Under the pieces are notes generated by a model. It was not told the origin of the DNA. It saw nothing but the letters and a program-made list of their open reading frames with translations, and searched no databases. This document shows, in pieces, positions 1-64,000 of a DNA stretch of 64,000 nucleotides (within the stretch, counting starts at the first letter, position 1; every line of letters begins with the position of its first letter). The DNA comes from Flavobacteriaceae bacterium (GTDB taxonomy: Bacteria > Bacteroidota > Bacteroidia > Flavobacteriales > Flavobacteriaceae): contig JANSXF010000004.1 in NCBI GenBank assembly GCA_024743095.1, positions 1-64,000 on the forward strand, in the 5' to 3' direction. The translations under genes and the position numbers were made by a program.

Positions 1-1054
1 TATCTTTTAATGCCAAGGCTTCCTTTTCCTTTATATCCAATTGACTTATTTTAATTCTTGATAAGTCATAGTTCACGTCCTTAAAATTTGGGTTGTTCAG
101 AAAGTCGGTTTGAGTATAAAGGTTGATCTCCTTTTTTCCGTTTTCTTTACAAAATTGTTTGAAGGATCCATTGTATAATTGTAACCCGCCTTCTTGAGTG
201 GGTCGAATACCCTCCATAAAATCCTCATAGGAATAGCTTGGGTGAAATTGAACTGTCTTTATTGAATATTCACTTTCAATATCTTTTCCAATTAGTATTC
301 GTTGGGCATCGATTAATTTTTCGGCTTCTTTTGAAGTACGATATGTTTTTCCAGTTCCAGGTGCACCATAATAACAGACAGCCTTTTTTAAGGTGAATTC
401 ATTTTCCAACATATAAAAAAGATCCCATGTAAACATTTGTCTAAGTACGGCATCCTCAGTATCAATTCTTCTGCAAAGGTCTGTGTGCTTTTCCAACAAA
501 GAGCTACCATTTATTTCAACACCTAACTTATTGTTTAATATATTGACCAGTCGATCAAATTTATTGGTTGCATCGGCCGCTGCAAACTCATTAGGGAAAA
601 GTATTCTCATCAATCGATTTTGCACAGCGTGATATCCCCTTCCACTTCGTAATAATTCATTTGTCTTTAAAAGGACTTCTTCTTTGCTCCTACTTGATAG
701 AACTTGATAAATAAGTTCAGGGGTTGCGTTATTTAAGATTTGTTCTTTATGAGGATTGGGTTCAGAAGCCCAAACAACACCTTGACTAACATTTCCTACT
801 CCATTTTTTTGATCAAAAACAAACCGTTGTAAAAATGTTTGTATAGAATCGATTTCATTTTGATTCGATTTCTGAAAACTTTTTTCAAGTAAATCTTTCT
901 TGTCTTCTGTTTCATTAAACACATCAATTGATGGAAGTCTTTCTTGAATAGCTCTCATAATGGCAAAAGTTTCGTTTGAAGATTTATACCAAGGTGAACT
1001 TTTTGGATTATAATGCTTTTCGTAATAGTCGAAATACGATTGTAGTTTACTCAT
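1..1054 (-). CDS. McrB-like AAA+ NTPase, C-terminus beyond the window
   Basis: The reading frame is open from an ATG at 1054 to the window edge (351 codons). A Walker A motif GAPGTGKTY lies near residue 227, followed about 40 residues later by FHPSYSYEDFMEGIRP, the signature segment of McrB-type AAA+ NTPases. In McrBC systems this subunit hydrolyses GTP and translocates DNA for the McrC nuclease. Here any McrC-like partner would lie to the left, outside the window. The first 200 residues are probably a target-recognition or adaptor region that I do not recognise. Sitting next to a Cas4-like nuclease and WYL regulators supports a defence role. The family call is firm; the partner and the target modification are unknown. 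Confidence 0.8.
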   Translation of the reverse strand, partial: MSKLQSYFDYYEKHYNPKSSPWYKSSNETFAIMRAIQERLPSIDVFNETEDKKDLLEKSFQKSNQNEIDSIQTFLQRFVFDQKNGVGNVSQGVVWASEPNPHKEQILNNATPELIYQVLSSRSKEEVLLKTNELLRSGRGYHAVQNRLMRILFPNEFAAADATNKFDRLVNILNNKLGVEINGSSLLEKHTDLCRRIDTEDAVLRQMFTWDLFYMLENEFTLKKAVCYYGAPGTGKTYRTSKEAEKLIDAQRILIGKDIESEYSIKTVQFHPSYSYEDFMEGIRPTQEGGLQLYNGSFKQFCKENGKKEINLYTQTDFLNNPNFKDVNYDLSRIKISQLDIKEKEALALKD

Positions 1055-1148
1055 TGAAAAAAATTGTTTCTATTTATTATTAATGTCCTTTTAATCTATA
1101 TTCATGTGCCAAAAGATATTTTGACAATAATTGATGTTGGAGAATATT

Positions 1149-3116
1149 TTAATTTATTAAGTCATATTTAAAATGCTCATATACCATCACCATGGCCAAA
1201 GTGTCCAGTTCACAATACTTTAAAAGGGCATGTGTTATTTCTTCTCTCTCGTTGGGTTCCATGTCCACATATTGTAATTTGGCATATGCTGTCAATGCGG
1301 CTCCACCATCTGCTATTCCTTCCAATTCAGAAAGGGTATTGTCCAATTCATTCGTGCTCCAACCTTCAAACAAAGGAGGTAACATCTCATAGGGATTGAT
1401 AACTTTCTCACTTGTTTTGGTCAACCAAATATGATCGAGTTCAAAATTGGAGCTTCCCAGAGAAATATCGCCAATGGCTTGGGAGTACTTTTCTTGAAGA
1501 AAGTTACTGGTATTCAAAATAGCCGTAAGTATTGCTTTAATACTGTTTGAACCCTTTGTAAGTGGGTTGTAGTAGTAGTCCTTGACCACCTTATTAAGGT
1601 CGACCATAGTACGCTCTCCATCCCATTGGTCAACATTATCCTTTGTAGCCGTGGAAATAGACTTTAAAAATTCAATGAGCTCTTTGGTGTCCGGTTCGCT
1701 GCTATCCTTTAATTGGGAGATGATAGCATTGACAATTGTGTTTTCATGAGCAGCGAATCGAAAAATGGTTCCGTTGTCCTTTGATAAGGCTTTTTTAAGT
1801 TCACGTGCAAATTCAAAGTTGGGGAATTCTCCGGGGGTATTGTTGATGTATTCGCTTTTATGTGTGATACTCCCATCTTCATTCAATTGATGATGGGAAA
1901 ATTGAAATGCAACCTGTTCATAGGGACTTCTACCTTTTGTAAAAGGCAATGCCACAGTGCTGGTTTCAAAATCAATGAAGTGTAGAGGAAATTTCCAACC
2001 TTCTATTTCTTGTTGTAACTCTTCTGTTAATACATAAATAGTGCCATCATTCTCCCTTGCCTTTTCAACTTGGATCCATTGTCGTTCTGAAGCCGAAAGT
2101 CTTCCTGCAGCAGGTTTGATGTTGATGTCCTCTTCCACTAGCTCCTCCATCAACAACCTATTTTCCTCTACCAGATTTTTCCCTCTAAAATTCCAGATTT
2201 CAAAGGCATTGGGTTTTTTGAAATCGAGTGGCTGCCATTGATGTTGCTTTTCAAAACAATATTTGAAACCTGATTTTAAACCTGATTTTTCTTGTGCCTC
2301 CGTTGCCTTGAATTCACAATGTTTGCAACTGCCAAATTGGGTGGGCCAATTCAGGTATCCATCATTTTGATATGCATTGTTAAAAAGGCGAATGGATTCT
2401 TCAAAGGTGAGGTTGTCAAAATAGGGATGTTTGTTGGCAATGATGTCATTTATCAAGTCATCTACATTGACTTCAGAAAGGACAGACCCTCCAATATCAT
2501 CCAAAGAAGTAATGTTGGGTACAACTTCAGTTCTGGGGTTTCCATCCTTTGGAACCCTAAACATTTGGTTTAACCCTCTGACCATAGCTTCCTTAGTTTT
2601 GTCTGCCATCAATAAATGGGCTTCAAAAGTAAATTCAGGATAGGCCTTTTGGGCAACATATTTTTGAAAGGCCAGGTCGAACAAATATGGTTTCCAACCA
2701 CTTTTGATACCCCCTCGTTTTCCCAAGAACAAATATTCATCACTGGGGTCGAAGGACTTCGCCTTTACCTCAATTAGTTTGACCCGATTGGCATTTTTGG
2801 AAAGAATGTCCGTTCTGATAAATAGACCGTCATATTCCATAGCTGCCTCATAAATTGAAACACTGTTCTTTTGCAATTGATCTCGGGTGATATTCTTGGC
2901 CTTGTTGTATTCAAAATGTTCTGTATCAACAAAACAGCCATATGGGTAGTGCAAGCGAGCCAATGCCTCTACTTGAAACCCACCTTGAGCCAAAGCCATC
3001 AAAAAAGAATCCTCCAAGGTCTGATTGACGTATTCCTTTTTTGAGGTAAAGTAAAGTTTATTTGGACACTCAAGGGCTTGTTTAAATCGGGATTTGGTAA
3101 GATATTTTTGGTTCAT
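1149..3116 (-). CDS. DUF2779 protein: Cas4-like Fe-S nuclease fused to DEDD exonuclease
   Basis: This is a 655-residue protein with two nuclease halves. In the N-terminal half D103 and the E116-V-K118 motif resemble PD-(D/E)XK. Cysteines C17, C264, C267 and C287 are spaced like the 4Fe-4S cluster of Cas4/AddB nucleases. In the C-terminal half (DUF2779, from about 375) IDFET at 381-385 fits DEDD exonuclease motif I, FAAHENT motif II, and YCELDTLAMV near the end motif III. Family members are predicted DNA exonucleases with no defined pathway known to me. It is transcribed toward the McrB-like gene, 94 bp away, and may act with it. The domain reading is from motifs; the biological role is inferred. 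Confidence 0.75.
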   Translation of the reverse strand: MNQKYLTKSRFKQALECPNKLYFTSKKEYVNQTLEDSFLMALAQGGFQVEALARLHYPYGCFVDTEHFEYNKAKNITRDQLQKNSVSIYEAAMEYDGLFIRTDILSKNANRVKLIEVKAKSFDPSDEYLFLGKRGGIKSGWKPYLFDLAFQKYVAQKAYPEFTFEAHLLMADKTKEAMVRGLNQMFRVPKDGNPRTEVVPNITSLDDIGGSVLSEVNVDDLINDIIANKHPYFDNLTFEESIRLFNNAYQNDGYLNWPTQFGSCKHCEFKATEAQEKSGLKSGFKYCFEKQHQWQPLDFKKPNAFEIWNFRGKNLVEENRLLMEELVEEDINIKPAAGRLSASERQWIQVEKARENDGTIYVLTEELQQEIEGWKFPLHFIDFETSTVALPFTKGRSPYEQVAFQFSHHQLNEDGSITHKSEYINNTPGEFPNFEFARELKKALSKDNGTIFRFAAHENTIVNAIISQLKDSSEPDTKELIEFLKSISTATKDNVDQWDGERTMVDLNKVVKDYYYNPLTKGSNSIKAILTAILNTSNFLQEKYSQAIGDISLGSSNFELDHIWLTKTSEKVINPYEMLPPLFEGWSTNELDNTLSELEGIADGGAALTAYAKLQYVDMEPNEREEITHALLKYCELDTLAMVMVYEHFKYDLIN

Positions 3117-3162
3117 TACCCAAAAAGGATTAATAAGTTAATGGTGTGTTTAAGATAACTAA

Positions 3163-3381
3163 TTATTGGTCAAATAATTGTAAGTAGAGGAATTCCTTAT
3201 CAATTGCTTCCTCAAACAGCTTTCGCTCACGGGCTTCTAGCCTTTGATGATGTTCTTTAAGAGCGGTAATATTAGATGCTGTAATTATTTGTGGCTTTTT
3301 CTTAAGTCCAATGCCCACAAAATGTTTAGAACTTCCTTTTTTTTGCAGTCCTTTTAACATACTCTTTTTCTGTGATTTCAT
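3163..3381 (-). CDS. small basic hypothetical protein
   Basis: A 72-residue product results if translation starts at the ATG at 3381. This start is preferred because the longer frame (to 3429) would overlap the end of the upstream deoxyribonucleotidase gene. The N-terminus is very basic (KSQKKSMLKGLQKKG) and the C-terminal half is predicted helical with many charged residues (EARERKLFEEAIDKE). No domain is recognised. It lies 12 bp downstream of the HAD phosphatase gene on the same strand, so the two are probably co-transcribed. It could be a nucleic-acid-binding peptide, but nothing proves that it is expressed. Confidence 0.45.
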   Translation of the reverse strand: MKSQKKSMLKGLQKKGSSKHFVGIGLKKKPQIITASNITALKEHHQRLEARERKLFEEAIDKEFLYLQLFDQ

Positions 3382-3392
3382 ATAAATTGTTT

Positions 3393-3836
3393 TTATGATT
3401 GTTTTAAATAAGTCATTACACTTCCCCAATCAGGAAAAGAGGTACTTCCGAAATGAATCCATTGTCCCAGGAATTCGGAAGCACCGTTTTTTGCCCTGTC
3501 ATCAATAAGATAATCACCGATCATTAACTGTTTTTGGTGTGATAGAATCAATCGCTTCCTGACTTTTTTCGAATTGAAATGATTCGAGATCCATAATCGC
3601 TTGTGCATCCATGCCTCAGGATTGTCCCATGGAGCAGCCGATAGGAAATACACTTCAAACTTCGGGTCTGCCAACAATTGGTTGACACTTTCGATAGCTC
3701 CTTCTATTGGATGAAGTGATGCGAACAAACCTGGAATAATATCGGCTGAATCGTATTCAGACAACCCAAGTTCTCTAATGCTCCTGTCAAAGTCGGCAAT
3801 AACGCCATCCATATCGATGTAGACTATTTGTTTCAT
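3393..3836 (-). CDS. 5'(3')-deoxyribonucleotidase-like HAD phosphatase
   Basis: This 147-residue protein begins with the HAD motif I DMDGVIADFD, where the first Asp is the nucleophile and the second the acid/base. Motif II is FLSAAPW, and the Lys and acidic motifs follow around QKQLMIGDYLIDDRAKNG. The order and length match the NT5C-type deoxyribonucleotidase family, which dephosphorylates deoxynucleoside monophosphates. The gene is divergent from the WYL regulator at 3918, and the palindrome at 3890-3906 sits between them. It could adjust nucleotide pools in a defence context, or be ordinary salvage carried by the island. Family call good, role uncertain. Confidence 0.8.
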   Translation of the reverse strand: MKQIVYIDMDGVIADFDRSIRELGLSEYDSADIIPGLFASLHPIEGAIESVNQLLADPKFEVYFLSAAPWDNPEAWMHKRLWISNHFNSKKVRKRLILSHQKQLMIGDYLIDDRAKNGASEFLGQWIHFGSTSFPDWGSVMTYLKQS

Positions 3837-3889
3837 ATTATTTAATTACTGTTAATTTCTCTTGAGTATTGCAAACATAAAATGTAACT

Positions 3890-3906
3890 TGGACAAATAA
3901 TGTCCA
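3890..3906. promoter_or_regulatory. 17-bp palindromic operator candidate (TGGACA-N5-TGTCCA)
   Basis: Two perfect 6-bp half sites, TGGACA and TGTCCA, are separated by 5 bp in the 81-bp gap between the divergent deoxyribonucleotidase and WYL regulator genes. The palindrome ends 11 bp before the WYL start codon. WYL/HTH regulators usually bind as dimers next to their own gene, so this is a likely autoregulatory site. The position and symmetry are seen directly; the function is inferred. Confidence 0.5.
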
Positions 3907-3917
3907 CTTAAATTTCA

Positions 3918-4862
3918 ATGTCAAAATATCCCAATATTAAAAGATTGATCTTGATCAAAGACTTACTCTCTATTAGGCCAAGGTCCTCAACCGAAATATT
4001 AAAACACCTAGAACAACAGGAAGCAAAAATTGAGAGTACTAAAACCATTGCGAGGGACATAAAAATTCTGCGGGAACTAGGTTATGACATTGAAAACCCA
4101 ACTAAAAACAGGGGGTATTTATTGACAAACTCTGATTACAAGGAAGACTTGCTGGACAGATACAATGATTATCTAAATCTATCCAAATTGCCGAAGTCAA
4201 AAAATGAGGGCGGGCTTATTACTTCACCAGTTTTAAAAGGTGTAGAACTACTACCCCAGCTATTTAAGGCAGTCGACGAGTATTATATAATTCAGTTTGA
4301 AAACCATGCATTTACATCTGATACTTCGCTTCGGCAAGTTTGCCCTTTGGCATTAAAAGAATATCAGGGCAAATGGCATCTACACACTTATGATATTTCA
4401 ATAGATAAATTCAGGACATTTGGGGTGGACAGGATGGCGAAATTAAAGTTGTTAGACCCATTTAATCCTGAAACCATCAAAAATGCTGATAAGGAAATTG
4501 AGCTTTTTAAAAGAAGGTTAGGATCCGCTAAGCCCATGGATGGGTATTTTGAAGATGGTATTGTAAAGCCCCAACTCATCAAGGTTTGGGTATCCTCTTT
4601 TTATCTAAATTATTTAAAAACCAAAAAACTCCATTACTCCCAAGAAATAACAACTGAAACAAAAGAGATTAAAAATTTTGCAACTGGCAAAATCATGACC
4701 TACACTAAGGTTGTTTATGTGTTGGTGCCTAATTACGATTTAATCAAGGTGATTGTCTCAGGTCTGGGCGATATACTCTTGGATCAACCGGAAATGTTGA
4801 AAAAATATATCAAGGGCAAGTTTGAAGGACTTGTTCAATTTTGTACAGACACAATAAAATAA
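3918..4862 (+). CDS. WYL-domain transcriptional regulator
   Basis: A 314-residue protein. Residues 1-65 form a winged helix-turn-helix of DeoR/HTH_11 type (TKTIARDIKILRELGYDI, followed by a GYLLT wing). Residues of about 115-185 form the WYL-type Sm-like barrel (VCPLALKEYQGKWHLHTYD, then KFRTFGVDRM), which senses ligands such as nucleic-acid fragments or nucleotides in characterised relatives. The C-terminal part is a WCX-like dimer region. Regulators of this type are frequent in phage-defence islands. The palindrome at 3890-3906 is its likely operator. The gene lies 9 bp before the DUF2130 gene, suggesting a two-gene operon. Confidence 0.85.
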   Translation: MSKYPNIKRLILIKDLLSIRPRSSTEILKHLEQQEAKIESTKTIARDIKILRELGYDIENPTKNRGYLLTNSDYKEDLLDRYNDYLNLSKLPKSKNEGGLITSPVLKGVELLPQLFKAVDEYYIIQFENHAFTSDTSLRQVCPLALKEYQGKWHLHTYDISIDKFRTFGVDRMAKLKLLDPFNPETIKNADKEIELFKRRLGSAKPMDGYFEDGIVKPQLIKVWVSSFYLNYLKTKKLHYSQEITTETKEIKNFATGKIMTYTKVVYVLVPNYDLIKVIVSGLGDILLDQPEMLKKYIKGKFEGLVQFCTDTIK

Positions 4863-4871
4863 GATGAAAAT

Positions 4872-6080
4872 ATGAATGAAATTATCTGTCCGAATTGCAA
4901 AAAGGCATTTAAAGTTGATGAAGCTGGCTATGCCGATATACTAAAACAAGTAAGGGACCATCAATTTGAAGAGGAAATAAGCAAACGACTTGCCCTTGCG
5001 GAAAAAGAAAAGGAAAGTGCCATACTTTTAGTTGAAGCAAAAATAAAAGAGTCTTTTCAAGAAAAACTGGCTAGAAAAGAGGCGGAAATCGCTGAAATGA
5101 ATACGAAAATCAATTCTGCTGAATTTGACAAAAAATTATCGGTTACCGAGGCAATTAAGAAAATTGAAAAGGAACGTGATGATCTCGTCAATGATTTAAA
5201 ATTAAAGGAAACTGAAAAACAGTTGCTAGAAAATACATTGAAGGAACAGTTTACAAATAAGATGAAGGTCAAAGATGAAACTATCCAGATGAAAGATGAC
5301 GAAATTGCCCGTCTAAAGGATTTTAAGCTTAAGCTTTCAACCAAAATGATTGGTGAAACATTGGAACAGCATTGTGAAGCCGAATTCAACAAATTAAGGG
5401 CGACCGCTTTTAAAAGTGCATATTTTGAAAAGGACAACGATGCCAAGGCCGGCAGTAAAGGGGACTACATTTATAGGGAAACGGATGAGTCTGGTAATGA
5501 AATCATATCCATCATGTTTGAAATGAAAAATGAGAATGATGAAACCGCTACCAAAAAGAGAAATGAAGATTTTTTTTCCAAATTGGACAAGGACCGAAAA
5601 GAAAAGAATTGCGAATATGCCGTTTTGGTGTCATTGCTGGAATCAGACAATGAATTTTACAATACCGGCATTGTTGATGTTTCACATAAGTTTAGTAAAA
5701 TGTATGTGGTTCGGCCGCAATTTTTCATTCCAATTATCACATTGCTCAGAAATGCGGCCATGAACTCGATGAAATATAAGGCCGAACTGAACATGATTAG
5801 GAATCAAAACATTGATATTACCAATTTTGAAGAAAAGGTCAACACATTCAAAGAAGGTTTTGCCAGAAATTATGACCTAGCCAGTCGCAAATTCAAAACC
5901 GCCATTGATGAAATAGATAAAACCATAACACATCTTCAAAAAACCAAGGATGCTCTCTTGTCATCAGAAAACAATTTGCGATTGGCCAACAACAAAGCAG
6001 ATGATTTAACAATTAAAAAACTGACCTATGGAAATCCTACAATGAAGGCTAAATTTGATGAGTTAGATAAAGATGCTTAA
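4872..6080 (+). CDS. DUF2130 coiled-coil, nuclease-like protein
   Basis: A 402-residue protein. It starts with a CPNC zinc-binding half site (C6, C9), followed by a long charged coiled coil (about 35-155) and then the DUF2130 domain. In the latter D198 (GSKGDY) and E217-M-K219 (FEMKNE) have the spacing of a PD-(D/E)XK nuclease core. A second helical segment follows at about 310-370. DUF2130 proteins are widespread and uncharacterised as far as I know; a DNA-cleaving or DNA-binding role is inferred from the motif. It is probably co-transcribed with the WYL regulator just upstream. Confidence 0.75.
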
Positions 6081-6166
6081 TATTTATTAGCATTAAAGCA
6101 AATTGATAAGCGGTGATATATAGATACCCGTAGAAAAAACCAATTTATAAATTCTTAAATTTATTG

Positions 6167-6180
6167 TGGTCGTAAGACCA
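6167..6180 (+). other. short hairpin TGGTC-GTAA-GACCA in the gap before the double nuclease
   Basis: The 241-bp gap between the DUF2130 gene and the double-nuclease gene contains a perfect 5-bp stem with a GTAA loop. There is no T-tract after it, so a terminator is not supported. It may be an RNA structure in the 5' leader of the downstream gene. The rest of the gap shows no gene. Confidence 0.25.
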
Positions 6181-6321
6181 ATGAACGATTCAATATGTAC
6201 TCCTTCAAATCACATAAAAACTCCATTAATTTAAATTAAAGAGCTTAATAAAATTAGAAATAACGAGACGAAACGTACTATATCTCCCCTTCAGAAGGCT
6301 TACAAAGAATTTTTTCTTTCT

Positions 6322-8049
6322 ATGTTGGCCAGCTACGATGTTGATTCTCCTGCAAAATTGGACTACGATCAGAAAGTAGAGTTCTTCACACGCATTAAAA
6401 AAGATTGGAAGATTAAAAAAATCTTAATAACAAAAAATGAAGCAAAGCAAGTTGTACCTGCTCAAAAAGCTCTTTATACCACTGTCAATGTACCAAGGCC
6501 CTCAATCCCTGTAGAACCTAAACAAGATTACATTAAGGCTTTCATGTCAAAATCAATGGAGAACGATTTTAACGCGATTAAGTCTGAACCAAATCCAGAT
6601 CAAACAGATAACTTAACCATTAATTTTAACCCCAATCAATTCTTTGAACAAGAAAAAGAATATTCCTACCCTGTTGTAAAAATGCCAAAAGAAGGGTCCT
6701 TATTAAAACTACCGAGAAAAGGACGGGCCATGGGTAAAGGATATAAGGAAAAGGATTTTCACAAAGCAATAGCCGAGAACCTCCCTAAAATTGAGGTAGC
6801 CACCGATCTTCATCTGACCATACCCTTCTTCAACAAGCCTTATGAACCTGATATTGTTTTAATAGATAAAAAGCTAAACCTTTTTATTGATATTGAAATA
6901 GACGAACCTTACGATGGTTACTACCGCTTCCCAACACATGAGTATAATTATGATGATAAGGGAATTGTCACGAAAAAAGACCAAATAAGAGATTTATTTT
7001 TTACGGAAAGCGGATGGATTGTTATCCGATTCACTGAAAAACAGGTACACTTACAGGAACAGGAATGCGTTGCTTACATAAATGATGTTTTGAATTCCAT
7101 TTATAACTATAAAATGGAAGTGTCTTCCAATTGCTACTCCGAAAGCCAATGGGATTACCAACAAGCGATAAGATGGCAAAAAAACAATTATCGAGAGAAT
7201 TATCTGGGAATTGAAAAATTTGGTAAACAACAACCAAAATCTGTAGTTATCGTTGATGTTGATGAAACTGAAGGCATTGAAATTAATTTGAATCGATTAG
7301 AAACGTTCAATCAGCCAAATCTTCAAGATAACATTGGATTTGAGGAAGAAACCCATAAATACCACCACCCAAAAAACAAAACGGGAAACGCAGATTACAT
7401 TTCAGTCACGACCTTGATAGACCGGTTTTTTCCATTTGACATGAACGCTTTTATTCATAGAAAAGCTAAAAAAGAAGGAGTAAGTGAAATTGATATCTTA
7501 ACAGAATTTATTAAAAACAGAGATGAAGCCGCCGAAAAAGGCACATATCTGCACACACAGATTGAGAACTTTTTAAAAGGCAAAAAGTATGATGATAAAT
7601 CAAAGGAATTTACAATGTTCAAACAATTTTACCAAAAAGTAGTCTTAGGTCAAGGGTTTGTTTTTGTAGAAGCTGAAAAAAGGGTTTTGCTAGAAGAATA
7701 TAATATTGCCGGCACGGTTGACGCCATATTTAAAAAACCCAACAAAAATGAATACCTTATTGTAGATTGGAAACGAAGTAAAAAACTCCTCATCGATGGT
7801 CACCCTAAAAAATATGGGTTTGGACATGCCCTCTCAGAATTATGCAACTTAGATAATTCTAGTTATTACAAATATGCTTTACAACAAAATATATACAAGT
7901 ATATTTTAGAAAACAATTATAAAATGCCTATCTCTTCAATGAACTTAATTGTATTACATGAAAGTTTTAATCAATATTATCGTATCAACCTTCCAAACAT
8001 GGATAAAGAAATCTCCATCATATTTAACTCCATCAACCACAAAATTTGA
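6322..8049 (+). CDS. double PD-(D/E)XK nuclease (Vsr/DUF559-like plus RecB/Cas4-like)
   Basis: From the first ATG the protein has 575 residues. A first nuclease domain (about 140-260) shows EPDIVLID with D177 and a LFIDIEIDEP strand, resembling Vsr/DUF559-like endonucleases. A second domain (about 355-545) carries the full RecB-type set: GTYLH (H411), E450/E452, IAGTVDAIF (D467), IVDWKRS (D482, K484) and a QQNIY motif near 522. The frame stays open and protein-like for about 29 codons upstream (to 6235) with no ATG, so the true N-terminus may use a rare start codon. The gene lies 3 bp before an SF1 helicase gene; together they look like a split Dna2/AddAB-like DNA-processing pair. Confidence 0.8.
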   Translation: MLASYDVDSPAKLDYDQKVEFFTRIKKDWKIKKILITKNEAKQVVPAQKALYTTVNVPRPSIPVEPKQDYIKAFMSKSMENDFNAIKSEPNPDQTDNLTINFNPNQFFEQEKEYSYPVVKMPKEGSLLKLPRKGRAMGKGYKEKDFHKAIAENLPKIEVATDLHLTIPFFNKPYEPDIVLIDKKLNLFIDIEIDEPYDGYYRFPTHEYNYDDKGIVTKKDQIRDLFFTESGWIVIRFTEKQVHLQEQECVAYINDVLNSIYNYKMEVSSNCYSESQWDYQQAIRWQKNNYRENYLGIEKFGKQQPKSVVIVDVDETEGIEINLNRLETFNQPNLQDNIGFEEETHKYHHPKNKTGNADYISVTTLIDRFFPFDMNAFIHRKAKKEGVSEIDILTEFIKNRDEAAEKGTYLHTQIENFLKGKKYDDKSKEFTMFKQFYQKVVLGQGFVFVEAEKRVLLEEYNIAGTVDAIFKKPNKNEYLIVDWKRSKKLLIDGHPKKYGFGHALSELCNLDNSSYYKYALQQNIYKYILENNYKMPISSMNLIVLHESFNQYYRINLPNMDKEISIIFNSINHKI

Positions 8050-8052
8050 ATT

Positions 8053-9888
8053 ATGCCCATACTTAACAACTTTAGAGACGCCATAACAGTTCAACAAAAG
8101 AAAGAAGATGAACGATATGAAGAACTACTAAGGCTGCCTGTAAATGAACGAGTTGCCAAAGGCATTACAATGACCAATTTAAGAGTTGTTTTTGATTTTT
8201 ATGATCACCTACCTAATCAATGGTGTCCAACTTTAAACTATCCTTATAAATTTATAAAGTCAGCTACAATTTATTGCAGTAATAATATTTCGAAATTTAG
8301 GGAAGGAACCCAAATAGTTTTGAGCAATGGTGAAGTTTCTTTTAAAATGGACATCAAAATAGATACAATTGAAAAATTTGTAATCGGTCCAAGTGATTTT
8401 GACGTAAAAAAAACCTATCTAGATTCTCAAAATTACAATGAAAACAATTGGGAAATCAATATTGTCAAATCTGCGTTGACCTTAAAGTTGTTATCTGCAA
8501 CCGCAGGAAACTTAGAGAATGACAGTGTCCGCCTTAACAAGATTGAGAATTTATTCACAGGTAGGCTTGAAAACAATGCTATCTTTAATTTTCAATACTC
8601 GCATTTAAATGAATCACAGAACAAAGCCGTAGAAAGAGCGATTAATTCTGCTAATTTTCATCTTATTCAAGGACCTCCAGGAACAGGTAAAACAAAGACA
8701 ATAGCACATATAGCCAAAATTTTAGTTAATCAGGGAAAAAAGGTATTTGTTACAGCCCCTACCCACACAGCTATAAATAATTGCCTGAACGCCATATCAT
8801 CTGAAGTCAAGGATTCTTCCAAAGTAGTGAAAATTGGAGAAAAATATCAGGCGGCAGAAATATTGGGGAATAATAATATTACCAGAAAAACAAGGCTGCC
8901 CTTACCTAACCGAGACTTTTTAAATGACTTTACTGATGATGGAATTATTATTGGAGGAACTGCCTACTGCATGTGTTATCCAGCGTCCAAGCGTCTTAAT
9001 AATTGGGAGTTTGATATTGCCTTAATAGATGAAGCAGCACAAATGAGCATCCCATTAGCAGTATCCGTGATGTCTAAAACGGATAAATTCATTTTTGTAG
9101 GTGATCATAAACAGCTTAACCCAATTATACCTTCAGGAACCGGAAATACCATGTTTGCAGAATCAATTTTCAGTAAATTATTAAGGTTATATCCTAATGC
9201 TCAATCACTTTTAAATATTTCATATAGATTGAATGAGAGTCTAATTCGAATCCCCAATAACCTATTCTATAACAATCAACTTAATTCAGACATTTCTATA
9301 CATGCAAAGGACATAATAATTGAAAGTGAAAAATATCATGAAGTCTTAAATCACCATGATGCTAAAATCTTATATCTACATCATGAGTTCGACTCACAAG
9401 GAAGATCACCACATGAAGCTAATATTGTTTCAGGATTAGTAAATGATTTGATTAGAAATGGGGTAAGCTTAAAGGATATAGGAATTATGACGCCATACCG
9501 AGCGCAAGTAAGAGAAATAAAAAAACATTTAGATACCATTATTCATGGCATAGATACCGAAGAAACAGAATCTCTTTTTATCGATACGGTAGATAGAATG
9601 CAAGGTCAAGAACGTGATTATGTCATATATAGTATGTCCAATTCCCATCCGCTTGAGTCCAAGAGGCGGTTAGACTTTTTTTACTCGCCTAATAGACTAA
9701 ACGTAGCCATTACGAGAGCAATAAAAAAATGTATAGTAATTGCTAACTATAAGGTTTTTGATATAATTGATGAAGAGCTGACGGATTTAGATGATTTCCA
9801 TAGTCTAAAACCAAGCTTAGATACTTTTAAAGAATATTATCTCCTATCCTCTAAAGTTGAGGAAAGAACAAAAGAAGAAGATTGGTAA
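8053..9888 (+). CDS. SF1 DNA/RNA helicase, UPF1/Dna2-like
   Basis: A 611-residue protein with all main SF1B helicase motifs: a Q-like region before Walker A; Walker A QGPPGTGKTKT (about 206-216); motif II DEAAQ (326-330); motif III VGDHKQLNP (349-357); motif IV SYRLNES; motif V VDRMQGQERDYV; and motif VI NRLNVAITRA. Relatives are 5'-3' helicases of the UPF1, IGHMBP2 and Dna2 group. The N-terminal 180 residues are a beta-rich region usual in this group. The gene starts 3 bp after the double-nuclease gene, so the two proteins very probably act as one nuclease-helicase machine. A role against invading DNA is inferred from context. Confidence 0.88.
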   Translation: MPILNNFRDAITVQQKKEDERYEELLRLPVNERVAKGITMTNLRVVFDFYDHLPNQWCPTLNYPYKFIKSATIYCSNNISKFREGTQIVLSNGEVSFKMDIKIDTIEKFVIGPSDFDVKKTYLDSQNYNENNWEINIVKSALTLKLLSATAGNLENDSVRLNKIENLFTGRLENNAIFNFQYSHLNESQNKAVERAINSANFHLIQGPPGTGKTKTIAHIAKILVNQGKKVFVTAPTHTAINNCLNAISSEVKDSSKVVKIGEKYQAAEILGNNNITRKTRLPLPNRDFLNDFTDDGIIIGGTAYCMCYPASKRLNNWEFDIALIDEAAQMSIPLAVSVMSKTDKFIFVGDHKQLNPIIPSGTGNTMFAESIFSKLLRLYPNAQSLLNISYRLNESLIRIPNNLFYNNQLNSDISIHAKDIIIESEKYHEVLNHHDAKILYLHHEFDSQGRSPHEANIVSGLVNDLIRNGVSLKDIGIMTPYRAQVREIKKHLDTIIHGIDTEETESLFIDTVDRMQGQERDYVIYSMSNSHPLESKRRLDFFYSPNRLNVAITRAIKKCIVIANYKVFDIIDEELTDLDDFHSLKPSLDTFKEYYLLSSKVEERTKEEDW

Positions 9889-10105
9889 AAGACGACAGTA
9901 GAGAGCAAAAGAAAAATTTATGGTCTTACTAAATGATTTTAGGCTCAAACAAAGAATTTGATCAAGCCACCCTATTTCACATTAATCCCAATTTATAAAT
10001 ATAGCAATGCATTAAATGGGTAAAGCTAAAGCTTGTTCTAATACTTCTTATTTTCCAATCAAAGAACCTTTGACAAAATATGCTTGATAACTACTAGACT
10101 CTATT

Positions 10106-10300
10106 ATGAAAAAAAATTTAGACAATCTTAGGGGGTGCTTAATGTTACTGGTAATTACATTGATATACATAATAGCAATCTACATTTATATTGTCGCTAT
10201 CGGACCATTACTTCCAGAAAAATTAATAAATATTGGTGGAGGAGTATGGTTGCTTCTGGTAGGTATAATTTTCTATAAAGTAGTTGAGAAAAAGAATTAA
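10106..10300 (+). CDS. small two-helix membrane protein
   Basis: A 64-residue protein with a basic N-terminus (KKNLDNLRG), a long hydrophobic helix at about 12-35, a short GGG-containing loop and a second hydrophobic helix at about 45-58, ending with KKN. No family is recognised. It precedes a second small membrane protein by 8 bp. It lies 217 bp after the helicase gene, so it may or may not belong to that operon. Confidence 0.5.
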   Translation: MKKNLDNLRGCLMLLVITLIYIIAIYIYIVAIGPLLPEKLINIGGGVWLLLVGIIFYKVVEKKN

Positions 10301-10308
10301 TTCAATCT

Positions 10309-10572
10309 ATGAAATTTATTGATACAGGAAAGGATTGGTTAAATTTAATTATCACCCTTGCCATACCACTTACTTGGTATCTTATTGTATTTAAACCCTG
10401 GAAACCTTCCATTAAGAATGGAAACAAAATGGTTAGTTCATTCAAAAAAGCAGGTGGTAAAAGAGGATACACTACAAAGCAACAACAGGATTTTGATATT
10501 AATTATACGATTTGGGGAGTATTGACCTCCTTATCTTTCTTTACAATTTGGCTAATTACAGAAGATTACTAA
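10309..10572 (+). CDS. small membrane protein with basic cytoplasmic loop
   Basis: An 87-residue protein. It has a hydrophobic helix at about 11-29, a polar loop rich in Lys and Gly (KPSIKNGNKM...GGKRGYTTKQQ) and a second hydrophobic helix at about 67-83. No family is recognised. It is 8 bp downstream of another small membrane protein and probably co-expressed with it. A two-gene membrane unit next to nuclease/helicase genes could be an effector or anchor of a defence system, but this is only suggested by position. Confidence 0.5.
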   Translation: MKFIDTGKDWLNLIITLAIPLTWYLIVFKPWKPSIKNGNKMVSSFKKAGGKRGYTTKQQQDFDINYTIWGVLTSLSFFTIWLITEDY

Positions 10573-10756
10573 TAAAACACCAAAATTTTGGTCATTGGTC
10601 TCATCTTATCTCATATAAGATTTGAAATCATATTAAAGAACTCAAATTTTTGTGAAATTATTATAGATGTATTTAACAAGATTTTCTTTTAAATTATTAC
10701 AGAATATTACCCTTATAGCATGCCTTTTTTTTACATAAATTAAGTATTTTTAGGGT

Positions 10757-11758
10757 ATGCCTATAAATAAAAATGCCCTTATAAGGTACCATGCTTTGGA
10801 TAAATGTTTTTCAAATCCAGGCAGAAACTTTGATATTAATGCTCTATTAGAGGCGGTAAATGAAGTACTTTTTGAACACAATCAGAATTCAATAGGAATT
10901 CAAAAAAGACAGCTCTATGATGACATAAGGTTTATGCAATCCAGCCAAGGGTATGCTATTGAGCTTGAAAAAATCAGGTCAGGTCAAAGAGTATTCTATC
11001 GTTATAAAAACTCCGGTTTCTCGATTAATAACAATCCCATCAACGAATTAGAAGCAGAAAAACTTAAATCGGCCATGATGGTTTTGAAACGTTTCAAGGG
11101 AATGCCCCAATTTAAGTGGGTCAATGAGCTGTTACCTAAAATGGACCAAGCATTTTCTTTAAAAGGTAACTCGGAAGGAACCATGTCTTTTGAAAATAAT
11201 CCCTATTTAAAGGGCCTTGATTTTTTGGACCCTTTATTTAATGCAATTCTATATCAAAAGGCACTGGAAATCACGTATAAGCCATTTGACAAGGAACCCT
11301 ATACGGTTCCTTTTTTTCCTTACCACTTAAAACAATTTAATTCTAGATGGTTTCTCTTCGGTCGCAATCCAGCATACGACAATTTAACCAACTTTCCATT
11401 GGATAGAATATTTAAGTTAAATGAATTAGATATCCCTTATGAAGGTTCTCAAATTAATTTTGAAGAATATTTTGACGATGTGATTGGCGTGACCATTAAT
11501 CAATCAATACCTGAAATTATCGAAATCAAAGTAACAAAAAGGCTTTGGCATTATATCTCCACAAAACCGATACATGGTTCACAAACAAAAAAGAAGTCAC
11601 AATCAACATTCACCATATTTAGCTTGGAGGTAATTCCAAATTTAGAATTGGAGAAATTGATTTTGTCATTTGGAGAAGAAATGGAAATACTTTCCCCCAT
11701 CCATTTTAGAAAGAAAATCAAAACAAGATTAAAGAAAAACATTGAACAATACGAATAG
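10757..11758 (+). CDS. WYL-domain transcriptional regulator
   Basis: A 333-residue protein. The N-terminal HTH spans about 1-90 (RYHALDKCFSNPGRNFDI, then KRQLYDDIRFM). The WYL barrel covers about 155-230 (ALEITYKPFD, PYHLKQFNSRWFLFGRN, FPLDRI) and a WCX-type C-terminal region ends with RKKIKTRLKK. It sits 83 bp upstream of the 894-residue protein; regulator-first order is common in defence operons. The gap between them carries TTGCAAC direct repeats and an 8-bp inverted repeat that may be its operator. A truncated paralogue of its first 54 residues occurs at 26875-27039. Confidence 0.85.
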   Translation: MPINKNALIRYHALDKCFSNPGRNFDINALLEAVNEVLFEHNQNSIGIQKRQLYDDIRFMQSSQGYAIELEKIRSGQRVFYRYKNSGFSINNNPINELEAEKLKSAMMVLKRFKGMPQFKWVNELLPKMDQAFSLKGNSEGTMSFENNPYLKGLDFLDPLFNAILYQKALEITYKPFDKEPYTVPFFPYHLKQFNSRWFLFGRNPAYDNLTNFPLDRIFKLNELDIPYEGSQINFEEYFDDVIGVTINQSIPEIIEIKVTKRLWHYISTKPIHGSQTKKKSQSTFTIFSLEVIPNLELEKLILSFGEEMEILSPIHFRKKIKTRLKKNIEQYE

Positions 11759-11782
11759 TGCAGAAAGAATGCACAACTCTAT

Positions 11783-11822
11783 TGCAACTTAGCTTAATTA
11801 AACTTTTTAAGCTATTTGCAAC
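11783..11822. promoter_or_regulatory. repeat cluster between WYL regulator and its target gene
   Basis: Two copies of TTGCAAC (11783-11789 and 11816-11822) flank the inverted repeat TAGCTTAA (11790-11797) and TTAAGCTA (11807-11814). The cluster lies just upstream of the large gene at 11842. It could be a binding site for the WYL regulator or part of the promoter. The repeats are seen directly; the function is inferred. Confidence 0.35.
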
Positions 11823-11841
11823 CTTTTTAATATAATAAACT

Positions 11842-14526
11842 ATGCGAGTTAGTTACTTTTATAAGTTGCTTCAAAAAAGAGGCCTGGATAAACATGATGG
11901 GCGTCCACTTTGGAAATATAACTTGACATCCGAAGAATTTGATAATCTCAAATCTAATTTGAAATATGGGGAAATAGAAAATATTGACCCACGTGATGTG
12001 GCGTTATATTTTTCTGAATGGTGGAAAAAACATTATATCGGAGGATTTCCAAGTAAGGACGGTATTTATTCTTCAATTGGCGGCAACAGTAAATACAACT
12101 ATTCTTCCAAGGATTTATATAAGTTAGCCAAGCAAGGAGGGCGGATGCTAAAATTCAAGTGGATCACCAAACAAAACACCTTGTTTTTTAAAACCCTACT
12201 ATTACAAGGCGGTCTTCCATTGTCTCATATCTCTGAAAACAAAAGCAACTATCTAAACTTTTTGTTAGCTGTTTTAGAAGTACAACCAGAAACAATAGAA
12301 AGCTTTGCTTTTAATCCAAACATCACTAAGTTTTTACCGGCCTCAAGTCAAAATGACATCATTTATGAGAACTCATTGGTCCTGGTTCAATCTATAATGA
12401 ATGGCGAAAAAGAGTTTGATCAGTTACTAGAGTCAAACCGTGAAATTGAAGAAATATCCAAAACCCTAAAGGATAAATTTACGGTTCTAAAAAAAGTTAG
12501 GCGTGAAACCAAACCGAAAAACTATTGGCTACTTCATATCGACAATGGAATAGCAAAAATTAAATTAAGGCTCGGACTCTCAAACTCCTATACAAGAAAT
12601 GGCCTATCGGAAATTTTGGGTTTCCATCTATTGGCAACAGAATGTCAATTATATCAAAATGATAGGCTTGTTTGTGTTTTTAGAAAAAGGATTGATGGTA
12701 ATTATAAGACAGATTGGTATGCTCATAAAGATTTTATTTGGGATGGAGATGATTCCATGCCCGATTTCTACTGTTTGGTAAACGAAGAGCGTATTGAAGT
12801 GAAAAACTTCCTGAACTCCACCCCCTCAATTTATGAACCTAGCCTTTGGACAAAGTTTTCGGAAAACGAATGGAGGCTAATAAAAGGGAGAGGAAGCTCG
12901 GACAGGAGCGCTGCTATTTTATATCCCAACAATTGGCGTTGTGACAATAACCATGTTATTTTCAATCTTGCAGGAAATGATATGAAATGGTCTGAGTTTG
13001 AAGGAGAAATAATCTTAACCAAGGAAGCTGAAAAACATACGTATTATAGCAATGTCGAATCTTTCGATTGGTATATAGAAGAGGTGAAGCCAACTTGGCT
13101 TCTACGTGCAAATATGCCGGTAGTTCAGAAAAAAATTAAAGCTCATCTATTCAATGTCAAAGGAGAGAAAATCTCTGCTTCTAAATACAATATATCATAC
13201 AAATTACATTCTGTATTGAATAATTGGAGTAGCTTAAATGATGTGAACATTTTACCCATTGGGTGTATCGACCTTAAAATTGAAATGGATGGACTGATTG
13301 CTTACGACATGGTCTATAATATTGGAGATTTAAATTTGGAGTATTCTAACTGTTCCATTGCTCGTTTTTCTTTCCAGGTAAGCAATTGTGGGCAGCTGGA
13401 TTTCAATGTAATTGAAAATGAACTATACACTTGGGGCCTATATAAAAACATTTTTACAATTGAGACAAAAAACATCAGTTTAAGGATACCCAAATCGATA
13501 AAATCCTCATTGAAGTTAGGAAATCAAAAAGGCTTGTACTTTCACTTAAAAGCAGGGTTTCAAGGAATGGCCATCTTGGATAATGAAGGTAATTTCATTT
13601 CTGAAAATCAAAATCTATCATTAGGCAATTTGTTTGGATTGCGCCTTTTGACCTCACTCAATGTAGATACCACATTGACACTTAAAAACACATTGAACCC
13701 AGAAGTCAAAATAATCAAGACAATAAAAAACCATAGCCAACCTCTAATTTCTCTAAGGGATGAAATTGTCAGATTATATTATTTAGCTGACATCATGGAT
13801 TATGAAAACAAGGTTGTACTTGAATTAAGAGAAGGTAGAAATATAAGCTCTTATAAAGTCTCTGGGTTTTCCCATGTTCTAAACTTGTCCAGTAAAAATT
13901 CAGGAACATTATACACATCATCAGAAGAAGGGATTTCAAATTTATTTGCAATCCCTATAAATGGATTGTCATCAGATGTCACACCTATACCCTTGATTAA
14001 GAATTTAAAAGATCAGGGGTTTGAGTTTCCAAAAGAAAATGTTCACCACAAATTTATTGTTCTTTCTGAGAAAGAAGATGGTCATCAATTAATGCCCCGC
14101 TTTGTAAACCTAATTGATGAATTTGGAATGGTATCAAAGGAAGAGAGAATAGAATCCTTTGGAAAGCAGCTAAGTGAGAATAGTTTCGACAAACCTATTT
14201 GGGGACATCTTTTAGAGTTATTTAATATCTGTAAAAGTGATGCTTACGACATTCCCTTTTCTACATTTGATCAGTTTAGATCCCTCACATTAAACTCAAA
14301 ATTGGCCGCAAGAGCCTTCTTGTTTCTAGGTATAAACCAAGAAGATAGGGACACATTATTGTATAATGACATACCTGAAATGGAGAAGGATTTAGGGATT
14401 TGCTTTCATTGGGTCAATCAAAAAGATTGGTCTTCTGCATTAGAAGAATGTGAACTTTTTTTTGGTAAGGATTACTTCCCTTTATATGGAAACGCCGGAC
14501 ATAGTATACCACCCTGGCCGGGTTAA
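11842..14526 (+). CDS. large STY4851/ECs_5259-like hypothetical protein, 3' end altered by IS
   Basis: An 894-residue protein without a clear enzymatic motif. The N-terminus KRGLDKHDGRPLWKY recalls the start of the STY4851/ECs_5259 family of defence-island proteins; this is recognition from memory of one motif and is tentative. The middle is beta-rich. The last five codons (PPWPG) and the stop belong to the inserted IS21 element. If the IS is removed at its 6-bp candidate target duplication AGTATA, the gene would end one residue later with Ser and a TGA (890 residues), so the coding region is almost complete. Members of this family usually sit with helicases; here a DEDD exonuclease remnant lies on the other side of the IS. 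Confidence 0.6.
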   Translation: MRVSYFYKLLQKRGLDKHDGRPLWKYNLTSEEFDNLKSNLKYGEIENIDPRDVALYFSEWWKKHYIGGFPSKDGIYSSIGGNSKYNYSSKDLYKLAKQGGRMLKFKWITKQNTLFFKTLLLQGGLPLSHISENKSNYLNFLLAVLEVQPETIESFAFNPNITKFLPASSQNDIIYENSLVLVQSIMNGEKEFDQLLESNREIEEISKTLKDKFTVLKKVRRETKPKNYWLLHIDNGIAKIKLRLGLSNSYTRNGLSEILGFHLLATECQLYQNDRLVCVFRKRIDGNYKTDWYAHKDFIWDGDDSMPDFYCLVNEERIEVKNFLNSTPSIYEPSLWTKFSENEWRLIKGRGSSDRSAAILYPNNWRCDNNHVIFNLAGNDMKWSEFEGEIILTKEAEKHTYYSNVESFDWYIEEVKPTWLLRANMPVVQKKIKAHLFNVKGEKISASKYNISYKLHSVLNNWSSLNDVNILPIGCIDLKIEMDGLIAYDMVYNIGDLNLEYSNCSIARFSFQVSNCGQLDFNVIENELYTWGLYKNIFTIETKNISLRIPKSIKSSLKLGNQKGLYFHLKAGFQGMAILDNEGNFISENQNLSLGNLFGLRLLTSLNVDTTLTLKNTLNPEVKIIKTIKNHSQPLISLRDEIVRLYYLADIMDYENKVVLELREGRNISSYKVSGFSHVLNLSSKNSGTLYTSSEEGISNLFAIPINGLSSDVTPIPLIKNLKDQGFEFPKENVHHKFIVLSEKEDGHQLMPRFVNLIDEFGMVSKEERIESFGKQLSENSFDKPIWGHLLELFNICKSDAYDIPFSTFDQFRSLTLNSKLAARAFLFLGINQEDRDTLLYNDIPEMEKDLGICFHWVNQKDWSSALEECELFFGKDYFPLYGNAGHSIPPWPG

Positions 14527-14988
14527 AGCGACCATAGCTGGCCGGACGAAAGTGACCCACCCGCGCCGGGCCAAAGTGGACCACCTTTAGATTAGATCTA
14601 TCTGTAAAAAGTCTAAGTGCTTTTTTTGTTAAAAAGCACCATGGCGAACAAGCAGATAGATATGCGAAAAACAAAACTGATTTACAAACTGTACACCTCC
14701 GGCACTAGCAAACGGAGGATAAGCCAGCAATTGGGCATATCCCGTGTCACGGTCAGGAAGTACATCGAATTCTTCAAGCGGTACCGTTTTACGGCCTACG
14801 AGGTGGAGAAGATGACCCTGGAGGAACTCCACAACCTTTTTAAGGACGGGCAAAAGCGCAAGAGCCAACGTTTGCTGACCTTAAGGCAATACTTTCCCTA
14901 TTTTGACAAAGAGCTCCGCAAGACCGGGGTGACCAGGCAATTGTTGTGGGAGGAATATTATGCCAAGCATCCCGATGGCTTCAAGCTC

Positions 14989-14996
14989 TCACAGTT
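14989..14996. repeat. IS66 target-site duplication, left copy
   Basis: TCACAGTT here is repeated exactly at 17344-17351, directly flanking the IS66 ends. Eight base pairs is the usual duplication length of IS66-family transposition. Confidence 0.92.
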
Positions 14997-15066
14997 GTAT
15001 CCACCCCACGAAGTGCATATTGCCAAGTTAATTACCTGCCCATAGCTTTGCTTAAAAATATATTCA

Positions 15067-15345
15067 ATGAGCAAGGAACAACAAATGTTCGCCCTGATCG
15101 GTGAATTTGAGAGGGGAGAACTAAACGGCAGGGATTTCTGTAAGGACAAGGGAGTGGTACCCTCAACCTTTTATTACTGGAAGAAGAAGAAGGCCCAGAG
15201 GGAAGCACCGGCAAGTGGGTTCATCGCCGTGCGTCCCGGGACCGGCATGGACGGGAGCCTGGAACTTATCTATCCCAATGGGGTACGGCTACGTCTGGAA
15301 GCCGCACAGTTCGCACTGATCGGCAAACTTCTCAGGCTTTACTGA
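15067..15345 (+). CDS. tnpA: IS66 accessory protein TnpA
   Basis: A 92-residue protein. The N-terminal half is a small HTH-like region (FCKDKGVVPSTFYYWKKKK), followed by ELIYPNGVRLRLE, typical of the IS66 orfA product. It overlaps tnpB by one base (TGATG), indicating translational coupling. Its role in transposition is accessory, and it is usually needed together with TnpB. Confidence 0.85.
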   Translation: MSKEQQMFALIGEFERGELNGRDFCKDKGVVPSTFYYWKKKKAQREAPASGFIAVRPGTGMDGSLELIYPNGVRLRLEAAQFALIGKLLRLY

Positions 15346-15686
15346 TGTTCGCCCTGGGCTCGTTCCATAGGTACCACTTTTATCCTAAACCCTGTGATAT
15401 GCGAAAAAGTTTCAATGGGCTGAGCGGTCTGGTGAGCAATGAGTTGGGCAGGGAACCTACCAGTGGGGACGTGTTCATCTTCTTGAACCGCAACCGTACC
15501 CACCTTAAACTGCTGCACTGGGAGGCCGGTGGGTTTGTACTGTACTACAAACGCCTGGAACAGGGCAGTTTTACCCCTCCCGTTTTTAAAGGGAAAGATC
15601 CCTGTATGACCTGGTCGGAACTGGTGCTTATGGTAGAAGGCCTGCAGGTGGAAAAGGCCCATCAAAAACTGAGGTATCCAAGGTAA
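15345..15686 (+). CDS. tnpB: IS66 accessory protein TnpB
   Basis: A 113-residue protein with the conserved IS66 Orf2 segments PCDMRKSFNGLSGLV, GDVFIFLNRNRTHLKLLHW and GFVLYYKRLEQG. It is complete and of normal family length. It should not be confused with the RNA-guided TnpB nucleases of IS200/IS605, to which it is unrelated. The start ATG overlaps the tnpA stop. Confidence 0.92.
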   Translation: MFALGSFHRYHFYPKPCDMRKSFNGLSGLVSNELGREPTSGDVFIFLNRNRTHLKLLHWEAGGFVLYYKRLEQGSFTPPVFKGKDPCMTWSELVLMVEGLQVEKAHQKLRYPR

Positions 15687-15760
15687 AAAAAGCAGTAAAA
15701 ACCCAGTAAAAACAAGGGTTTACAGTAGGATTAAAAGAGCGGTTTTTGTATCTTTACCCT

Positions 15761-17278
15761 ATGCAGGAACCCTTGGAAAACCTTACTAAAGTTGAGATTT
15801 TGGCACTCCTTGACAAGGAGACTGAAAGAAGGGCGAAAGCAGAACAAAAAATTTCCGATCTCGAATTTCAGTTAGCGTATTATAAGCGCCTGGCCTTTGG
15901 CCAAAAAAGAGAACGCTTCGAAGGGGATAAAAACCAGATGAGCCTTCCCTTCGAGATGGAGCCGCAAAAGGCAGAAAAACAAGAAGAGGAATTAAAAGAA
16001 AAACTTACCTACGAGCGCCGCAAAAGAACTTCCACTCATAAAGGACGGGTGGCCCTTCCCGCGCATCTTCCCGTAGAAGAAATCGAGATCTATCCCAGTG
16101 AAGATATTACCGATATGGTTTGTATCGGCAAAGAAGTCACTGATGAGCTGGAATACGAGCCTGCCAAATACTATATCAAACGCTACATCCGCTATAAGTA
16201 TGCCCCTAAAAGTAAAGAAGGGGTACTCATAGGGGAACTGCCCGGGCGAGTGATCGAAAAAGGCATTCCCGGGGCCGGACTCCTGGCCTCCATTCTGGTG
16301 GATAAGTATGAGGACCACCTTCCGCTTTACCGGCAACTGCAACGCTTTAAAAGGGCGGACATCCCTATTGCATCCTCCACTCTGGAAGGCTGGAGTAGGC
16401 AGAGCCTTAAAATACTGGATATCCTCTATCAACATCTACTGCAGGACACCAGGTCGAAGGGGTATCTCCAGGCGGACGAGTCCCCGATAAAAGTTATCGA
16501 CAAAAACAAGAAGGGCACCACCCATCAGGGCTATTATTGGGTGTACCATAACCCTATGGACGGGACCGTACTCTTCGATTACCAGCGTGGGCGTAGCCGT
16601 GAGGCTGCCGATCATGTGCTGGCTGATTTTAAAGGCTACCTCCAAAGTGATGGGTATGCAGCATATGACACAATAGGCAAGCGTGAGGGGGTTACCCACC
16701 TGAACTGCTGGGCACATGCCCGAAGGGAATTTGATAAGGCAAAGGACAACGACAAAGAACGCGCCGAACGGGCCTTGACCTTTATCCAAAGACTCTATGC
16801 CGTGGAGGCCTGTGCAAGGGAAGGGAAGTTGACCCCACAGCAGCGTAAAGCACTAAGGTTGGAGGAATCCCTACCGGTGATCAACGAATTCGGGAAATGG
16901 ATGTTCGATCAGATGAAGCACCGGTTGATCCTTCCCAAGAGTCCTATCGGGAAGGCCTTCCGGTATACCATGGACCGATGGGACCGGCTCAGTGCCTATC
17001 TCCATGACGGGGTTCTGGAAATTGATAATAACCTGATAGAAAATTCCATCAGAAAATTGGCCCTGGGACGTAAAAATTACCTGTTCGCAGGCTCTCATGA
17101 TGCAGCTCAACGAGCAGCAGTCATGTATTCCTTCTTCGCGATCTGTAAAAAACATGAGGTAAACCCTTATGAGTGGCTTAAGTACACCCTGGAGAACATA
17201 ATGTCCATCACCCATAGGGACATCCGCAACCTGTACCCCCAGAACTACAAGAAAATACTGCAAGAACAACAGAACTGA
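15761..17278 (+). CDS. tnpC: IS66 transposase TnpC
   Basis: A 505-residue transposase starting at the ATG at 15761 (a TTG 15 bases earlier is in frame but less likely). It begins with a leucine-zipper-like coiled coil. The catalytic DDE residues fit the Asp in LQADESP, the Asp in LQSDGYAAYD and the Glu in NLIENSIRKLALGRKNYL. The C-terminal IS66 tail follows (YSFFAICKKHEVNPYEWL). Full length and uninterrupted. Confidence 0.93.
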   Translation: MQEPLENLTKVEILALLDKETERRAKAEQKISDLEFQLAYYKRLAFGQKRERFEGDKNQMSLPFEMEPQKAEKQEEELKEKLTYERRKRTSTHKGRVALPAHLPVEEIEIYPSEDITDMVCIGKEVTDELEYEPAKYYIKRYIRYKYAPKSKEGVLIGELPGRVIEKGIPGAGLLASILVDKYEDHLPLYRQLQRFKRADIPIASSTLEGWSRQSLKILDILYQHLLQDTRSKGYLQADESPIKVIDKNKKGTTHQGYYWVYHNPMDGTVLFDYQRGRSREAADHVLADFKGYLQSDGYAAYDTIGKREGVTHLNCWAHARREFDKAKDNDKERAERALTFIQRLYAVEACAREGKLTPQQRKALRLEESLPVINEFGKWMFDQMKHRLILPKSPIGKAFRYTMDRWDRLSAYLHDGVLEIDNNLIENSIRKLALGRKNYLFAGSHDAAQRAAVMYSFFAICKKHEVNPYEWLKYTLENIMSITHRDIRNLYPQNYKKILQEQQN

Positions 17279-17343
17279 TCCACCTATCGAATCCGTACTG
17301 AAAATTATGCTGTCTTAAAAGATGTAGTTAGTGGGCTGGATAC

Positions 17344-17351
17344 TCACAGTT
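17344..17351. repeat. IS66 target-site duplication, right copy
   Basis: TCACAGTT, identical to 14989-14996. Together they fix the IS66 borders exactly and show the istA sequence before insertion. Confidence 0.92.
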
Positions 17352-18562
17352 CAAGTATTGGTACGCCGAATGGCGCAAGGAGACCTCTCCGGTAATGCAC
17401 ATGGAGCACAAGGCCGGCGACAAGCTCTTCATCGATTTCACGGGCAAGAAACTCCACATTGTTGACAGGGAGACCGGTGAACTGAAGGAACTGGAGGTGT
17501 TCGTCTGTATACTCGGTAGCAGCCAATATACTTATGTGGAGGCCTGTGCAAGCCAAAAACTGGAGGACTTCATCCGCTGCACCGAGAACGCACTGTGGTT
17601 CTACGGTGGTGTACCAAAGGCCTTGGTGCCCGACAACCTTAAGTCGGCGGTCACCAAGAGCAGCCGTTACGAGCCCAAGGTCAACGAGGTGTTCGCCGAC
17701 TTTGCCGAACACTACGAAACGGCGGTACTGCCCACACGTACCTATAGGCCAAGGGACAAGGCCATAGTGGAGAACGCCGTGAAGATAATCTACACCAGGG
17801 TGTTCGCCCCTTTACGGAACCAGGTCTTCCATGGCATGACCGATATCAACATCGCGATAAGGGAACTGCTGGAAAAACACAACGCAATGCCGTTCAGGGG
17901 AAGGGAATATTCCAGGCGTTCACTTTTCATGGAAATCGAGAAGGGCGAACTGATGCCGTTACCGGCGAAACGCTATGAGGTAAAACGCTATGCCCAGGCC
18001 ACCGTGCACAAGAACAGCCATATCTATTTTGGGAAGGACAAGCATTATTACAGCGTGCCCTATAGACATATAGGCAAACAGGTCAAGCTGGTCTATACCG
18101 ATAACATCGTCGAGATCTACCATAAGCACGAAAGGTTCGCCGTACATACAAGGGACAGGAAAAAATACGGCTATACCACCTTGGCCGACCATATGCCCTC
18201 GCACCACAGGTTCGTAAGCGAATGGAGCAGTGAGAGGTTCATCGATTGGGCAGGCAATATCGGCGGACACTGTAAAGGGTACATCATTGCCATCCTGGAG
18301 AAGAAGCAACACCCGGAACAATCCTATAAGTCCTGTCTGGGCGTGCTCCACCTTGCCAAAAAGTACGGAAGGGAACGTCTTGAGAATGCGTGCAAACGTG
18401 CCTCGGAATATGGTGCGTACAATTACAATATGGTCGAGCGCATCCTGAAAAAGGGATGGGACCAGATCGATGAACGTATGGACGGGGATATGGAAATGCC
18501 CGAGCACAACAACATAAGGGGAGGAAAATACTACGAATAGAACAATATTAAAAACAGGACAT

Positions 18563-19300
18563 ATGAACGAAAAAACAATGCAATTGATGAAAGAAATGAG
18601 GCTCTATGGAATGCACAGGGCCTTCACCACAACAATGGAGACCGGCGGTCCGTCGACCGGTTACACCAACGATGAACTGATCGCCTATCTCGTCCAGAAC
18701 GAATGGGACGACCGCCATAACCGTAGGATAGAGCGATTGACCAAGTCCGCAAGGTTCAGGTATACGGCCGTCATGGAGGCCATCGACTACCGACCGTCGC
18801 GCCAACTGGACAAGAACCTGGTCCGGCGGCTAGGTTCCTGCGGGTTCATCCAAAAAAGGGAGAACATACTTATTACCGGCAGTACCGGCGTGGGCAAAAG
18901 TTACCTGGCCTCGGCCATCGGCCACCAGGCCTGTTCCATGGGGTCAAAAACGATGTACTTCAATACCGCAAAGCTCTTTACCCTGCTCAAGACATCAAAG
19001 GCCGACGGTTCCTATCCAAAACAGATAAGCAAACTTGAAAAACAGGACTTGCTCATCTTGGATGACTTCGGCCTTAAGCCATTGGACAACATCAATAGGC
19101 ATGCACTTATGGAGATCATCGAGGACAGGCACGGCAAGAAATCCACTATAATAGCATCACAATTGCCCGTATCAAAGTGGCACGACATTATCGGGGAGAG
19201 AACACTGGCCGATGCCATCCTCGACCGTTTGGTGCACACGGCACACAGAATAGATATAAAAGGCGAATCAATGAGAAGAAAATTGAAAAATAAAAACTAA
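18563..19300 (+). CDS. istB: IS21 helper ATPase IstB
   Basis: A 245-residue AAA+ ATPase related to DnaA/DnaC. Walker A is GSTGVGKSY (about residues 107-115), Walker B LLILDDFG, and sensor 1 IIASQLPVSKWHD. The N-terminal helical domain (MKEMRLYGMHRAF) binds DNA or IstA. Full length. It lies 22 bp after istA and regulates target choice by IstA. The gene remains intact although istA is broken. Confidence 0.93.
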   Translation: MNEKTMQLMKEMRLYGMHRAFTTTMETGGPSTGYTNDELIAYLVQNEWDDRHNRRIERLTKSARFRYTAVMEAIDYRPSRQLDKNLVRRLGSCGFIQKRENILITGSTGVGKSYLASAIGHQACSMGSKTMYFNTAKLFTLLKTSKADGSYPKQISKLEKQDLLILDDFGLKPLDNINRHALMEIIEDRHGKKSTIIASQLPVSKWHDIIGERTLADAILDRLVHTAHRIDIKGESMRRKLKNKN

Positions 19301-19390
19301 GTTTAACCCAAGGATAGATCAAATCTGGGCAGTCCATTTGCCATGGTCAGTTTCATCCGGCGAAGGTGGGTCAGTTTTCCCGGCTTATCC

Positions 19391-19569
19391 AGTATATCAT
19401 GATAAATGATATTATGCCCACATATATACTCGTGCTGACCGATTACCTCCAACAGCTTAGGAATAGAATTGGAGTGAAATCTATAGCCTTCTCCACCAAT
19501 TCCTCCAATATCAAGAACTTTCCCGCTAGTGGCTTGAACTTCGGTATCAAAAAAAAAGATTTTTTTCAT
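19391..19569 (-). pseudogene. remnant of a DEDD 3'-5' exonuclease (N-terminus only)
   Basis: About 59 codons remain from the ATG at 19569. FFDTEV gives exonuclease motif I (Asp, Glu) and CGHNIIYHDI gives motif II; after that the frame runs into the right end of the IS21 element. Similar exonuclease domains occur at the N-terminus of RecQ-like helicases in bacterial defence islands (from memory). Removing the IS does not restore a longer frame: the reconstructed sequence meets a stop 9 codons further on. The gene was therefore probably already deleted, or a larger deletion accompanied the IS. Confidence 0.6.
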
Positions 19570-19855
19570 TAACCAAATCTGTGACTTAGTGAAAATATTT
19601 TTTGCTGGCCTTATTTACCAACAGGTTTGACCATTAAAAGTTGTGAGGTATTTTACCTGATAACATAAAAACATGCCAAATCAACAACTGATATTAATGC
19701 TTTGCAGTATGAAAGATAAGACAATTCACATAAGTGACTCTCTCCTCTAAACCTCCTGATCATCAAACATCCAATTTTATAGTTGATGACGGTTAAGCAG
19801 GATAAAAATTTGCATTGGATTTACGAAATTTAGGAATTATCACTAATTTGGTAAC

Positions 19856-20524
19856 ATGGGGATAGATTATTACAACGAGTTATTGACAGAGACCGAAAAA
19901 AAAAATTCTCCCAAACAATTGTTTTTCGCAGGGAATGAAGATTTGTTATACCACAAACGGCGAGTTTCCGTGGTTGGCTCTAGAAATGCTTCCAAAGAAG
20001 GGTTGTTAAGGGCAAAAATGGTATCCAAGGCTCTGATAGAGCATGATATAATTGTTGTTAGTGGCCTTGCTGCTGGAATTGATACCATGGCGCATACCAC
20101 GGCCATAAAAAACAACGGCCAAACCATTGCTGTATTAGGTACTCCTCTAACTATAGCTTATCCAAAAGAGAATGCTGGACTTTTGGAAACCATAAAAAAA
20201 GAGCACTTGGCAATTTCCCAATTCCCTGAAGGCTACCCATCATTGCCCAAAAATTTTCCAATCCGGAACAGGACAATGGCCCTAATATCAGATGCAACAA
20301 TCATTATAGAGGCCAGTGAAAAAAGCGGAACCCGCCATCAAGGTTGGGAAGCACTACGATTGGGCAGGGAAGTTTATATATTAGAAAATGTTATTAAAGA
20401 CAAAAATATCACTTGGGCTAAAGAAATGATGAATTACGGAGCTGAAATCTTGACTCGAGAAAATATAGATCTGGTTTTAAGGAACATTCCCTACCTAACC
20501 TCAAAACTTGAGGATGCCTTTTGA
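19856..20524 (+). CDS. DprA/Smf-like SLOG-fold protein
   Basis: A 222-residue protein made only of the DprA Rossmann-like core: VSVVGSRNAS, VSGLAAGIDTMAHTTA, TIAVLGTPL, FPIRNRTMALISDATIIIEA and KSGTRHQGWEALRLGREVY. It lacks the N-terminal SAM and C-terminal winged-helix domains of housekeeping DprA (usually 350 residues or more). DprA binds single-stranded DNA and loads RecA; short SLOG proteins in defence contexts may instead bind or process nucleotides. The downstream phosphoribosyltransferase gene overlaps it, so the two form a coupled pair. The family call is firm; the role is open. Confidence 0.85.
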   Translation: MGIDYYNELLTETEKKNSPKQLFFAGNEDLLYHKRRVSVVGSRNASKEGLLRAKMVSKALIEHDIIVVSGLAAGIDTMAHTTAIKNNGQTIAVLGTPLTIAYPKENAGLLETIKKEHLAISQFPEGYPSLPKNFPIRNRTMALISDATIIIEASEKSGTRHQGWEALRLGREVYILENVIKDKNITWAKEMMNYGAEILTRENIDLVLRNIPYLTSKLEDAF

Positions 20525-21146
20525 CATAAATTTTGCCACCATGTTAGAGTTTGCTACAAAAGGCAAAAATGATATGGCTTTAAAATCCCGACAAATTGCT
20601 GGTAACATAAAATCCGGAAATGTCAAGGTCATTGAACGCCTTATACATCATATCAAAAACCTTCCTGGAGAACACCCGATAAAGAAAATGTTCGATCAAG
20701 CAGTTTTGGTACCAGCTCCAAGAAGTGCTCCCATTGTGGAAAATGGCCTATGGCCCACCAAAATTTTATGTGAACATTTCGTTGAATCCGGACTTGGGAA
20801 AAGTGTACAAGAATTCATTGTCAGGGAAACCAAAGTTCCCAAATCGAGTAATTTTAGCAGTGCAGATTTACGGCCTAGCTGTAATACTCATTTCAACAGT
20901 CTTACTGTAATCCCCCCTGAGGCCTTTATTGAGAAAATTGTTGTGGTCGATGATGTTTTCACACTAGGAAGAACTTCATGTGCGTGCGTTAGAAAACTAA
21001 AAGAATCTTTTCCCGATGCCGACATCTCAGTATTTGCTGTGATGCGCACAAGGGGCTTTGTTGAAACATTGGATGCCATTGTAAAGCCCTCTTTCAATTC
21101 AATGACCTATCACTCAGAAAGTGATACCATCATTTTACCCGATTGA
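20514..21146 (+). CDS. ComF-like phosphoribosyltransferase paired with DprA-like protein
   Basis: About 210 residues from the ATG at 20514, overlapping the upstream stop by 11 bp (a TTG at 20508 is an alternative). The PRTase signature is KIVVVDDVFTLGRTS near residue 142-156, preceded by AVLVPAPRSAP as in ComF-type proteins. Catalysis would use PRPP and a base or nucleotide; the substrate is unknown. Tight coupling to a SLOG-fold DprA-like gene suggests a joint nucleotide- or DNA-sensing unit, which I recall as a recurring pair in defence islands. Confidence 0.78.
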   Translation: MPFDINFATMLEFATKGKNDMALKSRQIAGNIKSGNVKVIERLIHHIKNLPGEHPIKKMFDQAVLVPAPRSAPIVENGLWPTKILCEHFVESGLGKSVQEFIVRETKVPKSSNFSSADLRPSCNTHFNSLTVIPPEAFIEKIVVVDDVFTLGRTSCACVRKLKESFPDADISVFAVMRTRGFVETLDAIVKPSFNSMTYHSESDTIILPD

Positions 21147-21178
21147 TTTGGCCAATGTCTTACTTGCTTAAGGAATGC

Positions 21179-23362
21179 TCAATCAAGAGCGCACAAAAAG
21201 GTTCCAATTATCTTAAAAGAGCATGGTTCAACTTCCTCCTCAACAACATTTGAATATTCAGGGGCTGTTGAAAGTGATTTCAGCACAATAGTTTGATATC
21301 CATTGTTTTGGTCTTCCCCATAACCCTTACCTTCGTATTCTTTGATACTATATATGGGACTTTTATCTCCAGTATTAGTTTTCTTAATCAATACTATTTG
21401 TCCGTTAATGGAACCACCGACATATTTTTTAAAAAGACAATAGGTACCGTTGCTAAGAACTTTGTTCATAGATTCCCCAATTACTCGAGTGGCAAATACA
21501 TCATTGTGTGGTTCCAAATCCCTTGGCATCTCAATCCATTTCTCGTCACTTTTATTATGGATTTCCTCGAATTCCGCTTCAATTGTGTTCAAATCAATAA
21601 AAGGAATGGCATTAACAAATGGCACAATATTATCAGTCTTGAATGATACATTGGTTTTGTTTTGTTCAGCTTTATATTTAGGGATAAACGAATCAAGGTG
21701 ATTCCTAAGAATAGGATCGCACACATAGACATATGTTCCCTTTATTCCCCTAAGCATTAATGTTTTATATATATTAATGATATAGCCCTTTAAAACTTCC
21801 TCATCTGTTATAGTGTTTTTTCCATTCTTATCATGATAATTTTCTGGCTTGATAATTATTTTTTGTTCCTGTGGATCATAGGATATTTCATTTCCAAAGA
21901 TGATTCCTGAATAATTGAGATCATAGCCTTGGGTTGTGTGGATACAACCTACCTCATTGATTGAGTTCTCTGAATTGATCCAATCATCAGGAGTTCCATT
22001 CCACATCAACTCACGTTCACCGATCTTTATGTCCTTTAAGCTTTTGTCATTCTTTGAAATCCATTTCCATGAAAAACCCGAAATCAGTCTTGCGAGTCCA
22101 CTTTCGTTATCCCTTTTTCTTATTTGGTCAATCATGTCATCGATGTCATCGAACAAAAGAAACTCATAGCTTTTGGAATTGAATTTTGGTGTTTCTATAT
22201 TAGCTTTTTCCTGCAGTATGGATTCGATATAATCCACATATGCATTCCCACCTTTGACCCTGAATTGAGATTTCAGTGGTATTAGATTTGACTCCTTGTT
22301 TTGTTTTAGCCTTTCAAACTCTGTTGTTGGTGTATCCGTTGGTTTAATGGATTGACCTTCATCATAGAAAAGCACTACGTTATCTGATTGCATAAGCACC
22401 CAATCCAGTTCGGAGCAGCTATGTTTGTCCAAACCCAATCTTTTACATCCATCATCAAATGATTTGTAGTTAGTTAAATTCACCCTTCTTCTAAGTCTAT
22501 GGGATTCATCCACTACCAATAGATCAAACTTTTCTTTACTTACTTCAGTAGGCCCAATGACCATTTTTGGATTGAGTCCTTTTATATTTTTAAACACTTT
22601 TTTCAAAGTAGCCCTAAAGGAGGACATTGGCACAACCAGAGCCATTTTCGGTTCAGGAAGCTTACATCTAAGCTCTTTAACAAGACGTATGAACTCTTTT
22701 TCATCATCACCAAACTCCTTGAAGCTAAAATCATCCAATTGACTGGAAAGTATCTTGAAAAGGAAAATAGCCAGAATGGTTTTACCCGTACCAGCTCCTC
22801 CCTCTACTATTGTATTTTTATAATTACCCGTGGCAAGACTTTTCAATATTTGAAAGAGACCCTGACTTTGCTCTTGTGTTAAGCTTTTATATGGTGAATA
22901 CTTGAATAAGTCTGAATTGTCGATGTGTTGAATGGAATGCTTTGTAATTCCTGCTGCCCGGAGTTGGTTCCATATTGATTTGAATATGTCCCAATAAACT
23001 TCTTTTTTTTGGTAATAATTGTGATTAGCAAGCCCTAAGTTTCCATTCAACAAACCATAAACATCATCCCCTGACAAATATTTGATCAAATTGGATTCAA
23101 TATCAAGGGTTGCTGACTTATTGAATTTCTCACTGGTTATCAAGTGTACCGATTTGAGTTTCCCCTTTGATTCATGTTTCAAGTGAGCATCCATTCTTGA
23201 ATAAACATCCGTGGTCTCTCCTACATACGCAGTTTTGGTTTCTACATCACTTAATATGTAAACAATAGGCCATAGATCCTTTGCGAAATGGTTGGTATTT
23301 AATCTATCAAAAAGGCTTTTCTCGAAATCGTAATGATTTATTTTCATTTGTGTTGAAATCAT
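21179..23362 (-). CDS. GIY-YIG nuclease / DUF2075 helicase / S24-peptidase fusion
   Basis: A 727-residue fusion. A GIY-YIG-like domain lies at about 32-61 (PIVYILSD...YVGET). An SF1-type DUF2075 helicase follows with Walker A VEGGAGTGKTIL (about 187-198), Walker B LLVVDESHRLRRR (281-293), SQFR, and HTTQGYDLNYSG. The C-terminus resembles LexA/S24 peptidases: TRVIGESMNKVL with the candidate nucleophile Ser at about 631, and a Lys-containing strand after GQIVLIKK. Start and stop of the upstream MazG-like gene overlap (TAATG), so translation is coupled. The three domains suggest cleavage or unwinding of nucleic acid controlled by a LexA-like module; this is inferred. Confidence 0.82.
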   Translation of the reverse strand: MISTQMKINHYDFEKSLFDRLNTNHFAKDLWPIVYILSDVETKTAYVGETTDVYSRMDAHLKHESKGKLKSVHLITSEKFNKSATLDIESNLIKYLSGDDVYGLLNGNLGLANHNYYQKKEVYWDIFKSIWNQLRAAGITKHSIQHIDNSDLFKYSPYKSLTQEQSQGLFQILKSLATGNYKNTIVEGGAGTGKTILAIFLFKILSSQLDDFSFKEFGDDEKEFIRLVKELRCKLPEPKMALVVPMSSFRATLKKVFKNIKGLNPKMVIGPTEVSKEKFDLLVVDESHRLRRRVNLTNYKSFDDGCKRLGLDKHSCSELDWVLMQSDNVVLFYDEGQSIKPTDTPTTEFERLKQNKESNLIPLKSQFRVKGGNAYVDYIESILQEKANIETPKFNSKSYEFLLFDDIDDMIDQIRKRDNESGLARLISGFSWKWISKNDKSLKDIKIGERELMWNGTPDDWINSENSINEVGCIHTTQGYDLNYSGIIFGNEISYDPQEQKIIIKPENYHDKNGKNTITDEEVLKGYIINIYKTLMLRGIKGTYVYVCDPILRNHLDSFIPKYKAEQNKTNVSFKTDNIVPFVNAIPFIDLNTIEAEFEEIHNKSDEKWIEMPRDLEPHNDVFATRVIGESMNKVLSNGTYCLFKKYVGGSINGQIVLIKKTNTGDKSPIYSIKEYEGKGYGEDQNNGYQTIVLKSLSTAPEYSNVVEEEVEPCSFKIIGTFLCALD

Positions 23363-23691
23363 TACAGCTCATTATATTTTTTAGCAGTCCCCTTTGATTT
23401 CTCCACAGGATACTTTTTATCGTTTTTCTGTATTTTTTCCAAAACAATCTGTTTGACATCAAAACCATATTTTTCAGCCAAAAGGAACGAGTAGGCAAAC
23501 ACATCCGCCAATTCCTCTTTTACCTTTTCCCTATCGGCATCATTGTGTGATTTCCAAAGAAAGTTTTCAAGCAATTCACCAGCTTCAATATTCAGGGCAA
23601 CCGACAAATCTTTTGGATTATGAAACTGCTCCCAATCTCTTTCATTTCTGAATTTAATTAATGCATTTGTAATTTCTTCGATGTCGTTCAT
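23362..23691 (-). CDS. MazG-like nucleotide pyrophosphohydrolase
   Basis: A 109-residue all-alpha NTP pyrophosphatase. The metal-binding pattern is EAGELLENF, followed by KEELADVFAYSFLLAEK (ExxE...ExxD). Length and motifs match the short MazG/RS21-C6 group, which hydrolyses (d)NTPs to monophosphates. Its stop overlaps the start of the helicase fusion gene, so the two proteins are made together. Depleting or sanitising nucleotides next to a helicase/nuclease is consistent with a defence pair. Confidence 0.88.
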   Translation of the reverse strand: MNDIEEITNALIKFRNERDWEQFHNPKDLSVALNIEAGELLENFLWKSHNDADREKVKEELADVFAYSFLLAEKYGFDVKQIVLEKIQKNDKKYPVEKSKGTAKKYNEL

Positions 23692-24139
23692 TCCACTTTA
23701 GGATTTAACCAAAGCCATGAATAGTGGTATAATTTTTCAAGGATTTTGGTTGTGATTGAAAGTTACATAAAAATGTTTGACCTGAAGAACTGGTCAATGA
23801 TGTTTGTACATAATCCAATATGGAAACACAGCACATCCACACAAATTTTCAAACAAAATCAAGACTTTATCATTTTAAATAAATCAGCAATACAAATTCC
23901 ATACAGAAAATACCCTTTGATTTTTTAAAAAGACATTGTGAATCTAAGGGAGGAGCATGAGGATAGCGTGTTGACGCATCGCTACTGGTTCATTTTCCTG
24001 CTGAAAAGCCCATTTTTAGTGTCTTCGATGAAAATATTGATTACGACATTTAATAGCATATTCTATAATTTTAAAGAATAATCACATTTTTATATTAAAA
24101 ACCTCTTACTTCGACTTATTATAAAAGTATAACTCTATT
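23692..24139. other. 448-bp AT-rich stretch without a recognisable gene
   Basis: Only short frames without family features occur here. The part at 23941-24055 has mixed composition and may be decayed coding sequence, but I could not read a domain in any frame. It separates the leftward MazG/helicase operon from a rightward mini-gene. Confidence 0.4.
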
Positions 24140-24262
24140 ATGACTAAAATTGGGAGAAACAATCCTTGTCCATGTGGAAGCGGAAAGAAGTACAAAAAGT
24201 GTTGTTTAAGGAAAATTGAAGAAAAAAATTTGTTGAAAATTATTCGTTGGTGGATTATATAA
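24140..24262 (+). CDS. SEC-C zinc-binding mini-protein
   Basis: A 40-residue frame with [18 protein letters not shown], the complete SEC-C zinc-binding motif (CPC and CC) found at the C-terminus of SecA and in many small proteins. A C-terminal RWWII tail follows. It may be a stand-alone motif protein or the leftover of a longer gene. A terminator-like hairpin follows 6 bp after the stop codon, which supports a real transcript. Confidence 0.5.
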
Positions 24263-24267
24263 GAGTT

Positions 24268-24299
24268 AACGACTCAATCGAGTTGTTGAAAATTTTTTT
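24268..24299 (+). terminator. intrinsic terminator candidate after SEC-C mini-gene
   Basis: Stem AACGACTC with GAGTTGTT (one G-U pair), a 4-base loop, and then a run of seven T at 24293-24299. Confidence 0.55.
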
Positions 24300-24420
24300 C
24301 CTCAAAATGAAGGTTCAGTGCCATTTTAGCTAAAGTAACACAGGACGCTTGCAGCACTTCACTGCGTTTCGTTCGCTTTTTAAAAGTTATGCCTTTGGAT
24401 GTTATCTAGAATTGCATGAG

Positions 24421-24684
24421 CTATTTTAATTCGGCATATATGACCTTGGTGATCATATCAGGCTCTATGTCAAGTAAATTAGCAAGCCTAACTATTTCGC
24501 CCATTGTAAACTTATCAGGATGGTTCAGTTTGACCATATACCTACCATAATTTATACCAAGTGATTTTGCTATTCGGGTCGGATATAATTCGGCAAGAGT
24601 GTACATCTTTCGAATTTTTCCAGTCTCGAACATTGAACCTATGGAAACCAGGGCAGGGTCTTTATGATCATCTTTTTTTGTCAT
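24421..24684 (-). CDS. small HTH-like hypothetical protein
   Basis: An 87-residue protein. The middle (TRIAKSLGINYGRYMVKL, then FTMGEIVRLANLLDIEPD) reads like a Cro/C1-type helix-turn-helix with the usual LANLLDIEPD end. It is divergent from the sigma factor gene at 24818 with an AT-rich shared promoter region, so it may control the sigma/dCas12f operon. DNA binding is inferred from pattern only. Confidence 0.55.
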   Translation of the reverse strand: MTKKDDHKDPALVSIGSMFETGKIRKMYTLAELYPTRIAKSLGINYGRYMVKLNHPDKFTMGEIVRLANLLDIEPDMITKVIYAELK

Positions 24685-24817
24685 GGGCGTATTTGTTAAC
24701 CCTAAAATGACAAGTAATTCATTTATAGTACTGTAAAATATACTTATAATAAGTTAATAATTACTATTAATAAATAAATGATTACATTTGGTAAGTAGTT
24801 ATTATAATTCTATCCTC

Positions 24818-25609
24818 ATGATTTCAAATATCGACAACAAACATCTTGAATTGTTGAAGAAAGGTTGCTCTTCAACTTTTGCGGAAATCTATACCAAATA
24901 TCACAAACAAATTTTTTGGTTGGGAAAGAGCCTGCTCAATAATCGGTTTGTTGTGGAAACATTGGTCCAGGATGTATTCTTGAAGTTGTGGGTACATAGG
25001 GACACTTTGGAATCACCCAAGCACATTTATTTTTTCTTGCGGTTTGTGATGAAAAGGGAGTGCATTTCATACTATACACGCCCCAAGAACAAGTTTTTCA
25101 GGAAAGTCCACTCGTTGGAGAGTTTTGGGAATTACCAAGACTATATGGTCGGGTATGACCCTGCTGAAGATAATAAGAATTTTAAACTACAAGAAGGAGA
25201 ACAAGAGAAGTTCGAAAGTATCAAAGGTATCCTGCCATTATTGGATGACAGCAAAAGACATGTAATCAATCTGTGTCTGAAATACGGCTTTCAGTATAAA
25301 GCTATTTCCAAAGCAATGGGAAAAAGTATCAATGAAACCTGTAGAGAGATCAAGGAAGCCATTGAGGATATTAAAACCATTCTTCATCGAGGAAATAAGC
25401 TCGATTCCAGTAATAACAATATGGATGAGATAAAGTTTACTGGCGAGATGACAGAAGAACAGACAAAGGTGCTTAAAATGCGTTGTGAATTGAAGTATTC
25501 CTTTTCCGAAATAGCCAATGAGCTTAACCTCTCCCAAAAGGAGGTGCATCAGGAATTTATGATAGCCTATAGGCTAATGGAAGCAAAAGATCAATTGCAA
25601 TCAGCTTAA
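24818..25609 (+). CDS. ECF-like sigma factor with duplicated C-terminal HTH
   Basis: 263 residues from the ATG at 24818 (a TTG 30 bases earlier is in frame). Sigma region 2 covers about 20-90 ([20 protein letters not shown], then [10 protein letters not shown], the ECF-type core-binding helix). Region 4 lies at about 140-190 ([14 protein letters not shown]...AISKAMGKS). A second sigma-4-like HTH follows at 210-258 ([31 protein letters not shown]), which ordinary ECF factors lack. The stop is 1 bp before the Cas12f-like gene. It likely guides RNA polymerase together with that protein rather than by a normal promoter alone (inference). Confidence 0.82.
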
Positions 25610-25610
25610 C

Positions 25611-26708
25611 ATGGAAAAGTCAACGCTAAAACTTACTCGAAAGATCCAACTACTGATCGACCTTCCTACCAAAGAAGATAAAAAAGAGGCCTTGGATAAA
25701 CTGTACCAATGGCAGAACCGATGCTTTAGGGCAGCTAACCTAATAGTGACCCACCTTTATGTACAGGAAATGATAAGGGAATTCTTTTATCTATCAGAGG
25801 GGATAAAATATAAATTGGCTGATGAAAAGAAGGATGAACAAGGAATCCTAAACCGTTCTAGGATCAACACCACCTATCGAGTGGTATCAGATCGTTTTAA
25901 AGGAGAAATCCCCACAAACATATTGTCCAATTTGAACCAGGCCTTGATTTCATCTTTCAAAAAGAACAGACCGGAGTATTGGAATGGTGAACGATCTTTG
26001 AAAAACTTCAGAAGGGATATGGCCTTCCCTTTTGACTTGGAGGGTATGAGCGGATTACACTTTAACGAAGAGAAAAAAGCTTTCAGCTTTCGTTTATTTC
26101 AGATTCCATTTAAAACGTACTTGGGCAAGGATTTTACTGATAAACGAAAATTGTTGGAGCGGGTATTGGAGGGCAAGACTAAGCTGTGCACATCACACAT
26201 CAAGCTAAAAGATGGTAAGATTTTCTTATTAGCGGTATTCGAAATTGAAAAAGAAAGCCATGAACTAAGACCAGAGATTATTGCAGAAGCTTCTCTTTCG
26301 CTTGAATATCCAATTGTAGTAAAGGTCGGTAAGGCAAGGCTTACCATTGGCACAAAGGAAGAATTTTTATACAGAAGATTGGCGATACAATCGGCACACA
26401 GACGGGCAAAGATTGGGGCAACCTATTCCAAATCGGGTAAAGGCATAAAACGAAAACTGAAGGCAGTTGACAGACTTGGTCAAACGGAACGTAAATATGT
26501 CCATAACCGTTTGCATGTCTATAGCCGGAGGTTGATTGATTTTTGTGTTAAACATAGCGCAGGAACCCTCATACTTTTAAATCAGGAGGAAAAAACAGAG
26601 ATTGCTAAAGAAGAGGGATTTGTATTAAGAAATTGGAGCTACAATGATTTGATGACCAAAATAAAATATAAGGCCAAGAAAGCGGGTCTCGAAGTTATAA
26701 TTGATTAA
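25611..26708 (+). CDS. nuclease-dead Cas12f/TnpB-like RNA-guided protein
   Basis: A 365-residue protein. The N-terminal helical/WED-like part (RKIQLLIDLPTKEDKKEALD, WQNRCFRAANLIVTHLY) and the RuvC-like half match Cas12f/TnpB. RuvC-I, normally GIDLG, reads SLSLEYPIVV, so the catalytic Asp is replaced (Ser230). RuvC-II, normally with a Glu, reads LILLNQEEKT. The conserved LRNWSYNDLMTKIKYKAKKA is followed by GLEVIID and a stop, so the TSxxCxxCG zinc finger and the third catalytic Asp are absent. It should bind a guide RNA and DNA but not cut. Coupling to a sigma factor and the guide-like RNA at 26712-26810 suggests RNA-guided transcription. Confidence 0.82.
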   Translation: MEKSTLKLTRKIQLLIDLPTKEDKKEALDKLYQWQNRCFRAANLIVTHLYVQEMIREFFYLSEGIKYKLADEKKDEQGILNRSRINTTYRVVSDRFKGEIPTNILSNLNQALISSFKKNRPEYWNGERSLKNFRRDMAFPFDLEGMSGLHFNEEKKAFSFRLFQIPFKTYLGKDFTDKRKLLERVLEGKTKLCTSHIKLKDGKIFLLAVFEIEKESHELRPEIIAEASLSLEYPIVVKVGKARLTIGTKEEFLYRRLAIQSAHRRAKIGATYSKSGKGIKRKLKAVDRLGQTERKYVHNRLHVYSRRLIDFCVKHSAGTLILLNQEEKTEIAKEEGFVLRNWSYNDLMTKIKYKAKKAGLEVIID

Positions 26709-26711
26709 CAA

Positions 26712-26810
26712 AACTGATGGAGGGTGCTTGTACACCCGTAAGGTGAGGTCATGGGCACTCACTAAATGCTAAAAGCATATACAACGCGTGGGCTCTCTTA
26801 TTTATTAGTG
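26712..26810 (+). ncRNA. candidate natural single guide RNA for the dCas12f-like protein
   Basis: The sequence starts 3 bp after the dCas12f stop. Three hairpins follow each other: GGGTG/CACCC (26722-26737), GTGAG/CTCAC (26743-26762) and ATGCT-AAA-AGCAT (26766-26778). The last resembles a fused repeat/anti-repeat. It is followed by ATACAAC (26779-26785), similar to the ATGCAAC end of Cas12f repeats, and then a guide-like stretch starting GCGTGGGCTCTC at 26786. The 3' end is not defined. The structure is read by eye; a matching target was not found in the window. Confidence 0.6.
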
Positions 26811-26849
26811 CTGAGTCTTTTAATTAAATTATGCCGTAATTCTGCACAC

Positions 26850-26864
26850 TGCACAGGTTGTGCA
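26850..26864. promoter_or_regulatory. palindromic operator candidate before the WYL remnant
   Basis: TGCACA-GGT-TGTGCA is a perfect 15-bp palindrome ending 10 bp before the start codon of the truncated WYL gene. A third TGCACA half site lies at 26843-26848. It is likely the autoregulatory site of the former intact regulator. A TGCACAAC stretch also follows the intact WYL gene (about 11770). Confidence 0.45.
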
Positions 26865-26874
26865 TTTTTATGAA

Positions 26875-27039
26875 ATGCCTACCAATAAGAATGTACTTAT
26901 TCGATATCAAGTTCTAGATAGATGTTTTTCAAATCCTGGTCGTAAGTATGATATACAGGCCTTGTTGAATTCAGTGAATGATGCTCTTTTTGAATACAAT
27001 CCAAAAACTGATTTAATTAAAAAAAGGCTACTATATTGA
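26875..27039 (+). pseudogene. truncated WYL regulator, paralogue of the gene at 10757
   Basis: The 54-codon frame MPTNKNVLIRYQVLDRCFSN and onward aligns without gaps to the N-terminus of the intact WYL regulator (MPINKNALIRYHALDKCFSN and onward). It stops right after KKRLLY, where the intact protein continues DDIRFM. The HTH is incomplete and the WYL domain is missing. The break coincides with the transition to core genes, so it probably marks a deletion or recombination end of the island. Confidence 0.8.
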
Positions 27040-27040
27040 A

Positions 27041-27057
27041 TCGCCACTTTCTGGCGA
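27041..27057. repeat. short inverted repeat at the island edge
   Basis: TCGCCA and TGGCGA with a 5-base spacer lie directly behind the truncated WYL frame and 25 bp before the AraC gene stop. It may help end transcription of the araC-type gene, although no T-tract follows on that strand. Confidence 0.3.
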
Positions 27058-27081
27058 ACCCGAAAGGCAACAAGAAAACGG

Positions 27082-28119
27082 TCAGCCCCCCACCTGGGCG
27101 CTTTTTTTACTGTTCTTGAATTCACTGGGGCTCAACCCGAATTTCTCCTTAAAGATCTTGGAAAAATAACTCCTGCTGGTAAACCCGATGGAGTAGACGA
27201 CTTCGGAAATGTTCATTTCGGTAGTGGCAATGTGATTTCTGGCCAGTTCCAAACGGGCATGCCTAATGTACTCGGTCACCGTTTTGTTATAGAGCAGTTT
27301 AAAGCCTTCCTGTAGTTTGGCCTGGGTGAGCCCGGTCTCGGCCGAAATGTCCTCCAACGAAAAATCCTTGGCAATGTTCTTTTCTATCTTTTTGGCATAG
27401 TTGCGAACCACCTTTAACTCCCTTTTCAGCAAACTGGTCTGAGGTCTTTTGTCCAAGACCTCTTTGTTGTGTTGTACCATGTGCATGGAAAGAATCTGGT
27501 ACACCAGCCCCTCAATCATCATAATCCGGATCATTCCTTTGGTCTTCACCTTTTTTATGGCGGTTACTACCTCGGTCATTTTTAGGTTGTACGATCCGTA
27601 GTAGGCAAAAACCTTTTCGTGGTCGGTATCCAAAAATACTTGGTACAGCTTTTTATTGAGTTCTTCGCCTTGATTCAATCTTTTGCGCAAAAATGGTTTT
27701 CTGCGCACCTGTATCACAGTTTGGGAAATTTTTACATCCTTGGGAAAATACCTGTCCGTGATCCCACCATCGCGATTGGTAAGGATAACGGACTGGAACT
27801 GCTCCATAATCTTGATCTTATCTTCTGGTTGGTACCCGAACTTATGGCCACAATAGCCCTCCAAACAATAGTAAAAACCGATCGGGTTATAGTCAGATGT
27901 ATCCACCTCTATCAAAACCTCATCAAAAAAGGTAATGTCCAACTCCAACAAGCTTACGCCCCAGTCAAAGGTTATAAAACGTATAGTGCCTTTTGCCATG
28001 TCGTTGGAAACTTTCAACTGGTGCTGCCCCCACTGCTCTTCAATAGCTCCTCCTAAAACGTTTTTGATCTGCTCAACAGATTCCGCAGTATCCTGGGCCT
28101 TTACTTTAATTTTGATCAT
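27082..28119 (-). CDS. AraC-family transcriptional regulator
   Basis: A 345-residue protein. The C-terminal two-HTH AraC domain (about 250-340) contains FSLEDISAETGLTQAKLQEG, VTEYIRHARLELARNHI and the signature ISEVVYSIGFTSRSYFSKIF, then GLSPSEFK. The N-terminal 240 residues are a sensor region with no recognised ligand domain; it includes a cysteine-containing YYCLEGYCGHKFGYQ. It is the first gene of the core region right of the island. The target genes are unknown; the divergent SRAP-like gene at 28300 is a candidate. Confidence 0.88.
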   Translation of the reverse strand: MIKIKVKAQDTAESVEQIKNVLGGAIEEQWGQHQLKVSNDMAKGTIRFITFDWGVSLLELDITFFDEVLIEVDTSDYNPIGFYYCLEGYCGHKFGYQPEDKIKIMEQFQSVILTNRDGGITDRYFPKDVKISQTVIQVRRKPFLRKRLNQGEELNKKLYQVFLDTDHEKVFAYYGSYNLKMTEVVTAIKKVKTKGMIRIMMIEGLVYQILSMHMVQHNKEVLDKRPQTSLLKRELKVVRNYAKKIEKNIAKDFSLEDISAETGLTQAKLQEGFKLLYNKTVTEYIRHARLELARNHIATTEMNISEVVYSIGFTSRSYFSKIFKEKFGLSPSEFKNSKKSAQVGG

Positions 28120-28299
28120 TGGGTCTCTATAACTGACTTTTGTTTGATTATGGGTCTAAATCCTATAAATATACTCTTTGTTGGCCTTTGTACAAGGTCA
28201 AGTCCCCTATTACATATATCAAAAGCAATACGATTAAAATTATTTGCGTCAACCTTTCCAAGCTTCTTTTGTTTACTTGGGGTCATATTAGAGAAGATT

Positions 28300-28983
28300 A
28301 TGATTTACAAACTTTCAAATGAAACGAGCAAAGGTGGGATTGAAAAGGAGTTTGGGATTCCCTTCAGATATCCAAATTTATATACTCCGAGTCCGTTGAT
28401 CAACGGTTTTCACGAGACCAACATAAGCGTGGTGACCATGGAAGACAAAAATGAGATAACATTTGCCATATGGGGTCTTATGCCACAGGATTTTAAAGAG
28501 GATTGGCACATTTTCCAAGAAAATGCCAATACTTTGAACGTTAAAATGGAAGAACTGGAAAGCGTTTCTTGGATGAGGGATTCCTTTAAACAAAGGCGCT
28601 GTTTAATAATTGTCACCGGGTTTTACACGCATTTGCTGGAGAACGGCAACACTTGCAGTTACTATATCTACCAAAAATCTGAAAAACCGTTCTACCTGGC
28701 AGGCACTTACAATATATTGAACGACGGCTTTTTGTGTGCCGCATTGATAGTAGACAGGACGGATCCATTTATTTCCAACTACCACAACATTAGCAACTTT
28801 GCCCCAGTTATTGTTCCCAAAGAAAAAACCTCTGCATGGCTGAGCGAGGATTCCGATGCGGAAAGCCTAAATGAGATCGTTAAAAACCCCAATAGTGCTC
28901 CATTGAAGGCAAAACGTATGTCCAATGAGTTCTTTTTAAAAAACCTTACCTCAAATGTACAGGTCGATTCTTTCTTTTTTTGA
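28300..28983 (+). CDS. degenerate SRAP (YedK/HMCES-like) protein
   Basis: About 227 residues from the ATG at 28300. The fold markers of SRAP proteins are present: WGLMP, NANTLN, KQRRCLIIVTGFY, PFYLAGTYN and a late HN motif (YHNISNFAPVIVP). However, the catalytic Cys2 of MC-starting SRAP proteins is absent (the protein starts MIYKL), and the usual FYEW Glu motif is FYTH. SRAP proteins crosslink to abasic sites in single-stranded DNA through Cys2. This one could bind DNA without forming that crosslink, or have a new role. A longer upstream frame exists but has no SRAP-like start. Confidence 0.7.
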   Translation: MIYKLSNETSKGGIEKEFGIPFRYPNLYTPSPLINGFHETNISVVTMEDKNEITFAIWGLMPQDFKEDWHIFQENANTLNVKMEELESVSWMRDSFKQRRCLIIVTGFYTHLLENGNTCSYYIYQKSEKPFYLAGTYNILNDGFLCAALIVDRTDPFISNYHNISNFAPVIVPKEKTSAWLSEDSDAESLNEIVKNPNSAPLKAKRMSNEFFLKNLTSNVQVDSFFF

Positions 28984-29141
28984 TAACATACATAACCCAT
29001 TACACATCAATCTTTTAAGATTTTCACTCTTTTGAGTTAAGATATGATCGGAAAACGGCAAACTCCCGGAAAAAAGTAAACGACATTTGTAATGTATCGA
29101 TTAAAGGATAATCGGACGCTAACTTAAAAAACACTACTATT

Positions 29142-29303
29142 ATGTTACGTTGGACAATCATCTTTATCATCTTGGCCATTATTGCCGGTGTATTCGGTTT
29201 TGGTGGAATAGCTGCAGGTGCAGCAAGTATTGCCAAAATCCTATTCTTCATATTTATCGTACTGTTCATCATATCGTTGATAACAGGAAGAAAAAGATTA
29301 TAA
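29142..29303 (+). CDS. DUF1328 (YtjA-like) small membrane protein
   Basis: A 53-residue protein of two hydrophobic helices: [20 protein letters not shown], then [20 protein letters not shown] and a basic GRKRL tail. Length and the [12 protein letters not shown] turn match the DUF1328 family of stress-associated inner-membrane proteins. It is followed 39 bp later by a small acidic lipoprotein gene, and the two are probably co-transcribed to the terminator at 29579. Confidence 0.8.
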
Positions 29304-29342
29304 AAAACTAAAAATAAAATCATTAACCTAAAATAGAAACCC

Positions 29343-29552
29343 ATGAGAAAGTCAATAAGTTTATTCGCAATTTTTATGACAATGGTATTTACCTTGAGTA
29401 TGACCAGTTGTAGAGAAACAAATGAAGATAAGGCCGAGGAGGCCATCGAAGAAGTAGAGGATGCTGCTGAAGATGTCGGGGACGGTATCGAAGATGCCGC
29501 CGAAGATGTTGAAGACGAAGTAGAAGACGCAACAGACGACAGTCCTCAATAA
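29343..29552 (+). CDS. small very acidic lipoprotein
   Basis: A 69-residue protein with a signal peptide and lipobox LSMTSC (Cys23). It is followed by an almost purely Asp/Glu/Ala/Val tail with a repeated AAEDV/DEVEDA pattern. It is probably exported and lipid-anchored; the acidic tail could bind cations or coat the envelope under stress. No family name is assigned. It is the last gene before a strong terminator. Confidence 0.7.
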   Translation: MRKSISLFAIFMTMVFTLSMTSCRETNEDKAEEAIEEVEDAAEDVGDGIEDAAEDVEDEVEDATDDSPQ

Positions 29553-29578
29553 AATAACCATTAGCACACACTAGAAAA

Positions 29579-29607
29579 ACTCTGGCACCATCGCCAGGGT
29601 TTTTTTG
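29579..29607 (+). terminator. intrinsic terminator
   Basis: An 8-bp stem, ACTCTGGC with GCCAGGGT (one T-G pair), 6-base loop, followed by a T-tract at 29600-29606. It closes the DUF1328/lipoprotein unit. Confidence 0.8.
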
Positions 29608-29689
29608 ATTGACACAAGTTTACGGCAAAAGACAGGAGCAGTAAATTCATTTCGTTATACCTTAGGAGAAACAAACACCGCCATTAGTT

Positions 29690-31111
29690 GTGAAGACCGC
29701 TCTCACCCTTGTTTACATTCTTACTTCCGTTTGGGCCATCGGGGCCATCATCTACCATGGCAGGAGGCCATCAAGATCCATAAGTTGGGCCCTTGCCATT
29801 ATTTTTCTTCCTTATTTGGGTGCGGCGCTCTATTATCTATTTGGTATGAACCGCCGAAAGTTCAAGTTTTTCAATACCAAAGAGTTCGACAAAAGAAATA
29901 AGTACACCCACCCCAAGATTTCCGCCCAAGAAAAATTCCTGACCCATTTTGAAACCGATATCCGCAAAGAACGCCTCAATAGATTGATCGAGGCCAATTC
30001 CGACAGCACGGCAAAAAAAGGCAACTCCATAACAGCGCTCCAAGATGGGGGCGAAACCTTCAATGTTCTTTTCAAGGCAATGGAAAAAGCCGAAAAGTTC
30101 ATCCACGTTCAATATTATATTTTGGAAAGAGGCACCCTACTGGACAAAATGCTGGAACTTTTCAAAAGAAAAATACGGGAGGGCGTAGAAGTTCGTATCA
30201 TCTACGACTCCCTTGGAAGCTACAAATTACGTGGGCGGCCCAGGAAAGAGTTTGAGGACATCGGAGTAAAAATATACCCCATAATGCCGATACGGCTAAC
30301 AAATTTGTTGTTCTCACTCAATTTTAGGAACCATCGAAAAATTGTTATCATCGACAACAGGATTGCCTTTACCGGTGGTGTAAATGTTTCCGACAAATAT
30401 ATAAGGAGGGAAAATGAACTGGGCAAATGGAAGGATATCCACCTAAAGCTGGAAGGCCCCATTGTAAACGATTTACACCTTATCTTTCTAAAAGATTATT
30501 TCTTTGCTAGCAACAAGGAAGATTTTCATATCTCCGATTACCTTACCGAACAGCAAAAGACCGGCGATGTGGATGCACAACTCGTCGCAGGGGGACCGGA
30601 CTCGAAGCATCCCACTATAATGCAACAATACATTGGGATGATGAACCAGGCCCAAAGGTCCATTTGTATAGCGAACCCCTACTTTGTTCCCGGGGAAGCC
30701 TTTCTGGAGAACATGAAAATAGTTGCCATGGAAGGCGTGGAAATCCGTTTGTTGGTCCCCAAAAAATCCGATTCGCAAGCAGCTAAATTTGCCATGCTGT
30801 CCCACTTTGAGGAATTATTGGAAGTAGGGATCAAAATTTATTTCCGGGACGACTTTTCCCATAGCAAGATCATGATCGTGGACGATGATCTGGTCTCCAT
30901 AGGGTCCGGGAATTTCGACATTCGGAGTTTTGAGCTCAATTACGAGACCAACATCCTTATCTACAACAAAGAAATCACCACAGAAATGATCGGCGAGTTC
31001 GAAAAGCTATGTGAAAAAGCGGATTTGGTTACATTGGAGCGCTATCGAAACAGAACGATCTGGCTAAGATTTCTCGAAGGTCTTTTCAAATTCTTTAAAC
31101 CGGTCATCTGA
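29690..31111 (+). CDS. cls: cardiolipin synthase (phospholipase D family)
   Basis: 473 residues starting with GTG at 29690, the only start that keeps the complete N-terminal membrane region (two hydrophobic helices within residues 5-50). Two HKD motifs are present: NFRNHRKIVIIDNRIAFTGG and FSHSKIMIVDDDLVSIGSGN. The enzyme joins two phosphatidylglycerol molecules, or related lipids, into cardiolipin at the inner membrane. Length and layout match bacterial ClsA-type synthases. An AGGAG at 29663-29667 is too far away to be a normal ribosome site. Confidence 0.88.
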   Translation: MKTALTLVYILTSVWAIGAIIYHGRRPSRSISWALAIIFLPYLGAALYYLFGMNRRKFKFFNTKEFDKRNKYTHPKISAQEKFLTHFETDIRKERLNRLIEANSDSTAKKGNSITALQDGGETFNVLFKAMEKAEKFIHVQYYILERGTLLDKMLELFKRKIREGVEVRIIYDSLGSYKLRGRPRKEFEDIGVKIYPIMPIRLTNLLFSLNFRNHRKIVIIDNRIAFTGGVNVSDKYIRRENELGKWKDIHLKLEGPIVNDLHLIFLKDYFFASNKEDFHISDYLTEQQKTGDVDAQLVAGGPDSKHPTIMQQYIGMMNQAQRSICIANPYFVPGEAFLENMKIVAMEGVEIRLLVPKKSDSQAAKFAMLSHFEELLEVGIKIYFRDDFSHSKIMIVDDDLVSIGSGNFDIRSFELNYETNILIYNKEITTEMIGEFEKLCEKADLVTLERYRNRTIWLRFLEGLFKFFKPVI

Positions 31112-31173
31112 TTTTCCTGTTTATTTGAATCAATCATTAATCCATTTGAGATAAGTGGATTTTGGGACAAAAC

Positions 31174-31181
31174 TATCTTTG
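31174..31181 (+). promoter_or_regulatory. Bacteroidota-type -7 element TATCTTTG
   Basis: A perfect TAnnTTTG match lies 18 bp upstream of the start codon at 31200. The only TTTG upstream (31145-31148) is 25 bp away, longer than usual, so the -33 element is unclear. Confidence 0.45.
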
Positions 31182-31199
31182 TGTCAAAATAAAACTATC

Positions 31200-31664
31200 A
31201 TGAAAAACGCAATTTTATTTCTATTTTTAATCGGAGCAACAACCCTTAGTGCCCAAAGTATATCAAAGAATGCACTGGGTATCAGAGTAGGTGACAACGA
31301 CGGTTTTGGAGGGGAAATCTCCTATCAACGCTACCTGCACGAAAACAACAGGTTGGAATTTGACCTTGGTTGGAGAGATTCCGATAATGTAGAAGCCTTT
31401 AAACTGGTAGGTCTTTATCAGTGGGTAATGCCCATTGATGGCGGATTCCATTGGTACGTAGGTGCCGGTGGTGGTGTTGGATCTTTTGATGCCGGTGAAA
31501 ACGATGGTGCATTTGCTTTAATCGCCGGGGATATCGGTATTGAATATGATTTTAACATTCCCCTGTTGATCTCTTTGGATATGAGACCAGAGATCGGTTT
31601 CAACGATAACTACTCGGACGACCTTGATCTGGACATCGCCTTGGGACTTAGGTACCAGTTTTAA
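31200..31664 (+). CDS. outer-membrane beta-barrel-like protein
   Basis: 154 residues from the ATG at 31200. A signal peptide is cleaved after about LSAQ (residue 19). It is followed by alternating beta-strand segments ending in LALGLRYQF, where the C-terminal Phe is typical for outer-membrane barrels inserted by BAM. About eight strands fit. No specific function is evident. The longer frame upstream lacks a signal peptide and is rejected. Confidence 0.75.
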   Translation: MKNAILFLFLIGATTLSAQSISKNALGIRVGDNDGFGGEISYQRYLHENNRLEFDLGWRDSDNVEAFKLVGLYQWVMPIDGGFHWYVGAGGGVGSFDAGENDGAFALIAGDIGIEYDFNIPLLISLDMRPEIGFNDNYSDDLDLDIALGLRYQF

Positions 31665-31684
31665 GAAAACAGATAATCACATTA

Positions 31685-31715
31685 AAAAGGGCAAATTGTA
31701 ATTTGCCCTTTTTTT
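31685..31715 (+). terminator. intrinsic terminator
   Basis: A 10-bp perfect stem, AAGGGCAAAT (31687-31696) with ATTTGCCCTT (31701-31710), loop TGTA, followed by T-rich sequence. It separates the barrel gene from the protease gene. Confidence 0.8.
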
Positions 31716-31727
31716 AACCCTTTAATT

Positions 31728-32357
31728 TTGAAAAGAAGACTAAAACTACTTTTACTATTAACCATATCGGTACTTTTAGTTGTCATTATTTTGAAGAAAC
31801 CCAAAAATACCATACCGGAAAGCATTGAGCAAGAGGCTAGAATTGCACTGGGCTACTTTCCGGAACTCGAGGACATCCCTATTGAATTCAAGTTCAAAAA
31901 GAACATCAAAAAATCGGTAATGCAGGCCCAGCCCACTTGGAGCGGATTGCTTAAGCCCAAGAGCAGCCGTAGCTATGTAATCTTGATAAGTGAAAAATTT
32001 AAGATATCCGGCGAAGAATTCAAGACCGTCGATGTACCAAAAGATGTTCTGATCGGATGGCTCGGTCACGAACTTGGACATGTTATGGACTACCAGCAAC
32101 GTGGCAACCTCAACCTAATAGGGTTTGGTATTCGATATGTTTTATTGAAGGAGTTTGTCAAAAAAGCAGAACGTGCCGCGGACTCCTTTGCCGTATCCAG
32201 GGGAATGTCCGAATACATTCTGAAAACAAAACGGTTTATCCTCGATAACTCAGAAATTGACCAGACCTACAAAATGCGTATTAAACAATACTACCTTTCT
32301 CCCGATGAGATAATGGAAATGGTCAAGGAACTGGATTCCATAAATGGCAATGACTAA
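31728..32357 (+). CDS. membrane-anchored zinc metallopeptidase-like protein
   Basis: 209 residues from a TTG start at 31728, chosen because it gives the complete basic plus hydrophobic membrane anchor (KRRLKLLLLLTISVLLVVII). The zinc-binding HExxH is GWLGHELGHVMDY (about residues 110-122), and ERAADSFAV about 35 residues later supplies the likely third ligand (Glu or Asp). This resembles gluzincin-type or M48-like small peptidases. The substrate is unknown. It overlaps the convergent GH3-like gene by 4 bp. Confidence 0.7.
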   Translation: MKRRLKLLLLLTISVLLVVIILKKPKNTIPESIEQEARIALGYFPELEDIPIEFKFKKNIKKSVMQAQPTWSGLLKPKSSRSYVILISEKFKISGEEFKTVDVPKDVLIGWLGHELGHVMDYQQRGNLNLIGFGIRYVLLKEFVKKAERAADSFAVSRGMSEYILKTKRFILDNSEIDQTYKMRIKQYYLSPDEIMEMVKELDSINGND

Positions 32358-33877
32358 GCTTTTTGGGATACAAAATCCTCCCATTCCTTAAAACGTTCCT
32401 CGCCCATTACACGCTCCATTTTCACCTGGCCGCCTTTTTTCTTGTTGGCACCGCTCCATTCCGCAAACATTTTCTGGGGCACAAAATGGACCTTTACGCC
32501 TTGCAAAGCTTTGCTACGCGCCACTTTATAGTTTTTATTGGCTTCCTTCAAGTAGTTGTCCAAAACATCTGCCGTTTTCCCCTCGTCCAATTTACTCTGG
32601 GAGCCCAAATACCATGTGTGGTAAAATCCATCATCAAAACGTTTGGCACATAGTGTGTATTCCGGCACCTTAATGTCAAGTTCATCTTCCAAATGCTTCA
32701 GGGCGTCGTTCAGCTTGTTCACCGAAAGTTGAGAACCTACCGTGTTCAAGAAAAATTTGGTACGCCCGGTAATCTTTATTTCCGCTCTTTCCACATCGGT
32801 AAAGGCAATGGTATCGCCAATTATGTATCGCCAAGCGCCAGAAACGGTAGATATGATCAGAACATAATCCACATCCTCCGCTACCTCTTCCAATGTAATC
32901 GAAGGAGCATTATCCGTCAAAGAGCCATCTTGATTAACATATTTGGGCTCAAATGGAACAAACTCAAAATAGATACCGTTGTCGGTGATCAGCTTCATTG
33001 CAGTGGTCTCAGGCCTGTTCTGGCAAGCAAAAAATCCTTCCGAGGCCAAGTAGGTGTCAATAATTTGAATCGGGTGGTCCAACAGCGCATTGAAACTTTT
33101 TTCATAGGGATCAAAAGCAACTCCTCCCGAAGTGTATGCCCTTAGACTGGGCCATATTTGGTGGATATTGTCGACATTGTGATAATCTATTACCTTTTTG
33201 AGCATAAGCTCCATCCAAGATGGTATTCCGCTCAGGGCACCAATATCCCAGTTTTTGGCATTTTTAGCTATGGTGAGCACCCTTTCGTCCCAATCGTCAA
33301 TTTTGGCAATATGGTCGCCGGGCTTATAATATTTTTTGAACCAAAAGGGTATGTTACTGGCACTGATACCACTGATTTCCCCTTCTTTTTTGCCATCTCG
33401 TTCCTGTAAGTTCGTGGAACTTCCGAGCATCATGATTTCCTTCTCGAAAAAGTCCGCGGGCATATCAAAATTACTCATTGCATAAACTTGATGCCTTCCT
33501 GCCCGGGTTATGGAATCGATCATATCTCCGGTAACGGGAATCCTTTTGGGTCTTTTACCAGTAGTCCCGGAGCTAAGGGCAAAAAAATCGGGGCTTCCGG
33601 GCCAAGCCACGTCCGGCTCTCCATCAATCGTCTTGCTCCACCATTGTTCGGTGATTTTTTTATAATCATGGTAAGGTATGGCTTCTGCAAATGCTTTCTG
33701 GATATCATCCGATTTTAAAATAGCCGCAAAATCATATTGCTTGCCAAATTGGGTATCCTTGGCTATGCCCAATAATTCTTTGAGCACTTCCCTCTGTTCT
33801 TCAACAGGGTTGGGTTCCCCGCTCAAGGCCTCTTTTGCCTCGATAACTCCCTTAATAATGTTTCCAATGATGGCCAT
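32354..33877 (-). CDS. GH3-fold acyl-acid-amido synthetase-like protein
   Basis: 507 residues from the ATG at 33877 (MAIIGNIIKGV, the usual start in flavobacteria; a longer frame to 33934 is less likely). ATP/AMP-binding motifs of the ANL superfamily are SSGTTGKRPKRIPV, RAYTSGGVAFDPY and YVLIISTVSGAWRYIIGDTI. Plant GH3 proteins conjugate amino acids to auxin or jasmonate; bacterial relatives have unknown acyl substrates. It is a single-gene unit here. Family call sure, reaction inferred. Confidence 0.85.
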   Translation of the reverse strand: MAIIGNIIKGVIEAKEALSGEPNPVEEQREVLKELLGIAKDTQFGKQYDFAAILKSDDIQKAFAEAIPYHDYKKITEQWWSKTIDGEPDVAWPGSPDFFALSSGTTGKRPKRIPVTGDMIDSITRAGRHQVYAMSNFDMPADFFEKEIMMLGSSTNLQERDGKKEGEISGISASNIPFWFKKYYKPGDHIAKIDDWDERVLTIAKNAKNWDIGALSGIPSWMELMLKKVIDYHNVDNIHQIWPSLRAYTSGGVAFDPYEKSFNALLDHPIQIIDTYLASEGFFACQNRPETTAMKLITDNGIYFEFVPFEPKYVNQDGSLTDNAPSITLEEVAEDVDYVLIISTVSGAWRYIIGDTIAFTDVERAEIKITGRTKFFLNTVGSQLSVNKLNDALKHLEDELDIKVPEYTLCAKRFDDGFYHTWYLGSQSKLDEGKTADVLDNYLKEANKNYKVARSKALQGVKVHFVPQKMFAEWSGANKKKGGQVKMERVMGEERFKEWEDFVSQKA

Positions 33878-33961
33878 ATCAAATAATTTTAACAAAGTAA
33901 AATTACCCATATCCGCAGGTTGGGGTTTACTCAATCCATATTTTGATCAACTTAAATGATC

Positions 33962-34288
33962 TTAAAAATTCAGAGCCGCAAAAACAGGTGAAGAGGTCTT
34001 GGAAATTTTCTTGGAAACCGGCTGTTTCAAATTGTTGGCAATTCTGGAATAAAGAGGTTCGGGTGTATCTCCATGCACCGAGACATTCCCATTGGATGTA
34101 TTTATTTCAATTATCACCAAGGAAAGATAGCCCATAAGGTGTTCGGCCTCTTTTATTACTATCTTTACCACCTGAAGACGCATTGCATATTCCAAATTGA
34201 TTCTATCTTCTTGGCTCAATGAGCTCTTCCCCGATATGTTTTTCCAGATGATTTCCAAGTCAAAGATTTTGAAGCAAAAATAATCCAA
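33962..34288 (-). CDS. hypothetical protein, doubtful
   Basis: A 108-codon frame, upstream of the GH3-like gene on the same strand. The sequence looks protein-like (QEDRINLEYAMRLQVVKIVI, then HLMGYLSLVIIEI) but matches no family I know. It may be a real small gene or decayed sequence. The 267 bp to its right carry nothing else recognisable. Confidence 0.3.
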   Translation of the reverse strand: MDYFCFKIFDLEIIWKNISGKSSLSQEDRINLEYAMRLQVVKIVIKEAEHLMGYLSLVIIEINTSNGNVSVHGDTPEPLYSRIANNLKQPVSKKISKTSSPVFAALNF

Positions 34289-34555
34289 ACAACAGTAAAT
34301 TTACAATTAAGTCACATTAATTTAACATTGAAATTGATTTTCGAGCTATCACTATCAGCAAATTGCCCGAGCAGATAGCAGCACAGTATCAATTGATTAA
34401 CACTTCTTTTAGTCTCCCTTTTAGTTTTTTCCAACACTCCCTCCAAAAGACTTCTTAATGTTTTCATAAATATGGAAATCAAATGGTTCCATAAGCAAAA
34501 AATATCAAACTAACTCTTATATTTAGCCGATTGCGAATAATTTTAAAAATAAAAA

Positions 34556-34783
34556 ATGACCCACGAGTTACTAGAAAAGGCGGAAGAGTTTGAAAAAAGG
34601 CCCATGAGCCACATGTCCACCAGCGATAGGGTTAAGGCCTCAAGGGAAGCAAAGAGCTTGATTCTTTCCATCAACGAGATTTATAAAAAGACCAAGGATT
34701 CCAAATTAATGGAAACCATGAAGAACATTACCGCTAAAAAGCGTAAAATAGAAAAACGGCTGAAAGGTTCACCTTTGGCATAA
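34556..34783 (+). CDS. small charged helical hypothetical protein
   Basis: A 75-residue, highly charged, predicted all-helical protein (MTHELLEKAEEFEKRP, SREAKSLILSINEIYKKTKD, KKRKIEKRLKGS). No domain is recognised. An almost immediate downstream 15-bp hairpin supports a short monocistronic transcript. It may bind nucleic acid or be regulatory; unknown. Confidence 0.6.
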   Translation: MTHELLEKAEEFEKRPMSHMSTSDRVKASREAKSLILSINEIYKKTKDSKLMETMKNITAKKRKIEKRLKGSPLA

Positions 34784-34790
34784 TTTATCT

Positions 34791-34835
34791 TTTACGGAAG
34801 GATGCTTGCTCTTTAAAGAGGCATCCTTCCGTAAA
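34791..34835. terminator. strong 15-bp hairpin, terminator-like
   Basis: TTTACGGAAGGATGC pairs perfectly with GCATCCTTCCGTAAA around a 15-base loop, 8 bp after the stop of the 75-residue gene. There is no long T-tract after it, although the stem itself ends in AAA/TTT. It is probably a terminator or mRNA-stabilising element. Confidence 0.55.
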
Positions 34836-35070
34836 TTACCCCATTCCATCCCTTGACAAAAAAACACTTAACCTGTTGTTTTTCAGAGAACAAACTGTTT
34901 TTTTAACATCGCATTCCTTGCTACATAAACAAGGTATTTTCCATTTACATAGATTTTACGACCAATTATGTTCCAATTGCTGCAACCAATAAAAATATGG
35001 ATTGCAGATGGGTGTATTTTAAATAATTTAGGTGTGTAGTTTTAACTCAACCAAATAAACACTCAGAAAA

Positions 35071-35172
35071 ATGAACACTATAGAAGCAAAACTTGGATAC
35101 CTATTTTGGTACGCTGTAATTGCACTATCCGTTTACTCTCTTTTTAGCAGCATATACTTTTACATTAGTTAG
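35071..35172 (+). CDS. 33-residue putative membrane peptide
   Basis: A short frame, MNTIEAKLGYLFWYAVIALS with a further hydrophobic stretch, giving one transmembrane helix. It is followed after 54 bp by a terminator-like hairpin. Size and setting are like small envelope peptides, but nothing else supports it. Confidence 0.4.
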   Translation: MNTIEAKLGYLFWYAVIALSVYSLFSSIYFYIS

Positions 35173-35226
35173 CTATACTAAACACTAACACAATCCAAAT
35201 TACCCATAGTTAAAAAATGTCTCTTT

Positions 35227-35256
35227 ATAGGGCTCCTTTCCAGGGCCCTATTTTAT
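35227..35256. terminator. bidirectional terminator candidate
   Basis: ATAGGGC (35227-35233) and GCCCTAT (35245-35251) pair around an 11-base loop, followed by TTTATTTCC on the plus strand. It lies between the mini-gene and the convergent pyruvate-kinase-like gene, whose stop overlaps its right edge. Confidence 0.6.
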
Positions 35257-36773
35257 TTCCATTGCATTTTCGGCAACAATACTTCCTTTTTATGATGGGA
35301 ACCTTCCACATTGAGCAATACCTCATCTAAAAATGCGATGGCCTCGCCAATATGGGGGCCCTTGTTCAACATTACACATTCTGCCTGCACAGAAGAAGTG
35401 ATATCCGTTATCTCAGAACGGGAGGGCATTCCCTGTTTCGCCAAGCCTTCCAGCACTTGTGTGGCCCAGACCACTGGTATATGGGCCGCACTGCAAAACG
35501 CCAAAATGCCCTCCTGCACCATCCCCATATTTTTCCAACCGACTTCCAAGGCAAGGTCTCCACGAGCGATCATTACCCCTAAATGCCTACGCTTCATCGC
35601 AGTGATCAAAATGTCGATCAGGTTATTATATGCCAAATTGGTTTCAATCTTTATAATAATGCCCAGATTCTCGTCTGCTCCCAATTGTTTTAACTCTTCC
35701 AGAAGTTCATTCATGTCATCTTGGTCGTTCACATAAGAGTAGTTTACGATATCCGCGTGTTTGACCACAAACTTTAAATCTTCCCGATCCTTATTGGTCA
35801 GACCAGAAATCCCCAGGTCCACTGTAGGCAGGTTGATTCCTTTTTCGCTCTTCAGCTTAGCACCTCCCGGTTTTGCGCGGGTTATTTTCACTTGAAAGGA
35901 CGTTGCTCCAACTTCGATTATCTCTCCTTCAATTTTACCGTCATCGAACAATATGGGGGCTCCCACCACTACTCGACCTACTATTTGTGATGGAACACAA
36001 CTTATTTGCGCAGTGCTGTTTGATTTTTGATACGAATTACCATTGAACGGGACAGGTTCATTTTCATCTCCAGACACAGTAAGTTTATCGCCCTTGTTCA
36101 AAACAATGTACGGTTTTCCCTTCTTTTTGACCCTTGGTCGATCGCCCCAATGGATTTTTCCTGTCCTGACCTTGGGTCCCGCCAAATCCATGGCCACTTT
36201 TACCGTGGCAGAACACTCCTTGGCAGCTTTTCGCACATTTTCAACAATGCCTTTCCAAACCTCTGGACCATCGTGCGCACAGTTGATCCTAGCACAGTCC
36301 ATTCCATTTTTTACCATCTCCAACACCATAGGGTAATCGGTGGCGGCTTCTGTAGGTTGAGTGACCATTATCCTCACCCTTCGGGATTTGCCCTTTTCCC
36401 CAAAAAGCCCGTTGGTATGCTTTTTCAAAAGTTCGGAACCTTCGCCAATGGACAAAATTTGATTCTTTTCCAAATCAACGGAGTCCCCAAGCAAACTATT
36501 CAGGATTATTTTTAAATTCATCAAACTTCCTAAAATATTTCCTTCGGCGTTTGCCAAACGGGTCAATCCCAGTTGCTTTAGCCCTTTTTGCATTTTACGG
36601 GCATCAAAACTTCGGAATGCAGCATAGTGCATAAGGTTTTTTGCACTTTCCATGTAATCCGAACATATGTTGTGCGGCCATAACGCTGTATCGGTGTTTT
36701 GCCGCCGTATCAAATCAATGACCTCATCTACCTGTAATGCCATTTTTCGAAGCCGTTCATGTGCAATTCCCAT
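35253..36773 (-). CDS. pyruvate kinase-like protein with N-terminal extension
   Basis: A 506-residue protein. Residues 1-130 are a helical extension absent from normal pyruvate kinase. The kinase barrel follows: MVTQPTEAATDYPMVLEMVK, DLAGPKVRTG (substrate/metal region), INLPTVDLGISGLTNKDRED, the GIIIKIET active-site segment and MIARGDLALEV. The C-terminal allosteric domain of about 100 residues is missing. It may be a second, unregulated pyruvate kinase or an enzyme with a changed substrate. It could also start at the ATG at 36743. Confidence 0.75.
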   Translation of the reverse strand: MGIAHERLRKMALQVDEVIDLIRRQNTDTALWPHNICSDYMESAKNLMHYAAFRSFDARKMQKGLKQLGLTRLANAEGNILGSLMNLKIILNSLLGDSVDLEKNQILSIGEGSELLKKHTNGLFGEKGKSRRVRIMVTQPTEAATDYPMVLEMVKNGMDCARINCAHDGPEVWKGIVENVRKAAKECSATVKVAMDLAGPKVRTGKIHWGDRPRVKKKGKPYIVLNKGDKLTVSGDENEPVPFNGNSYQKSNSTAQISCVPSQIVGRVVVGAPILFDDGKIEGEIIEVGATSFQVKITRAKPGGAKLKSEKGINLPTVDLGISGLTNKDREDLKFVVKHADIVNYSYVNDQDDMNELLEELKQLGADENLGIIIKIETNLAYNNLIDILITAMKRRHLGVMIARGDLALEVGWKNMGMVQEGILAFCSAAHIPVVWATQVLEGLAKQGMPSRSEITDITSSVQAECVMLNKGPHIGEAIAFLDEVLLNVEGSHHKKEVLLPKMQWK

Positions 36774-37032
36774 GTTTCTTTATTTATGACAAAGGTCATA
36801 CACCGCCCATTCAAAAAAACTGATATTGGTCACAACTGAAAGCTTCAAAAAAATCGCTATAAATTCACAATTATAAAATAGGCCCGGTAAAACAATTTTT
36901 TTACGGTAAAAGAGTTAATACTTTATTGTATGACGCATTTTCTTACATTATTTTGGTGTTGTAAGAAAAGTACTCTATTGAACCATTAAGTTGAGAAAAG
37001 TATTATTAAAGGCCCCTATTTAGATACTTTAA

Positions 37033-39075
37033 ATGCCGTTGAAACCTTCCAAAAGAGAACTGATATTTCCGTTTGCAGTTTTTGCAGTCTTTATCGCTAT
37101 TGTCTTTATTTTATGGAACAATTCCCTGAACACCCACAAATCAACCTACATTAGGGAAATCCAAAATACAGGCAATCTTAGGGCAAAAGAATTTTTTTCC
37201 CTGGTAAAATACGATATCAAATCTTTGGAGAACTTGAAGCAGCGTATTGAAATGACGAATGGTTCATATTTCGACTATTGGGAAAAGGATGCCGGCCTTA
37301 TTTTGGAGCAAAATCCTTCCTTTAGGTTTGTTGAATGGTTGGACAGCACGATGACCATCCAAAAAATAACTCCTTTGGAGGGAAACAAGGCGGCTATAGG
37401 ACTGGACCTAACCGAACATCCAAGGTACCCCCAATGGAAAAAACACGTAAGGGATTCATCCACAAACATCTCCCCTTGGACAAAGTTGCATCAAGGAGGC
37501 CTTGCTTTTCTGGTGGATGTACCGGTATACTTTAACGGGACTTTTAATGGGTCGGTAACGGCCGGAATGGATTTTACCATGCCCTTCAATGAACTGGTAA
37601 CGGACTTGGACAAGTATGCTATCCAAATACAGGACGAAAAAGGGACCGTTTTTTACTCAAAAAACAACCCTAGGGCAAACGAAATCGGAAAAGAGTTCAT
37701 CTTTACCACAACCTTTGAGGTTGACGCACTCGATGGGCAAAAATGGACATTCTCATTAATGCCCTCACATTTAAACTTTTTGGCCGAAAGAAAACAATCA
37801 ACTTACATTTACTTGGCATTTGGACTTTTGCTATCATTTCTTACCAGTTCACTCATATATTTTTATCGGTCCTCAAGAAAAAAGAACAAAAACCTGCACG
37901 ATGCCAACCTAAAGTTGCACGACCTCAACACTTCCCTAAAACAAGAACAGTTGCGGGCCGAAAAGGCTTCCAAATCAAAAACGGAGTTCATATCCAACAT
38001 GAGCCACGAAATAAGGACGCCACTGAACGCCATTATTGGATTTATCGAGGTTTTAAAACTTTCCGAAATACAAAGTTCATTGCAAGAATATCTCTCACTC
38101 ATGGACATTTCTTCAAAAAAGTTGCTCCTATTAGTGAACGATATTCTGGAAATCGATAAGATAGAATCTGGAAAAACCACCTTTAGAGAAGATATTTTCC
38201 ATCCATTGGAAGAATTAAAGAACATCATCCGATTATATCGACCTACCGCTGAAGAAAAGGGATTGTACATCGATTTGAAGCAAACCATAACTAACCGTGC
38301 TGATGTGGTAGGCGACATTGGAAAATACGGCCAGATCATCACAAACATTTTAAGAAACTCCCTAAAGTTCACCGAAAAGGGCGGTATATCCATCTTGTAC
38401 AAAGAAAACATTACAAACAACAACCAATCGGTTGACATCATCATAAAAGATTCTGGAATCGGGATTCCAAAAGATAAGATCAATACAATCTTTGATAGGT
38501 TTACACAGGTAGATGTTGGTAAAGCAAAGCGACACGAAGGCAGTGGCCTGGGCCTTTACATTACCTACAAACTTGTAGAGCTCTTAAATGGTGAGATCAA
38601 TGTGACCAGTGAAGAGGACCAGGGTACCGAGTTTCATCTCTCGCTAACGTTTCCAATATCCGAGAATACCGGCATGATTGGAAAAACAGACCTCGAATCA
38701 ATTGATTTTAAAGGCTGTAAGGTGTTAATAGTGGATGACAACAGGGTAAATGTTATAGTGTTGGAAAAGACTTTGGAGAAATTGGGCGTCGATTCCGATT
38801 CGGTTTGCAACGGACACGAAGCCATCGAGGCCGTCAAAAAAAACCACTTTCAATTGGTGTTCATGGATGTTCATATGCCAAAAATGGATGGCCTAACAGC
38901 AACAAAGGAAATTAGAAAGTTCAATGATGATATCGGAATTATAGGCCTTTCCGCAGATGTAACAAAAGAAGCAATAGATGAGGCCAAAAACGCGGGCATG
39001 AACGATTATTTTACAAAACCCATTTCGTTCGATAAACTATGCAAACATTTGCCCAATTACCTGGTTAATATGTAA
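37033..39075 (+). CDS. hybrid sensor histidine kinase with receiver domain
   Basis: A 680-residue protein. TM1 at about 11-28, a periplasmic sensor of about 225 residues (CHASE/Cache-like), TM2 at about 255-278, then a coiled coil. HisKA follows with the phospho-acceptor H325 in MSHEIRTPLNAIIGF. The ATPase has an N-box (NILRNSLKFTEKGG), DSGIGIPKD and GSGLGLYI. The C-terminal receiver domain has VLIVDDNRVN and phospho-Asp612 in VFMDVHMPKMDG. No HTH output or partner regulator is adjacent, so phosphotransfer to a distant HPt protein is expected. The sensed signal is unknown. Confidence 0.9.
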   Translation: MPLKPSKRELIFPFAVFAVFIAIVFILWNNSLNTHKSTYIREIQNTGNLRAKEFFSLVKYDIKSLENLKQRIEMTNGSYFDYWEKDAGLILEQNPSFRFVEWLDSTMTIQKITPLEGNKAAIGLDLTEHPRYPQWKKHVRDSSTNISPWTKLHQGGLAFLVDVPVYFNGTFNGSVTAGMDFTMPFNELVTDLDKYAIQIQDEKGTVFYSKNNPRANEIGKEFIFTTTFEVDALDGQKWTFSLMPSHLNFLAERKQSTYIYLAFGLLLSFLTSSLIYFYRSSRKKNKNLHDANLKLHDLNTSLKQEQLRAEKASKSKTEFISNMSHEIRTPLNAIIGFIEVLKLSEIQSSLQEYLSLMDISSKKLLLLVNDILEIDKIESGKTTFREDIFHPLEELKNIIRLYRPTAEEKGLYIDLKQTITNRADVVGDIGKYGQIITNILRNSLKFTEKGGISILYKENITNNNQSVDIIIKDSGIGIPKDKINTIFDRFTQVDVGKAKRHEGSGLGLYITYKLVELLNGEINVTSEEDQGTEFHLSLTFPISENTGMIGKTDLESIDFKGCKVLIVDDNRVNVIVLEKTLEKLGVDSDSVCNGHEAIEAVKKNHFQLVFMDVHMPKMDGLTATKEIRKFNDDIGIIGLSADVTKEAIDEAKNAGMNDYFTKPISFDKLCKHLPNYLVNM

Positions 39076-39267
39076 TAGACCCATTGTTCTCTTCATTCTT
39101 AAAAATTAAAAAATTGGGTTTCTTCAATGCGAAAAGTCTTTATGATAGTATATTTGAGTGGATAATTCGGTCCCCAGATCAAAATAGAAAAAACAAACAC
39201 CATTGTAAGTATTACATTGCTATTTTGACCAATACCGATTTTTTGTCCACTGATAAAAATAAAGTCA

Positions 39268-39885
39268 TTGAGCAAAAACCTACTTTTAATCCTTACCCGC
39301 AACCCCGAACTTGGTAAATGTAAGACCCGACTGGCCTCTAAAGTGGGGGATAAGGCCGCATTGGAAATTTATAAGTTTTTGTTGGACAAGACCGTGTCGT
39401 TCACCAAAGATTTGAAGGTTGAGAAATGGGTCTACTATTCGGAACAGGTTTGGGAGGATGATATTTGGGACAAGGAAATCTACAAGAAAAAACCTCAGGT
39501 CGGCAACGACCTGGGCATTCGGATGATGAACGCTTTTAAAGAAGGGTTCGAGGCCGGTTTTGAGAACATCATCATTATAGGGAGCGATATGTACCACTTA
39601 AATCAATCCAATCTGGAAGAAGCATTCTCAAATTTCAAGGATCATGACTATGTGGTAGGTCCTGCCGAAGATGGCGGATACTATCTTTTGGGGATGAAAT
39701 CTTTAAAGTCGGGACTTTTCCAAAATAAAAAATGGGGCACCGACACCGTGCTTTCCGACACCCTTTTCGATATTAAAGGTGAGAAAGTAGCCCTTTTGGA
39801 CGAAAAAAACGACGTTGATTATTATGAGGACATCAAAGACATTAAAGCCTTTGAGCCATTTTTAAAACATATGAAAAATGACTAA
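39268..39885 (+). CDS. DUF2064/TIGR04282-type arsenosugar glycosyltransferase
   Basis: 205 residues from a TTG start at 39268 (SKNLLLILTRNPELGKCKTR follows, the usual N-terminus of the family). Nucleotide-sugar fold motifs include IIIGSDMYHL and YVVGPAEDGGYYLLGM, and KWGTDTVL. TIGR04282 proteins are assigned to arsenosugar biosynthesis because they sit with arsM and arsS. It overlaps the next gene by 8 bp, so the unit is a tight operon with the phosphorylase and ArsM. Confidence 0.8.
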   Translation: MSKNLLLILTRNPELGKCKTRLASKVGDKAALEIYKFLLDKTVSFTKDLKVEKWVYYSEQVWEDDIWDKEIYKKKPQVGNDLGIRMMNAFKEGFEAGFENIIIIGSDMYHLNQSNLEEAFSNFKDHDYVVGPAEDGGYYLLGMKSLKSGLFQNKKWGTDTVLSDTLFDIKGEKVALLDEKNDVDYYEDIKDIKAFEPFLKHMKND

Positions 39886-40693
39886 AAAACAAATATCGGA
39901 ATCCGTTGAATACCTTAAAAAAAGAGGGTTCGAAACCCCCGAGATCGGTATTGTCCTGGGTACAGGCCTAGGGCAACTCGTGGACAGTATTGAAGATTCC
40001 ATAGAGGCCCATTACAACCATATTCCCTATTTCCCTTTGGCCACTGTTGAATTCCATACCGGCAAATTGATCTACGGGAGCATAGCGGGCAAAAAAGTCG
40101 TGGTAATGCAAGGGCGTTTCCATTTGTATGAAGGGTATGACTTTTTGGACATCACCTATCCCATTCGCGTAATGCACGAACTGGGCATAAAAAATCTCTT
40201 TGTCTCCAATGCCGCTGGGGCCATCAATCTTGACTTTAAGAAAGGGGACATTATGTTGATCGAGGATCATATCAATCTTCAGGGAGGCTCTCCTTTGGCA
40301 TTCAAAAATGTATCCGAATTCGGCAACCGATTTGTGGATATGAGCGAGCCGTACAACCCTGAAATGCGCAAAAAAGTGGAAGCAATTGCAATCCGGGAAA
40401 ATATTTCGCTCAAAAAAGGAATCTACGCTTCGGTGGTGGGGCCACAGTTGGAAACCAAAGCAGAATATCGGATGCTAAAAATTATGGGTGCCGACGCCGT
40501 GGGGATGAGCACCGTTCCCGAAGTAATTGTTGCCAATCATTTACGACTACCCATCGTAGCGGTATCCGTTTTGACAGATGAATGCGATCCCGATAATCTG
40601 GAACCTGTTGAAGTTCAAGAGATTTTAAAAATTGCAGGGCAAACCGAACCCAAAATGATAAAGCTATTCAAGGAACTAATCAAAGAACTATGA
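39878..40693 (+). CDS. purine-nucleoside phosphorylase
   Basis: 271 residues, PNP class I: LGTGLGQLVD, the phosphate/ribose motif VMQGRFHLYEGYD, SNAAGAINLDFKKGD, GIYASVVGPQLETKAEYRML and ADAVGMSTVPEVIVANH. It splits purine nucleosides with phosphate. Between an arsenosugar glycosyltransferase and arsM, it could remove adenine from the 5'-deoxyadenosyl intermediate; this is inference from context. Overlaps arsM by ATGA. Confidence 0.9.
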   Translation: MTKKQISESVEYLKKRGFETPEIGIVLGTGLGQLVDSIEDSIEAHYNHIPYFPLATVEFHTGKLIYGSIAGKKVVVMQGRFHLYEGYDFLDITYPIRVMHELGIKNLFVSNAAGAINLDFKKGDIMLIEDHINLQGGSPLAFKNVSEFGNRFVDMSEPYNPEMRKKVEAIAIRENISLKKGIYASVVGPQLETKAEYRMLKIMGADAVGMSTVPEVIVANHLRLPIVAVSVLTDECDPDNLEPVEVQEILKIAGQTEPKMIKLFKELIKEL

Positions 40694-41655
40694 GCTATTT
40701 AGATGCCACTCAAGACCTTTATAAAGAAGCGGCCCTGACCCCGGATGTCGGGCTTTGTTGCACCACCAACCCCATTTGGCAATTCCCTGGGCTCTCCATA
40801 CCCAAAATTATGCAGGAGATGAACTATGGCTGTGGCAGCACCGTTTCTGCACAGGATCTGGTAAACAATCCCAAGGTATTGTACGTTGGTGTAGGTGGCG
40901 GAATGGAACTGCTTCAATTCGCCTACTTTTCGAGACAAAAAGGGGGTGTCACTGGAGTAGATTCCGTAGATGAAATGTTGGGAGCTTCCCAAAAAAACTT
41001 CAAAATAGCGGAAGAAGAAAACGATTGGTTCAAAAGTGAATATGTCAACTTGGTAAAGGGCGATGCCCTCAATCTTTCCGTTGCCGATCAAAGCATGGAT
41101 GTGGCCGCCCAAAACTGTCTCTTCAATATTTTTAAAATAGAGGATTTGAAGAAAGCAGTTTCCGAAATGTACCGTGTATTGAAGCCGCATGGCAGATTGG
41201 TGATGAGCGACCCCATTTGCGAACAACCCATGAACGATGAGCTAAGAAACGATGATAGGCTCAGAGCACAATGCTTGAGCGGTAGTATTCCATTAAAGGA
41301 GTATATAAAAGTATTGACCGATGCCGGTTTCGGCACCATTGAGATTCGTGGTAAAAGATCGTATCGCGTATTATCGCCCAATCATTATCCCACCAAAGAA
41401 CTGATTCATATCGAATCCATTGAAATTGCCGCGATAAAAGACCCAATGCCAAGCGATGGACCCTGTGTTTTTACAGGAAAGACGGCCATCTATTTTGGCA
41501 ACGAAGCTTATTTTGACGACAATAAGGGGCATGTGCTACAGCAAAATCAACCTTTGGCCGTGTGTGATAAAACTGCGGCAGCTTTGGCAAAGGCTTCGGA
41601 TGAAATCTTTATTAGTGAAAGTACCTACCACTATAACGGTGGTGGATGCTGCTAA
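40690..41655 (+). CDS. arsM: arsenite S-adenosylmethionine methyltransferase (ArsM)
   Basis: A 321-residue protein. The SAM-binding Rossmann motif is VLYVGVGGGMELLQFA with VTGVDSVDEML, and the post-I region is DVAAQNCLFNIF. The cysteine pair GLCCTT near the N-terminus, a central C in MSDPICEQP, and a GGGCC tail provide thiol ligands for As(III). It matches the arsenosugar-type ArsM of flavobacteria. The radical-SAM partner ArsS usually near it is not in the window. Confidence 0.85.
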   Translation: MSYLDATQDLYKEAALTPDVGLCCTTNPIWQFPGLSIPKIMQEMNYGCGSTVSAQDLVNNPKVLYVGVGGGMELLQFAYFSRQKGGVTGVDSVDEMLGASQKNFKIAEEENDWFKSEYVNLVKGDALNLSVADQSMDVAAQNCLFNIFKIEDLKKAVSEMYRVLKPHGRLVMSDPICEQPMNDELRNDDRLRAQCLSGSIPLKEYIKVLTDAGFGTIEIRGKRSYRVLSPNHYPTKELIHIESIEIAAIKDPMPSDGPCVFTGKTAIYFGNEAYFDDNKGHVLQQNQPLAVCDKTAAALAKASDEIFISESTYHYNGGGCC

Positions 41656-41659
41656 CCGG

Positions 41660-42682
41660 TTATTTGGAAAGCGCTTCTTGGGATGATTCATAATCCAATA
41701 AAATCCCCTCGGATATCCATTTGGCCAAGGCCTGGCGGTTATCCGGGTCCAAGATTCTACGTTGGTCCTTTTTACTTCTAATATTGCCAATTTCAATGTA
41801 GGCCATCGCAGGTAGCGTATTTTTGACCACGTACAAACTGCTACGTTCCATAAAGGTACCATTGTACAATCGGTTAGGTTGGAATTTTTTATACTTCCTC
41901 AAAAATGTCTGATGAATGCTCTCGGCCAACCTTTTTCCGTTGGTACTCTTTTCGTGATGGTAAAAGAACACGTCAATATTGGCACCCTCTCCCCTGCTAT
42001 CTACGTGCGTGACCAAAAGGCGCTGGTATTTACCCGTATTCTTTGCGTACAGATCATTGACCGCTTTGGTTCGCTGTTTCAATCGCTCCAATTGATCTAA
42101 AGGGATAGGTTTGGACAATACGGTTTCGTCCGTATCCAGTTCAAGTAATCTTTTGTCCCTGATACCATCATTCCCATCTTCGATAATGATATGTACTTCT
42201 GCCCCATGGGATATCAGTTCACGGGCCAACCGTAGGGTAACATCGTAGGCATATTCATCTTCGGCGATTAACTTTCCATTGTGCTTTTCTATGGCTCCCG
42301 GGTCTGGGCCGCCGTGCCCCGAAATCAAATAATACACGGTATTCTTTAATCGTGAACTTGCCTTGTCCACTTTTTTAAAATCCTCCCCAAAAATGGAATA
42401 CGTGATTCCCTCTTCCACCGTTTCCACCGTTTTTGTCCCCAAAGTATCGGGCAGTATGTAATGTCTTCCCAAGATCAAGGATTCATCTTCTCCCAGATCT
42501 TCACCATTGAGTGCTACAAATTTGTTGTAATGTTTTGTTGGGCTCACCCCGTGTCGGCGAAGCAGTGAATATATTCCGTCCCCCTCTTGTGCCATAACTT
42601 TAGGGTATTCTTCTTGGGCCCAAAGGGTGGATCTGACCAAAAACAAAGCACCAAAAAATGTGATAAGCTGAAAAAACCTCAT
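41660..42682 (-). CDS. N-acetylmuramoyl-L-alanine amidase with LysM-like N-terminus
   Basis: A 340-residue exported protein (signal peptide ending about STLWAQ). A LysM-like region follows (DGIYSLLRRHGVSPTKHYNKF). The Amidase_3 domain starts at LISGHGGPDPGAIE (zinc His), with zinc Glu in AEDEYAYDV, THVDSRGE (second His) and the catalytic IEIGNIRSKKD. It should cut peptidoglycan side chains during division or remodelling. It is encoded 1 bp after a catalytically degenerate paralogue on the same strand. Confidence 0.85.
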   Translation of the reverse strand: MRFFQLITFFGALFLVRSTLWAQEEYPKVMAQEGDGIYSLLRRHGVSPTKHYNKFVALNGEDLGEDESLILGRHYILPDTLGTKTVETVEEGITYSIFGEDFKKVDKASSRLKNTVYYLISGHGGPDPGAIEKHNGKLIAEDEYAYDVTLRLARELISHGAEVHIIIEDGNDGIRDKRLLELDTDETVLSKPIPLDQLERLKQRTKAVNDLYAKNTGKYQRLLVTHVDSRGEGANIDVFFYHHEKSTNGKRLAESIHQTFLRKYKKFQPNRLYNGTFMERSSLYVVKNTLPAMAYIEIGNIRSKKDQRRILDPDNRQALAKWISEGILLDYESSQEALSK

Positions 42683-43615
42683 TTAGTTCTCAAATTCTAA
42701 ATCAACATAATCATTAATAATGCCATTGCTGATCAAATCGGCAAATTCTTTTTTGTCCGGTTTAAGGGAAATCTTGCTTTTGGTAGTGTTGGCGGTTTTT
42801 TCTATGGTGAGCAAACTAATGGCCGGAAGAATATTTCGGGCAAGATACAAGCTGTTTTCATCCTCAAAAATTAAACTGGCCTCATCGATATTTGTACTGG
42901 AAACATTATGTTCCTTAAATACATTCTGGATGTTATCCGCAAAACGTTGGCCCTGGGCGCTTTTATTATAGTGATAGACTGCCACCCCCATGTTGTCCGT
43001 CCCGGACACTTCTCCTGCCCGGATGAACAATACACGTTGATATTTACCCGCGTTCTGTATGTATCTCTTATTGATAACCTGGACATAATCACCCCTAATA
43101 TCCTTTGTTGACCCCTTGTCAGTTTCAAAAATACTGGAAGTTTTTTTCCCCATCATATAGACTTGGGCCCCGTTCACCATTAATTCCCCTGCTATGCGTT
43201 GCACAACATCTTTCACAAAATTTTCATCGGTTTCCGAACTGTTTTCTACAATTAGATAATAGACCGCATCCTTGAGCTTATCACTCTTTAGTGACATTTG
43301 ACCCAGCTCCTTATCAAAGATTGGAGCTTCGGCATCTTTGACCGTCTCGACCAACACCCCCGTTTTTTTAAAGGAGTCATCCGCATAAGGGATCTTATAT
43401 TCCTCGCCAAGTTTAAGGGAGGTTCCTTCTGTTATTTTGTCCGAATTCAACTCTAAAAATGTACCGTAGTGTTTGGCGGGATCTAATCCCTGTTTGCGCA
43501 GCAAGGAGAAAATACCGTCGCCTTGTTCTGCAACCACATTGTAAAATGTAGTTTCCTGTCCAAAAATAAATGTGCAGGCCCAAGCCCAAAAAAGAAGGGA
43601 TAATTTAAGTCTCAC
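42683..43615 (-). CDS. degenerate amidase paralogue with LysM-like N-terminus
   Basis: 310 residues from a GTG start at 43615 with a signal peptide (WAWACTFIFGQ). It has the same architecture as the neighbouring amidase (GDGIFSLLRKQGLDPAKHY, VYYLIVENSSETDE). At the zinc site the paralogue's SGHGG is VENSS, and the second His motif is IRAGEVSG, so zinc binding and catalysis are lost. It probably arose by tandem duplication and may regulate or localise the active enzyme, like EnvC/NlpD-type activators act on amidases (analogy only). Confidence 0.75.
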   Translation of the reverse strand: MRLKLSLLFWAWACTFIFGQETTFYNVVAEQGDGIFSLLRKQGLDPAKHYGTFLELNSDKITEGTSLKLGEEYKIPYADDSFKKTGVLVETVKDAEAPIFDKELGQMSLKSDKLKDAVYYLIVENSSETDENFVKDVVQRIAGELMVNGAQVYMMGKKTSSIFETDKGSTKDIRGDYVQVINKRYIQNAGKYQRVLFIRAGEVSGTDNMGVAVYHYNKSAQGQRFADNIQNVFKEHNVSSTNIDEASLIFEDENSLYLARNILPAISLLTIEKTANTTKSKISLKPDKKEFADLISNGIINDYVDLEFEN

Positions 43616-43726
43616 TACTGTATGTTTTTGGGTGGAGTGTACTACAAATATGGGGAAAAAACATATAGCATGGTCACGATTTGGCGCAAAATTTCCAACA
43701 AGTTTTTTTTAATCCCGAAGACTTGA

Positions 43727-44728
43727 TCATTTTACTTGGGCATACTGCTTTCGTATAACCGATTCGGCAGGTTTGTTTTGTGGCGTAAAACGGTTATCCT
43801 CTTGACCGCCAACTTGGTCGTGCTGCATAAACCACTTCCAGACAAATCCGCCCGCAAACCAGTCTTCTTTCCAAAATTGATCAAATATCACTTGAGTTGC
43901 ATCGGCTTGGGCCTTTAGGTTTACCCGCTCTTGGTTGCGGTCCACCAACCAAGGTTTCTTGCCCGTAAAATCCATACTTCGGTATCCGAACTCCGTAAAC
44001 AAAATAGGCCGTTGTTCCTTTTGGGCAAGTTCACGCATTTTGGCCTTCCATGGTTGCCAACCTTCGGTAAGTGTTTCCACAGTTGGATTTTGTTTTTCGC
44101 ATAACGGAAAATACGCATTAACGCCTATATAATCCAATTGTGCCCAAAATGGAGTCTTGTGGTATTCGTCCCAATTGGCAGCATAGGTGACTTTCCCAGT
44201 ATAAACACCTCTTACTTTTTCAATTAAATCGTTCCAAAAATCCGGGCGCTCGTTCACGAAGGCCTTCAACTCGGTGCCTATGCAAAAAATATCACTCTGG
44301 GTTTCCTCCGCCATTTCAGCATAAAGTAGAATGAACGACGCGTAGGAGGCTTCCAGCATTTGCCATTCTTCCTCGGAAGCCATCTTCATATTACCGGTAA
44401 ATTTCCCGTCCCAAATCCAAATTTGGGGCTTCACCATCACCTTCACCCCATTTTGATGCAACTTTTCTATGTATTGTCTTGCACCCTCCCTTCGCTCACC
44501 AAACCATTGCCGGTCCGTATTAAAAATCAGTTCGAAAGAATCCAAATCACGAATAAAACCGAAGGGCATAATGGCAGCATAATTCGCCTTAACGTCCAAA
44601 ACAGGGTCAATATGGTGTTGGGACACTTCTTCCCTGGAGGAGACAAAGCTCACGCCATTGACTTTGTCAAACTTGCTACTGGCACAAGAGACAACAATAA
44701 ACACCCATAGAAAAACAAGCTTTTTCAT
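43727..44728 (-). CDS. GH113-like glycoside hydrolase lipoprotein
   Basis: 333 residues from the ATG at 44728, giving a lipoprotein signal with VVSC. A TIM-barrel follows: VKVMVKPQIWIWDG, DIFCIGTELKAF (acid/base Glu) and PILFTEFGYRS (nucleophile Glu), matching the clan A GH113 group of beta-mannanase-like enzymes. It is probably at the outer surface or in the periplasm. A longer upstream frame is rejected. The sugar substrate is not deducible from sequence alone. Confidence 0.8.
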   Translation of the reverse strand: MKKLVFLWVFIVVSCASSKFDKVNGVSFVSSREEVSQHHIDPVLDVKANYAAIMPFGFIRDLDSFELIFNTDRQWFGERREGARQYIEKLHQNGVKVMVKPQIWIWDGKFTGNMKMASEEEWQMLEASYASFILLYAEMAEETQSDIFCIGTELKAFVNERPDFWNDLIEKVRGVYTGKVTYAANWDEYHKTPFWAQLDYIGVNAYFPLCEKQNPTVETLTEGWQPWKAKMRELAQKEQRPILFTEFGYRSMDFTGKKPWLVDRNQERVNLKAQADATQVIFDQFWKEDWFAGGFVWKWFMQHDQVGGQEDNRFTPQNKPAESVIRKQYAQVK

Positions 44729-44854
44729 ACTGATTGCGAACCCCTCTAAAATAATAATTTTAAAACTTCGATTAGCTGCCAAAATCTTTTTAATTTTCAT
44801 TTCCCTGTTAAGTTCTTCGCAATACATCGACATATAAAACAATCAGACCCGACT

Positions 44855-46204
44855 ATGGAACATATCGTTATTATTGGAAATGGAATTGCAGGTGTTACCG
44901 CAGCACGGCACATCCGAAAGCTTTCCGACAAAAAAATCACCATAGTCTCCTCGGAATCCGAACACTTTTTTTCCAGAACGGCCCTGATGTACATATACAT
45001 GGGCCATATGAAGTTTGAACACACCAAGCCCTACGAGAACAACTTCTGGAAAAAAAATAGGATTGATTTGGTCAAAGGCCATGTTGCCAAGGTAAATTCG
45101 GAAGAAAAATTACTTCAAATTAATGGCGCTCGGGATCTCAAATATGATAAACTGATCATTGCCACAGGATCTAAGCCCAATAAATTTGGATGGCCCGGAG
45201 AAGATCTGGACGGTGTTCAAGGGCTCTACTCCAAACAAGATCTGGAACTATTGGAAGAAAATGCGCCCAACAACAATGTTTGCAAACGAGCGGTGATCAT
45301 CGGTGGTGGGCTTATCGGAATCGAATTGGCCGAAATGCTTAGAACCCGGGATATTCCCGTTACCTTTTTGGTACGTGAGAGCAGTTTTTGGAACAGCATT
45401 TTGCCCTTTGGCGAATCAGAAATGATCAACGAACATATTCGGGAACATCATATTGATTTGCGCTTGGGTGTTTCCCTAAAAGAAATTAACCCTGACGAAA
45501 ACGGAAGGGTAAAATCCGTGACCTTGGCCGAAACGGGAGAAGAAATTGAATGCAATCTGGTGGGGTTGACCGCTGGGGTTTCCCCCAACATTGATTTCCT
45601 TAAAGATTCCGGCATCAAATTGGGTCGTGGCGTAAAAGTGAACCGATTTTTGGAGACCAATATTACAGATGTATACGCCATTGGCGATTGCGCAGAACAG
45701 CACGAAGCTATTGGGAACCGACGCCCTATTGAAGCGGTTTGGTACACCGGAAGGATGATGGGCGAAACACTGGCCCAGACCATCTGCGGCAATCGAATGG
45801 CATATAAACCGGGGCATTGGTTCAACTCTGCCAAGTTCTTGGATATTGAGTACCAAACCTATGGTTGGGTATTTTCGGAAAGAAGAAAAAAAGAAAATGA
45901 GACCCATTTCCATTGGAGACATCCCAAAGAAAAGCTGTGTATCACTATTGCATTTGACAAAGATTCCGAAACGCTATTGGGCATCAACACCTTTGGCATA
46001 CGTTTGCGCCACGAAGTGTTCGACAGATGGCTCGACGCAAATAAAAGCATCGATTATGTGATGGAGCATCTCAGGGACGCCAATTTTGACCCTGAATTCT
46101 ATAAGGGTTTTGAATCGGAAATTGTATCCAAATACAATTCTGATTTTGGAAAATCCATCAACCTGAAAAAGAAAAACCTAAAACGCATCTTCCAGATTGC
46201 TTAA
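44855..46204 (+). CDS. FAD-dependent NAD(P)H oxidoreductase
   Basis: A 449-residue two-dinucleotide-binding protein. FAD GxGxxG is IIGNGIAGVTAARHI at the N-terminus, the NAD(P) site is VIIGGGLIGIELAEML, and the FAD 3' motif is TDVYAIGDCAEQHE. The layout is like nitrite reductase/NADH-rubredoxin reductase subunits. It lies 9 bp before a membrane Fe-S protein gene, suggesting electron transfer to or from the membrane. The C-terminal 100 residues, including WRHPKEKLC, are not a known domain to me. Confidence 0.85.
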   Translation: MEHIVIIGNGIAGVTAARHIRKLSDKKITIVSSESEHFFSRTALMYIYMGHMKFEHTKPYENNFWKKNRIDLVKGHVAKVNSEEKLLQINGARDLKYDKLIIATGSKPNKFGWPGEDLDGVQGLYSKQDLELLEENAPNNNVCKRAVIIGGGLIGIELAEMLRTRDIPVTFLVRESSFWNSILPFGESEMINEHIREHHIDLRLGVSLKEINPDENGRVKSVTLAETGEEIECNLVGLTAGVSPNIDFLKDSGIKLGRGVKVNRFLETNITDVYAIGDCAEQHEAIGNRRPIEAVWYTGRMMGETLAQTICGNRMAYKPGHWFNSAKFLDIEYQTYGWVFSERRKKENETHFHWRHPKEKLCITIAFDKDSETLLGINTFGIRLRHEVFDRWLDANKSIDYVMEHLRDANFDPEFYKGFESEIVSKYNSDFGKSINLKKKNLKRIFQIA

Positions 46205-46213
46205 GCTATAATT

Positions 46214-47818
46214 ATGAGCACTTACCATAAAAGCATGGCCCTAACCGGCGAACCACCAAAAAGTTTGAGCATAGGCCAAAAACTTGCCGTCCTGTTAGGG
46301 TTTTCAGGACTGGGTATTTTGCTATTGGCCGTGTTTAACGTCAATTTTCCCAACAAGACCTTATGGCTGACCTTGTCTTTATTGGCTATCAGTATTGGAA
46401 CCATCTGGTTTTCATGGGGTGCGTATTGGCAAAAAATGCCAGGCATTAAAAATGATGGCGTTTGGTTCAAGTCCATTTCCAGCAGAGGTCTATGGGCATG
46501 GATGGCGGGGTTGGCCCTGACCGGTTTTTATATTGTACTTTATTTTTATCCGGAATACCTCGGCTTGGTCAATGAAGGGGACAACAAAGGTGTAATCGGT
46601 CTTTTTGACCCGCTGAGCAAAGTATTGAACGGCAGTCCAGCAAGTCAATGGTTTGTTTACGGCACACTCTACACCGTTGCCATTTTAGTTTTCGGTATCA
46701 AGTTCCTTTGGAAATATCGCCATAACCGCTATGAAAGGTTAAGGACATGGAGCGTGATGTTTTTTCAATTGGCCTTTGCCTTTATTATCCCAGAATTAAT
46801 GGCCCGCTTGAACGGCCATAAAATTTTGGACGGAGGAAGTTTACCTTACTATGACCTTAAAAATATTTGGCCCCTGAACTATTACAATTTTGAAAGCTAC
46901 CGTATCAAAGCCTTTTTAACTTCTGGTGAAATCGGTTTTGCCCTGTTGGTCTTTGGTATCCTTTCCATTTTTGTGATAACCCCTATCCTGACCTACAAAT
47001 ATGGCAAAAGATGGTACTGCTCATGGGTCTGTGGTTGTGGGGGATTGGCTGAAACTGCCGGGGACTCCTTTAGACAGTTGAGCGATAAATCTACATTTGC
47101 ATGGAAAGTGGAACGTTGGGTAGTGCACAGCGTAGTGGTATTCGTGACTTTGATGACCACTGCCGTAATCTATTCCTATTTGGGCACCGATACCAGCAAA
47201 TATTGGTTGACCAAAAGCTCCTTTTTGATTGGGGTCGCCGTTTTACTGACATTGGTGTTCGGTTGGGCCATGATTTTTAAACGAAATCAGCTTCAAAAAG
47301 ATGCACAGTACGGGGCCATCGGTTACTTTGTGATCATCATAGCACTGATCGGATTTCACTTTTTTAGCGGTGACGGAGAGGTTTTCCTTTTCAAATCGGG
47401 AACCCTACGTAAATCGTACTCATTTTTGATAGGAAGTATATTTTCGGGGGTTATCGGAACAGGCTTCTACCCTATCTTTGGTAGCAGGGTATGGTGCAGG
47501 TTCGGCTGTCCAATGGCCGCAATTCTAGGCTTTCAGCAAAAACTGTTCTCCCGGTTCAGGATTACCACTAACGGGGGCCAATGCATCTCTTGTGGCAATT
47601 GTTCCACCTATTGCGAAATGGGCATTGATGTACGCGCTTATGCCCAAAAAGGTGAAAACATTGTGCGGGCCAGTTGTGTGGGCTGTGGAATATGTTCAGC
47701 AGTTTGTCCACGGGGCGTACTTAAGTTAGAGAACGGTCCATTGGACAAAAGAATAGATAGTAATCAAGTTTTATTGGGCAATGATGTGGATTTGATGGCT
47801 TTGGTGAACAATAAATAA
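46214..47818 (+). CDS. membrane 4Fe-4S electron-transfer protein, NapH/NosR-like
   Basis: A 534-residue protein with about eight transmembrane helices. A membrane-proximal cysteine motif WYCSWVCGCGGLAE is followed by RFGCPMAAILGF. Two 4Fe-4S ferredoxin motifs (CISCGNCSTYCEMG and CVGCGICSAVCPRGV) lie near the C-terminus. This is the NapH/NosR/CcoG-type layout that passes electrons across the membrane. It is paired with the FAD oxidoreductase upstream. The acceptor is unknown; proximity to the arsenosugar genes may be chance. Confidence 0.82.
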   Translation: MSTYHKSMALTGEPPKSLSIGQKLAVLLGFSGLGILLLAVFNVNFPNKTLWLTLSLLAISIGTIWFSWGAYWQKMPGIKNDGVWFKSISSRGLWAWMAGLALTGFYIVLYFYPEYLGLVNEGDNKGVIGLFDPLSKVLNGSPASQWFVYGTLYTVAILVFGIKFLWKYRHNRYERLRTWSVMFFQLAFAFIIPELMARLNGHKILDGGSLPYYDLKNIWPLNYYNFESYRIKAFLTSGEIGFALLVFGILSIFVITPILTYKYGKRWYCSWVCGCGGLAETAGDSFRQLSDKSTFAWKVERWVVHSVVVFVTLMTTAVIYSYLGTDTSKYWLTKSSFLIGVAVLLTLVFGWAMIFKRNQLQKDAQYGAIGYFVIIIALIGFHFFSGDGEVFLFKSGTLRKSYSFLIGSIFSGVIGTGFYPIFGSRVWCRFGCPMAAILGFQQKLFSRFRITTNGGQCISCGNCSTYCEMGIDVRAYAQKGENIVRASCVGCGICSAVCPRGVLKLENGPLDKRIDSNQVLLGNDVDLMALVNNK

Positions 47819-47931
47819 ACATCTAATAAATCTATAGTCCCACTACCTTATTTTTGGTTTTCCTTAACATTTATTTCCATGAATCCCTTAGTTTTGATGT
47901 TGCTAACATGAACTAAAAACATTACTCCTTC

Positions 47932-48621
47932 ATGGCCGATATCAAGGTTGTCATTCCCGCTATCAACGAAGGAGGTTCCATTGGTTTAGTGGTTTCGGAA
48001 ATCCCCGATCACGTATTAGAAATCGTGGTCGTTGACAACGGTTCTCAAGACGATACCGTAGCAAATGCAAAAAAAGCTGGCGCCACCGTGATCACAGAAA
48101 ACCGCAAGGGCTATGGCTTTGCCTGCTTAAAGGGATTAAATTACATATCCGAACAATCCAAAACACCCGACATCATCGTATTTATCGACGGAGATTATTC
48201 CGATTTTCCAGAGGAATTGGATAAAGTTATCGCCCCAATTTTGGAAAATGACATCGATTTTGTGGTCGGAGCGCGAAAAAAACATCTTCGTGAACCTGGT
48301 TCAATGACCCCTCAGCAGGTTTTTGGAAACCAATTGGCCACATTTTTAATGCGTTTGTTTTTTAGATCCAGATTTACGGATTTAGGACCTTTTAGGGCAA
48401 TAAAATACGAAAAGCTCAAAGAATTGAATATGCAGGACACCACATATGGCTGGACAGTGGAAATGCAGTTAAAAATTTTAAGAAACAAAATGTCATATAT
48501 CGAAGTACCAGTACGTTACAAACGAAGAATTGGTGTATCAAAAGTTTCTGGTACAGTAAAAGGTACTATATTTGCTGGCATAAAAATATTGGGTTGGATC
48601 TTTAAATACAGTTTAAAATAA
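47932..48621 (+). CDS. family 2 glycosyltransferase, DPM1/DPG-synthase-like
   Basis: A 229-residue GT-A protein. VVIPAINEGGSIGLV, VVDNGSQDDT, IVFIDGDYSDFP (metal-binding DxD) and MQLKILRN with PVRYKRRIG. The soluble DPM1-like form lacks membrane helices. It would transfer a hexose to polyprenyl phosphate. Its stop overlaps the start of the next glycosyltransferase gene, and a GT-C mannosyltransferase follows, so the trio may supply lipid-linked sugar and use it for an envelope glycan. Confidence 0.88.
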   Translation: MADIKVVIPAINEGGSIGLVVSEIPDHVLEIVVVDNGSQDDTVANAKKAGATVITENRKGYGFACLKGLNYISEQSKTPDIIVFIDGDYSDFPEELDKVIAPILENDIDFVVGARKKHLREPGSMTPQQVFGNQLATFLMRLFFRSRFTDLGPFRAIKYEKLKELNMQDTTYGWTVEMQLKILRNKMSYIEVPVRYKRRIGVSKVSGTVKGTIFAGIKILGWIFKYSLK

Positions 48622-50105
48622 TGGGACTCGCTATCGTTTACATCATCATTGCTATTTACAGTACGGCCTTAGTTTTAATATTTTTTTACAGCCTTGCTCA
48701 ATTGAATCTATTGATCAATTATCTCGGCTATAAAAAGCGAAACGAAGAAGCCCCAAAATTCAACCTTCTCGATCCCAAAGAAATTCCATTCGTTACCATT
48801 CAACTTCCTATCTACAACGAAGAATATGTAATGGAGCGCTTGTTGGACAACATCGCCAAAATAGAATATCCAAAAAGCAAATTGGAAATCCAGGTATTGG
48901 ACGACTCCACCGATGATTCCGTGGTTGAAACTGCCCGTAGGGTAACTGAACTTCAGGAAACCGGATTGGATATTCAGCACATCCGCAGGGAAAACCGCCA
49001 AGGATTCAAGGCCGGTGCCCTAAAAGAGGGACTGGAAATCGCAAAAGGTGACTTTATCGCCATTTTTGATGCCGACTTCCTACCAGAAGCAGATTGGCTC
49101 AAGAAAACCGTTCCATATTTCAAAGACCAAGAAATCGGTGTGGTACAGACCCGTTGGGGACACATCAACAGAGATTACTCTACCCTTACCCGTATCCAGG
49201 CCTTTGCCCTGGATGCACACTTCACCTTGGAGCAGGTAGGAAGAAACTCTAAAGGACACTTTATCAACTTTAATGGTACAGCTGGCATCTGGAGAAAACA
49301 ATGTATCCTTGATGCAGGAAACTGGGAAGGCGACACCCTTACCGAAGATTTGGATTTGAGCTACCGTGCCCAATTAAAAAATTGGAAGTTCAAGTACCTG
49401 GAAGATGTGGAAACACCTGCTGAGCTACCCGTAGTGATCAGTGCTGCACGTTCTCAACAATTCCGTTGGAACAAAGGTGGGGCCGAAAACTTTAGAAAAA
49501 CCGTGTTGAGCGTTATTACCGCCAAAAACATATCGTTCAAAACCAAATTCCACGGGGTGATGCACCTCTTGAACAGCTCCATGTTCCTTTGCGTGTTCAT
49601 CGTGGCCCTCTTGAGCATTCCTATGCTTTACATCAAAAACACCTATGGCCATTTAGGTTGGATATTTAAGGTAACAAGCTTCTTTATTTTGAGTACCATT
49701 ATCCTGTTCGTATGCTATTGGTTTACCTATAAGAGCATACAGGGCAGTAGTTTTGATAATTTTGTGGACTACATCAAGCTCTTCTTTACCTTCTTTTCCG
49801 TGGCATTGGGCTTCTCATTGCACAATACCGTAGCTGTTTTGGAAGGACACTTGGGTAAACGAAGCGAGTTTGTACGTACACCAAAATTCAACATCAACAG
49901 TATTAAGGACACCTGGAAGGGCAACAAATATTTGACCAAAAAATTATCGCCCAACATGATCTTGGAGTTTGCCCTGATGATCTATTTCCTTTTTGGAATG
50001 TACAGCGCCATACCATTGAACGATTACGGATTGTTCCCTTTCCATTTAATGTTGTTCCTAGGTTTTGGTTTTGTATTCTTTAATTCCTTAACTTCCAAGG
50101 CATAA
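48621..50105 (+). CDS. processive GT2 glycosyltransferase, cellulose-synthase-like
   Basis: A 494-residue membrane protein. One N-terminal helix, then a GT-A domain with QVLDDSTDDS, AIFDADFLP, TLTEDLDLSYRAQLKNW (catalytic Asp) and SQQFRWNKGGAE (Q-x-x-R-W). Four or more C-terminal helices follow. The QxxRW motif marks processive enzymes making beta-linked glycans. It overlaps the preceding GT by one base. The polymer is unknown. Confidence 0.85.
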   Translation: MGLAIVYIIIAIYSTALVLIFFYSLAQLNLLINYLGYKKRNEEAPKFNLLDPKEIPFVTIQLPIYNEEYVMERLLDNIAKIEYPKSKLEIQVLDDSTDDSVVETARRVTELQETGLDIQHIRRENRQGFKAGALKEGLEIAKGDFIAIFDADFLPEADWLKKTVPYFKDQEIGVVQTRWGHINRDYSTLTRIQAFALDAHFTLEQVGRNSKGHFINFNGTAGIWRKQCILDAGNWEGDTLTEDLDLSYRAQLKNWKFKYLEDVETPAELPVVISAARSQQFRWNKGGAENFRKTVLSVITAKNISFKTKFHGVMHLLNSSMFLCVFIVALLSIPMLYIKNTYGHLGWIFKVTSFFILSTIILFVCYWFTYKSIQGSSFDNFVDYIKLFFTFFSVALGFSLHNTVAVLEGHLGKRSEFVRTPKFNINSIKDTWKGNKYLTKKLSPNMILEFALMIYFLFGMYSAIPLNDYGLFPFHLMLFLGFGFVFFNSLTSKA

Positions 50106-50114
50106 ACCATCACA

Positions 50115-51467
50115 ATGCAATCTTATTGGCGACTGCATAGATACCCGATACTATTTGCCGTCGCTTGTATTTTATTCTACTGGAGCTTTGCTTACAATTT
50201 GGTCCGTACCGATTTTGTTAAGCTGTTTATGCTCTTTGGGGCACTTTTTTACCTTGCCTCTAAAATCATCCAGTTCGAAAAATGGAACTTTAAGTTTCTT
50301 TTGGTGGTCGGGATTTTGTTTCGTTTGGTTTTTTTGATTGCAGAACCTAACCTTTCGCAGGATTTCTATCGGTTTATTTGGGACGGTGAACTCATAAAGA
50401 ACGGCATCAACCCGTATTTGTACACTCCCGACCAAATTATGGAACAAGGGACCATATCATTTCCCGCCATGAAAGAACTGCATGATGGGATGACCGACCT
50501 CAACGCCAGACATTACAGCAACTACCCCCCCATCAATCAGATACTTTTTGCCCTTGCCGCTTTCTTGGGGGGCGGTAGTGTTTTGGGCTCCACAATTGTA
50601 ATGCGCTCGGTGGTAATCCTCGCAGATCTGGGCGTTCTTTTTTTTGGGAGAAAGTTGTTACAAAATCTCAACAAGGCAAATCATTTGGCATTTTGGTACT
50701 TTTTGAATCCATTGGTCATCATCGAACTTACGGGCAATCTTCATTTTGAAGGCGTAATGCTCTTCTTCTTTGTTTGGGCCCTGTTTCTCATATCAAAAAA
50801 CAACTGGTTACGGGCAACACCAGTTTATGCAATTTCCATTATGGTAAAACTCATACCATTGATGTTCCTGCCCCTCTTTATAAAATACCTCGGATTTAAA
50901 AAGAGTGCCGTTTTTTACACTTTTATCCTACTGGGTTGTGCCGCTTTGTTATTTCCTTTTTATTCTCCGGTTTTTATAGATCACTATTCCGACACTGTCG
51001 GATTATGGTTCTCCAACTTCGAGTTCAATGCCAGCATCTACAATGTGGTTAAAAGGATTGCCGTAACGTATTACCAAGCAAAACCCTGGGAATTGATTGA
51101 TTCATACGGCTCCTTAATTCAAAAAATCGCCCTTGTTTTAATCCTATTATTAGCTTTCGTTCGCAAAAACAGAACTTTGGAAAGCTTGGTAACCTCCATG
51201 GTGTTTGGGTTGGCTTTTTATTATTTCCTTTCCAGTACGGTTCATCCCTGGTATGTGGTATTCCTGTTGGGCTTTGCCATCTTTACCAATTATAGGTTCC
51301 CCTTGGTCTGGTCCTGCACAGTAATTCTGAGTTATTATGCCTATTCCAACCCAGACTATAAAGAGAATTTGTGGCTGTTGGCCATTGAATACATTTTGGT
51401 AATTGGGTTTTTTATTTATGAAATGATAGGGAGCAGGCCAAAAAAGTTATATTTCTTCAAAAAGTAA
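50115..51467 (+). CDS. multi-spanning GT-C glycosyltransferase (mannosyltransferase-like)
   Basis: A 450-residue protein with about 10-12 transmembrane helices. Early acidic motif NLSQDFYRFIWDGELIKNGI is characteristic for GT-C enzymes using polyprenyl-phosphate sugars (Asp/Glu at the first loop), followed by NPYLYTPD and HYSNYPPINQ. It likely uses the product of the DPM1-like enzyme two genes upstream. The exact sugar and acceptor are unknown. Confidence 0.8.
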   Translation: MQSYWRLHRYPILFAVACILFYWSFAYNLVRTDFVKLFMLFGALFYLASKIIQFEKWNFKFLLVVGILFRLVFLIAEPNLSQDFYRFIWDGELIKNGINPYLYTPDQIMEQGTISFPAMKELHDGMTDLNARHYSNYPPINQILFALAAFLGGGSVLGSTIVMRSVVILADLGVLFFGRKLLQNLNKANHLAFWYFLNPLVIIELTGNLHFEGVMLFFFVWALFLISKNNWLRATPVYAISIMVKLIPLMFLPLFIKYLGFKKSAVFYTFILLGCAALLFPFYSPVFIDHYSDTVGLWFSNFEFNASIYNVVKRIAVTYYQAKPWELIDSYGSLIQKIALVLILLLAFVRKNRTLESLVTSMVFGLAFYYFLSSTVHPWYVVFLLGFAIFTNYRFPLVWSCTVILSYYAYSNPDYKENLWLLAIEYILVIGFFIYEMIGSRPKKLYFFKK

Positions 51468-51498
51468 CCAGAACTTTAGAACAATTCGAATTAATTTG

Positions 51499-51506
51499 TA
51501 CTTTAG
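51499..51506 (+). promoter_or_regulatory. promoter -7 candidate of the arginine leader
   Basis: TACTTTAG differs from TAnnTTTG in one position and lies 8 bp before the leader peptide ATG. The -33 element is weak. The call is tentative. Confidence 0.35.
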
Positions 51507-51514
51507 CTATCACA

Positions 51515-51598
51515 ATGAAAGGACACGAGTACATATTTTCTTCTTTGAGCGTAGCTGCTCCCATCAGTCCATTTACCCCCCGTGGTCGTCGCCCGTAA
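51515..51598 (+). CDS. Arg-rich leader peptide of the arginine operon
   Basis: A 27-codon frame with ATG at 51515 and TAA at 51596. The peptide ends FTPRGRRP, with Arg at positions 23, 25 and 26 (CGT, CGT, CGC) just before the stop. Peptides with clustered codons for the pathway product are the hallmark of ribosome-mediated attenuation. It precedes the arginine biosynthetic genes and overlaps the 5' half of a terminator-like stem. Ribosomes stalled at the Arg codons would change the RNA fold and allow transcription. The mechanism is inferred. Confidence 0.7.
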   Translation: MKGHEYIFSSLSVAAPISPFTPRGRRP

Positions 51599-51668
51599 GG
51601 GTGCATCATATCAATTGGAAATAGGTGAGTCCATTTCCGCAGAACGACCAAATCTATATTTTTTTAAT
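51583..51668 (+). promoter_or_regulatory. attenuator RNA structures of the arginine operon
   Basis: TGGTCGT (51583-51589), lying on the Arg codons, is complementary to ACGACCA (51644-51650), which is followed by a T-rich tract. In between, GGAAAT (51617-51622) pairs with ATTTCC (51633-51638). The two stems are nested, so they can form together; competition with a stalled ribosome on the Arg codons is plausible. The complementarity is seen directly; the switching is inferred. Confidence 0.55.
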
Positions 51669-51690
51669 TTTTTCAGAATAATCGCTTGCA

Positions 51691-52305
51691 ATGGAAATTA
51701 TTGTTGCTAACGAATCTCATTTTAAATACGCACAGATCATTAGTGATACCATTACCGAATCGGCCAAAATCCGGGGTACTGGTATTGCCAGACGCACGCC
51801 CGAGTATATCATAAAACGCCTTCAGAACGGAAACGCCATCATTGCTTTGGATGGCGATAAATTTGCAGGTTTCTGCTATATCGAGGTCTGGGGAAACAAG
51901 GACTTTGTTGCCAACTCTGGTTTGATCGTGCATCCCGATTATAGAAATCAAGGACTTGCCAAGAAAATCAAAAAAGCGGTTTTTGACCTATCACGAAAAA
52001 AATTCCCCGACGCCAAGATTTTTGGCATTACCACGGGACTTGCCGTAATGAAGATGAACTACGAGCTGGGCTACAAACCTGTTACCTTTTCCGAGCTTAC
52101 GGACGACCCTGAGTTCTGGAAAGGCTGTCAGACCTGTAAGAACTTCGATATCCTTACACGTACCGACAAAAAGATGTGTCTCTGCACAGGGATGTTGCAC
52201 GACCCAAAAGCACAAAAACAAGCACCTGAAAAAGTGAACAAAAAAGCCTTTAAAAGGCTAAAAAGCATTAAAGAAAACCTTTTTTTAAAAAAGAAGGACA
52301 AATAA
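51691..52305 (+). CDS. GNAT acetyltransferase, probable N-acetylglutamate synthase substitute
   Basis: A 204-residue protein. The GNAT acetyl-CoA motif is LIVHPDYRNQGLAKKIKKAV, followed by GLAVMKMNYELGY. After the domain, a Cys-rich stretch CQTCKNFD and MCLCTGML may bind metal, and a Lys-rich tail ends the protein. As first gene after the arginine attenuator, it probably makes the N-acylated glutamate that starts the pathway, because no ArgA/ArgJ is present. Position is the main evidence. Confidence 0.75.
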   Translation: MEIIVANESHFKYAQIISDTITESAKIRGTGIARRTPEYIIKRLQNGNAIIALDGDKFAGFCYIEVWGNKDFVANSGLIVHPDYRNQGLAKKIKKAVFDLSRKKFPDAKIFGITTGLAVMKMNYELGYKPVTFSELTDDPEFWKGCQTCKNFDILTRTDKKMCLCTGMLHDPKAQKQAPEKVNKKAFKRLKSIKENLFLKKKDK

Positions 52306-52308
52306 AAT

Positions 52309-52349
52309 GTCAGGTCGAGCACACTCGAAAACCCTTGACACGACAACTA
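52309..52349. repeat. REP-like intergenic repeat (copy 1)
   Basis: The gap before argG contains GTCAGGTCGAGCACACTCGA, related to the TCGAG-rich palindromic units at 55350-55424 and 60092-60150. All three lie between arginine genes. Confidence 0.4.
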
Positions 52350-52371
52350 CAATACATAAAGGATCAAAGAA

Positions 52372-53559
52372 ATGGAAAAATTAGTTATAGCCTACAGTGG
52401 CGGATTGGATACTTCATACTGTGCCAAATACCTATCGCAGGAAGAAGGTTTTGAAGTACATGCGGTAAGTGTGAACACGGGAGGGTTCAGCAAAGTTGAA
52501 ATTGAGGAAATCGAAGAAAAAGCCTTGGCCCTGGGAGCGACCACTTACACCTCTATCGATGCCGTTGCCACGTTTTATGGCAAGGTGGTAAAATACCTCA
52601 TCTTCGGAAACGTGCTCAGAAACAACACCTACCCCCTTTCCGTAAGTGCAGAACGGATCGTTCAGGCCATCGAGATTGTGAACCATGCCAAGAAAATCGG
52701 CGCCAAATATATTGCCCACGGAAGTACAGGGGCGGGCAACGACCAAGTTAGATTTGATATGATCTTTCAGATTTTGGCACCAGAGATTAAAATCATAACC
52801 CCGATCAGGGATAAAAAATTGGCTAGGGAAGAAGAAATCGACTACCTGCAACAAAACGGCATCGATTACTCTTGGGAAAAGGCCAAATACTCGATAAACA
52901 GAGGCCTGTGGGGAACATCCGTAGGAGGTGATGAGACGTTGACCTCCCACCTATCTTTGCCCGAGAGCGCCTATCCGAGCCAACTGGAAAAAGAATTGCC
53001 AAAAGAGTTGAAACTTTCCTTTAAAAATGGTGAGTTGGTGGCTTTGGACGGCGAAGAGGACACACCTGTAGCCAACATCGAAAAATTATCCGCTATTGCA
53101 TCCAAATATGCCATTGGCAGGGATATCCACGTTGGAGACACGATAATCGGAATTAAAGGAAGGGTCGGTTTTGAAGCCGCAGGGCCATTGATCATTATAA
53201 AAGCGCACCATTTGTTGGAGAAGCACACCTTGAGCAAATGGCAACAATACCAAAAGGAACAAATGGGCAATTTTTATGGGATGCTCCTGCACGAAGGCAA
53301 TTATTTGGACGAGGTAATGCGAAACATCGAGGCCTTTTTGACAGACACCCAGAAACACGTTTCGGGCGATGTCTTCGTGACCTTGCACCCATACCGATTT
53401 GAGCTGAACGGCATCACTTCTCCCCATGATTTGATGAATGCTTCCTTTGGAAGTTATGGTGAAATCAACAAAGGTTGGACCGCTGATGACGCCAAGGGCT
53501 TCATCAAGATTTTGTCCAACTCCGGGAAAATAGCCAACCACGTAAACCAAGACTCATGA
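52372..53559 (+). CDS. argG: argininosuccinate synthase
   Basis: A 395-residue protein. The ATP pyrophosphatase P-loop LVIAYSGGLDTSYCAKYL is at the N-terminus, and IAHGSTGAGNDQVRFD is the citrulline/ATP region, followed by NINRGLWG. It joins citrulline and aspartate with ATP to argininosuccinate. Its end overlaps argC by 4 bp, so the genes are translated together. Confidence 0.95.
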   Translation: MEKLVIAYSGGLDTSYCAKYLSQEEGFEVHAVSVNTGGFSKVEIEEIEEKALALGATTYTSIDAVATFYGKVVKYLIFGNVLRNNTYPLSVSAERIVQAIEIVNHAKKIGAKYIAHGSTGAGNDQVRFDMIFQILAPEIKIITPIRDKKLAREEEIDYLQQNGIDYSWEKAKYSINRGLWGTSVGGDETLTSHLSLPESAYPSQLEKELPKELKLSFKNGELVALDGEEDTPVANIEKLSAIASKYAIGRDIHVGDTIIGIKGRVGFEAAGPLIIIKAHHLLEKHTLSKWQQYQKEQMGNFYGMLLHEGNYLDEVMRNIEAFLTDTQKHVSGDVFVTLHPYRFELNGITSPHDLMNASFGSYGEINKGWTADDAKGFIKILSNSGKIANHVNQDS

Positions 53560-54530
53560 TCAAGGTAGGAATTATAGGGGGCTCGGGTTACACTGGCGGG
53601 GAATTGATTAGAATCCTGCTCAACCATCCGCAGGCACAAATCGATTTTGTTTACAGCACTACCCGAGCGGGCAAACCAATCAGTTCTGCACATCAAGATC
53701 TATTGGGACTTACCGATTTGCAATTTTCCGGTGAAACCAACCCGGAGGTCGATGTAGTTTTTCTTTGTCTGGGCCATGGCAATTCAACTTCATTTTTGAA
53801 AGAGAACCATTTTTCGGCATCCACAAAGGTTATCGACCTCAGCAACGATTTCAGGCTACAGGCCGATTCAATTTTTAATGGACAGCGATTCATTTACGGG
53901 CTTCCGGAACTGAACAGATCCGCCATTCAATCAGCCCAGGCCATTGCCAACCCAGGTTGCTTTGCTACGGCCATACAATTGGCAATGCTCCCATTGGCAA
54001 AAGCAGGTTTATTGGGGGAGGACGTACATATCAATGCGGTTACGGGAAGTACCGGTGCGGGTGTTGGGCTATCCGCTACCTCGCACTTCAGCTGGAGGAA
54101 CAACAACGTTTCTTGGTACAAGCCGTTCACGCACCAACATTTGGGAGAAATCGGGGAAAGTCTCAACTCTTTTGGAAAGCAAGTGGGCCAACTCATGTTC
54201 TTGCCCAATCGCGGTAACTTTACCCGGGGAATCTTGGCGACCGCTTACACAAAATATAGCGGAACCCTTGATAAGGCCAAGAAATTGTACAGTGATTTTT
54301 ATAAAGATGCCGCATTTACCCACATATCGGAAGAAGAGTTACATCTAAAGCAAGTGGTGAACACCAATCAATGCCACATCCATTTGCACCAACACGACGA
54401 CCTTCTTTTGGTGACTTCGGCCATCGATAATTTATTGAAAGGGGCATCCGGACAGGCAGTACAGAATATGAATTTAATGTTCGGTTTCCCTGAAACCGAA
54501 GGTCTGTTATTGAAGGCAGGCGTTTTTTAA
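53556..54530 (+). CDS. argC: N-acetyl-gamma-glutamyl-phosphate reductase
   Basis: A 324-residue protein. NADP-binding VGIIGGSGYTGGELIRIL is at the N-terminus, the catalytic Cys lies in IANPGCFATAIQL, and GSTGAGVG follows. It reduces N-acylglutamyl phosphate to the semialdehyde, the third step of ornithine formation. Overlaps argG by ATGA and is 11 bp before proC. Confidence 0.95.
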   Translation: MIKVGIIGGSGYTGGELIRILLNHPQAQIDFVYSTTRAGKPISSAHQDLLGLTDLQFSGETNPEVDVVFLCLGHGNSTSFLKENHFSASTKVIDLSNDFRLQADSIFNGQRFIYGLPELNRSAIQSAQAIANPGCFATAIQLAMLPLAKAGLLGEDVHINAVTGSTGAGVGLSATSHFSWRNNNVSWYKPFTHQHLGEIGESLNSFGKQVGQLMFLPNRGNFTRGILATAYTKYSGTLDKAKKLYSDFYKDAAFTHISEEELHLKQVVNTNQCHIHLHQHDDLLLVTSAIDNLLKGASGQAVQNMNLMFGFPETEGLLLKAGVF

Positions 54531-54541
54531 AATAAACCATC

Positions 54542-55336
54542 ATGAAAATAGCCATCATAGGAGCGGGAAATTTGGGCCTTGCCATTGCCAAGGGAATTTT
54601 GCACAGCAACGGTGCCACCACCATGTACCTTACCAAAAGGAACACCAGGTCTATTCAGGAGCTTGAAAAGTATGGGATAGTTACAGTGACCTCGGACAAT
54701 AAGGAAGCAGTAAAGCATTCGGATATCTTGATCTTTGCCGTACAGCCTGGTCATTTTACCCATATTTTGAACGAGACCAAGGATTTACTTACCGAAAAAC
54801 ATGTGATTATCAGTACCATCACAGGTTTTAAAATTCCCAGAATCGAAGAAATCATCGGTCCGGATAAATTCATCATCCGAAGTATGCCCAACACCGCAAT
54901 TTCCGTTGGTAGATCCATGACGTGCATCTGCTCCAACGAGCTCGGCAAAAAACGAATCGACCTGGCCAAGGCCATTTTTAACCGAATGGGACATACCATG
55001 GAAATTCCAGAGGATCAAATGCAGGCAGCCACCGTAATCTGCGCGAGCGGAATCGCGTTTTGGATGCGTTTGATACGTGCCACCACACAAGGGGCCATAC
55101 AATTGGGGTTTGATGCCAAGGAGGCACAAGAACTTGCCATGCACACCTGTAACGGAGCGGCAAGCCTGTTGATAGAATCGGGCAGTCATCCAGAAGAGGA
55201 GATAGACAGAGTGACCACACCAAAAGGATGTACCATTGAAGGTTTGAACGAAATGGAACATCAAGGATTGAGCTCATCATTGATCAGGGGAATTGTGTCC
55301 TCGTTTGAAAAAATCAGCCAAATCAGAAAAGGATAA
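54542..55336 (+). CDS. proC: pyrroline-5-carboxylate reductase
   Basis: A 264-residue protein. The NAD(P) site is IIGAGNLGLAIAKGIL, followed by RSMPNTAISVGRSMT and the C-terminal SPTTPGG-like RVTTPKGCTIEGLNEME. It makes proline from P5C. Its place between argC and argD fits the exchange of intermediates between the glutamate semialdehyde routes to proline and arginine in this phylum. Confidence 0.92.
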   Translation: MKIAIIGAGNLGLAIAKGILHSNGATTMYLTKRNTRSIQELEKYGIVTVTSDNKEAVKHSDILIFAVQPGHFTHILNETKDLLTEKHVIISTITGFKIPRIEEIIGPDKFIIRSMPNTAISVGRSMTCICSNELGKKRIDLAKAIFNRMGHTMEIPEDQMQAATVICASGIAFWMRLIRATTQGAIQLGFDAKEAQELAMHTCNGAASLLIESGSHPEEEIDRVTTPKGCTIEGLNEMEHQGLSSSLIRGIVSSFEKISQIRKG

Positions 55337-55349
55337 ACATATCGGGTCG

Positions 55350-55424
55350 AGCTGTCACATCGAGCGCAGTCGAGATGCGAGACCTAAAAAATAAGTGCAC
55401 CTCTCGACTACGCTCGAGATGACA
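55350..55424. repeat. REP-like intergenic repeat (copy 2, two arms)
   Basis: The gap between proC and argD contains an arm with GTCACATCGAGCGCAGTCGA and an inverted arm with CTCGACTACGCTCGAGATGA. The two can form a hairpin. Short TCGAG-rich palindromes of this kind are scattered between genes in flavobacteria and may stabilise mRNA. Confidence 0.65.
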
Positions 55425-55435
55425 AATAAGAAATT

Positions 55436-56560
55436 ATGAAACTATTCGATGTATACCCATTATATGATGTTACTCCCGTAAAGGCCAAGGGCATTGAAGT
55501 TTGGGATGACAAGGGTGAAAAATATTTGGATTATTACGGGGGCCATGCCGTAATATCCATTGGCCACACGCATCCACATTATGTAAAGAGAATCAAGGAC
55601 CAACTGGACCAAATGGCGTTTTATAGCAATTCGGTACAGAACCCGTTGCAAGAAGGGCTTGCCCAAAAATTGGGTGCAATGTCCGATTGTGAAAACTATG
55701 ACCTTTTTATGTGCAATTCAGGTGCCGAAGCCAATGAAAATGCACTAAAAATGGCTTCTTTCCACACTGGAAAATCAAAAGTGATCGCCTTTACCAATAG
55801 TTTTCATGGCAGGACTTCAGCAGCAGTTGCCGCCACGGACAATCCAAGCATCAATGCACCAATAAATAAACAACAAAAAGTCACTTTTTTGGCCTTGAAC
55901 GATTTTGATGCTTTTGAAAAAGCCATTGAAGGCGATACATACTGCGCTGTAATCTTGGAAGCCATTCAAGGCGTTGGCGGTTTGGATGAACCTACCACGG
56001 AATTCTTTCAATTTATAGCCAAAAAATGTAACGACCACAATGTTGTCCTAATTGCCGATGAAGTACAATCAGGTTACGGCCGTAGTGGTAAGTTCTTTGC
56101 CTTTCAATACCATGGAATCGAACCGGATATCATATCCATTGCCAAGGGCATGGGGAACGGTTTTCCCGTGGGCGGCATTTTGATCCATGAAAAATTTAAG
56201 TCATCATATGGGCTTTTGGGCACCACCTTCGGGGGAAACCATTTGGCATGTGCCGCCAGCTTAGCCGTATTGGAAGTCTTGAAAGATGAGAACTTGATTG
56301 AGAACGCTGAGACTCTTGGGGCTTATTTCAAAGAAAAAGCCTCCGGAATCCCTGAAATTAAAAAAGTAAAGGGCAGGGGATTGATGATAGGTCTGGAATT
56401 TGATTTTGAGGTCGCCGGCCTACGTAAAAAAATGATTGTGGAACAGCACATGTTCACAGGAAGTGCCAAAAACAAAAAATTGTTGCGATTTTTACCCGCA
56501 CTGAACATCACAAAAAACGACATCGACCTATTTTTTGAAGCGCTGAAAAAAGCATTGTAA
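55436..56560 (+). CDS. argD: acetylornithine aminotransferase
   Basis: A 374-residue class III PLP aminotransferase: NSGAEANENALKMA (phosphate loop), ALNDFDAFEKAI, ILEAIQGVGG, LIADEVQSGYGRSG, and the PLP lysine in SIAKGMGNGFPVGG. It converts N-acylglutamate semialdehyde to N-acylornithine. Its TAA overlaps the argF' ATG. Confidence 0.95.
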   Translation: MKLFDVYPLYDVTPVKAKGIEVWDDKGEKYLDYYGGHAVISIGHTHPHYVKRIKDQLDQMAFYSNSVQNPLQEGLAQKLGAMSDCENYDLFMCNSGAEANENALKMASFHTGKSKVIAFTNSFHGRTSAAVAATDNPSINAPINKQQKVTFLALNDFDAFEKAIEGDTYCAVILEAIQGVGGLDEPTTEFFQFIAKKCNDHNVVLIADEVQSGYGRSGKFFAFQYHGIEPDIISIAKGMGNGFPVGGILIHEKFKSSYGLLGTTFGGNHLACAASLAVLEVLKDENLIENAETLGAYFKEKASGIPEIKKVKGRGLMIGLEFDFEVAGLRKKMIVEQHMFTGSAKNKKLLRFLPALNITKNDIDLFFEALKKAL

Positions 56561-57498
56561 TGAAACATTATCTATCTGTTAACGATATAGAATCCCTACC
56601 CGATTGGGTAGATGAAGCAATAACCCTAAAGAAAGACCCTTATCAGTTTGAAGGTTTGGGCAAGCGGAAGACCATATGCCTGTTGTTTTTCAACAATAGC
56701 CTTAGGACCCGTTTAAGTACACAAAAAGCCGCCATGAACCTGGGCATGGAAGTAATGATCATGAATTTTGGCAATGAAGGTTGGGCACTGGAGTATGGTG
56801 ATGGAACTGTAATGGACCAAGGTACTTCGGAACATATCAGGGAAGCGGCACAAGTGGTTTCCCAATATTCCGATATTGTGGCCATAAGGGCATTTGCCGG
56901 TTTAGTGGACAAGGAAAAGGACGAAGCGGAAGAGGTCATCAATGGATTTGCCAAGTACGCCACAATTCCCGTAGTAAATATGGAAAGTTCCGTAGGCCAC
57001 CCGCTTCAAGCATTGGCCGATGCCATAACACTAAAGGAAAATGAAATCAAAAAGAAGCCCAAAGTGGTTTTGTCGTGGGCCCCACATCCTAAAGCATTAC
57101 CGCATGCGGTGGCCAATTCCTTTGTTCAGATGATGAAATTGCAGGATGCCGATTTTGTGATCACTCATCCCGAAGGTTATGAGCTCAATCCAGAATTGAC
57201 CGAAGCATGTCAAATAGAATATGACCAAGATAAAGCTCTGGAGAATGCCGACTTCGTCTATGTGAAAAACTGGAGCAGTTATTCGGATTATGGAAAAGTG
57301 TTGAACAAGGATAAAAACTGGACCATCACCAAAGAAAAATTGGGCAGCGCAAAATTTATGCACTGTCTACCTGTAAGAAGAAATATGATTGTTGAGGATG
57401 CTGTTTTGGACAGTGACCAATCATTGGTAGTGGAACAGGCCAAAAACAGGATCTATTCCGCGCAGATTGTATTGAAAAAAATATTGGAGGAAAAATGA
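56560..57498 (+). CDS. argF': N-acetyl/N-succinylornithine carbamoyltransferase
   Basis: A 312-residue transcarbamylase. The carbamoyl-phosphate loop is NNSLRTRLSTQ, the second site HPLQALADAI, and the C-terminal MHCLPVRRN. It lacks the ornithine-binding features of classic OTCase and matches the Bacteroidota/Xanthomonas group that carbamoylates N-acylated ornithine (acetyl or succinyl). Which acyl group is used cannot be decided here. The start overlaps the argD stop. Confidence 0.88.
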   Translation: MKHYLSVNDIESLPDWVDEAITLKKDPYQFEGLGKRKTICLLFFNNSLRTRLSTQKAAMNLGMEVMIMNFGNEGWALEYGDGTVMDQGTSEHIREAAQVVSQYSDIVAIRAFAGLVDKEKDEAEEVINGFAKYATIPVVNMESSVGHPLQALADAITLKENEIKKKPKVVLSWAPHPKALPHAVANSFVQMMKLQDADFVITHPEGYELNPELTEACQIEYDQDKALENADFVYVKNWSSYSDYGKVLNKDKNWTITKEKLGSAKFMHCLPVRRNMIVEDAVLDSDQSLVVEQAKNRIYSAQIVLKKILEEK

Positions 57499-58241
57499 AA
57501 CTCAGGGACAAGGTCTGTATAGTAACCGGTGCAACCAGCGGAATGGGAGAGGCCATTGCCAAATGCTTTTCCTGCGAGGGAGCTTTTTTGGTGCTTTCGG
57601 GCAGGAACCTGGAAAGCGGCAAGGCCTTGGAAGCCGAGCTTAGCAATGCAATTTTTGTTCCAGGTGATGTTACCGACCCTTCCTACAACAAAAAGTTGGT
57701 GCAAACCGCTATGGAAAACTATGGCAAACTGGACATCCTATCATTGAATGCCGGCATTCTTGGATTGGGAAATGTTCAAGAGCTGCCCATTGACACTTGG
57801 CGGCACACCATGGACACCAATTTGAGCGCTATCTTTTACCTTTGCAAATACGCCCTTCCATACTTACAGAAACAACCAAAGGGCAATATCTTGGTCAATG
57901 CATCGATTGCTGCCTTTAAGAGCTTCCCAAATCATCCGGCCTATTGTGCCTCCAAAGCTGCATCTGTAGCCCTGATGAAGCAGATGGCAGTTGACTATGC
58001 GCCCAATATTAGAGTGAACGCTATTTGTCCCGGCCCTGTGGACACCCCTTTGTTATGGGAATCTGCCAAGGCCTTTGAAAACCCAAGAACTGCAGTGGAA
58101 AATGCGAAAAGGACTACATTGTTAAAAAGGTTGGGCACGCCTGAGGATATTAGTAAACTTGTGCTTTTTTTGGTCTCCGATGATAGTTCTTGGATTACAG
58201 GAACAACGGTGACCATAGATGGTGGGATTATAAATACATAA
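57495..58241 (+). CDS. short-chain dehydrogenase/reductase inside the arginine operon
   Basis: A 248-residue classic SDR. Cofactor motif VTGATSGMGEAIAKCF, NAGILGLG, catalytic Ser in NASIAAF, and YCASK (Tyr and Lys), then GPVDTPL. Its ATG overlaps the argF' stop (ATGA) and it lies 1 bp before argB, so it is a fixed part of the operon. No step of arginine synthesis needs it; the substrate is unknown. Confidence 0.9.
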   Translation: MKLRDKVCIVTGATSGMGEAIAKCFSCEGAFLVLSGRNLESGKALEAELSNAIFVPGDVTDPSYNKKLVQTAMENYGKLDILSLNAGILGLGNVQELPIDTWRHTMDTNLSAIFYLCKYALPYLQKQPKGNILVNASIAAFKSFPNHPAYCASKAASVALMKQMAVDYAPNIRVNAICPGPVDTPLLWESAKAFENPRTAVENAKRTTLLKRLGTPEDISKLVLFLVSDDSSWITGTTVTIDGGIINT

Positions 58242-58242
58242 A

Positions 58243-59022
58243 ATGAAACAAAAATTATCCGTAGTAAAAATAGGCGGTAACCTCATTGAGGACCCTGAAG
58301 GTTGCAAATTGGTCCTAAAACTCTTTTCCAAGTTGGATGGCAATAAAATTTTGGTCCATGGCGGAGGTAACAAGGCCACTGAATTGGCCAACCAAATGGG
58401 GGTAGAATCCAAAATGGTCAATGGAAGGCGTATCACCAATGCCGAAACCCTGGATATTGCCCTAATGGTCTATGGAGGTCTCTACAGTAAAAAAATAGTG
58501 GCCCAATTGCAATCTTTGGGCACAGATGCCATTGGAATGAGCGGTGCGGATGCCAATGCCATCCGTGCCCATAAAAGACCCAAAAAGAATGTGGATTTCG
58601 GTTTTGTTGGTGATGTAGATACCGTGAACACCTACGGGATTTTCAAACTACTTCAAGCAGGATTTACACCCATATTTTGTGCCTTGACCCACGATGGAAA
58701 AGGACAAATGTTGAACACCAATGCAGATACCATAGCAGCTGAAATTGCCATCGCCATGTCCGACCAATTCGAGACCACTCTTTATTATTGCTTCGAGAAA
58801 AAAGGAGTGCTCCAAGATGTTGAAGATGAAAACTCGGTGATAAAACATATCGATTCCAAAGGATACGACGAGCTATTGGCCTACGGCATAATCGCGGACG
58901 GTATGCTCCCCAAAATGCACAATTGTTTTTACGCGCTGCGCAACAACGTATCCAAAGTCTGTGTTGGCAACACCAACATGCTCAAATCGGACAATTCAGA
59001 ATATACAACCTTGACTCTATGA
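58243..59022 (+). CDS. argB: N-acetylglutamate kinase
   Basis: A 259-residue amino-acid kinase. VVKIGGNLIED is the N-terminal ATP motif, ILVHGGGNKATELAN binds the substrate, and SGADANAIRAHKR and FKLLQAGFTPIFC follow. It phosphorylates N-acylglutamate. No N-terminal regulatory helix typical of arginine-inhibited hexameric forms is apparent. It overlaps argE by ATGA. Confidence 0.93.
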   Translation: MKQKLSVVKIGGNLIEDPEGCKLVLKLFSKLDGNKILVHGGGNKATELANQMGVESKMVNGRRITNAETLDIALMVYGGLYSKKIVAQLQSLGTDAIGMSGADANAIRAHKRPKKNVDFGFVGDVDTVNTYGIFKLLQAGFTPIFCALTHDGKGQMLNTNADTIAAEIAIAMSDQFETTLYYCFEKKGVLQDVEDENSVIKHIDSKGYDELLAYGIIADGMLPKMHNCFYALRNNVSKVCVGNTNMLKSDNSEYTTLTL

Positions 59023-60089
59023 ACATTACCCAAGACATATTAACGGAAAAAGCCATCGAGCTGCTCAAGACACTCATCAGAACTCCATCCTTTTCAGGTG
59101 AAGAGGACCAAACTGGCGATGCCATACAGGAGTTTTTACAGAACTTTGGAGTGGAGAGCAAAAGGCAACACAACAACATTTACGCTTTCAACAAACATTT
59201 TGATCAAAGCAAACCTACCTTGTTGCTCAACTCCCATCACGATACCGTTAAACCGAACAGTGCCTATACCAAAGACCCTTTTGATGCACATATCGAAGAT
59301 GGCAAATTGTACGGACTTGGCAGTAATGATGCCGGAGGATGTTTGGTATCCCTTTTGGCAACATTTGTTCATTTTTATGAAAAAGAAGGGCTTGGCCATA
59401 ACATCATTATGGCCGCAACCGCCGAAGAAGAGGATGCCGGAGAAAAAAGTATAAGGGCCTTGCTTCCTATTCTTCCAAAAATTGATGTAGCCGTTGTGGG
59501 AGAGCCCACTTTAATGGATTTGGCCATTGCAGAAAAAGGGCTGGTTGTTTTTGATGCCGTTGTGGAAGGAACTCCCTCGCACGCAGCACATCCGAATGAT
59601 GACAACTGCATCTATAACACCATTGAAACCCTGCAGTGGTTCAAGGATTACTCCTTCGATAAGATATCCGATGCCTTGGGCGAAGTAAAATTGACCGTTA
59701 CCCAAATAAATGCCGGCAAGCAGCACAATGTGGTACCGGCACAAGTGGATTTGGTGGTGGACGTCCGTGTAAACGATTGTTACAGCAATCAGGAAATTGC
59801 GGATATCCTTCAAAAAGAAGCACCATGTAAAATGACGCCCCGCTCCTTACGTTTAAACTCATCCTCTATTGATCCCGATCATGATTTGGTGAAAAGCGGA
59901 TTGGCCTTGGGCCGAAAGACCTATGGTTCGCCCACCCTGTCCGATCAGGCCGCCCTGACTTGTCAATCGGTAAAATTGGGCCCTGGTGACAGTACAAGGT
60001 CACACTCGGCCAACGAATTTATTTTCGTGAACGAGATTAAAGAAGGAATAGACATTTACATTAAAACCCTAACGGGATTTTTACAATAA
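59019..60089 (+). CDS. argE: N-acetylornithine/N-acetylcitrulline deacetylase, M20 family
   Basis: 356 residues from the ATG at 59019, which overlaps the argB stop (a longer upstream frame inside argB is rejected). M20 metal motifs: LLNSHHDTVKP (His), LGSNDAGG (Asp), ATAEEEDAGEKS (catalytic and metal Glu) and GEPTLMDLA. In organisms with an N-acylornithine carbamoyltransferase this enzyme probably acts on N-acylcitrulline. Confidence 0.9.
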   Translation: MNITQDILTEKAIELLKTLIRTPSFSGEEDQTGDAIQEFLQNFGVESKRQHNNIYAFNKHFDQSKPTLLLNSHHDTVKPNSAYTKDPFDAHIEDGKLYGLGSNDAGGCLVSLLATFVHFYEKEGLGHNIIMAATAEEEDAGEKSIRALLPILPKIDVAVVGEPTLMDLAIAEKGLVVFDAVVEGTPSHAAHPNDDNCIYNTIETLQWFKDYSFDKISDALGEVKLTVTQINAGKQHNVVPAQVDLVVDVRVNDCYSNQEIADILQKEAPCKMTPRSLRLNSSSIDPDHDLVKSGLALGRKTYGSPTLSDQAALTCQSVKLGPGDSTRSHSANEFIFVNEIKEGIDIYIKTLTGFLQ

Positions 60090-60091
60090 CC

Positions 60092-60150
60092 AGTCAGTTC
60101 GAGCACAGTCGAGAACGAATTAATAAAACTCCCGTTTTCAAGGGAATGAC
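60092..60150. repeat. REP-like intergenic repeat (copy 3)
   Basis: CAGTTCGAGCACAGTCGAGAA and a second arm CCCGTTTTCAAGGGAATGAC lie between argE and argH, related to copies at 52309 and 55350. Confidence 0.5.
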
Positions 60151-60162
60151 AAAACTGAAATT

Positions 60163-61443
60163 ATGAAACTCTGGGACAAAGGATTCAGTACCGATAAAAA
60201 GATAGACCATTTTACCGTAGGCAACGACCGTGAACTGGATTTACTGTTGGCCAAATATGACGTGGTCGCCTCAAAGGCACACGCTAAAATGTTGGGCAAA
60301 GTTGGACTGTTATCCGAAGATGAGGCCAAAGAACTTGTAAAAGCTTTGGATGAAATCGCCAAGGACATCGAAAAAGGAACGTTTACCATAGAAAACGATT
60401 TTGAGGACATGCACTCCAAAATCGAATTCATGTTGACGGAAAAATTGGGTGATATCGGTAAAAAAATCCATTCGGCCCGATCTAGGAACGATCAAGTTTT
60501 GGTGGCCATGCAATTGTTCCTCAAAGATGAATTGGCCGAAATCAAATATCAAGTAAAGGAACTGTTCGATTTGCTGATCAAATTGGCGGACAAACATAAA
60601 AATGTGTTGTTGCCTGGCTATACCCACCTTCAAATTGCCATGCCGTCCTCTTTCGGACTTTGGTTTTCTGCTTATGCAGAAAGTTTGATAGACGATCTAT
60701 ACTTTGTACAGGCCGCCTATAAAGTGGCCGACCAAAATCCTTTGGGAAGCGCTGCGGGCTACGGAAGCTCCTTCCCCATTGATAGAAGTTTCACGACTGA
60801 CGAAATGGAATTTTCAACATTGAAATACAATGTAGTGGCAGCCCAAATGGGGAGAGGAAAAGTGGAAAAGGCTACGGCATTTGGTATCTCGAGCGTTGCC
60901 GCCACCCTATCCAAAATGGCCATGGACATTTGCCTGTATATGAGCCAGAACTTCAATTTTATCTCGTTCCCGAACGAGCTCACCACCGGCAGCAGTATTA
61001 TGCCCCACAAGAAGAATACAGATGTATTTGAGCTGATCAGGGCAAAATGCAATAAGATTCAAACGGTACCCAACCAGTTGATCTTGATCATGAACAATTT
61101 GCCCAGCGGATATCACCGCGATCTTCAATTGGTGAAAGAAGTAATTGTCCCCGCATTGCAGGACATGCACGCCTGTTTGGAGATGATGACCTTCAGCTTG
61201 AAAGAGATCAACGTGAACAAATCCATTTTAGAGGACCCGAAATACGATTATCTCTTCAGTGTGGATACCCTAAATGAGCTCGTAAAAAGTGGTATGCCGT
61301 TCCGTGATGCCTATAAAACCATGGGCAAGGCGATCGAAAATGGCAACTTTAAACCAAAACGGGATATCGAGCACAGCCACCAGGGCAGTTTGGGCAATCT
61401 GTGCCTGGAGCAAATAAAAAAGAAAATGGCGCAACTGTTCTAA
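60163..61443 (+). CDS. argH: argininosuccinate lyase
   Basis: A 426-residue fumarase-superfamily lyase. SARSRNDQV (catalytic His replaced by the family pattern HSARSRNDQ), TGGTHLQ-like PGYTHLQIAMP and the signature loop GSSIMPHKKNTD with the catalytic Ser. It cleaves argininosuccinate to arginine and fumarate. Last gene of the arginine operon. Confidence 0.94.
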   Translation: MKLWDKGFSTDKKIDHFTVGNDRELDLLLAKYDVVASKAHAKMLGKVGLLSEDEAKELVKALDEIAKDIEKGTFTIENDFEDMHSKIEFMLTEKLGDIGKKIHSARSRNDQVLVAMQLFLKDELAEIKYQVKELFDLLIKLADKHKNVLLPGYTHLQIAMPSSFGLWFSAYAESLIDDLYFVQAAYKVADQNPLGSAAGYGSSFPIDRSFTTDEMEFSTLKYNVVAAQMGRGKVEKATAFGISSVAATLSKMAMDICLYMSQNFNFISFPNELTTGSSIMPHKKNTDVFELIRAKCNKIQTVPNQLILIMNNLPSGYHRDLQLVKEVIVPALQDMHACLEMMTFSLKEINVNKSILEDPKYDYLFSVDTLNELVKSGMPFRDAYKTMGKAIENGNFKPKRDIEHSHQGSLGNLCLEQIKKKMAQLF

Positions 61444-61608
61444 CACAAAGACCCTGATTTCGAGAGCTATGCAAATCCTTCAATTGAAACTGGACATTGA
61501 TCAATTTCCACAGTAGATTTTACCGGAAAACTACTAACTTCACTTATGGGTCGGTGGCGATCGTTTAAAATGAGGAAGCCGTTATCAACAAAAAATAAAA
61601 GGATAATT

Positions 61609-61980
61609 ATGGATACAAAGTTTGAAGCAGGAATTAACATTGCGATAAAGGTTCCCAAAAGTAAATATGAGAAAACCGTTGCTTTTTATAGAGATATATT
61701 GAAGTTGGATGTGGAAGAAAAACCAATTACAAATCCAACTGTTTCAAGAACCCATGAAGTTAAATTTGGAAATAATGTAATATGGTTGGACTGTGTTGAC
61801 AATTATACACATTCGGAAACTTGGTTACAACTTACAGTGCCGAACGTGGAACAGGCCACAAGCTATTTGGAATCGAAAGGAGTAGAAACCTGTGACGAAC
61901 TTGAAGAACTTCCAGAAAATATGCACTGGATCCAAGACCCTGCAGGAACAGTATTCAATCTACAAAATAGCGAAAAATAG
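61609..61980 (+). CDS. VOC-superfamily (glyoxalase-like) protein
   Basis: 123 residues from the ATG at 61609, which is preceded by AAAAGG, a usable ribosome site. Paired betaalphabeta units: INIAIKVPKSKYEKTVAFYR, LQLTVPNVEQATSYLESKG and MHWIQDPAGTVFNLQN. Members are metal-dependent lyases, dioxygenases or binding proteins; the specific role is unknown. The longer frame from 61546 is less likely. Confidence 0.75.
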   Translation: MDTKFEAGINIAIKVPKSKYEKTVAFYRDILKLDVEEKPITNPTVSRTHEVKFGNNVIWLDCVDNYTHSETWLQLTVPNVEQATSYLESKGVETCDELEELPENMHWIQDPAGTVFNLQNSEK

Positions 61981-62403
61981 CCGTTTGACTTAAACGGGCC
62001 GATAAGTGCAACTCTCCAAATCCATGTGAAAATATTTCGCTGTTGGTTAACGACATTTTTCTGTTGTAGTCCAACAATCTCTCGTCTATTTCCTCCATAG
62101 AAAAACATACAACTCTTATACTTTTTAATTTCAGTTCCTACCTAGGACGACTTAAAGATTTTTCAAGGACACAAAACCACCATCCTTGGTCTGGAAAACA
62201 GGGAAGATGTAAAAATCCATGAATTCAAAACAACCGTAGGTCAAATGACCATGGGATTTTTGGTCCAATACGGATTTGTGGAATTCACCTGTTAGGAGAA
62301 TTAAACCGGAACGAAAAATATCCATTTCGCAATTTGTTGAGGGCAAAATTGACTTATTGTCAAAAATAAAGTAAATCATTACATTTACCGCACTAAACAA
62401 ACA
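61981..62403. other. 423-bp intergenic stretch with possible decayed coding sequence
   Basis: No confident gene. A plus-strand frame of 47 codons, 62152-62292, reads like protein (IFQGHKTTILGLE, then MTMGFLVQYGFVEF) but has no start. It may be the tail of a lost gene. The promoter of the DUF5916 gene should be near its right end. Confidence 0.35.
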
Positions 62404-64000
62404 ATGATCAACCAAACCAACCCCACCTCCATTTTCATGGCATTGGCCATGTTCCTTTGCGTGTTTTTACATGCCCAAAAGAAAAATGCAGATTTCAAGA
62501 TCCATCTGTTTCATACTGGCGAAACCTTTACCATTGACGGCATTGGCAAGGAGGAGGCTTGGCAAAAAGCGGAACCAGCAAACGACTTTTTCATGGTTTT
62601 ACCAATGGATGACCGCAAGGCCACACAACCTTCCGAGGTTAAAATGGCTTACGATGACAAACAACTTTATCTGTTGGCTACCTTTTTTAAGACTCCTGGC
62701 AACACCTATGTAGTAGAATCTCTCCGAAGAGATTTTTCCTTTAATGGCAACGATAATTTTTTGCTCTTCATGGACCCGTTCAACAACCAGACCACAGGAT
62801 TTAGTTTTGGGGCGAACGCCTATGGTGCACAATGGGATGGGACCATGTCCAACGGTGGAAGTATCGACCTAAATTGGGACAGCAAATGGGTTTCACAAAT
62901 TCAAAATCATAAAGACAAGTGGGTCGTGGAAATGGCCATTCCCTTTAAATCCATCCGATACGAAAAGGATGTGACCCAATGGGGCGTGAACTTTTCCCGA
63001 TTGGATTTGAGCACCAACGAAAAATCGAGCTGGACCCCCATTCCCAGGCAGTTCCCAACGGCATCTTTGGCCTATACCGGTACCATGGTCTGGGATAGCC
63101 CACCTCCAAAACAGGGACTCAATTATTCCATAATCCCCTATGTATTGGGCACTGTTGGCAGTTCGAGCATAGATAACATCACCTATGACAACGAATTTAA
63201 AGTTGGTGGTGATGTAAAACTGGGGCTCACCTCATCTTTAAATCTAGATTTGACCATCAATCCGGACTTTTCACAGGTAGAAGCGGACCGTCAAGTAGCT
63301 AATTTGAACCGATTTGAGCTCTTCTTCCCCGAAAGGCGTCAGTTCTTTCTGGAAAATGCCGACCTTTTCGCCAGTTTTGGTTATGATGAGATACGTCCCT
63401 TCTTTTCACGAAGAATAGGATTGGGCGTGCCCATAATTGCCGGGGCAAGGGTAAGTGGCAACATCAACCGAAACCTTCGTTTGGGCATGATGGACATGCA
63501 GACCGACAAAATGGACCAAACGGGACTGCCCGGTCAAAACTTTGCTGTGCTTTCGTTGCAACAAAAAGTATTTTCACGCTCCAATATTGGCTTAATGTTC
63601 GTGAACAAGGAATCTTTGGATTATAATTCGTTGGCCGATAGTCTTCAAACACAACACACGAAATTCAATAGGAACCTTGGACTGGAATATAATCTGGCCT
63701 CTGCGGACAACAAGTACAATGGAAAGGTATTTATGCTCCAATCTTTTGGTCCTGACCCATCCTATACTGGTATTGCGCAAGGCGCTCATCTAGCCTTCAA
63801 CAGCCGCAAATGGAACTGGCGGGTTCAACAAGAATATATATCGGACGACTTTACCTCCGAGGTGGGTTTTGTTCCACGCAAGAATTACATCAAACTCGAA
63901 GGTTCCGTTGGCCATTTATTTTTACCGGCCAGTGAAACCGTAGTGAGTCATGGGCCCCAATACACCGGTTTCTATTATTTTGACCCTAACATGAATTCCA
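62404..64000 (+). CDS. DUF5916 outer-membrane protein with CBM9-like domain, truncated at window end
   Basis: 532 codons are visible. A signal peptide ends at about LHAQ, followed by a CBM9-like domain (IDGIGKEEAWQKAEPANDFF, KMAYDDKQLYLLATF, DNFLLFMDPFNNQ, WVVEMAIPFKSIRY). Then comes the DUF5916 region LTINPDFSQVEADRQVANLN and the very typical FFPERRQFFLENADLF. The remaining sequence is probably a beta-barrel. The C-terminus lies beyond the window. Found mostly in Bacteroidota; function unknown, perhaps glycan or peptide related. Confidence 0.88.
   Translation, partial: MINQTNPTSIFMALAMFLCVFLHAQKKNADFKIHLFHTGETFTIDGIGKEEAWQKAEPANDFFMVLPMDDRKATQPSEVKMAYDDKQLYLLATFFKTPGNTYVVESLRRDFSFNGNDNFLLFMDPFNNQTTGFSFGANAYGAQWDGTMSNGGSIDLNWDSKWVSQIQNHKDKWVVEMAIPFKSIRYEKDVTQWGVNFSRLDLSTNEKSSWTPIPRQFPTASLAYTGTMVWDSPPPKQGLNYSIIPYVLGTVGSSSIDNITYDNEFKVGGDVKLGLTSSLNLDLTINPDFSQVEADRQVANLNRFELFFPERRQFFLENADLFASFGYDEIRPFFSRRIGLGVPIIAGARVSGNINRNLRLGMMDMQTDKMDQTGLPGQNFAVLSLQQKVFSRSNIGLMFVNKESLDYNSLADSLQTQHTKFNRNLGLEYNLASADNKYNGKVFMLQSFGPDPSYTGIAQGAHLAFNSRKWNWRVQQEYISDDFTSEVGFVPRKNYIKLEGSVGHLFLPASETVVSHGPQYTGFYYFDPNMNS

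Follow-up and report, generated by a model that had tools for sequence, protein, structure and literature searches.

The closest described systems are the dCas12f-sigmaE modules, for which structures are deposited as 9n9c, 9n9m, 9n9o and 9n9q. The 2025 reports on these modules from the Sternberg laboratory reportedly describe target sites with a 5'-G and a transcription start at a set distance, about 46 bp downstream. The PDB chains 9nzo ('Cas12f Effector') and 9nzr ('Cas12f Nuclease') are relatives over residues 85-362 of the protein described here; they comprise 506-508 residues and carry the RuvC-I aspartate, whereas the protein described here has 365 residues and lacks it. A further kind are the TldRs, TnpB-like nuclease-dead repressors that are phage-encoded (PMC13418256). 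They resemble the present locus in that a nuclease-dead TnpB/Cas12f-type protein and a guide RNA control host genes; in the part of the source available no sigma partner is named for them (PMC13418256), in contrast to the present family, in which 79 of the best 80 loci (from 277) have a linked sigma homologue.

The locus is encoded in a stretch of 64,000 nucleotides from a Flavobacteriaceae bacterium (contig JANSXF010000004.1 of assembly GCA_024743095.1; hereafter the window) and shows the same gene order as the dCas12f-sigmaE modules. With a probability of roughly 0.87 it represents a dCas12f-sigmaE module for RNA-guided transcription, with three copies of a leader element in the same genome as its predicted targets. 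The first-pass annotation had named it the strongest candidate for a novel system in the window; novelty of the kind is not supported, as the dCas12f-sigma kind is already found in the PDB. The module kind itself being known, the part that appears new is the predicted susCD regulon together with the switch-like leader. Whether RNA-guided sigma factors are an oddity or amount to a layer of regulation depends on their natural targets and purpose. In the present case tens of species allow the guide, its target and the target genes to be taken from genome sequence, with a predicted regulon of susCD nutrient transporters, a predicted feedback and a leader RNA for which two alternative folds are proposed. 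If true, this would open the physiological role of RNA-guided transcription to direct tests in cultured strains of a marine genus.

The sigma-dCas12f gene pair and its guide RNA

The first gene (24818-25609, + strand) encodes an ECF-type sigma factor of 263 amino acids from ATG, as judged from the ORF and from Pfam, NCBIfam/TIGR and PDB matches; a TTG at 24788 is a possible alternative start giving a longer ORF. The Pfam domains Sigma70_r2 (residues 24-88) and Sigma70_r4 (residues 210-245) are both above cut-off. The TIGR sigma models cover residues 20-188 and region 4 is located unusually far C-terminal, which suggests that an extra C-terminal HTH may exist. The second gene (25611-26708, + strand) encodes a nuclease-dead Cas12f homologue of 365 amino acids. 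Over its whole length (residues 1-364) it matches the 'Nuclease-deactivated Cas12f' of 9n9c, 9n9m, 9n9o and 9n9q (E 5.2e-187), and it matches Cas12f of PADLOC (E 1.8e-52); matches to the NCBIfam TnpB/Cas12f models are below their cut-offs and a Pfam search gave no match. The ECF-type sigma factor is the neighbour expected of a dCas12f-sigmaE module: it matches 9n9q_C ('RpoE'; E 1.7e-110) of that family, and 1 bp separates the two ORFs.

RuvC-III sits in the C-terminal part of Cas12f. When the homologue is aligned with 9nzo, a Cas12f chain, Ser228 stands opposite the RuvC-I aspartate (gvDlg), the glutamate taken as RuvC-II (mERl) falls opposite a gap, and the alignment stops at residue 414 of 506, leaving the C-terminal 92 residues of 9nzo without a counterpart. 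On this alignment the RuvC catalytic residues are absent from the homologue. The first-pass annotation had described a sigma gene ending 1 bp before a Cas12f-like gene, a loss of the nuclease residues and a fit to reported nuclease-dead Cas12f homologues of flavobacteria that recruit ECF sigma factors. The ORFs confirm the first point, the alignment restores none of the RuvC residues, and the third point is supported by the name of the closest solved protein, 'Nuclease-deactivated Cas12f', and by entry 9n9q, which contains 'RpoE' in addition.

Upstream of the sigma gene, the intergenic region 24685-24817 (+ strand) probably contains the promoter of the sigma-dCas12f operon, as suggested by comparison with close relatives. 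It is flanked by a small divergent ORF of 87 amino acids (24421-24684, - strand) that is HTH-like by eye only, with no Pfam match above cut-off. Five of ten aligned close relatives (L126, L127, L131, L133, L135) share this ORF and its promoter region, and the other five have a different sequence upstream of the operon. The 87-residue protein is possibly a local regulator of the operon promoter.

The pair had been expected to recur in related genomes, and it does. Relatives were collected by a scan of species genomes, of which the best 80 of 277 loci were kept; the following counts refer to these 80. A sigma homologue was found by tblastn upstream of dcas12f in 79 loci, the exception (L171) having its contig end only 30 bp before dcas12f, and in 68 loci the gap between an intact upstream ORF and dcas12f is 1-2 bp. 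The nearest relatives (92-95% identity) are named Flagellimonas, Muricauda or Allomuricauda, plus one Maribacter, which makes this group the most likely origin of the window. Within the family, 19 of 397 genomes, the own genome included, have a dCas12f match at 1e-30.

The guide RNA is encoded downstream of dcas12f on the + strand, and by sequence it carries the scaffold of the dCas12f-sigmaE family. The scaffold (26713-26785) is one of 23 rows in the scaffold alignment and is matched by the covariance model; 32 of 77 alignment columns are invariant over these 23 copies, the window copy included. Downstream of homologues the scaffold measures 73-77 nt and ends mostly in ATACAAC. It is followed by the guide GCGTGGGCTCTCTTATTT (26786-26803, + strand, with a provisional 3' end) and by a terminator-like hairpin with T-run (26850-26869, + strand), a possible end of the operon or of the guide RNA; such sites number 3 in the stretch vs 1.7 in shuffles, which is weak on its own. 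The first-pass annotation had placed a guide-RNA-like structure at 26712-26810. The location stands by comparison of the 23 copies and by the model, with a small correction of the coordinates to those given here, while the structure is not supported by a single-sequence fold, as 26706-26860 folded alone does not exceed shuffles in stability (z 0.16). The array and active nuclease of a type V-F CRISPR-Cas system are not seen here: no direct repeats were found at 26600-27100, and the nuclease residues are missing.

The covariance model matches 79 of the 80 loci with 111 matches (best 80 of 277 relatives), some of these loci coming from genomes that also gave rows to the model; one match (L188, 24 bits) was left out of the counts. 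The small RNA expected at this place is thereby supported at the level of conservation. The locus without a match is L193, whose contig stops 14 bp after dcas12f. Among the 397 family genomes, which were scanned for guide RNA and leader with Infernal's stricter filters, the guide-RNA model matches 22, i.e., all 19 with dCas12f plus G021, G364 and G376; G021 has the guide RNA and a dCas12f gene remnant. As 18 of the 19 dCas12f genomes gave rows to the model, the informative part is the silence of the remaining family genomes.

The own genome has a single guide-RNA copy, that of the window, and some relatives have 2-5 copies with differing guides. Of the 79 relatives' loci, 22 have the first 16 nt of the guide unchanged and 41 have them with no more than 2 mismatches (offset 0 or 1); a guide starting with (G)GCGTGRG is found in 58 of the 79 and absent in 21 (all among the best 80 of 277). 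Conservation thus runs past the scaffold into the guide, which suggests a conserved target.

The protein of Allomuricauda (Flagellimonas) taeanensis (L157) matches 9n9c with 813 bits. Its pair shares 278 of 365 residues of dCas12f and 171 of 263 residues of the sigma factor with the window, and the scaffold of the window is present (85.6 bits). However, the guides differ (GCGTGGGCTCTCTTATTT in the window, TTGTGGGATATACGCTAA in A. taeanensis), and A. taeanensis has a leader upstream of its own sigma gene, whereas the window has none.

Guide-matching sites and the leader element

In the own genome the 16-mer guide has 16 matches at up to 3 mismatches vs 13 for the reversed pattern, so that loose-match numbers alone are uninformative there. 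Apart from the guide itself, the matches with 1-2 mismatches in 16 are those on contigs C12, C17 and C37, and all three are located in the leader. Over 18 nt the sites on C17, C12 and C37 have 1, 3 and 4 mismatches, respectively, and each stands after a G; a perfect guide-site pair was not found in the own genome. In silico, the own sites thus show the 5'-G and the position upstream of a gene that are reported for dCas12f-sigmaE modules. This G also takes part in base pairing within the leader, and its constancy is therefore no independent sign of a targeting motif.

On C37, susC starts 564 bp after the site. The site on C12 is followed by a paralogue of this gene, the start of which, placed by the paralogous start, lies 542 bp downstream. 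The target on C17 runs off the contig end, at the point from which C25 takes up the match. On both C37 and C25 the gene encodes Plug and beta-barrel Pfam domains and has a SusD neighbour, and the C17 site probably continues into a third susC-susD pair on C25.

Over 13 dCas12f genomes the 19-mer of G and guide gave 37 matches at up to 3 mismatches vs 6 for the reversed pattern. Eleven are the guide-RNA genes, 21 lie in the leader and five elsewhere. Of the leader matches, 11 are located 0.94-1.07 kb upstream of dcas12f on the same strand, and the eight that were read lie 166-280 bp upstream of the sigma ORF. Among the remaining ten, five precede an ORF with the Plug domain of TonB receptors, one (C12) the susC paralogue, one a HEPN-domain ORF and one a sigma-like ORF; two are at a contig end or without ORF. 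In ten close relatives and A. taeanensis the leader is found in 10 of 11 genomes with 18 copies. Two copies have no readable site, and in the other 16, from nine related genomes, every site stands after a G. These 16 copies precede a Plug-domain ORF (ten), the sigma-dCas12f pair (two), no ORF (three) or something else (one). The guide of A. taeanensis has no second match at up to 3 mismatches in 19 within its own genome.

A self-target was looked for in the window and not found, and a scan of the window with the leader model was negative up to E 1; the operons of the close relatives of the window likewise have no leader copy upstream. Among the 80 relatives' loci (best 80 of 277), 37 have a strong leader match and 43 do not, a 38th match (L136) being weak; the leader begins 1.0-1.16 kb upstream of dcas12f in 33 loci and 1.4-2.8 kb upstream in four. 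It was also found in 15 of 22 dCas12f homologue loci, most of which gave rows to the leader model. Within leader-bearing loci, 25 of 52 guides fit their own upstream leader at up to 3 mismatches in 14, vs 8 of 260 shuffled guides; the 52 guides (one of 53, the distal guide of L183, was left out) are not independent, as many are alike. Own guide and own site differ by 60 mismatches vs 68.6 with other loci (p 0.017), a modest effect from 25 of the 37 loci, mostly with GCGTG-type guides, and from a statistic that ignores phylogeny.

That guide and common element are alike by chance appears extremely improbable. The near equality of 16-mer matches and reversed matches in the own genome would fit it; the confinement to the leader of all three own-genome sites that differ from the guide at no more than 2 of 16 positions, the 37 vs 6 matches over 13 genomes, and the 25 of 52 guides vs 8 of 260 shuffled ones that fit their own leader argue against it.

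Some genomes encode two or three dCas12f copies, i.e., G094 (L018, L036, L039), G309 (L025, L037), A. abyssi (L131, L154) and A. zhangzhouensis (L132, L135). In G094 and A. abyssi the copies carry differing guides, and a leader partly matched by the canonical guide precedes the copy whose own guide deviates. A cascade among the dCas12f copies of these two genomes is possible.

The leader, its alternative folds and the proposed mechanism

The leader consensus comprises about 250 nt, and the covariance model was built from 23 copies. The leader was found in 68 of the 397 family genomes, i.e., 18 of the 19 with dCas12f and 50 of the 378 others; 13 of the 18 gave rows to the model, and of the six dCas12f genomes that gave none, five have the leader. 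Among the 50 leader genomes without a dCas12f match, a search for dCas12f gave only one 52-residue remnant. As these genomes contain the leader with the target strand included, conservation of the target is not due to dCas12f alone. The genomes G019, G248 and G297 contain 6, 8 and 5 leader copies, respectively, and none has a dCas12f match, so that the leader probably has its own function and regulator.

Of 30 further leader loci 17 were read (13 were left out), and 15 of these have a readable site, one of them (L095) from a dCas12f genome. Thirteen of the 15 precede a SusC-like ORF, 12 of which are confirmed by the Plug domain; the leader of L104 precedes a HEPN-domain ORF, and that of L115 precedes neither kind. 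In each of the 15 a small divergent ORF lies about 0.2 kb upstream, and 8 of 10 such ORFs tested pass the HTH cut-off of Pfam. Upstream of the leader are a conserved promoter-like TATATTTG and a conserved TATATTTGCGA, both from a reading of every third of 68 copies and from the sigma-type leaders. By eye, many loci seem to have an own palindrome upstream of TATATTTG, beside an own divergent HTH-like gene; these palindromes look like locus-specific operators before a shared leader. Of the leaders tested, three precede genes other than susC, at L086 (1378-2403), L104 (3-1043, - strand) and L087 (2039-2728, - strand), with two HEPN-domain ORFs and one sigma-70-like ORF. A search of the window against Rfam at gathering scores was negative. 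In six loci, with the limit relaxed to E 5, Rfam gave three matches, all weak and below gathering scores and none on the leader. A literature search, which did not reach the 2025 dCas12f-sigmaE reports, gave nothing recognizable as this leader.

Covariation in the leader supports two folds. Fold 1 is a long hairpin, in which 94.6% of cells are paired over a selection of 69 copies; 21 of its 36 pairs are changed on both sides, with 336 such cells vs 95 in shuffles. Slid controls reach at most 39% paired, and an unfitted alignment of 24 agrees with the fold. In fold 2 the target strand is paired with the downstream TAAG.TGAG..CCACGCC; 99.2% are paired, and 19 cells are changed on both sides vs 3.4 in shuffles. 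For both folds the covariation was measured on related sequences, with shuffles that ignore the tree. Columns 79/144 of fold 2 are G-C in 56 copies, A-U in 7, G-U in 5 and another pair in 1. L019 and L026 show matched changes in both partners (GCTCACA / GTGTGGG / CCACACC); a change in L144 is matched in the first partner only and one in L140 in neither, both keeping G-U. On these alignments, folds 1 and 2 are mutually exclusive, and the target of the guide is the strand common to both.

In 47 of the 69 copies fold 2 is followed by a T-run (6 or more of 7), so that fold 2 resembles an intrinsic terminator in about two thirds. The consensus fold of 34 sigma-type leaders (three of 37 were left out) closes with GCTTTGA/TCAAAGC. 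Wobble cells are strand-specific, with 127 G-T vs 27 A-C, or 122 vs 1 without five weak edge pairs, in an alignment that was fitted to the model and may favor G-T. This excess suggests that the folded strand is the + strand, in susC sense, and hence RNA. The target palindrome was also considered as a DNA cruciform or recombination site, which is disfavored by the strand-specific wobble pairs.

The guide RNA could in principle act on the leader RNA, where it would mimic the shared switch strand, pair with one of the two partners of that strand and so shift the fold. In favor of this, guide and switch strand run in the same sense, and the guide is in part complementary to either partner. Such a role is very unlikely, since internal loops or bulges always interrupt the pairing of the partners with the switch strand, whereas at the three own sites the template DNA pairs with the guide at 1-4 mismatches in 18, and Cas12f/TnpB effectors bind double-stranded DNA.

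Binding to DNA could also serve repression, with dCas12f and guide RNA acting as a roadblock at the leader in the manner of TldR and the sigma factor serving other promoters. TldRs, likewise TnpB-like nuclease-dead proteins, are described to repress host genes (PMC13418256), and the guide would pair with the template strand within a leader that seems to be transcribed from an upstream promoter. We consider this unlikely in view of the sigma homologue upstream in 79 of the 80 loci, the gap of 1-2 bp in 68 of them (best 80 of 277) and the solved entry 9n9q that contains both proteins.

For the dCas12f-sigmaE module, the following course of events is proposed. The nuclease-dead Cas12f would bind the RNA encoded just 3' of its gene, and the guide would pair with the template strand at sites with a 5'-G in front. 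The linked sigma factor would bring RNA polymerase, which would begin transcription past the R-loop and in the direction of the gene. A start at this position would give an mRNA without the target strand that cannot form fold 2, and the susCD operons would be turned on by skipping the attenuating leader. Where the leader precedes the sigma-dCas12f operon, as in many relatives, the module would activate itself; the window copy has a different promoter region next to the HTH-like ORF. The wider reading, i.e., that an RNA-guided sigma factor is aimed at a riboswitch-like leader and bypasses its attenuation, with feedback where the module is self-led, and that dCas12f joined a more widespread leader as a second input, is offered tentatively and falls somewhat short of even odds.

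Other genes in the window

Upstream of the locus, two adjoining ORFs at 19856-21146 match ShosA (E 3e-70) and ShosT (E 8.5e-21) of PADLOC and are candidates for a defence toxin-antitoxin pair. They are followed by a gene on the - strand (21179-23691) for a protein of 727 amino acids with GIY-YIG and Schlafen group 3 helicase domains and a below-cut-off S24-like C-terminus, which is adjoined by a MazG-like gene. The 727-residue protein and the ShosA/ShosT pair possibly belong to one defence region. At 24140-24262 there is an ORF of 40 amino acids, translated by eye, with what we take to be a SEC-C-like motif.
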